Below are positions 1 to 32,564 of a stretch of DNA of 32,564 nt, piece by piece (position 1 is the first letter of the stretch; each line of letters begins with the position of its first letter). The DNA comes from Gammaproteobacteria bacterium. Lineage in GTDB: Bacteria > Pseudomonadota > Gammaproteobacteria > JAJPIJ01. A program made the translations under genes and the position numbers. The DNA lies in NCBI GenBank assembly GCA_022071965.1, contig JAJVIQ010000016.1, positions 1-32,564 on the forward strand, given 5' to 3'. The notes below the pieces were generated by a model. The model did no database searches and had not been told where the DNA came from. It saw only the letters and a program-made list of their open reading frames with translations.

Positions 1-384
1 CCGGCGCCCCCGGCGCCGAAGGTCGAGAAAAAGACGTTGTCTGCACCGGCGCGGTCCGCGATCGTCCTCGGGGTGGGCGCGGTGTTGTTCTGGTTCATCG
101 GCGCGCATGCGCCGCCCGCGTTCATGGAGCATTTCACCGTGTTCGTGCTCGGCTGCTTCATCGGCTACATGGTGGTGTGGAACGTGACGCCGGCACTGCA
201 CACACCGCTGATGAGCGTCACCAACGCGATCAGCAGCATCATCGCCATCGGCGCCCTCATCCAGATCTCGATACCGGGGGTGTGGCTGACGCTGCTCACG
301 GCGCTGGCCATCGTGCTGACGGCAGTCAACATGTTCGGCGGATTCGCCGTCACGCAGCGCATGCTGGCCATGTTCCGGAAATAA
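1..384 (+). CDS. pntA: NAD(P) transhydrogenase subunit alpha, C-terminal part (5' end outside window)
   Basis: This is the membrane end of the alpha subunit of the proton-translocating transhydrogenase, which moves hydride between NADH and NADP+ in the inner membrane, coupled to proton flow. The reading frame is open from base 1, so the gene begins outside the window. The visible part starts with a Pro/Ala/Lys-rich linker (about residues 1-12), followed by four hydrophobic segments. It carries the family signature VVWNVTPALHTPLMSVTNAI and ends in TQRMLAMFRK, as the E. coli PntA C terminus does. The linker suggests a single-chain PntA like that of E. coli, but a split PntAb beginning at TTG 37 cannot be excluded. 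pntB follows after 12 bases, so the two are co-transcribed. Confidence 0.93.
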   Translation, partial: PAPPAPKVEKKTLSAPARSAIVLGVGAVLFWFIGAHAPPAFMEHFTVFVLGCFIGYMVVWNVTPALHTPLMSVTNAISSIIAIGALIQISIPGVWLTLLTALAIVLTAVNMFGGFAVTQRMLAMFRK

Positions 385-396
385 GGAGATCGCGAC

Positions 397-1812
397 ATGA
401 GTGAAGGACTGATTACCGTCGCGTATCTCGCCGCGACCATACTTTTCATCCTCAGCCTGGGCGGCCTGAGCCATCCGGAGACCTCGCGCCGCGGCAACCT
501 CTACGGTGTCATCGGCATGGCTGTCGCCATCGTTGCGACCCTGCTCGGACCGCAGATCTCGGGCGCGGGCTTCGCCTGGATCATCGTGACCATGCTGATC
601 GGCGGCAGCATCGGCCTGTACGCGGCGCGCAAGGTGCAGATGACGCAGATGCCCGAGCTGGTCGCGCTCATGCACAGCCTCGTCGGTCTCGCCGCCGTGT
701 TCGTCGGCCTGGCGAGCTACATCGACCCGGAGGTGCGCTATACCGGCGCCGAGAAGATATTTCACGAATTCGAGGTCTACATCGGCATCCTCATCGGCAC
801 GGTGACCTTCTCCGGCTCGGTGATCGCCTTCGGCAAGCTCTCCGGCAAGATCGGTGGCAGACCGATGCTATTGCCGGCGCGGCACTGGATCAATCTCGCC
901 GGGCTCATCGCCGTGATCGTGCTCGGCCGGATCTTCCTGGATGCCGGTTCCGTCGGCAGCGGCATGGCGCCGCTGCTCCTGATGGTCGCCATCGCGCTCG
1001 CCTTCGGCGTGCACATGGTCATGGCGATCGGCGGCGCGGACATGCCGGTGGTGGTGTCCATGCTCAACAGCTATTCCGGCTGGGCCGCCTCGGCGACCGG
1101 GTTCATGCTCTCCAACAACCTGCTCATCGTCACGGGCGCGCTGGTGGGCTCCAGCGGCGCCATCCTGTCCTACATCATGTGCGAGGCGATGAACCGCAAT
1201 TTCATCAGCGTCATCGCTGGCGGCTTCGGCACGGAGGGCGGCAAGCCGGCCGCCGCGGGCGGGGCGCAGCCGGCCGGAGAGGTGGTGGCGGTGAGCGCGG
1301 CGGAGACCGCGGAGCTCATGCGGGAGGCCAGGAGCATCGTCATCGTGCCCGGCTACGGCATGGCGGTGGCGCAGGCCCAGCACACGGTCTACGAGATCAC
1401 GAGGCTGCTGCGCGAGCGCGGCAGCGACGTGCGCTTCGCCATCCATCCGGTCGCGGGCCGCATGCCCGGGCACATGAACGTGCTGCTGGCGGAGGCCAAG
1501 GTCCCCTACGACATCGTCATGGAGATGGACGAGATCAACGAGGACTTCCCGGAGACCGACCTGGCGATGGTCATCGGTGCGAACGACATCGTCAACCCGG
1601 CCGCGCAGGACGACCCGAACAGCCCGATCGCCGGCATGCCGGTGCTGGAGGTCTGGAAGGCGAGGACCTCCATCGTCATGAAGCGCAGCATGGCCTCCGG
1701 CTACGCGGGCGTGGACAATCCGCTGTTCTACAAGGACAACAATCGCATGCTGTTCGGCGACGCGAAGAAGATGCTCGACGAGGTGCTCGCGGTGATGAAG
1801 TCGGCGGCCTGA
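397..1812 (+). CDS. pntB: NAD(P) transhydrogenase subunit beta
   Basis: Beta subunit of the proton-translocating transhydrogenase: it contributes most of the membrane channel and the NADP(H)-binding domain III. The product is 471 residues, close to the family norm of about 460. Residues 1-270 hold eight or nine hydrophobic helices, followed by an Ala/Gly-rich linker around 285-305. Domain III shows the nucleotide motif [10 protein letters not shown] at residue 319, the segment [15 protein letters not shown], and [16 protein letters not shown], which contacts the NADP 2'-phosphate region in this family. An AAGGAG ribosome binding site (382-387) overlaps the pntA stop codon and supports ATG 397. 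A stable hairpin lies 35 bases past the stop. With PntA it probably makes NADPH from NADH at the expense of the proton gradient. Confidence 0.97.
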
Positions 1813-2171
1813 GCGCCCGCCTGTCAGGCGTGGCGATCATGATGACGGCAGGGGGCGAGATGCCTCCTGCCGGGTGTGCCCGGGACCCGGATACCCGGGA
1901 TCTGCAGAGGCGGTCCCCGCGCCGCGGCGCCGCATGTGATCGCGTGGTCTCCGGCCAGTGTCGACGCCTGTATACGCCGTCACACACGCGGCCGCCCTCG
2001 CCGCGGAAGATCATGGCTTGACCATTGCAGGGGTCCGGGGGACAGACTAAGCTAATTCTCACAACTAAGAATCGATGCAAACGGCTTGATCCAGCATCGA
2101 TTCGGCGAACGAACGTCAGCCCTCCCGGCTGTCCGGGGCAGCGGACAGTCCTCAGCCTACGGGACAAGTTT
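1813..2171 (+). promoter_or_regulatory. Non-coding region and structured leader before the cNMP/rhodanese/coiled-coil gene
   Basis: After the pntB hairpin the region is GC-rich and shows no gene. From about 2040 it becomes noticeably more AT-rich. TTGACC at 2018-2023 resembles a -35 box, but no good -10 sits 16-18 bases downstream, so the promoter is not resolved. Two inverted repeats follow. AATCGATGC (2070-2078) pairs perfectly with GCATCGATT (2094-2102) across a 15-base loop. GGCTGTCC (2127-2134) pairs with GGACAGTC (2143-2150), with one G-T wobble, across 8 bases. The second ends 21 bases before the GTG chosen as the start of the next gene. Although the frame is open back to TTG 2025, the composition and structure of this stretch suggest untranslated leader. 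Confidence 0.5.
1847..1871 (+). terminator. GC-rich hairpin downstream of pntB
   Basis: A 10-base-pair stem with a single G-T wobble (GGCAGGGGGC paired with GCCTCCTGCC) closes a 5-base loop 35 bases after the pntB stop. There is no T-tract after it, so it is not a textbook intrinsic terminator. It may act as an mRNA 3'-end stabiliser or a Rho-assisted end. A smaller CGCCT/AGGCG hairpin lies just before it at about 1818-1830. Confidence 0.4.
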
Positions 2172-5165
2172 GTGGACGCAAGCCAGCTAAAAGAGCATTT
2201 TCGCCGCCTGGTTCCCTTCAATCGCCTGCGCGAACCGCAGCAGGAACGCGTACTCGGAAAGGCCGAGGTCGTGGATCTGAGGCCCGGCGAAGAGCTGTTC
2301 CGACAGGGCAGCCATGACTCCTACACCTACTATCTCCTCGACGGATCGCTGGTCCTGAACTCCGACGGCGTGCGTGCCAAGAAGCTCGCGGCCGACAGCG
2401 ACGCCGCGAAATCGCCCCTCGGGCACCTGCAGCCGCGGCGTCTGAGCGCGGTGGCCGAGACCGGCGCCTCCGTGCTGAAGGTCCGCTCGGCCCTGATCGA
2501 ACGGGTGCTCGCGCCCAGACCCGGCGATGCGGAGAACCCGCACGCCTACGACGAGGTCACCGAGGGCGAGGAGACGATGAACCCGGCCCTGATGGCCGCG
2601 GCCCTGAAGCCGGAGCTGTTCGGCAAGCTCCCTCCTGCCCACATGCAACGCCTGTCCAATGTCATGGAATGGGTGAAATACAAGGCGGGCGACAACGTGA
2701 TCCGGCAGGGCGACGTCGGCGACTACTACTACATCATCAAGGAGGGCAGCTGCGAGGTGCGGCGCACGACCTCGGTGAGTACGCACGGCATCAAGCTGGC
2801 GGAGCTCAAGCCCGGGGACGCCTTTGGCGAGGACGCCCTCATCTCCAACATGCGCCGCAACGCCACCGTGCGCATGATCACCGATGGGGAGCTGATCCGC
2901 ATCGGCAAGGACGACTTCAACCAGCTCATCAAGGATCCGCTGCTGAAGTTCGTGACCTTCGAGGCCGCCTCGGAGCGGGTGCGCGACGGCGCGGTGTGGC
3001 TCGACGTGCGCTTCCCGGAGGAGTGCCGCAACGGCGCGCTGCCCGGAAGCATGAACATCCCGCTGAACATGCTGCGCATGTATGCCGGCAAACTCGATAC
3101 CGCGAGGACCTACATCACCTACTGCGATGACGGCAGCCGCAGCTCCGTGGCGGCCTTCATCCTGCGCGAGCGCGGATTCGAGGCGGCGTGCGTGGAGGGC
3201 GGCTGCGGGGCGCAGCTGGCGGCGCTCTACGCGCTGCACGCGCCGGGGTCGGAGAATCCCGACCTCACAGCCACCGTCATCCCGCGTCCGCTGGGGCAGG
3301 GCGAGGTGCAGGACACGGTGCCGATGGAGGAGGAGACGCTGCGCATCCTCGATCACCTCGCCTCGCTGCAACTGTTCTCGAGCGCCGCGGAGAAGGCCGT
3401 GATCCTCGACAAGCCGCACATGCCGATCGGGCCGGATGCCGCCACGCAGGCCGCCAACCAGATCGCGATGCCGATTCTCATGGGCAAGGATCCGACCGCG
3501 ACCAGGCCGCAGTTGCCGCCGTCCATGGAGGCGGACGTCGACGGCGACGCGACCATCGTCAGCTATGAGGAAGCGCCGGTCGAGGAGGAGGCCGCGCCGC
3601 CGGCCGCGGCCGATCCGCTGGCGCTACAGGCCGCGGAGATCCGGTTGCGCGATCTCGAGGCGCAGTTGCGCTACGAACGCGAGAGTGCGGAACGCCTCGG
3701 ACGGGCGTTGCGCGATGCGGAGCTCCTGCTCGCCAGGCAGGCGGAGGCGGCGAGCGCCGGCCCGGCCCCGGCAGCGCGCGCAGAAGACCAGGCCGCCGCG
3801 GAGAGTGAACGCCTGGAGGCGGCACTGGCGGCCGAACGGGAACGTCTGGCGCAGGCCCATCAGCAGGCGATGGCGGGCGCCGTGGCGGCGGAACGGGAGC
3901 GTCTCCTGCAGGCGCACCGGCAGGAGCTGGCGAACGCCGTGGCCGCCGAGCGCGAGCGCCTGGAACGCGCATATCGCGAGCAACTGGCCGTGGAGCGGGA
4001 TCAGGCACAACAGGCGAGCGAGGCGGCGATCAGGGCGGAGCGCGAGCGCCTGGAAGGCGAGCGGCACGCCGGCGCGGCCGCGCTGGAGGAGGAAAACGCC
4101 CGTCTGCAACGGCGGCACGCCGAGGAGTTCGCCGCCGCGCTCGACGCGGAGCGGGCCCGGCTCGATCTGTCGCACCGCGACGAGATCGAGGCGCTGCAGG
4201 CCCGGCTCGACGAGAACATCGTGCTGCTGGAACGCACCGGGGAGCAGGTCCGCAACTATGAGACCGCCCTGCAGCAGAGCAGTGCGGTGTCGGCCGAACG
4301 GGACCAGCTCGAGCAGTCGTACCGCCAGCGCATCGAGGAACTGGAGAAGCTGCTGGCGGCGCAGTCGGAGGCCGAGGAGCTCTTGAGCGCCGATCGCCAG
4401 AAGCTGGCCGGCGAGCTGGCGGAGCAGCGCAGGCTGCTGGAGGAGGCCAAGCGCCAGCTGAAGGAGACGCCTGCGCAGGCCCAGCAGCTCGAGCAGGCGA
4501 CCGAGGGGCAACTGGCGGAGCTGCGCAAGATCCTCGGCGCGGAGTTCGCGCGCAACGCCGCGCTCGTGGAGCTGGCCCGCCAGGAGCGCTCCTCGGCGGA
4601 GGCGGCGCGCAAGCGTCTGGTCGAGCATACCGAGCAGGTGTTCACGGAGTATCGCGGCCGGCACGAGCGCGTGCGCATCCAGGAGGAGGAACGCGTGCGC
4701 GAGGAACGGCGCCTGATGGCGATGGAGCGCAACTTCCTGCGTTCGGCGATGGATGCGGCGAACCGCGTGCGCGAACAGGCCGAGCAGATGATCCGCCAGG
4801 CCGAGGAGCAGGCCACGCGGTTGCGCGCGCTCACCAGCACGCAGATCGACGCCATCGAATCCGAGGCGCGCAACGACATGAAGCGCGTACAGGCCTCCAT
4901 GCCGTGGCTGCGCGAGGACAACAGGGCCGATGCGCTCGCCGAGGCCGAGGCGCGCCTCGGGCAGGAGATCCGCCACCAGGTCGATGACATGCTGACGGCC
5001 AGGGCGCCGGCGCCGGTCGCCTCGGCCAAGATCCTCGAGCTGCAGCGCCAGGACATGGAGCGCATCCAGCGGCGCACCGAGGAAGTGAAGCTCGTCCAGA
5101 GCGGCGGCATGGAGCTGATCCGCGGCGGATTCTCCGATCTGGACGGCTCGCCGGTCGCCGACTAG
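2172..5165 (+). CDS. Two cyclic-nucleotide-binding-like domains + rhodanese + long coiled coil
   Basis: A 997-residue protein (from GTG 2172) of unusual architecture. A first cNMP-binding-like beta roll begins at PGEELFRQG (residue 38) and lacks a recognisable phosphate-binding cassette. A second one (about 160-255) has a near-canonical cassette, FGEDALISNMRRNATV, starting at residue 218, with Glu220 and Arg229 in the ligand-contacting positions. A rhodanese domain (about 262-350) follows with the active loop CDDGSRS, catalytic Cys318. After a Pro/Ala/Glu-rich linker, about 460 residues (480-940) are Ala/Glu/Arg/Gln-rich coiled coil with three tandem 19-residue units. There is no signal peptide or membrane helix, so it should be cytoplasmic. 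cNMP-rhodanese proteins without the coiled coil are known in proteobacteria; I infer that the rod makes this one a scaffold. Start alternatives are TTG 2025 (unlikely, it lies in the leader) or another codon near 2172. Function unknown. Confidence 0.85.
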   Translation: MDASQLKEHFRRLVPFNRLREPQQERVLGKAEVVDLRPGEELFRQGSHDSYTYYLLDGSLVLNSDGVRAKKLAADSDAAKSPLGHLQPRRLSAVAETGASVLKVRSALIERVLAPRPGDAENPHAYDEVTEGEETMNPALMAAALKPELFGKLPPAHMQRLSNVMEWVKYKAGDNVIRQGDVGDYYYIIKEGSCEVRRTTSVSTHGIKLAELKPGDAFGEDALISNMRRNATVRMITDGELIRIGKDDFNQLIKDPLLKFVTFEAASERVRDGAVWLDVRFPEECRNGALPGSMNIPLNMLRMYAGKLDTARTYITYCDDGSRSSVAAFILRERGFEAACVEGGCGAQLAALYALHAPGSENPDLTATVIPRPLGQGEVQDTVPMEEETLRILDHLASLQLFSSAAEKAVILDKPHMPIGPDAATQAANQIAMPILMGKDPTATRPQLPPSMEADVDGDATIVSYEEAPVEEEAAPPAAADPLALQAAEIRLRDLEAQLRYERESAERLGRALRDAELLLARQAEAASAGPAPAARAEDQAAAESERLEAALAAERERLAQAHQQAMAGAVAAERERLLQAHRQELANAVAAERERLERAYREQLAVERDQAQQASEAAIRAERERLEGERHAGAAALEEENARLQRRHAEEFAAALDAERARLDLSHRDEIEALQARLDENIVLLERTGEQVRNYETALQQSSAVSAERDQLEQSYRQRIEELEKLLAAQSEAEELLSADRQKLAGELAEQRRLLEEAKRQLKETPAQAQQLEQATEGQLAELRKILGAEFARNAALVELARQERSSAEAARKRLVEHTEQVFTEYRGRHERVRIQEEERVREERRLMAMERNFLRSAMDAANRVREQAEQMIRQAEEQATRLRALTSTQIDAIESEARNDMKRVQASMPWLREDNRADALAEAEARLGQEIRHQVDDMLTARAPAPVASAKILELQRQDMERIQRRTEEVKLVQSGGMELIRGGFSDLDGSPVAD
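3828..3998 (+). repeat. Three tandem 57-bp units inside the coiled-coil coding region
   Basis: Units at 3828-3884, 3885-3941 and 3942-3998 each encode 19 residues that begin AAERERL. The first two share AERERL.QAH.Q...A.AV; the third diverges after AAERER. Further AERERL elements follow at longer spacing. The unit is coding and stays in phase. It looks like internal growth of the coiled-coil rod rather than a mobile or CRISPR repeat. Confidence 0.8.
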
Positions 5166-5187
5166 GGCGCAGTGGCGTTCAGCCGCG

Positions 5188-5216
5188 TTCCCTGACTGCG
5201 GGCCGTGCTGTATCCT
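5188..5216 (+). promoter_or_regulatory. Possible promoter of tRNA-Ser
   Basis: TTCCCT (5188-5193) and TATCCT (5211-5216) are separated by 17 bases. The implied start is about 6-8 bases before the mature tRNA 5' end at 5231, a reasonable geometry. The -35 match is weak, so this is a tentative call. Confidence 0.35.
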
Positions 5217-5230
5217 GACGGCCCCGCGAA

Positions 5231-5318
<88 letters not shown>

Positions 5319-5448
5319 GTTTCTTCAATTCTTCATCCGCCACGCCGTTTCGGCCCGGCAGGAATCGAGCCCGGCTCCGGAGCGGCGCATGTGTCTTTGC
5401 ACCCTCGCGGCGCCGTGCCGGTGGTCGTCCCGGAGATCTCCGCGGAGT

Positions 5449-9322
<3,874 letters not shown>

Positions 9323-9323
9323 C

Positions 9324-10094
9324 ATGCCAACCGACATCACCATTACTGCCACACTGCTGGTCCTGGCTCTGCTCGTCCTCTGGACCATCCTGAACATCCT
9401 GCTCGAGTACGAACGCGGCGTGGTCTTCTTCCTGGGGAGGTTCCAGCGGGTCAAGGGCCCCGGCCTGGTGATCATCGTCCCCGGGATACAGAAGATGATA
9501 CGGGTCGATCTGCGCATCGTCGTCCTGGACGTGCCCACGCAGGACGTGATCTCGCGCGACAACGTCTCGGTGAAGGTCAACGCCGTCATCTATTTCCGCG
9601 TGATCGATCCGGAGAAGGCGATCATCCAGGTGGAGAACTTCCACGCCGCGACGAGCCAACTGGCGCAGACGACGCTGCGCTCGGTGCTGGGGCAGCACGA
9701 GCTGGACGAGATGCTCGCCGAGCGCGAACGGCTGAACCTGCACATCCAGAGGATCCTCGACGAGCAGACGGCGGCCTGGGGCATCAAGGTGAGCAACGTG
9801 GAGATCAAGCACATCGATCTGGACGAGAGCATGGTGCGCGCGATCGCCAAGCAGGCCGAGGCCGAGCGCGAGCGGCGGGCCAAGATCATCCATGCCGAGG
9901 GCGAGCAGCAGGCCTCGGAGAAGCTGCTGCAGGCGGCGCAGACCCTGGCGAAGAACCCGCAGAGCATGCAGCTGCGTTTCCTGCAGACGCTCACCGAGAT
10001 CGCCGGCGACAAGAGCTCCGTCATCGCCTTCCCGCTGCCCATCGATCTGGTCCGGCCGCTGCTGTACGGCGCGCCGCCGCAGACGGAACGCTGA
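9324..10094 (+). CDS. Slipin / stomatin-like SPFH-domain membrane protein
   Basis: A 256-residue SPFH (band 7) protein of the bacterial slipin group. It has one N-terminal membrane helix (about residues 8-27), then the SPFH domain with the typical stretches [24 protein letters not shown] and [24 protein letters not shown]-terminal helical region, [20 protein letters not shown], is characteristic of stomatins. Such proteins oligomerise in membrane microdomains; in archaea the partner NfeD protease cleaves the slipin C terminus. The start ATG 9324 lies one base after the NfeD stop, so translation is probably coupled. A GC-rich hairpin follows 20 bases after its stop. Confidence 0.95.
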
Positions 10095-10114
10095 CAGGAA
10101 TTCCCGCTCTCGGC

Positions 10115-10134
10115 GCCGGGCGGGCGTGCCCGGC
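10115..10134 (+). terminator. Hairpin downstream of the slipin gene
   Basis: GCCGGGC (10115-10121) pairs perfectly with GCCCGGC (10128-10134) over a 6-base loop. No T-tract follows. It may mark the end of the NfeD-slipin transcript, but the lack of T residues keeps this uncertain. Confidence 0.35.
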
Positions 10135-10186
10135 CCGCGCGCCGGCGATGGACGGCGACGCGCGTTCCCCTGTAGATTCCCACTCC

Positions 10187-10591
10187 ATGAACATGCTCGA
10201 CGACATGCTGCCGGCAGTGGAGCCGGCGCTGAAGATCCCGGCGCGCCCGCAGGATGTCAACATGTACGGCGACATCTTCGGAGGTTGGCTCATGAGTCAG
10301 GTCGATCTCGCCGGGGCGATGCGCGCCATCGAGCGCTCGCGCGGACGGGTGGCGACGCGCGCCGTCAGCGATTTTCAGTTTCTCAGGCCGGTGAAGGTGG
10401 GCGACATGGTGCTCGCCTACGCCGATGTCGAGCACGTCGGGCGCACGTCGCTGAGCATCGGCGTGCACGTCTACGTCGAGCGCCGCACGCCGCCGGACTT
10501 CGATGCCGTCGTGCAGAAGGTGGCCGAGGCCAGGCTGGTCTACGTCGCCATGAATTCCGATGGCAGCGCGCGCACGGTCCCGCCGCCGTGA
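10187..10591 (+). CDS. yciA: Acyl-CoA thioesterase, YciA-like hotdog fold
   Basis: Cytoplasmic hotdog-fold thioesterase that hydrolyses acyl-CoA esters. The 134-residue product, counted from ATG 10187, matches E. coli YciA (132 residues) along its length. The defining motif is NMYGDIFGGWLMSQVD (YciA: NANGDIFGGWLMSQMD), whose last Asp (residue 40) corresponds to the catalytic Asp of YciA enzymes. FLRPVKVGDMVLAYADV and the C-terminal YVAMNSDG also fit. An upstream in-frame ATG at 10148 would add 13 residues with no family match, so ATG 10187 is preferred. The Nudix gene follows on the same strand after 46 bases. Confidence 0.93.
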   Translation: MNMLDDMLPAVEPALKIPARPQDVNMYGDIFGGWLMSQVDLAGAMRAIERSRGRVATRAVSDFQFLRPVKVGDMVLAYADVEHVGRTSLSIGVHVYVERRTPPDFDAVVQKVAEARLVYVAMNSDGSARTVPPP

Positions 10592-10637
10592 GCGCGCCGG
10601 CACGCCACGTTCGCCCGCAGCCGCGGCGCCCGCCGTC

Positions 10638-11147
10638 ATGAGCGAGGAGATCTTCGCCGTCGTCGATGAGAGCGACACGGTGATCGACTATCGTCCGCGC
10701 TCGGAGGTGCACCGGCTCGGGCTGCGCCACCGCTCGGTACACATCTGGGTCTACAGCGGCGCGGGCGAGGTCCTGCTGCAGAAGCGCTCTCGGCGCAAGG
10801 AGTGCTTCCCGGGCATGTGGGATTCCGCGACCGCGGGTCACGTCGATCGCGGCGAGGACTACGATCAGTGCGCGGTGCGCGAACTGCGCGAGGAGCTGGG
10901 CGTCGTCCTCCACGCACCGCCGGAGCGCCTGTTCAAGCTGCAGGCCTGCGCCGCCACGGGTTGGGAGTTCTGCTGGGTGTATCGTCTGACCAGCGACGGA
11001 CCGTTCCGGCCCGACCCGGAGGAGGTGGACGCGGTGGCGTGGTTCGCGCCCGCCGATCTCGGGCGGCGCCTTCACGTCGAGCCGATGGCGTTTGCGGGCA
11101 CGGTGCCGCTCATCTACGCCAGGCTGCATCCGCAAACGGGGAACTGA
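10638..11147 (+). CDS. Nudix hydrolase, YfcD-like
   Basis: A 169-residue Nudix protein. The complete Nudix box lies at residues 67-89: Gly67, Glu73, then RELREELGV (Arg81 to Val89), so the metal-binding helix is intact. The surroundings HIWVYSGAGEVLLQKRS and FPGMWDSATAGHV resemble the YfcD / isopentenyl-diphosphate-isomerase-like subgroup. Its substrate cannot be read from the sequence. ATG 10638 is chosen because similarity begins with MSEEIFAVVDESD; the longer open frame upstream overlaps the end of the thioesterase gene. uvrC follows 61 bases later. Confidence 0.93.
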   Translation: MSEEIFAVVDESDTVIDYRPRSEVHRLGLRHRSVHIWVYSGAGEVLLQKRSRRKECFPGMWDSATAGHVDRGEDYDQCAVRELREELGVVLHAPPERLFKLQACAATGWEFCWVYRLTSDGPFRPDPEEVDAVAWFAPADLGRRLHVEPMAFAGTVPLIYARLHPQTGN

Positions 11148-11208
11148 GCGCGTCCCGCGACCGCCGAGGAACTCACCGCGCCGGGGTAGCCCGGCCACCC
11201 GAGCCCGA

Positions 11209-13059
11209 ATGTCACAGACGACGGACAGCGAGGTCCCGGCCTTCGACGGCAAGGCGTTCTGCAGGGCGCTGACCACCCGGCCCGGCGTCTACCGCATGTT
11301 CGACGCCGACGGCGGCGTGCTGTACGTCGGCAAGGCGCGCAATCTGAGGAAGCGCGTCGGGAGCTACTTCGGCGGCCCCGCGCGCCTGAGCCCCAAGATC
11401 CGCGTGCTCGTGTCGCGCACCGCCGCGATGGAGGTGACGGCCACGCACACCGAGTCCGAGGCGCTGCTGCTGGAGAGCAATCTCATCAAGGCGCTGAAGC
11501 CGCGGTACAACGTCACGCTGCGCGACGACAAGAGCTTTCCGTGGATACACCTCGCGAGCGACCAGGAGTTTCCGCGGCTGCGCTTCCATCGCGGCGCGCG
11601 CAGGGGCAAGGGGCGGTATTTCGGCCCGTATCCGAACGCCGGCGCCGTGCGCGCCACGCTCAACCTGCTGCAGAAGCTGTTCCGGATCCGCAATTGCAGC
11701 GACGGCTTCTTCCGCGCCCGCACGCGCCCCTGCCTGCAGCACCAGATCAAGCGTTGCAGCGCCCCGTGCGTGGGCCTGATCGACGCCGCGGCCTACCGGC
11801 AGGACGTCGAGCACGCGGTGATGTTCCTGGAGGGCAAGGGCGAGGCGGTCATCGCCGAGCTGGTCAGGCGCATGGAAGCGGCCGCCGCGGGGCTGCAGTA
11901 CGAGTCCGCGGCGCGCTATCGCGACCGGATCGCGGACCTGAAGCGCGTCGAGCAGCGCCAGTACGTCGCGCAGGAGGGCGGCGATTGCGACATCGTCGCC
12001 GTGGCGACCGACGCCGCCGGCGGCTGCATCCAGCTGTTCGTCATCCGCGGCGGCCACAATCTCGGCAACCGCACCTTCTTCCCGGCCAACACGGAGGGCG
12101 CGGACGCCGAGGAGCTGCTCTATGCCTTCATCGCGCAGCACTACCTCGACAGCGCCGGCGACCGCGCGCTCCCACCGCTCATCCTGGTCAGCCACGCGCT
12201 GGCGGAGGCCGAGATCATCGCCGAGGCCCTCTCGCAGCACGCCGGCCGGGGTGTCGCCGTGCGTCGCGAGGTCCGCGGCGATCGGGCGCGCTGGCTCGGC
12301 ATGGCGCTGGAGAACGCGGAGCTGGCTCTCCGCCAGCGCCGCAGCCTCTCCGGCGAGGAGGGCAGGCGGCTGGAGGCGCTGCAGCAGTTCCTGGAGCTCG
12401 AGGACCCCATCGAACGCATCGAGTGTTTCGACATCAGCCACACGATGGGCGAGGCCACGGTCGCCTCCTGCGTGGTGTTCGGCGCCGAGGGCGCGGTGAA
12501 GTCCGATTATCGGCGCTTCAACATCGAGGGCGTGACGGCGGGCGACGACTACGGCGCCATGCGGCAGGCGGTGGAGCGACGCTACGCACGCGTGCAGCGC
12601 GAGGAGGGCCGCCTGCCGGAGGTGTTGCTGATCGACGGCGGCACCGGGCAGGTGGCGCAGGCCGAGGCGGTCATGCAGGAGCTCGGGATCACCGACGTGG
12701 CGATCGTCGGTGTGGCCAAGGGGCCGGCGCGCCGGCCGGGGCAGGAGGCGCTCATCCTGGCGAGCACGGGTCAGACCCGCCACCTGCCGGCGGACTCCCC
12801 GGCGCTGCATCTCATCCAGCGGATCCGCGACGAGGCGCACCGCTTCGCCATCACCGGCCATCGTCAGCGCCGCGGCAAGGCGCGCACCACCTCGGCGCTG
12901 GAGGAGGTCGAGGGGATCGGCGCGCAGAAGCGGCGCACCCTCATCCAGCATTTCGGCGGCCTGCAGGGCGTGGCGCGCGCGGGCATCGAGGACCTCTGCA
13001 AGGTCCCGGGCATCAGCCGCGCGCTGGCGCGCCGCATCTACGACCGCTTCCACGAGTAG
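11209..13059 (+). CDS. uvrC: Excinuclease ABC subunit C
   Basis: Dual-incision nuclease of nucleotide excision repair: with UvrB it cuts on both sides of a DNA lesion. The product is 616 residues (E. coli UvrC 610). The N-terminal GIY-YIG domain shows PGVYRM (26-30) and LYVGKARNLRKRV (38-50). A zinc/iron-type cysteine group follows (NCSDGFF, RPCLQHQIKRCSAPC), then the UvrB-binding UVR motif LQYESAARYRDRI. The RNase H-like domain has ECFDISHTMGEATVASCVVF and LLIDGGTGQ, with the acidic residues needed for 5' incision. Two helix-hairpin-helix motifs end the protein (VEGIGAQKRRTL, VPGISRALARRI). ATG 11209 gives the normal N terminus. Unlike E. coli, no uvrY response regulator precedes it. Confidence 0.98.
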   Translation: MSQTTDSEVPAFDGKAFCRALTTRPGVYRMFDADGGVLYVGKARNLRKRVGSYFGGPARLSPKIRVLVSRTAAMEVTATHTESEALLLESNLIKALKPRYNVTLRDDKSFPWIHLASDQEFPRLRFHRGARRGKGRYFGPYPNAGAVRATLNLLQKLFRIRNCSDGFFRARTRPCLQHQIKRCSAPCVGLIDAAAYRQDVEHAVMFLEGKGEAVIAELVRRMEAAAAGLQYESAARYRDRIADLKRVEQRQYVAQEGGDCDIVAVATDAAGGCIQLFVIRGGHNLGNRTFFPANTEGADAEELLYAFIAQHYLDSAGDRALPPLILVSHALAEAEIIAEALSQHAGRGVAVRREVRGDRARWLGMALENAELALRQRRSLSGEEGRRLEALQQFLELEDPIERIECFDISHTMGEATVASCVVFGAEGAVKSDYRRFNIEGVTAGDDYGAMRQAVERRYARVQREEGRLPEVLLIDGGTGQVAQAEAVMQELGITDVAIVGVAKGPARRPGQEALILASTGQTRHLPADSPALHLIQRIRDEAHRFAITGHRQRRGKARTTSALEEVEGIGAQKRRTLIQHFGGLQGVARAGIEDLCKVPGISRALARRIYDRFHE

Positions 13060-13203
13060 CATGGCGCACGCTCGACCTGCGCGGCAGCGGCCGCACGCGG
13101 CCTCGTCACTACCGCTTCCGGCCGCGATTCCATTATCCTTGCGGCCGCGCGGCCGCCACGGCTGCCCCGCTCCGCTCATGACGCTCGGACCCGACAGCCG
13201 CAG

Positions 13204-13761
13204 ATGAACACCCCGAACACGCTCACCCTGCTGAGGATCGTGCTGATCCCGGTGTTCGTCGTGGTCTACTACCTGCCCTGGCGGTGGTCGCACCTCGCCA
13301 CGGCGCTGATCTTCGCGCTCGCCGCCGGCACGGACTGGCTCGACGGTTATCTCGCCCGGCGCTGGAATCAGACCTCGCCGCTCGGCGCGTTTCTCGACCC
13401 GGTGGCCGACAAGCTCATGGTCGCGGTGGTGCTGGTGGTGCTGTTGCAGAAGCATCCCACGGTCTCGCTGGCGGTGCCGGCGGCGATCATCATCGGTCGG
13501 GAGATCACCGTCTCGGCGCTACGCGAGTGGATGGCAGAGCTCGGGGCGCGCTCCAAGGTGGCGGTCTCCTTCGTCGGCAAGTACAAGACCGCCGCGCAGA
13601 TGGTGGCTCTCATCCTGATGCTGTACGCCGAGCCGATCGGCGGTTTCGACACCTACCAGGTCGGATTCGCCCTGTTATACGCCGCCGCCGTGCTGACGAT
13701 CTGGTCGATGTGCCTGTACGTCGCGGCCGCCTGGCCGAAGCTGCGCACCGGCGCACGCTGA
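13204..13761 (+). CDS. pgsA: CDP-diacylglycerol-glycerol-3-phosphate 3-phosphatidyltransferase
   Basis: Inner-membrane enzyme that makes phosphatidylglycerophosphate, the committed step to phosphatidylglycerol and cardiolipin. It has 185 residues (E. coli 182) and five or six hydrophobic helices. The CDP-alcohol phosphatidyltransferase signature is complete: Asp44, Asp47-Gly48, Ala51-Arg52, Gly61, Asp65 and Asp69. The start ATG 13204 has only a weak ribosome site but gives the standard N terminus MNTPNTLTLLRI. The 144 bases after uvrC contain a TATCCT box (13134-13139) without a convincing -35, and a 16-base palindrome (13141-13156). The uvrC-pgsA-tRNA order is as in E. coli. Confidence 0.98.
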   Translation: MNTPNTLTLLRIVLIPVFVVVYYLPWRWSHLATALIFALAAGTDWLDGYLARRWNQTSPLGAFLDPVADKLMVAVVLVVLLQKHPTVSLAVPAAIIIGREITVSALREWMAELGARSKVAVSFVGKYKTAAQMVALILMLYAEPIGGFDTYQVGFALLYAAAVLTIWSMCLYVAAAWPKLRTGAR

Positions 13762-13868
13762 GCCGTTGCCGACACGGTGATCGAGGCGCCGTCCGCCGGC
13801 CCGCGCGCCCGCCGATCGCAAGGGCCGATCGACGATTGCCGCCTGTGCGGCCAATGAGTTATTCCGGC

Positions 13869-13897
13869 TTGACACCCCGCACGTCGCCGATAAGAAT
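13869..13897 (+). promoter_or_regulatory. Sigma-70 promoter of tRNA-Gly
   Basis: A perfect TTGACA (13869-13874) is followed after 16-17 bases by TAAGAAT (13891-13897). The GC-rich region after it fits a stable-RNA promoter. The mature tRNA begins at 13910, about 6-8 bases after the expected start point. Confidence 0.75.
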
Positions 13898-13909
13898 ACG
13901 GCTCCTGTC

Positions 13910-13985
<76 letters not shown>

Positions 13986-14006
13986 AATACCAGTTTTGTG
14001 GAACAA

Positions 14007-14032
14007 GCCCCGACATCGTTCGGGGTTTTTTT
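14007..14032 (+). terminator. Rho-independent terminator after tRNA-Gly
   Basis: CCCCGA (14008-14013) pairs with TCGGGG (14020-14025) over a 6-base loop and runs straight into seven T residues (14026-14032). This is a textbook intrinsic terminator 22 bases after the tRNA-Gly CCA. It separates tRNA-Gly from the rest of the tRNA cluster. Confidence 0.85.
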
Positions 14033-14034
14033 CT

Positions 14035-14040
14035 TATAAT
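14035..14040 (+). promoter_or_regulatory. Consensus -10 box before tRNA-Cys
   Basis: An exact TATAAT lies directly after the T-tract of the tRNA-Gly terminator. The hexamer 17 bases upstream (GACATC) is a poor -35, so an activator or an otherwise weak promoter would be needed. It would start a transcript about 50 bases before tRNA-Cys. Confidence 0.35.
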
Positions 14041-14084
14041 TCGTCTGCGTTCGGCCCACGATCCGATGCAGACCCTTGAGCGTT

Positions 14085-14101
14085 CCAAGGTGCGACCTTG
14101 G
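14085..14101 (+). promoter_or_regulatory. Leader hairpin overlapping the tRNA-Cys 5' end
   Basis: CCAAGGT (14085-14091) pairs perfectly with ACCTTGG (14095-14101) over a 3-base loop. The last two bases of the hairpin are G1 and G2 of tRNA-Cys. It would therefore compete with the acceptor stem in the precursor until RNase P has cut. Confidence 0.45.
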
Positions 14102-14173
14102 CTGAGTGGCAGAGTGGTCATGCAGCGGCCTGCAAAGCCGTGTACGCCGGTTCGATTCCGACCTCAGCCTCCA
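14100..14173 (+). tRNA. tRNA-Cys (anticodon GCA)
   Basis: A 74-base tRNA with encoded CCA. The acceptor GGCTGAG (14100-14106) pairs with CTCAGCC (14163-14169), discriminator T, then CCA. The anticodon loop CTGCAAA has T33 and anticodon GCA. The D loop retains the GG pair, and the T arm is regular (GCCGGTTCGATTCCGAC). This is the functional cysteine tRNA of the cluster. Confidence 0.95.
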
Positions 14174-14234
14174 TCATCAAAGGCAGATCGGCGGTCGGGA
14201 ACGACGCGCCAGTTCCGTAGAGTTCAGACCCATT

Positions 14235-14309
14235 GGCTGGGTGGCAGAGTGTTCATGCGGCGGCCCGCAAAGCCGCTCAGGCCGCGTTCAAATCCGGCCC
14301 CAGCCTCCA
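14235..14309 (+). pseudogene. Degenerate second tRNA-Cys copy (pseudo-tRNA)
   Basis: A 75-base sequence closely resembles the tRNA-Cys 61 bases upstream, with acceptor GGCTGGG/CCCAGCC, the GCA anticodon and an encoded CCA. Three lesions hit positions needed for function. T33 before the anticodon is C (loop CCGCAAA). The D-loop GG is GT. An extra C in the 5' side of the T stem (CCGCG before TTCAAAT) breaks its pairing with CCGGC. I infer a tandem duplication that is decaying, although charging by the cysteine enzyme has not been excluded. Confidence 0.8.
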
Positions 14310-14322
14310 ATCCGCTGACCAT

Positions 14323-14359
14323 GCCCGATGCGCCGGCGATGCACGCCGGCGCATCGGGC
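14323..14359 (+). repeat. Perfect 15-bp inverted repeat between pseudo-tRNA-Cys and tRNA-Leu
   Basis: GCCCGATGCGCCGGC (14323-14337) and GCCGGCGCATCGGGC (14345-14359) pair without mismatch across a 7-base loop. There is no T-tract behind it. The outer half, CCCGATGC...GCATCGGG, is the same as a hairpin at 16453-16473, which suggests a small repeat family. It could serve as an RNase III or processing site, or as a Rho-independent pause. Confidence 0.85.
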
Positions 14360-14463
14360 GTCGTGCCCGGCTCTCCACCGGCTGCGCGCGCCATCGCGGG
14401 CATTCCCGTGGGGGCGCGAATCGAGTAAAAGACGATGCTTCGGCGCCAGCACGAAATCCCCCG

Positions 14464-14552
14464 GCCCGGGTGGCGGAACTGGTAGACGCAAGGGACTTAA
14501 AATCCCTCGCCGCGCAAGCGGCGTGCCGGTTCGATTCCGGCTCCGGGCACCA
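14464..14552 (+). tRNA. tRNA-Leu (anticodon TAA)
   Basis: An 89-base class II tRNA with encoded CCA. The acceptor GCCCGGG (14464-14470) pairs with TCCGGGC, the last pair being G-T, followed by discriminator A and CCA. The anticodon loop CTTAAAA carries TAA and reads UUA/UUG. A long variable arm and a T arm GCCGGTTCGATTCCGGC are present. It is the leuZ counterpart of the E. coli cluster. Confidence 0.97.
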
Positions 14553-15119
14553 CCAATGACGCCGCGGTCATCCGCCGACGGCGGACAAGCATCTGCCATA
14601 TGCTGTTTCGGCGGGGGCATGCAGCCCCGTTCGTCCCCGACTGCCCGGTGACAGCCAAACCCGGGCGGGGGCATATGCGCTGACGCGGTGTCACGATGCC
14701 CCCGACCGACACGGCTGTACGCAACGCCAGACCGCACGGGCGGGCGGAAACGCTGTCTGAAGGTCATGGCCTGTCTCATCGAGGTCCACACCAACGGATC
14801 GAGGTCCTCGCGGACGAAGGCTCGCGCCGCGGGCAGGGAGAACCGCCTCGCCCAGGGCGTTCATGGTGGGGTGGCCGCCATGGAGGCCCGCGACGCCGCC
14901 CGTGGCGGCGCGCCGGGAACCCTCCGCGAGGGGACGACCCGTCGGCCCGGGAGCGGGCCTCGAAGCGGGACCCCAGACTGCCGCGCTCCATCCGCTCGAG
15001 CACAGCGCCACGCAATGGCGCGGCAGCGGCGCGGAAAGCGGAAGGCCTCCCATGCCGACCGCGCGATCGTGTCGGTTGAGCCGGGAACCCGTGCCTGCGC
15101 CTCCGGGCGTGACGAATTC
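14553..15119 (+). other. Non-coding, repeat-bearing region after the tRNA cluster
   Basis: I recognise no protein here. Open frames exist in several phases, but their translations are Arg/Gly/Pro-rich, as expected of high-GC non-coding DNA. TCCGCC/GGCGGA form a small hairpin (14571-14585) just after tRNA-Leu, without a T-tract. GCGGGGGCAT occurs twice (14611-14620 and 14665-14674) and its complement ATGCCCCCG once (14696-14704). The second copy can form a 9-base-pair stem with the complement over a 21-base loop. Confidence 0.6.
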
Positions 15120-15239
15120 ATGAAGATCCTGCGACTCATCGCCGGCGCATGCCGGATCCTGGCGGTTGGCCTGCTCGAGCCGTTCCACGGCCCCGGGCCG
15201 CTGACACGTCGGCTCGAGGGCGCGGGCGAAGCGGCATGA
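15120..15239 (+). CDS. Possible small protein coupled to the DUF488 gene
   Basis: A 39-codon frame from ATG 15120 whose TGA overlaps the ATG of the DUF488 gene in the arrangement ATGA (15236-15239). The product begins MKILRLIAGACRILAVGLLE, a short amphipathic or hydrophobic stretch, and ends in a polar tail. There is no clear ribosome site upstream, and the frame continues further back without a better start. It may be a real small protein, a leader for translational coupling, or chance. Confidence 0.3.
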   Translation: MKILRLIAGACRILAVGLLEPFHGPGPLTRRLEGAGEAA

Positions 15240-15802
15240 GCAGGCAGCCACCCCCGCAAGAGGCGCAATGGCCCGAGGGCGTCATTTTCACCGTCGGACA
15301 CTCGACCCTGCCGATCGAGGATTTCATCGCCCTTCTGCACGCCTATCGCATTGAATGTCTCGTGGACATCCGCACGGTGCCGCGCTCGCGCCATAACCCC
15401 CAGTTCAACGGCGACGCGCTCGCCGACACGCTGAGACCGGAGCACATCGAATACGTACCCCTGACCGCGCTGGGCGGTCTGCGGCACGCTCGCAAGGATT
15501 CTCTCAATGCCGGCTGGCGCAACAAGAGCTTTCGCGGGTACGCCGACTACATGCAGACCGACGCGTTTCGGCACGCCCTGGAGACCCTCATCAACATGAG
15601 CAGACAGAGACGCCTCGCCATGATGTGCGCGGAAGCGGTGCCGTGGCGCTGCCATCGTTCGCTGGTCGCGGACGCGCTCAGTGTGCGCGGCATTCCTGCT
15701 GTCGAGATCCTGTCGCAGGGCAGCTACCGCGTGCATGAGCTCACGCCTTTCGCGCGCGTGTCAGGAACGCAGATTACCTATCCGCCCGAGGACGCGACAT
15801 AA
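15236..15802 (+). CDS. DUF488 family protein
   Basis: A 188-residue DUF488 protein. Family hallmarks are FTVGHSTLPIEDF (residues 18-30), LVDIRTVPRSRHNPQFN, a conserved GG in LTALGGLRHARKDS, and the C-terminal motif CAEAVPWRCHR (Cys131, Cys139, His140, Arg141), which is likely the functional site. The biochemical role of DUF488 is not established; nothing here identifies a substrate. The start ATG 15236 is chosen because similarity begins near residue 12 and the codon overlaps the stop of a small upstream frame. The glycosylase-like gene begins directly after its TAA, so the two form an operon. Confidence 0.9.
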   Translation: MSRQPPPQEAQWPEGVIFTVGHSTLPIEDFIALLHAYRIECLVDIRTVPRSRHNPQFNGDALADTLRPEHIEYVPLTALGGLRHARKDSLNAGWRNKSFRGYADYMQTDAFRHALETLINMSRQRRLAMMCAEAVPWRCHRSLVADALSVRGIPAVEILSQGSYRVHELTPFARVSGTQITYPPEDAT

Positions 15803-16423
15803 TTGCCATCAGTCACGCTGCCCGGCTCGTGGAGAATGTGCAAGTCCCTGTCGCAGCTGCTCAGGAAAATCCGCGCATGCACCCAGTGTGCCGATGCCCT
15901 GCCATGCGGCCCCCGACCTGTCGTTCAGGCGCATGGATCGGCGCGGTTATGTATTATCGGGCAGGCGCCCGGTCGAAAAGTGCACGAAACCGGCATTCCC
16001 TGGAACGATTCATCCGGCGACCGGCTGCGCCACTGGCTTGGCCTGACGCGCGAGCAATTCTACGATCCGCGCAAAGTGGCCATTGTCCCCATGGGCTTCT
16101 GCTACCCGGGCAAAGCCGCCTCTGGCGACAACCCGCCGCGCCCGGAATGCGCGCCCCTCTGGCATGCAAGGCTGAGTGCCCATCTGCCCGGGGTTTCACT
16201 GACCTTGCTCGTCGGGCACCATGCGCAGGCCTATTATCTGCGGGAACGCCGCAAGCGTACGCTGGGCGAAACGGTGAAGGCATGGAAAGTATATCTGCCG
16301 CTGGGCTATCTTCCTCTGCCGCATCCGTCGCCGCGGAATCAGCCATGGATCGTCGGAAATCGCTGGTTCGAGGGGGAGCTGGTGCCGGAGCTCCGGAAGG
16401 TCATACGGACAATGAACCTGTGA
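15803..16423 (+). CDS. Uracil-DNA glycosylase family protein
   Basis: A 206-residue (from TTG 15803) member of the UDG superfamily, probably a base-excision repair protein. N-terminal cysteines CTQC (26, 29) and Cys35, with Cys100 and Cys116 later, resemble the Fe-S ligands of family 4/5 glycosylases, though the spacing differs. Motif 1 is IIGQAPG (51-57), comparable with GEAPG, and the distal motif is LPHPSPRN. The strings VPMGFCYPGK and PPRPECAPLWH are typical of a conserved proteobacterial subgroup whose activity I cannot state. TTG 15803 abuts the DUF488 stop and has GAGG about 10 bases upstream; ATG 15836 is the alternative but has its GGAG only one base away. It is co-transcribed with DUF488. 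Confidence 0.85.
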   Translation: MPSVTLPGSWRMCKSLSQLLRKIRACTQCADALPCGPRPVVQAHGSARLCIIGQAPGRKVHETGIPWNDSSGDRLRHWLGLTREQFYDPRKVAIVPMGFCYPGKAASGDNPPRPECAPLWHARLSAHLPGVSLTLLVGHHAQAYYLRERRKRTLGETVKAWKVYLPLGYLPLPHPSPRNQPWIVGNRWFEGELVPELRKVIRTMNL

Positions 16424-16452
16424 GGCTGCGCTTCGCGCATCGCTTCCCCCGG

Positions 16453-16499
16453 CCCGATGCCTCATGCATCGGGGCATGTTCCGCCCTGCCGCCCCCGAT
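16453..16499 (+). repeat. Alternative-pairing hairpins after the glycosylase gene
   Basis: CCCGATGC (16453-16460) pairs perfectly with GCATCGGG (16466-16473) over a 5-base loop, 30 bases after the glycosylase stop. The same ATCGGGG (16468-16474) can instead pair with CCCCGAT (16493-16499). The two structures exclude each other. The core CCCGATGC/GCATCGGG is shared with the inverted repeat at 14323-14359. No T-tract follows either form. Confidence 0.6.
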
Positions 16500-16518
16500 C
16501 GCGTATCGTGGCCCGTCC

Positions 16519-16674
16519 CCGGGTGTCCGGCCCGCGCACGCGAGCCTGCCGCACGCGCAAGGCGCCCGCATGGTTCCGCACTTGCCCGCAGGCAGCACTG
16601 CGCGCACGATGCGCCATCAGGGCGATCGGTGCGCGTCCCGCGTCGGGCCACCGGCACATCCATGACACGCTCAG
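16519..16674 (+). repeat. Diverged direct repeat, copy A (upstream of the DUF2945 gene)
   Basis: This stretch aligns by eye with 17717-17887. The 55-base block 16519-16573 differs from 17717-17771 at about ten positions and shares GCGAGCCTGCCGC and CCGCATGG. A second block from 16578 shares CACTTGCC, GCAGGC, GCACGATGCG, TCAGGGCGA and CGGGCC.CCGGCAC in order. Copy A ends just before the start codon at 16683. Confidence 0.75.
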
Positions 16675-16682
16675 GAACGACC

Positions 16683-16898
16683 ATGGCGAAGCCGTTCGAG
16701 GTCGGCGATCACGTGAGCTGGAATTCCGAGGCGGGACGCGTGCGCGGCAGGATCGTCAGGGTGCACACCGCGGACGTGAACTACAAGGGTTACATCCATC
16801 ACGCGAGCCCGGAGGATCCGCAGTACGAGATCAAGAGCGACAAGACCGATCACGTCGCGCTGCACAAGGGGCGCGCGCTGAGAAGGCTGCGCCGTTGA
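16683..16898 (+). CDS. DUF2945 / HVA1-type Tudor-like small protein
   Basis: A 71-residue protein of the DUF2945 (hypervirulence-associated, HVA1) family, a small beta-barrel fold. Recognisable parts are FEVGDHVSWNSEAGRVRGRI, VNYKGYIHHASPEDPQYEI and KTDHVALHKGRALRRL. No enzymatic residues are expected; the molecular role is unknown. The start ATG 16683 follows AGGA by about 8 bases; an in-frame ATG at 16662 would add seven residues without family similarity. Copy A of a direct repeat occupies its upstream region. The AhpD-like gene follows 79 bases later. Confidence 0.85.
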   Translation: MAKPFEVGDHVSWNSEAGRVRGRIVRVHTADVNYKGYIHHASPEDPQYEIKSDKTDHVALHKGRALRRLRR

Positions 16899-16977
16899 TC
16901 CGGCGCAGCGGCGCGCGCCGGCGCTCGCGGCCCGAAGCGACGGAACCCGCGGCGAAGAGCACCGGAGAGTACCTGAC

Positions 16978-17436
16978 ATGACACAAAGGATCGACTACGG
17001 CAAGGCCGCGCCCGAGGCTCTTGCCGCGATGCTCGGGCTCGATGGCTACGTGAGACACTGCGGCCTGCCGCGCAAGCTCGTCGAGCTCGTGAGGATGCGC
17101 GCCTCGCAGATCAACGGCTGCGCCTACTGCCTCGACATGCACAGCAAGGACGCGCGCGCGATCGGCGAGACCGAGCAGCGCCTGTACGTGCTGTCGGGCT
17201 GGCGCGAGGCCCCCTTCTATGACGAGCGCGAGCGCGCCGCGCTCGAATGGACCGAGGCGATCACGCGCATCGCCGACTACGGCGTGCCGGACGAGCTGTA
17301 CGCGCGCGTGCGGCGGCAGTTCAGCGAAAAGGAGATCGTGGACCTCACCCTCGCGGTGATCGTGATCAACGGCTGGAACCGGCTCGAGATCCCGTTCCGC
17401 TCGCGCGTGGGCGAATACCAGCCGAAACGGACGTGA
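16978..17436 (+). CDS. Carboxymuconolactone decarboxylase family protein (AhpD-like alkylhydroperoxidase core)
   Basis: A 152-residue, all-helical CMD/AhpD-like protein. The redox motif CAYCLDMH gives Cys48, Cys51 and His55, with Glu36 upstream, matching the AhpD-type E-x11-C-x2-C-x3-H active site. Such proteins reduce hydroperoxides through the cysteine pair, in the cytoplasm. ATG 16978 is preceded by GGAGAG at a good distance (16964-16969). A role in oxidative-stress defence is an inference, consistent with katG in the same window but not in the same operon. Confidence 0.92.
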   Translation: MTQRIDYGKAAPEALAAMLGLDGYVRHCGLPRKLVELVRMRASQINGCAYCLDMHSKDARAIGETEQRLYVLSGWREAPFYDERERAALEWTEAITRIADYGVPDELYARVRRQFSEKEIVDLTLAVIVINGWNRLEIPFRSRVGEYQPKRT

Positions 17437-17898
17437 GCACACCGTCACCGGGATCGCCGACGGCGTCTGCCGGCTCCGCACCCGTGTGCCGCAAGCGAAT
17501 GTCCGGTTCAGCCGGCTCCCGGTGCGCCAGGGCGGGCCGCTGCTGGGCCACCGTGGCCATCGGCGGCTCCTCGGCGCGGTGCGCGAGACGGTCGCGGCGC
17601 TGATCGATCCGACGTTCGGCGATCTGGTGAACCTTCATCGGCACGTTCAAGTGCATGTGCTCGCGCACCGGGGCCCCTGGCAGCCCCAGCCCCTCGGGTG
17701 GCCATCGTCCGTGCCGGCGGGCGACCGGCACGCGCCCGCGAGCCTGCCGCTCAGGCATGGCGTCCGCATGGATCGTCACCATGGATCTTCACTTGCCGGC
17801 AGGCGGCAATCGCCGGCACGATGCGACGTCAGGGCGACCGGGCGCATTGCGGTTCGGGCCGCCGGCACGCTCCTGACGCGTCGAGGACGATGATCGCG
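17437..17898 (+). other. Intergenic region holding repeat copy B
   Basis: No gene is recognisable in these 460 bases. The left half (17437-17710) is GC-rich with short self-complementary pieces, such as GCAC/GTGC near 17640-17655. The right half is direct-repeat copy B, listed separately. GTGCCGG (17711-17717) and CCGGCAC (17725-17731) form a 7-base-pair hairpin with a 7-base loop. Confidence 0.6.
17717..17887 (+). repeat. Diverged direct repeat, copy B (upstream of GH15 gene)
   Basis: Second copy of the element at 16519-16674. Relative to copy A it has about 15 extra bases after CCGCATGG (17772-17788) and one small indel further on. It ends at the ribosome site of the GH15 gene, as copy A ends at that of the DUF2945 gene. 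The two genes downstream are unrelated, so the shared part is the upstream region itself. Confidence 0.75.
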
Positions 17899-19674
17899 AT
17901 GCCGCTCAACATCGAAGACTATGCCATGATCGGCAACACCCGCACCGCGGCGCTGATCGGCAACGACGGCTCGATCGACTGGCTGTGCCTGCCGCGCTTC
18001 GACTCCGGCGCATGCTTCGCGGCGCTGCTGGGCGAGCCGCGCCACGGGCGCTGGCGGCTGGCGCCGGCAGGCGGTATCAAGGCGGTGCGGCGCTCCTACC
18101 GCGACGCGACCATGGTGCTCGACACCGAGTTCGAGACCGCAAGCGGTGCGGTGCGGGTGACCGACTGCATGCCGTTGTCGGAGGACCGCTGCGACGTGCT
18201 GCGCGTGGTGCAGGGACTCGCCGGCCGCGTGGGCATGGAGATGGAGCTCGTGATCCGCTTCGACTACGGCTCGATCGTGCCCTGGGTGCGGCGTCTCGAC
18301 GGCGGCATCGTCGCCACGGCCGGTCCCGATTCACTCGAGCTGCGCACGCCGGTGGCGACGCGCGGCAGGGATTTCACCACCGTCGCCGGATTCACGGTGA
18401 CGCAGGGCGAGACGATTCCGTTCACGCTCTCGCACTTTCCCTCGCACCTGCCGCCGCCGTCGCCGATCGATCCGCCGGCGGCGATCGAGGCAACCGCGCG
18501 GCGCTGGCGCGAATGGTCGCGGCGCTGCGCCTACCGCGGCGAGTGGAGCGGCGAAGTGCTGCGATCGCTGATCACGCTCAAGGCGCTGACCTATGCTCCG
18601 ACCGGCGGCATCGTCGCGGCGCCGACCACCTCGCTGCCGGAGAATTTCGGCGGCGTCCGCAACTGGGACTATCGCTACTGCTGGCTGCGCGACGCGACCC
18701 TGACGCTCGACGTCCTGCTGACAGCCGGGTTTCAGGACGAGGCGGCGGCGTGGCGCGAGTGGCTGCTGCGCGCTGCGGCGGGCCGGCCCGAGGACCTGCA
18801 GATCCTCTACGGCATCGCCGGGGAGCGCCGCCTCGCGGAATCGGAAATCCCGTGGCTGCCGGGCTACCGGGGCGCGGCGCCGGTGCGCGTCGGCAACGCC
18901 GCGGCCGGGCAGATGCAGCTCGACGTCTACGGCGAGGTGATGGACATGCTCGACCTGGCGCGCGCCAGCGGGCTCGCGCCGGCGGCGCATGCGTGGCAGA
19001 TCCAGCTCAGGCTGATCGAGCATGTCGAGTCCGTGTGGGACAGGCCGGATCGCGGCATCTGGGAGATACGCGGCGAGCCGCGACACTTCACCCATTCCAA
19101 GGTCATGGCCTGGGTCGCGGTGGATCGCGCCGTGAAGGCGGTGGAGCGCTACGGCCTCGATGGCCCGGCCGATCGCTGGCGGCGGCTGCGCGACACGATC
19201 CACCGGCAGGTCTGCGAGCGGGGATTCGACGCGAAGCGCAACTCGTTCGTCCAGTACTACGGGGCGCAGGGGCTGGACGCGAGCCTGCTGCTGATCCCGC
19301 TGGCCGGCTTTCTCCCGCCGGAGGATCCGCGCGTGCGCGGTACGACCGAGGCGATCGAGCGCGAGCTGATGGTCGGAGGATTCGTCGCACGCTACGGGAC
19401 TTCCGGGATCGTCGACGGGCTGCCGCCGGGGGAGGGCGTGTTCCTGCCCTGCTCGTACTGGCTGGTTGACAACCTGGCGCTGCTCGGCCGGCGCGATGAC
19501 GCGCGCGCGCTGTTCGAGCGCCTGCTCGCGCTTGCCAACGACGTCGGACTGATTTCCGAAGAATACGATCCGCAGTCGAAGCGCCTGCTCGGCAACTTTC
19601 CGCAGGCCTTCACCCATCTGGCGCTGATCAATTCCGCGCGCAATCTGTCGCGCCGGGGCGGGCCGGGCGACTAA
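17899..19674 (+). CDS. GH15 family glycosidase (glucoamylase/trehalase-like)
   Basis: A 591-residue intracellular GH15 enzyme of the glucoamylase/trehalase type, hydrolysing alpha-glucosidic bonds with inversion. It opens with the clade-typical N terminus MPLNIEDYAMIGNTRTAALI followed by DGSIDWLCLPRFDSGACFAALLG. The beta-sandwich N domain runs to about residue 215. The (alpha/alpha)6 barrel contains RNWDYRYCWLRDATLTLD (from about 254), AAGQMQLDVYGE, and the probable catalytic base in LISEEYDP (Glu554/Glu555), then LLGNFPQAFTHLALINSA. Related proteins include mycobacterial GH15 trehalases, so trehalose is as likely a substrate as maltodextrin. ATG 17899 has GAGGA 11 bases upstream; ATG 17890 is too close to it. 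It faces a second GH15 gene tail to tail, with only 35 bases between stops. Confidence 0.93.
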   Translation: MPLNIEDYAMIGNTRTAALIGNDGSIDWLCLPRFDSGACFAALLGEPRHGRWRLAPAGGIKAVRRSYRDATMVLDTEFETASGAVRVTDCMPLSEDRCDVLRVVQGLAGRVGMEMELVIRFDYGSIVPWVRRLDGGIVATAGPDSLELRTPVATRGRDFTTVAGFTVTQGETIPFTLSHFPSHLPPPSPIDPPAAIEATARRWREWSRRCAYRGEWSGEVLRSLITLKALTYAPTGGIVAAPTTSLPENFGGVRNWDYRYCWLRDATLTLDVLLTAGFQDEAAAWREWLLRAAAGRPEDLQILYGIAGERRLAESEIPWLPGYRGAAPVRVGNAAAGQMQLDVYGEVMDMLDLARASGLAPAAHAWQIQLRLIEHVESVWDRPDRGIWEIRGEPRHFTHSKVMAWVAVDRAVKAVERYGLDGPADRWRRLRDTIHRQVCERGFDAKRNSFVQYYGAQGLDASLLLIPLAGFLPPEDPRVRGTTEAIERELMVGGFVARYGTSGIVDGLPPGEGVFLPCSYWLVDNLALLGRRDDARALFERLLALANDVGLISEEYDPQSKRLLGNFPQAFTHLALINSARNLSRRGGPGD

Positions 19675-19709
19675 ATAGCCGATCGCAGGAGCGGGCCGCC
19701 GGGGAGTCC

Positions 19710-22112
19710 CTATTCCACGATCACCCCGAAATCCGTTCCCTCCCAGCGCCCCGCTTCGTGCCAGAAGAAGGTGAATTTCACCGTTGCGCCGGGCTGCAGC
19801 CGATCGCTCGGCAGATCGACCACATGCACGCCCAGGCCGGTGTCCCGGGTCGTGGAGTCGTGCGCCGTGCGCCAGTTGTCGTCGCTCCAGTGGACGGTGG
19901 CCTCCGCCAGCGTCTCGATGCGCAGCACGCGGCCGGCCGCGAGCGAGCGGCGCTTGTGATTGAAGCGCCATATCGCGTGAGGCGACTCGGTCTGCTTCTG
20001 GATGTAGCGCTCGACCGTCTGCGGCGGCGTGTCGAACACGCGCCCTTCGCGCAGTGAACGGGCGAGCTTGACGTATTCGGCGTGCGCCCATACCAGCGGC
20101 ATCGCCGAGCCCGAGGGGCGGCCGAAGAACAACTCCCGGCGCGCGATGTCGGGCGCGTCCCAGACCTGCTCCGGCAGCATGCCGCCGTCGTTGGCGAACG
20201 TGATCATGGTCCGCGCGAGCCGGCGCGCGGCCTCCGGCCGGTCCGAGGCCAGCTCGTAGTGCGCCCGCTCGCCGGTGAGCAGCGGCCAGGCACGGCCGCA
20301 ACCGGTGCCGTCGAACGGCGCGCCGTCCTCGTGCTCGCCGTAGCCGTCGCCGTTGTAGCGATGCCAGGCCGGTCCGCCGGGTGTATCCACCTTGAGCAGC
20401 GCGTCGATCACCTTGACGGTGCTGACGATGCGCGGGTCGTCCGCCGCGCGCAGTCCGAAGCGCACCAGCGCCAGCGCATCCGGACTGACGACGTGTCCGG
20501 CCGGCGCCGTGCTCTTCTCGGGCGGGCGGTTCTTGATCGGAACGAAGCCCTGCGCGGGCGACGCCGCCGCGCACACTTCGGGCGGGGCGATGCGCACGTA
20601 GTAGCCGTCCACGCCGACCCGCCGTGCCAGATCGGTACCGGTCACGTAGGTCCAGTGCTCGATCTGGCCGTTCCAGATGTCGGCGGTCTCGCGCAGGTAG
20701 GATGCGATCGCGCACTCGCCGTCCGCATCCGCGAGCTGCGCGGCGGCGAGCAGCGCGGCGATCACCGCGGCGAGCGTGAACGGCGAGTAGCCCGCATCCT
20801 CCTCCCAGCGGTCCTGCTGCGTAACCGGCCCGTTGCGCGCGAGGAAGCCGGCCGCGCGCCGCACCATCGGCCACAGCCGCCGGAGATCGGCCTCGGAGAG
20901 CGCGCCCTCGCGTCGCGCGAGATCGGCGAGCAGGATCGGGAACGCCGCCTCGTCCATCTGGATGCCGTTCCAGTACGGCGTGCCGTCGAGCCACATGTTC
21001 TGCGGCCAGTGGCCGTCGGCCTCCTGGGTGGTCTGCAGATAATGCAGCACGCTCCGCACGTCGTCGTGCGCGCCGGCGGCGAGCAGGGCGCCGGCGGACT
21101 CGACCAGATCGCGCGGCCACACCAGATGGTAGCCACCCATGTCATCGTCGCCCTTGGCGAATCCCCAGGGAAAGGACAGGCTTGCGATCAGGCCGCCGGG
21201 AAGGCGCTTGGACTGGTGCGTACGCAGGACCATCATGCTGGTGCGGTAGGCATCGTATCCGGCGCCCTGATCCTCGGGGATGCGCAGGCAGAACTGCTGC
21301 CACTCCTGCCATTCACGCACGTAGGCGGCCCGTGCCGAGTCGAAGCCGTCGGCAAGGCTCGCCAGCGCGCGGTGGCCGGCTTCCGCTGCCGAGTTGCCGA
21401 AGCCGAGCGCCAGCACGAAGCCGCCGGCGCAGGCGTCGAGGTCGACTTCGCCGGTGAGCGCGACGTTGCCGTTCTCGGCGCGCGTGTATTCCCACCTCAT
21501 CAGCCGGTGCCGCGACAGGTCCTGCCAGCCGTCGCTCGCGCCGACGAATCCCGCGGAACGCTTGCGCCAGGGCCCGGAGCAGGCGATGGCGAGCGCGAGA
21601 CCCTCGCGCTGCGCGAACAGCATCGGTACGCCCTTGTAGTCGTCGAGCCAGGCGCTGTTGCCGCGGCCGCGGTTGCCGAGGTGCGGCGCGGCGAGCGCAT
21701 ACAGATGGTAATCCTCGAGCCCGCCCGCGAGCGGCACGAAGCGGGTCCGCTGCAGCACCGCGTCGCGCCGCGGATCGGCGAGGATATCCTTCTCGATGCG
21801 GTAGCGCCCGGCGTCGCAGGTGTTGACGAGCCGGAAGAGCGGAACGCCGTCGTAGGGGTAGCTCACGCGCGAGCGCGCATGCCGTTTCTCCTCGGAGAAG
21901 AAGTTGCGCCCGTCGGTCACGATCAGGCCGAGATCGCGGGTGCAGGGCATGTCGAGGCGCGGGTAATAGACTTCGTTGAGGATGCCGTGGCTCAGCGTGA
22001 ACCAGACGCGGCTGGCGCTGGAGAGCGAAGTGCCGACGCCCGCCTTGGCGCTGGAAGTCCAGCGCGGCTCCGTGCCCGGCCAACCCGGAGCGTAGACGGG
22101 TGCTGTCGTCAT
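19710..22112 (-). CDS. Glucan 1,4-alpha-glucosidase, GH15 (glucodextranase-like)
   Basis: An 800-residue GH15 glucoamylase that releases beta-glucose from the non-reducing ends of alpha-glucans. The N-terminal supersandwich domain (about 1-275) starts APGWPGTEPRWTSSAKAGVG and carries LSHGILNEVYYPRLD. The catalytic barrel (about 290-680) shows GGYHLVWPRDLVESAGALL near residue 324, CGRAWPLLTGERAHYEL with the probable general acid near 614, and MLPEQVWD with the probable base near 648. A C-terminal beta domain ends the protein. No signal peptide is seen, so it likely acts on internal glycogen or maltodextrin. ATG 22112 has GAGG just upstream on the minus strand. The frame stays open to 22313, but that part does not resemble the family. 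It differs in length and domain layout from the convergent GH15 gene, so the two are not a recent duplication. Confidence 0.93.
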   Translation of the reverse strand: MTTAPVYAPGWPGTEPRWTSSAKAGVGTSLSSASRVWFTLSHGILNEVYYPRLDMPCTRDLGLIVTDGRNFFSEEKRHARSRVSYPYDGVPLFRLVNTCDAGRYRIEKDILADPRRDAVLQRTRFVPLAGGLEDYHLYALAAPHLGNRGRGNSAWLDDYKGVPMLFAQREGLALAIACSGPWRKRSAGFVGASDGWQDLSRHRLMRWEYTRAENGNVALTGEVDLDACAGGFVLALGFGNSAAEAGHRALASLADGFDSARAAYVREWQEWQQFCLRIPEDQGAGYDAYRTSMMVLRTHQSKRLPGGLIASLSFPWGFAKGDDDMGGYHLVWPRDLVESAGALLAAGAHDDVRSVLHYLQTTQEADGHWPQNMWLDGTPYWNGIQMDEAAFPILLADLARREGALSEADLRRLWPMVRRAAGFLARNGPVTQQDRWEEDAGYSPFTLAAVIAALLAAAQLADADGECAIASYLRETADIWNGQIEHWTYVTGTDLARRVGVDGYYVRIAPPEVCAAASPAQGFVPIKNRPPEKSTAPAGHVVSPDALALVRFGLRAADDPRIVSTVKVIDALLKVDTPGGPAWHRYNGDGYGEHEDGAPFDGTGCGRAWPLLTGERAHYELASDRPEAARRLARTMITFANDGGMLPEQVWDAPDIARRELFFGRPSGSAMPLVWAHAEYVKLARSLREGRVFDTPPQTVERYIQKQTESPHAIWRFNHKRRSLAAGRVLRIETLAEATVHWSDDNWRTAHDSTTRDTGLGVHVVDLPSDRLQPGATVKFTFFWHEAGRWEGTDFGVIVE

Positions 22113-22607
22113 GGCTGCCTCGGGACCCCGTTTCGCGCCGTCCGGCAGGCCGCCGTACGGCTTCGGGCGGGCGTCCCCGTCCAGCGCGCAATCTCCCGGT
22201 ACAACGACCGCGCCCGCTCTCCCGCAACGCCCCTCAGCCCCGGACCGCGGTGCTTCGCGATCGATGCCGGGTGGCGCCTGCCGTCCCGGATCGCGTGACT
22301 GTCCATCCTGCAATCTTTCATTCTCCGATATTATCCCGCCGTCTGAGCGCGAGGGGTTTACGGATCTCCGATGGAGGACTCCAACACGCCGTTGAAATTC
22401 GGGGTGAACAATCAGCCCATGGCTTTGTCACAATGAGGATTCATCCACCGTCGCGCGCCAGGAAAGCCAGGTCCATGCTTCGAGACGGGCCAGCGGCCTG
22501 CTGCCGGCGGACGTGGCGATCGAGCGCATCGCGGGACCTGCCCGATCGTTGCCTGCCGTCGCCGCGGACAACGCAGCGCCCATTGCACCCGGCCTGAAGG
22601 AGACGCG
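22113..22607. other. Divergent intergenic region between GH15 and tal
   Basis: About 495 bases separating the minus-strand glucosidase and plus-strand tal. No gene is recognisable. An AT-rich island with GATATTATCC (about 22328-22337) contains -10-like hexamers on both strands, but no matching -35 sequence was found. The promoters of both genes are expected here. The part next to tal (22440-22600) is GC-rich and has an open but unconvincing frame that ends on the tal start codon. Confidence 0.55.
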
Positions 22608-23693
22608 ATGAAACCCACCCGCACACTGCACGATCTCGGCCAGAGCCTGTGGCTCGACAATATCACGCGTGATCTGCTGGAGAGCGGCACGCTGAAGCGC
22701 TATGTCGACGAGCTGTCGGTGACGGGGCTCACCTCGAATCCCACGATATTCGATCGTGCGATCAGGAACAGCCGGATCTACGACGAGGAGATCGCGCGCA
22801 AGGCGGCTTCCGCCCGGTCGCACGAGGACCTGTTCTTCGAACTCGCGCTGACGGACCTGACGCGCGCCGCCGACCTGTTCCAGCCTGCCTTCGCCCGCAC
22901 CGACGGGGTGGACGGCTTCGTGTCGCTCGAAGTCTCGCCGCTGCTCGCCCACGACACCGGCAGCACGCTCGCGGCCGCGCGCAGGCTGTATCAGCGCGGC
23001 GGGAGGCCCAATCTCTTCATCAAGATCCCCGGCAACGCGGAAGGATTGCCGGCCATCGAGGCGGCGATCTTCGCCGGCGTTCCGATCAACGTCACGCTGC
23101 TCTTCTCGCGCGAGCAGTACCTCGCGGCGGCGGATGCGTATCTGCGCGGCGTCGAGCGGCGCATCGCGGCGGGGCTGAATCCGGCCGTCGCCTCGGTCGC
23201 CTCGATCTTCATCAGCCGCTGGGATGTGGCGGTTGCCGGCAAGGTCCCCGCGGAGCTCACCAACCGGCTCGGCATCGCGGTTGGCCAGCGCACCTACAAG
23301 GCATATCGCGAGCTGCTCGATTCCGCCCGCTTCCAGCGCATCGCCAATGCCGGCGGCCGGGCGCAGCGGCTGCTCTGGGCCAGCACCGGCACCAAGGATC
23401 CCGAGGCGTCCGACATACTCTATGTCAAGGCATTCGTCTCACCCTTCACGATCAACACCATGCCGGAAGGCACGTTACGGGCCTTCGCCGACCACGGTGA
23501 GGTGGGCGAACCGCTCGCTGCGGACGGGGGCGACTGCGAGAGTGTCCTCGACTGCTTCGCCAGGGCGGGTGTCGACATCGATGCGCTGGCGGCGCGGCTG
23601 CAGGAGGAGGGCGCGGCATCCTTCGTGAAGTCCTGGAACGAGCTGATGGCCCGCATCGATTCCAGGAGCGTTGCCCTTCGCAAGGCGGGCTGA
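22608..23693 (+). CDS. tal: Transaldolase
   Basis: Transfers a dihydroxyacetone unit between sedoheptulose 7-phosphate and glyceraldehyde 3-phosphate in the non-oxidative pentose phosphate pathway. The 361-residue product belongs to the longer transaldolase group seen in actinobacteria, cyanobacteria and some proteobacteria. It has the opening [18 protein letters not shown], the signature [15 protein letters not shown] and the Schiff-base lysine Lys139 in [15 protein letters not shown] precedes ATG 22608 by 6 bases. pgi follows after 35 bases, so the two probably form one transcript. Confidence 0.96.
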
Positions 23694-23728
23694 CGCCAGA
23701 GTCCAGGATCCGAGGGGGGGGAACATCG

Positions 23729-25366
23729 ATGAGCGTACCGGCCTTGCGCCTGCGCCCGGCGTGGGCGTTGCTGAAGCAGCATCATCGGAAGATGAGGCGT
23801 GTCCACCTTCGGCAGCTCTTCGCAAAGGATCGCGACCGTGGCGAGAGATTCGTCGTCGAGGACGCGGGTATCTATTTCGATTATTCCAAGAACCGGATCA
23901 ACGGGGAGACCCTGCAACTGCTGATCCAGCTCGCCCGGGAGTCCGGGCTGCGGGAACGCATCGATGCCATGTTCCGGGGCGACAAGATCAACACCTCGGA
24001 AAAGCGTTCGGTCCTGCATGTCGCCCTGCGCGCGCCGCGCGACGCCACCATCCTGCATGACGGCCGGAATGTGGTGCCGGAAGTCCATGCTGTTCTGGAC
24101 AGGATGGCCGACTTCGCCAATCGCCTGCGCAGCGGCGACTGGAAGGGCCATACCGGCAGGCGTATCCGCAACGTGATCAATATCGGCATCGGCGGATCTG
24201 ATCTCGGACCGGTCATGGCCTACGAGGCGCTGAGGCACTACAGCGAGCGGAGCATGACCTTCCGTTTCGTCTCCAATGTCGACGGCACGGACTTCGCCGA
24301 GGCGGTGCGCGATCTCGATCCCGGGGAGACGCTGTTCATCGTCTCCTCCAAGACCTTCACGACGCTCGAGACCATGACCAACGCGGCAACCGCGCGGGAC
24401 TGGCTGCTGGCGGGCCTCGAAGGCGATGCGACCGCCATTGCGAAGCACTTCGTCGCCGTCTCGACCAATGCCGGGGAGGTGGCCAAGTTCGGCATCGACA
24501 CGGCCAACATGTTCGGTTTCTGGGATTGGGTCGGCGGCCGCTATTCCATGGATTCGGCCATCGGCCTCTCCACCATGCTCGCCATCGGGCCGGACGATTT
24601 CCGCGCCATGCTGGAGGGCTTCCATCAGATGGACGAGCATTTCCGCACCGCGCCGTTCGAGCGCAATCTGCCGGTGCTGATGGGCCTGCTCTCGGTCTGG
24701 TACAACAATTTCTTCGGCGCCCAGACGGTCGCCGTGCTGCCCTACGAGCAGTACCTCAAACGCTTCCCGGCCTACCTCCAGCAGCTCACCATGGAGAGCA
24801 ACGGCAAGCAGGTGACCGCCGACGGGCGCGCCGTCGGATACGACACCGGACCCATCTACTGGGGCGAGCCGGGGACCAACGGCCAGCATTCCTTCTACCA
24901 GCTGATCCATCAGGGGACGCGGCTCATCCCGTGCGATTTCATCGCCTTTGCGCGGACCGCGAACCCGTTGGGCAGGCACCAGGACATGCTGCTGGCCAAC
25001 GTCTTCGCCCAGACCGAGGCGCTCGCCTTTGGCAAGACGGCCAGGCAGGTGAAGGCGGAAGGCACACCCGACTGGCTCGTCCCGCACCGGCGGTTCGAGG
25101 GCAATCGGCCGACGAACACCATCCTGCTGGAGGCGTTGACGCCCGCGGCACTCGGCAAGCTCGTGGCGCTCTACGAGCACAGCGTCTTCACCCAGGGCAC
25201 GATCTGGCAGATCGACTCCTTCGATCAATGGGGGGTGGAACTGGGCAAGGCGCTGGCCCGGCGCATCATCCCCGAGCTCGAGAGCACGGCGGACCCCGAG
25301 CTCGGGCACGACAGCTCGACCAACGCGCTGATCCGGCGCTGCCGCAAGCTCAAGGGATCGGGCTGA
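23729..25366 (+). CDS. pgi: Glucose-6-phosphate isomerase
   Basis: Interconverts glucose 6-phosphate and fructose 6-phosphate, joining glucose breakdown to the pentose phosphate genes around it. It has 545 residues (E. coli 549). Sugar-phosphate motifs are [18 protein letters not shown] and [10 protein letters not shown]. The Pgi signature [16 protein letters not shown], the segment [10 protein letters not shown] and the C-terminal active-site region INSFDQWG-like ([13 protein letters not shown]) are all present. The start ATG 23729 lies after a purine-rich GAGGGGGGGGAAC stretch. Confidence 0.97.
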
Positions 25367-25809
25367 TACCTCGCGGATTCGAACGCCCGCCCGATGTGCC
25401 GCCCTGCGATCACCGCGGTTCCCTGCGTCGAACCGATGGCAGGCGGATCGGCCGAGGCGCCTTCCGGAGACCGCGGCAGCGCGAGGCCGCCGCGTCTTCG
25501 TGATCGAGCGCATGGCGCCGGCGGATCGGGCGCGGCGCGACAGGCCCGGTGGCGACGATGAGGTCCGTGGCCGCGAACTCGGACCGCGCCCGGAGGTCCA
25601 ATCGGTGCGCGGGAGGAGATCTGCGGCGATCCCGATCCGTGAGAGATCGAAGGGCTCGATCCCGATGAGAATTGCGAGGTCGTCTTGGCGCCGGCGCGGG
25701 CGGACGACCATGACCGCGTCGACGGCGTCGATCTCGGCCGCGCCGAGGTCGCTCGCCACCTCGCGGTTTCCTTGACCATTTCGATTAGGCTTCCAAGGAG
25801 TGCCGACGC
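25367..25809 (+). other. Intergenic region between pgi and gnd
   Basis: A 443-base gap in an otherwise tight cluster. Open frames occur on both strands but are Arg/Pro/Ala-rich and match nothing I recognise. CCAAGGAG (25793-25800) is the gnd ribosome site. TTGACC at about 25771 could be a -35 box, but there is no proper -10 at the right distance. The gap may hold a promoter for the gnd-rpe operon or the remains of a lost gene. Confidence 0.5.
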
Positions 25810-26829
25810 ATGCAGTTGGGAATGATCGGCCTTGGCCGCATGGGTGCGAACATGGTGCGCCGCCTCCTGAAGGGTGGCCATCAATGCATCGTGTTCGACA
25901 GGTCGCCGAACGCGGTGGCGGACCTGGTGAAGGAGAGGGCGATCGGCACGGCTTCCCCGGCCGAGTTCGCCAGGACCCTGACGGCGCCGCGTTCGATCTG
26001 GCTGATGGTGCCGGTCGGCGCGGTCGACGCGGCCATCGCCGATCTGCTGCCGCACCTCGAGCCTGGCGACATCCTGGTCGACGGCGGCAATTCCTGCTAT
26101 GTCGACGATATCCGCCGCGCCAGGGAACTTGCGCCCAGGGGCATCCGCTACGTCGACGTCGGCACCAGCGGCGGCGTCTGGGGCCTCGAGCGCGGCTACT
26201 GCATGATGATCGGCGGCGAGGCCGGCGCCGTGAGGCATCTCGACCCGATCTTCGCCACCCTGGCCCCGGGTCGCGGCGACATCCCGCGCACGCCCGGGCG
26301 GGAGAAAGAGGGCGGAACCTCTGAGCTGGGCTACCTGCATTGCGGGCCCAGCGGTGGCGGCCACTTCGTGAAGATGGTGCACAACGGCATCGAATACGGG
26401 GTGATGGCGGCCTATGCCGAGGGGATGGCCGTCCTGAAGGCGGCCAACGTGGGAAAGAAGGTGGGCGACGTCGATGCCGAGACCACGCCGCTGCGCGATC
26501 CCGAGCACTACCGCTACGATTTCGATCTGCCGGACATCGCCGAGGTCTGGCGGCGCGGCAGCGTGATCGCCTCCTGGCTGCTCGATCTCTCCGCCACCGC
26601 CCTGCTGCAGGACCCGGCCCTGTCGGGATTCGCCGGGCGTGTGTCCGACTCCGGCGAAGGCCGCTGGACGATCAAGGCCGCCGTCGATGAGGGCGTGCCG
26701 GTCCATGTCCTGTCCTCGGCCCTCTATGAGAGGTTCAGCTCGCGCGGCGAGGCGGACTTCGCCGACAAGCTGCTCTCGGCCATGCGCTACCAGTTCGGCG
26801 GTCACCTCGAGAGGTCGGCCGGCCAATGA
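25810..26829 (+). CDS. gnd: 6-phosphogluconate dehydrogenase, short (decarboxylating) type
   Basis: Oxidatively decarboxylates 6-phosphogluconate to ribulose 5-phosphate. With 339 residues it is the short GndA/YqeC type, not the about 470-residue E. coli Gnd. The Rossmann motif is [13 protein letters not shown] (7-19). The second strand ends in VFDRSPNAV: Asp30 replaces the Asn-Arg-Thr of NADP enzymes, so NAD+ is a likely cofactor. Substrate motifs are [34 protein letters not shown] and [21 protein letters not shown], including the catalytic lysine. AAGGAG lies 10 bases before the ATG. Its TGA overlaps the tkt start (ATGA), indicating translational coupling. Confidence 0.95.
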
Positions 26830-28883
26830 ACAGCGAAGAGCGCGATCAACTGGCGATCAATACGATCCGCACTCTGTCCATCGATGCGGTCCAGCAGGCG
26901 CAGTCGGGCCATCCCGGCACGCCGATGGCGCTGGCGCCGCTGGTCTACACGATCTGGAACCGGGTCATGCGCTTCGACCCGAAGGACCCGATCTGGCCCA
27001 ATCGCGACCGCTTCGTCCTGTCGAACGGGCATGCCTCGATGCTGCTGTGGTCCGTTCTGCACCTGACCGGGACTGTCGCGGTGGACGCCGAATATCGGCG
27101 CCTGCGCACGCCGTCGATCAGCCTCGACGACATCCGCCGTTTCCGCCAGCTCGGCAGCAGGGCGCCGGGACACCCGGAATACCACTGGGTGTCCGGGGTC
27201 GAGGTGACCACCGGGCCGCTGGGCCAGGGCATCGCGACCAGCGTCGGCATGGCGATCGCGCGCAAGTGGCTGGCCAACCGCTACAACCGGCCCGGGATCG
27301 AGCTCTTCGACTACGACATCTACACCGTCTGCGGCGATGGCTGCCTGATGGAAGGCGTGGGATCGGAGGCGGCTTCGCTCGCCGGCCATCTCGGGCTCGA
27401 CAACCTGTGCTGGGTCTACGACAACAACCACATCACCATCGAGGGCAGGACCGACATCACCTTCACCGAGGATGTTGCGGCGCGCTTCCTCGCCTATCGC
27501 TGGAACGTGCTGCGGGTGGGTGACGCCAACGACCTGGAGCGGATCGCAGACGCGCTCGCCATCTTCCGCAGGACCCGGGGCCGGCCGACCCTGATCGTCC
27601 TGGACAGCCATATCGGTTATGGCTCGCCGCACAAGATCGATACGGCCGCCACCCACGGCGGGCCCCTGGGCGAGGAAGAGGTCAGGCTCACCAAACGCGC
27701 CTATGGCTGGCCGGAAGACGCCCGGTTCCTGGTGCCGGACGGGGTGCGCGAGCAGTTCGGCGCCGGGATCGGCAGGCGTGGTGCCGAGGCGCGGGCCCGC
27801 TGGGAGGCGCTCTTCGCCGAGTACCGCAAGCAATTCCCCGGGCTTGCCACGGAGATCGACCAGATGCAGCGGCGCGAGCTGCCGGCAGGATGGGATCGTG
27901 ACCTGCCGAGCTTCGCCGCGGATCCCAAGGGCATCGCCGGGCGCGACGCCTCGGGTGAGGTGCTGAACGTGCTGGCCCGGAACATCCCCTGGTTCCTGGG
28001 CGGCGCGGCGGATCTCGGTCCCTCCACCAAGACCACGCTCCGGTTCACGGGCGCCGGCGACTTCGAGGCGGGAAGTCCTGGCGGCCGCAATCTCCACTTC
28101 GGGATCCGTGAGCATGCGATGGCGGCCGTCGTCAACGGCCTGTCGCTCTCCAAGCTCCGGGCATTCGGCGCGACCTTCCTGATCTTCAGCGACTATGCCC
28201 GGCCGGCCATTCGGCTCTCGGCGCTCATGGAGCTGCCGACGATCATGGTCTTCACGCATGACGCCATGGGCGACGGCGAGGATGGGCCGACTCATCAGCC
28301 GGTCGAGCAGCTCGTCTCGCTGCGCGCCATACCGGGGCTGGTGGTGTTGCGGCCCGGCGACGCGAACGAGGTCGTCGAGGCCTATCGCTACGTCCTGCGG
28401 CTGCGGCACCAGCCGGCAGTGATCGCACTCTCACGCCAGCCGCTGCCGACCTACGATCGGCGCAAGTACGCCTCGGCCGCCGGCGTCGCGCGCGGCGCCT
28501 ATGTCATGGCTGATGCCTCGGGCGGCGCACCGGAGATCATTCTCATCGCCTCGGGCAGCGAGGTCTCCCTGGCCGTCGACGCCCATGAGGCCCTGGCATC
28601 CCGCGGTATTCGCTCGCGGGTCGTGTCCATGCCTTCGTGGGACATCTTCGAGCATCAGCCGCAATCCTATCGCGACGCCGTGCTGCCGCCCGCGGTGAAG
28701 GCGCGTGTCGCCGTGGAGCAGGGTTCGGTGCTGGGCTGGGAGCGCTATGTCGGCGCCGAAGGCCGTGTCATCGGCATGAAGACCTTCGGCGCCTCGGCGC
28801 CGCTCCAGGCGTTGCAGCGCAAGTTCGGCTTCGAGCCCGAGCAGGTCGCCGCCGCCGCCCTGGAGCTGCTTGGACGCCGGTGA
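26826..28883 (+). CDS. tkt: Transketolase
   Basis: Thiamine-diphosphate enzyme that moves two-carbon units between sugar phosphates. It has 685 residues (family about 660-690). The TPP-binding motif reads [24 protein letters not shown] and ends at the NN of [10 protein letters not shown]. Active-site histidines appear in [18 protein letters not shown] and [10 protein letters not shown], and the pyrimidine domain has [18 protein letters not shown] and [21 protein letters not shown]. The start overlaps the gnd stop by four bases, and zwf begins 15 bases after its stop, so it sits in the middle of an operon. Confidence 0.97.
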
Positions 28884-28898
28884 GGAGGGGGCATCGCG

Positions 28899-30428
28899 AT
28901 GGCCGACAGCCACGAACAGCGGGCGCCGCCCTGCGCGATGGTGATCTTTGGCGCGGGCGGAGACCTCACCAGGCGGCTGGTCGTGCCGGCGCTCTACAAC
29001 CTGGCGGGCGCCCGGCGGCTGCCCGACGAGTTCAGGCTCGTCGGCGTCGACCTGGCGGCCGGGACCGTGGAGGACTGGCGTTCCGGCCTCACGCGCATGA
29101 TGGACTCGTTCGTCGGCAGCGACGGCGCGTTCAATGCCGATCATATCGATCGGGCCACCTGGCAATGGCTCACCGATCGCATGAGCTACCTGCAGGGCAA
29201 CCTCGAGGACCCGCAGACCTACCGTCGCCTGGGCGAGCATCTGGCGTCACTCGACAAGACTGCAGGCACGGCGGGAAACCATCTCTTCTACCTCGCCATC
29301 GCCGACCGTTTCTTCAGTACGACGATTGCGGGTCTCGCGAGCGCCGGCCTGACGCGGGAAGGCGACGGGTGCTGGCGCCGGGTGGTGGTCGAGAAGCCGT
29401 TTGGTCATGATCTCGCCTCGGCCAAGGCGCTCAATGCCGGGATCCTGAAGGTGCTCGGGGAGCGCCAGGTCTACCGGATCGATCATTTTCTCGGCAAGGA
29501 AACGGTCCAGAACATCATGGCGCTGCGCTTCGCCAACGGCGTGTTCGAGCCGCTGTGGAATCGCCAGCATATCGATCATGTCCAGATCACCGCGGCGGAG
29601 ACCGTCGGGGTAGAGCACCGCGGCAGGTTCTACGAGAGGACCGGGGCACTGCGCGACATGGTGCCCAACCATGTGTTCCAGCTGCTCGCGATGACGGCCA
29701 TGGAGCCGCCGATCTCCTTCGATGCCGACGCGGTGCGCGCCAAGAAGGCGGAGGTCATCGAGGCCATCCGTCCATTCGGCCCCGGGCAGGCCATGCGGGA
29801 TGCCGTGCGTGGCCAGTACGGTGCGGGCACCGTCCTGGGCAGGGCGGTACGGGCGTATCGCCAGGAGCCCGACGTGGCGCCTGACTCGAACATCGAGACC
29901 TACATTGCCTGGAAACTCCAGATCGACAATTGGCGTTGGGCTGGCGTTCCGTTCTATCTGCGCACCGGCAAGTCCATGCAGCGCCGCTCGACCGAGATCG
30001 CCATCCGCTTCCATCAGGCACCCTACACGCTGTTTCGCGACACGGACGTGGAGAGGATGAACCCGAACTGGATGATCCTGCGCATCCAGCCCGACGAGGG
30101 CATCGCGCTCCAGTTCGCCGCCAAGCAACCCGGGCCGTCGGTGCAGCTCAGCACCGTCAGCATGGATTTCGCCTACAAGACCTACTTCAGGATGGCGCCG
30201 AACACCGGCTACGAGACCCTGCTCTACGATTGCCTGATCGGCGATGCCACGCTGTTCCGGCGTGCCGACAATATCGAGGCGGGCTGGCGGGCGGTGCAGC
30301 CGATCCTGGATGCCTGGGCGAACACCCGCCCCGGGGATTTTCCCAACTACGCTGCCGGCAGCAACGGTCCCGCCGCGGCCGACGAGCTGCTGGGACGCGA
30401 TGGCCGCGCCTGGCGGCCCCTGGAATGA
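28899..30428 (+). CDS. zwf: Glucose-6-phosphate 1-dehydrogenase
   Basis: First enzyme of the oxidative pentose phosphate pathway. It has 509 residues (E. coli 491). The nucleotide motif is VIFGAGGDLTRRLVVPALYNL and the active site RIDHFLGKETVQNIMALRFAN, a variant of RIDHYLGKE. After the second beta strand it reads LVGVDLAAGT where Leuconostoc and E. coli enzymes have an arginine (VGTAR, VGVGR) that holds the NADP 2'-phosphate. This suggests NAD+ or dual use, an inference only. GAGGAGG lies upstream of ATG 28899. pgl follows after 12 bases. Confidence 0.97.
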   Translation: MADSHEQRAPPCAMVIFGAGGDLTRRLVVPALYNLAGARRLPDEFRLVGVDLAAGTVEDWRSGLTRMMDSFVGSDGAFNADHIDRATWQWLTDRMSYLQGNLEDPQTYRRLGEHLASLDKTAGTAGNHLFYLAIADRFFSTTIAGLASAGLTREGDGCWRRVVVEKPFGHDLASAKALNAGILKVLGERQVYRIDHFLGKETVQNIMALRFANGVFEPLWNRQHIDHVQITAAETVGVEHRGRFYERTGALRDMVPNHVFQLLAMTAMEPPISFDADAVRAKKAEVIEAIRPFGPGQAMRDAVRGQYGAGTVLGRAVRAYRQEPDVAPDSNIETYIAWKLQIDNWRWAGVPFYLRTGKSMQRRSTEIAIRFHQAPYTLFRDTDVERMNPNWMILRIQPDEGIALQFAAKQPGPSVQLSTVSMDFAYKTYFRMAPNTGYETLLYDCLIGDATLFRRADNIEAGWRAVQPILDAWANTRPGDFPNYAAGSNGPAAADELLGRDGRAWRPLE

Positions 30429-30440
30429 ACGGGTGCAGGG

Positions 30441-31172
30441 ATGGCGATGCCGGGGACGCGAGCGATCGGGCGCATCGAGATACTGGCCGATCCGGCCGCG
30501 CTCGCACGCCACGTCGCCGAATGGCTGACGGCGGCGGCGCAGGCGGCAGGGGGGGAGTTTCGCGTATCGTTGTCGGGCGGCTCGACACCCAGGGCGCTCT
30601 ACGCGCTGCTGGCGTCCGATGCGTGCCGCGAGCGCTTTCCCTGGCGGCGTGTCTGCTGGTACTGGGGTGACGAGCGCTTCGTTCCCTATGACCATCCGGA
30701 GAGCAATTACGGCATGGCCCTCGATACCATGCTGGCCCGGGTACCGGTCCCGCCCGGCAACATTCATCCGGTGCCGGCCGATGGCACGCCGGAGGATGCG
30801 GCGTCGCGTTATGAGCGGACCCTGCAGTCCGACTATGGCGCCGCGGTGCTGGACCCGGCGCGGCCGATGTTCGATGTCACCTTGCTTGGCCTTGGGCCCG
30901 ACGGCCACACCGCCTCGCTGTTGCCGGGCGAGCCGGTGCTGGAGGAGCGCAAGCGCTGGGTCGTGGCCGTGTCACATGGGCGGCCCGAGGTCCGCATCAC
31001 CATGACCTACCCGGCGATCGAGAGCAGCCGGCGGGTCGCATTCCTGGTGGCAGGCAGGGAGAAGGCCGCGATCTTCGAGGCGATCCGCGCCGGCGGCAGC
31101 CGGGTACCGGCCGCCCGTGTGAACCCTGTCGGCGAGCTCGTCTGGTTCGTCGATCGGGCGGCAGCGGGTTGA
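30441..31172 (+). CDS. pgl: 6-phosphogluconolactonase
   Basis: Hydrolyses the lactone made by Zwf. The 243-residue product belongs to the Pgl/DevB type, homologous to glucosamine-6-phosphate isomerase. Motifs are [34 protein letters not shown] and [17 protein letters not shown], with the conserved Asp-Gly-His. The start ATG 30441 follows GCAGGGATGGCG; the internal ATG at 30447 (MPGTRAI) is an alternative. rpe follows after 10 bases. Confidence 0.95.
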
Positions 31173-31182
31173 AGGCAGGCGC

Positions 31183-31866
31183 ATGTCAAGAATTCTCGTG
31201 GCGCCCTCGATCCTGTCGGCGGACTTCGCGCGGCTCGGCGAGGAGGTGCGTGCCGTCGAGCAGGCCGGCGCCGACTGGATCCATGTCGATGTGATGGACG
31301 GCCGCTTCGTGCCCAACATCACGATCGGGCCGGTCGTGCTGCAGGCGATCCGGCGTTCTACGGCCAGGCCGCTCAATGTCCACCTGATGATCGTCGAACC
31401 GGAACGCTATCTCCGCGCGTTCGCCGAGGCCGGCGCCGATCATCTGCTGGTCCAGGCCGAGCCGGGCTCCACGGCCCATCTGCATCGCGTGCTGGCCCGG
31501 ATCCGCGCGCTCGGCAGGAAGGCCGGCGTCGTGCTCGACCCGGCGAGTCCTCCCGAGCTCATCGAATATGTCCTGCATCTCTGCGATATCGTCCTGGTCA
31601 TGACGGTCAATCCCGGGTTCGGCGGGCAGCCCTTTCTGCCGGAGATGTTGCCGAAGATCCGGCGCATCCGCGCGATGTGTGCCGAACGCGGGTTCAATCC
31701 GGTGATCGAGGTCGATGGCGGGGAGAACGTGAAGACGGCCGGCCAGTCGATCGCGGCGGGCGCCACCGCGATCGTGGCCGGCTCCGCGATCTTCGGCGCC
31801 AGGGACTATCGGGAGGCCATCGAGGCGATACGCCAGAGTGCGGCTGCGGGCGCCGCCCCCTCATGA
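31183..31866 (+). CDS. rpe: Ribulose-phosphate 3-epimerase
   Basis: Converts ribulose 5-phosphate to xylulose 5-phosphate, feeding transketolase. It is a TIM barrel of 227 residues (E. coli 225). The opening [16 protein letters not shown] is typical, as are [46 protein letters not shown] and [10 protein letters not shown], which hold the two catalytic aspartates and the metal histidines. GAAGG lies about 8 bases before ATG 31183. It is the last recognised gene of the pentose phosphate operon; a 38-codon frame overlaps its stop (31863-31979) but does not look like a gene. Confidence 0.97.
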
Positions 31867-32300
31867 GCGCAGGCCGCGATGCGCGGGGGCCCGTGACGGC
31901 GGAGGCCGCGGTCGAACCACTCCAGGGAGGCATGGCCGTTGGCCCGGGCACGGGCCCGACGGCGGTTGCGGCGGAATAGTCCAGCGACCAAGAGCGCCAG
32001 AGAAACCGGCCATCTCGAGGCCGCCGTCCATTCGCCTCGCCCCCGCTACCCGGCATCCCCGCCGCGGACGTCTGCCGCCAAGGTCGGATGCGGCAGCGGC
32101 CCGGTGTATCGCCCCGTCTTGCTGCTCTCATTCGCGGCCCGATGCACGGAAATTTCCAGGTCCAGCATGATATCTTGTAGAAAGCCTTAGATATCCGTGC
32201 TAAAGTTATGTAAAAGCAGGATTTTATATTTTCGCAAATGGACGGAAGCCGGGTCCCGACAGGGATCGTGTCGCGACCGGCGATTGTGGGGGTGACAGGC
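31867..32300 (+). promoter_or_regulatory. Intergenic region with hairpin and AT-rich inverted repeat before the last gene
   Basis: GGCCCG (31941-31946) pairs with CGGGCC (31951-31956) over 4 bases, a possible end signal for the rpe operon without a T-tract. From about 32165 to 32245 the DNA becomes strikingly AT-rich for this window. GATATCT (32169-32175) and AGATATC (32189-32195) form a perfect 7-base inverted repeat with a 13-base spacer, which could be an operator or stem-loop. TATATT (32225-32230) could serve as a -10 box, though no good -35 is at the right distance. The last 70 bases are the GC-rich leader of the next gene. Confidence 0.45.
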
Positions 32301-32564
32301 ATGAGGTCAAAGGTGGGGCAGCGAGGCGCGGTACGGGCATCGGTGGCCGCAGTGGTGTGCGCCGCGGCGCTCGCCAGCGCCATGGCGGCCGCGGCGGCGC
32401 CGTGGATAGACGTCGGCAGGCCGCTCGATGCCGACAAGGCCGCCACGGGCTCGGACGGCGCGCCGCCGATGAACGCGCAGGTGCGCGCCATCGCCGCGGA
32501 GGCCGCTGCGGGCGATCACGTCGCGGAGGTTCCCCCCGGGACGCCCCCCGGGACGCCCCCCGCG
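32301..32564 (+). CDS. Secreted protein with Gly-Thr-Pro-Pro repeat start (3' end outside window)
   Basis: The frame is open from ATG 32301 to the window end (88 codons), so only the N terminus is seen. A signal peptide is clear: a basic start MRSKVGQRGAVRA, a hydrophobic core VAAVVCAAALASAMA and a likely cleavage near AMA-AAAA. The mature part is Ala/Asp/Gly-rich and ends in PPGTPPGTPP, encoded by 12-base tandem units CCCCCCGGGACG (32532-32543, 32544-32555). GGGGGTG lies about 6 bases before the start codon. The function is not recognisable; an extracytoplasmic protein with a proline-rich linker is the most I can say. The AT-rich upstream region suggests its own regulation. Confidence 0.7.
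   Translation, partial: MRSKVGQRGAVRASVAAVVCAAALASAMAAAAAPWIDVGRPLDADKAATGSDGAPPMNAQVRAIAAEAAAGDHVAEVPPGTPPGTPPA

Follow-up and report, generated by a model that had tools for sequence, protein, structure and literature searches.

A putative cyclic-nucleotide-responsive scaffold with a rhodanese domain and a conserved C-terminal rod module in a gammaproteobacterium

The stretch of DNA analyzed here (the window: 32,564 nucleotides, contig JAJVIQ010000016.1 of the Gammaproteobacteria bacterium assembly GCA_022071965.1) encodes P0001, a protein of 997 residues in which a head of two cyclic-nucleotide-binding-like (cNMP) domains and a rhodanese domain is followed by a long helical rod. The reading preferred here, held at about even confidence, is that P0001 is a soluble, cyclic-nucleotide-responsive scaffold that assembles via a C-terminal rod module with paralogous rods bearing other heads. 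For most bacteria the prevailing view is that CRP alone mediates the global action of cAMP (PMC11139211, PMC7247823). The family to which the P0001 head belongs combines intact cNMP-binding and rhodanese signatures with very long rods in many members; should it prove responsive to a cyclic nucleotide, it would be an effector of a second kind, widespread and directed at cell architecture or sulfur chemistry. The features of the gene are as follows.

2172 to 5165, plus strand: P0001 gene, class B cNMP-cNMP-rhodanese-rod; complete open frame, 997 aa, GTG start, with a full-length orthologue at L060
2271 to 2510, plus strand: first cNMP-binding-like domain, about aa 34-113; PF00027, E=1.6e-5, under the curated cut-off
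2673 to 2933, plus strand: second cNMP-binding domain, aa 168-254; PF00027, E=1.6e-21
2964 to 3206, plus strand: rhodanese domain, aa 265-345; PF00581, E=1e-9 for the protein (Pfam)
3207 to 3614, plus strand: linker, aa 346-481; Pro/Ala/Glu-rich, largely unstructured in the model
3615 to 5123, plus strand: helical rod, aa 482-984; from AlphaFold2 secondary structure, periodicity against shuffles and lack of a transmembrane segment
4476 to 4838, plus strand: conserved C-terminal rod module, aa 769-889, with an EFARN...EYR motif; by profile, common to class B rods and the pseudokinase-rod
5043 to 5090, plus strand: C-terminal motif QRQDMERIQRRTEEVK, aa 958-973; corresponds to QRaxMERIKxRAqxAR elsewhere in class B, matched by setting class B C-terminal ends side by side

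The GTG start agrees with the homologue L061, in which the head starts at a similar position. The domain search proposed with the original prediction finds cNMP_binding twice and one rhodanese, the latter at 265-345 (Pfam), and no whole-protein family scores above cut-off in Pfam or NCBIfam. Two cNMP-binding-like domains, the second with an intact cassette, had been predicted, and the Pfam match is indeed strong for the second and weak for the first. The first domain is degenerate, as by column counts the cassette glutamate is absent and a QPR..SA motif stands in its stead. In the second the phosphate-binding cassette is intact (FGEDALISNMRRNATV), with Glu220 at 2829-2831 and Arg229 at 2856-2858. 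The rhodanese loop reads CDDGSR at 318-323, fitting the six-residue CxxGxR loop, and Cys318 lies at 3123-3125. The originally proposed positions of these three residues are exact, and among 81 family heads Glu220 is kept in 79, Arg229 in 78 and Cys318 in 76. A head-family profile matches P0001 over aa 10-345 with 450 bits; the head is poorly resolved in the structure prediction, with a mean pLDDT of 49.

Beyond the linker, the AlphaFold2 model is helical over 482-984, interrupted only briefly near 529-533, 631-636, 765-769, 909-914 and 944-947; this model was made from a two-row alignment and its pLDDT is modest, mostly 55-75. Hydrophobic periodicity over rod residues 487-915 is pronounced, the power at period 3.5 exceeding that of all 300 composition shuffles. 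The rod is thus long, helical and heptad-like in its hydrophobic periodicity, and on these modeled features P0001 is a coiled-coil protein for which oligomerization is predicted. A coiled-coil rod had been claimed at 460 residues; its presence stands, and its length becomes about 500 residues because of the extent of the assigned helix. A scan of the protein for transmembrane segments detected none, and P0001 was accordingly rejected as a membrane protein.

An independent metagenome-assembled genome of the same genus carries a full-length orthologue of P0001 with 89% identity (locus L060 on JAJVHZ010000093.1, with the same contig coordinates as contig C26 of genome G003). Between the two, dN/dS is 0.20 overall and ranges from 0.03 to 0.28 over the segments. 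It is lowest in the rhodanese domain (0.026, with 89 of 90 residues identical), and stands at 0.11-0.14 in the cNMP domains and 0.20 in the linker; the rod gives 0.28 at its beginning, the module-bearing segment 0.17 and the final 87 residues 0.26. These ratios indicate that purifying selection acts on all segments of P0001. The part of the rod at aa 486-760, which combines low similarity with the dN/dS of 0.28, may be a mere spacer. As the window represents a single contig in a fragmented assembly, the rod could have been a separate gene joined to the head through an assembly or sequencing error. This explanation is refuted, and its probability is close to nil, since L060 carries the same fusion at full length with constraint throughout, and more than 20 homologous head-rod proteins occur in other genera.

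Heads of the P0001 type were found (E<=1e-50) in 152 of 369 sampled Gammaproteobacteria, the one class surveyed, or about 40%. The survey of other genomes suggested with the original prediction resolves three architectures: head only (class A), head plus soluble rod (class B, including P0001), and head plus a longer rod, a transmembrane helix and an FGE-sulfatase-like domain (class C). The 81 distinct heads, purposely chosen to favor long frames so that the counts give no frequency estimate, comprise 18 of class A, 23 of class B (rod with module), 24 of class C (FGE-like) and 16 unassigned or truncated. Class A proteins, of about 355-390 aa, have the three-domain head of P0001 with its conserved residues, and differ from it in having neither rod nor module. 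Class C proteins begin, like P0001, with this head followed by a helical rod, from which point they differ by the longer rod, transmembrane helix and FGE-like domain. The clustering of the three classes on a quick tree is non-random, and its deep nodes are weakly supported. That no described protein with such a rod was known agrees with the open-access literature searched, in which nothing was found on the cNMP-rhodanese architecture (rod present or not) or on the class C proteins, and in which neither an experimental study of the head family nor a characterized homologue turned up. The rod is nevertheless not unique to P0001, as the homologous C-terminal module is found in 22 complete class B proteins, and rods longer still in more than 20 of class C. 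A search of a plasmid collection returned cNMP-domain matches only.

Class C frames are widespread and span 1260-2033 aa (L072, L074-L079, L081, L128-L144). Between the rod and the FGE-like domain, a strong hydrophobic segment is present in all 25 frames scanned, of which one duplicates another in truncated form. FGE requires a cysteine in the active-site stretch that follows the RVVRGG motif. Such a cysteine occurs in none of the scanned frames where the pattern is readable, and the FGE-sulfatase-like domains of this class apparently lack their active-site cysteines. The class B module is absent from class C proteins, or weak in L073 and L071. In the class C protein L073 (9601-14988) a PP2C phosphatase domain lies between the rhodanese domain and the rod, and the match to the class B rod module is a weak 44 bits. 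The neighbors of class C genes (a PfkB-like kinase, a Rieske protein and an HU-like protein) are found repeatedly, but this seems to reflect shared gene order, and they were set aside as a functional clue.

The rod module comprises roughly 120 residues and is homologous among class B rods. A profile built from 11 of these rods scores 80-120 bits on held-out class B rods and 88 bits on the pseudokinase rod described below, against 6.2 bits for the best heptad-preserving shuffle. Because these matches far exceed the shuffles, the module reflects homology rather than common coiled-coil composition. In P0001, which belonged to the training set, it scores 133 bits at aa 769-889; by sequence, with the module present and no transmembrane segment, P0001 is a class B protein. 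The module is present in 18 of the 369 genomes, nearly always in the frame of a cNMP-rhodanese head; it occurs apart from such a head in the pseudokinase-rod genes found in the genus of the window and in two split frames, L124 and L149, both from fragmented assemblies. Its end lies 108-136 residues from the C-terminus in 22 class B proteins, even though the stretch between head and C-terminus in the same proteins ranges from 355 to 944 residues, a 2.7-fold range of rod length. A fixed C-terminal position of this kind is what would be expected of an assembly end.

Five further head relatives are encoded in the window's own genome. Contig C7 carries a cNMP-cNMP-rhodanese-rod protein in a 957-aa frame. 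C2 has two of the relatives, one a head-only protein of 353 aa and the other divergent, in a frame of 577 aa, and C1 and C4 each have one protein with a single cNMP domain and a rhodanese domain. Among the own-genome paralogues L019 (8561-10294), L020 (8140-9483) and L021 (7742-8959), one has a double-cNMP head in which both cassette residues and the rhodanese cysteine are gone, and the active loops are altered in the other two, which have a single cNMP domain and a rhodanese domain. The P0001-type rod segment is also found fused to a degenerate protein kinase in two species of the window's genus.

L022 9303-11819 (G000:C27, own genome): pseudokinase-rod gene, degenerate protein kinase fused to a P0001-type rod segment
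L152 4011-6539 (G003:C50): pseudokinase-rod gene, degenerate protein kinase fused to a P0001-type rod segment

The pseudokinase-rod protein and the P0001 rod are 45% identical over 240 aligned residues (score 422; highest shuffle 139). The module of the pseudokinase-rod is 53% identical to that of P0001, compared with 30-40% for the class B modules set against it. The name pseudokinase is used because, judged by eye, the catalytic lysine (VVIREF) and the HRD aspartate (HGQF) are missing in both species, and the Pfam match is confined to positions 43-122 of a 263-position profile. In five genomes two class B genes lie side by side, divergent in three and tandem in two, and on the quick tree both members of every pair sit in different groups. 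P0001 itself is on a long branch, in a group with the C7 paralogue. Co-assembly in the window's genome is an extrapolation, because no adjacent class B pair was found there and the C7 paralogue has no match in G003.

A mechanism can be proposed in which the second cNMP domain would bind a 3',5'-cyclic nucleotide and the degenerate first domain would pack on it, as in other tandem cNMP regulators. Movement driven by the ligand would pass through the rhodanese domain and linker to the coiled-coil rod, where the C-terminal module would drive dimerization or higher assembly with itself and co-assembly with the own-genome paralogous rods, namely the 957-aa cNMP-rhodanese-rod and pseudokinase-rod proteins. 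The assembly would position the thiol or persulfide chemistry of Cys318 at one of its ends and perhaps gate it, with a possible effect on sulfur transfer. This model draws support from the conservation of Glu220, Arg229 and Cys318 across the 81 heads, from a helical rod with coiled-coil-like periodicity and no transmembrane segment, from purifying selection in all segments, and from a module held at a fixed C-terminal distance despite the varying rod. It is further supported by the presence of the rod segment on a kinase-like domain, by the adjacent class B pairs with members from different tree groups, and by five matches to class III cyclases in the own genome, which indicate that a second-messenger supply is present. 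The original prediction of a soluble scaffold is in keeping with the lack of a transmembrane segment, the long helical rod, the intact cNMP and rhodanese signatures and these cyclases. More tentatively, and with less confidence than the scaffold itself, rods with interchangeable heads (two cNMP-rhodanese subtypes and the pseudokinase) might co-assemble via the one common C-terminal module into a cyclic-nucleotide-controlled hub with a pseudokinase subunit. The common module would directly predict which proteins assemble together, and this prediction is testable.

The scaffold model is weakened by the lack of an evident operon partner of P0001 naming a process, by the low confidence of both structure predictions, on which dimer and head geometry would depend, and by the possible spacer at aa 486-760. 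No sulfur-metabolism gene adjoins P0001, which counts against the main rival, that P0001 is primarily an enzyme, a cNMP-gated sulfurtransferase acting on thiosulfate, persulfide or a protein thiol, with a rod that merely oligomerizes and has no scaffold role. This explanation remains the main rival because of the strong constraint on the rhodanese domain, the most constrained segment of P0001; the catalytic cysteine in nearly all heads and the existence of rod-less, head-only relatives also speak for it. It is nonetheless judged rather unlikely, and leaves unexplained both the fixed C-terminal position of the module and the replacement of the head by a degenerate kinase on the same rod. Somewhat less probable still is a structural or positioning element, a polar or filament-forming coiled coil, in which the rhodanese domain would serve in binding or thiol sensing rather than as an enzyme. 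Very long rods, membrane-anchored too in class C, fit such a role, but a pure binding domain would not need the catalytic loop that is kept nearly everywhere, and the polar protein CbpA falls outside the head family.

CbpA is the nearest characterized analogue of P0001. Endoh and Engel in 2009 reportedly described it as an N-terminal degenerate and a C-terminal functional CAP domain, and by its known behavior it is no transcription factor; P0001 resembles it in its degenerate first and functional-type second cNMP domain. CbpA (PA4704) is a polar cAMP-binding protein of Pseudomonas aeruginosa (PMC7247823, PMC3019171), and the PrrF RNAs lie between PA4704 and PA4705 (PMC6954232). In a Pseudomonadaceae genome (L189) a CbpA-like gene was located immediately upstream of tandem PrrF RNAs, its identification as the PA4704 orthologue resting on synteny. 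It aligns with the family over cNMP domain 2 only (28% identity, E 7.6e-10) and is without the rhodanese domain and rod that P0001 has, and P0001 was therefore rejected as a CbpA orthologue. By analogy P0001 may work somewhat like CbpA, yet it is no CbpA. The best matches among solved structures are the cNMP domains of PKG and PKA (E about 8e-27), eukaryotic regulatory domains that are tandem as in P0001; P0001 has no kinase, and the degenerate kinase-like protein encoded in its own genome is a separate one. In Myxococcus, AglZ and FrzS have an N-terminal signaling domain, receiver-like and so different from the P0001 head, followed by a long coiled-coil rod; P0001 resembles them in joining a signaling head to a long rod. 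A Pycsar effector (PycTIR) was considered and rejected, as it gave a weak cNMP-domain match only and P0001 has no TIR domain (Pfam) and no transmembrane segment. Rhodaneses are also contained in encapsulin family 2 operons (PMC8346489).

Upstream of the gene lies one further conserved feature.

2013 to 2171, plus strand: conserved 5' leader of the P0001 gene, by identity to L060

These 159 bases are 96.9% identical to L060, compared with 72.5% for 1813-2012 and about 89% for the gene, and contain inverted repeats at 2069-2078/2094-2103 and 2129-2134/2143-2148. Consensus scanning found no promoter or terminator at the ends of the P0001 gene, Rfam gave no match for the leader, and the four family genomes hold no second copy of it. 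Its folding is only weakly better than that of shuffles (z -1.65). On the comparison of one species pair, 2013-2171 may be an unrecognized regulatory leader. Elsewhere in the window, two tandem tRNA-Cys(GCA) genes lie at 14100-14309 inside a Gly-Cys-Cys-Leu tRNA cluster.
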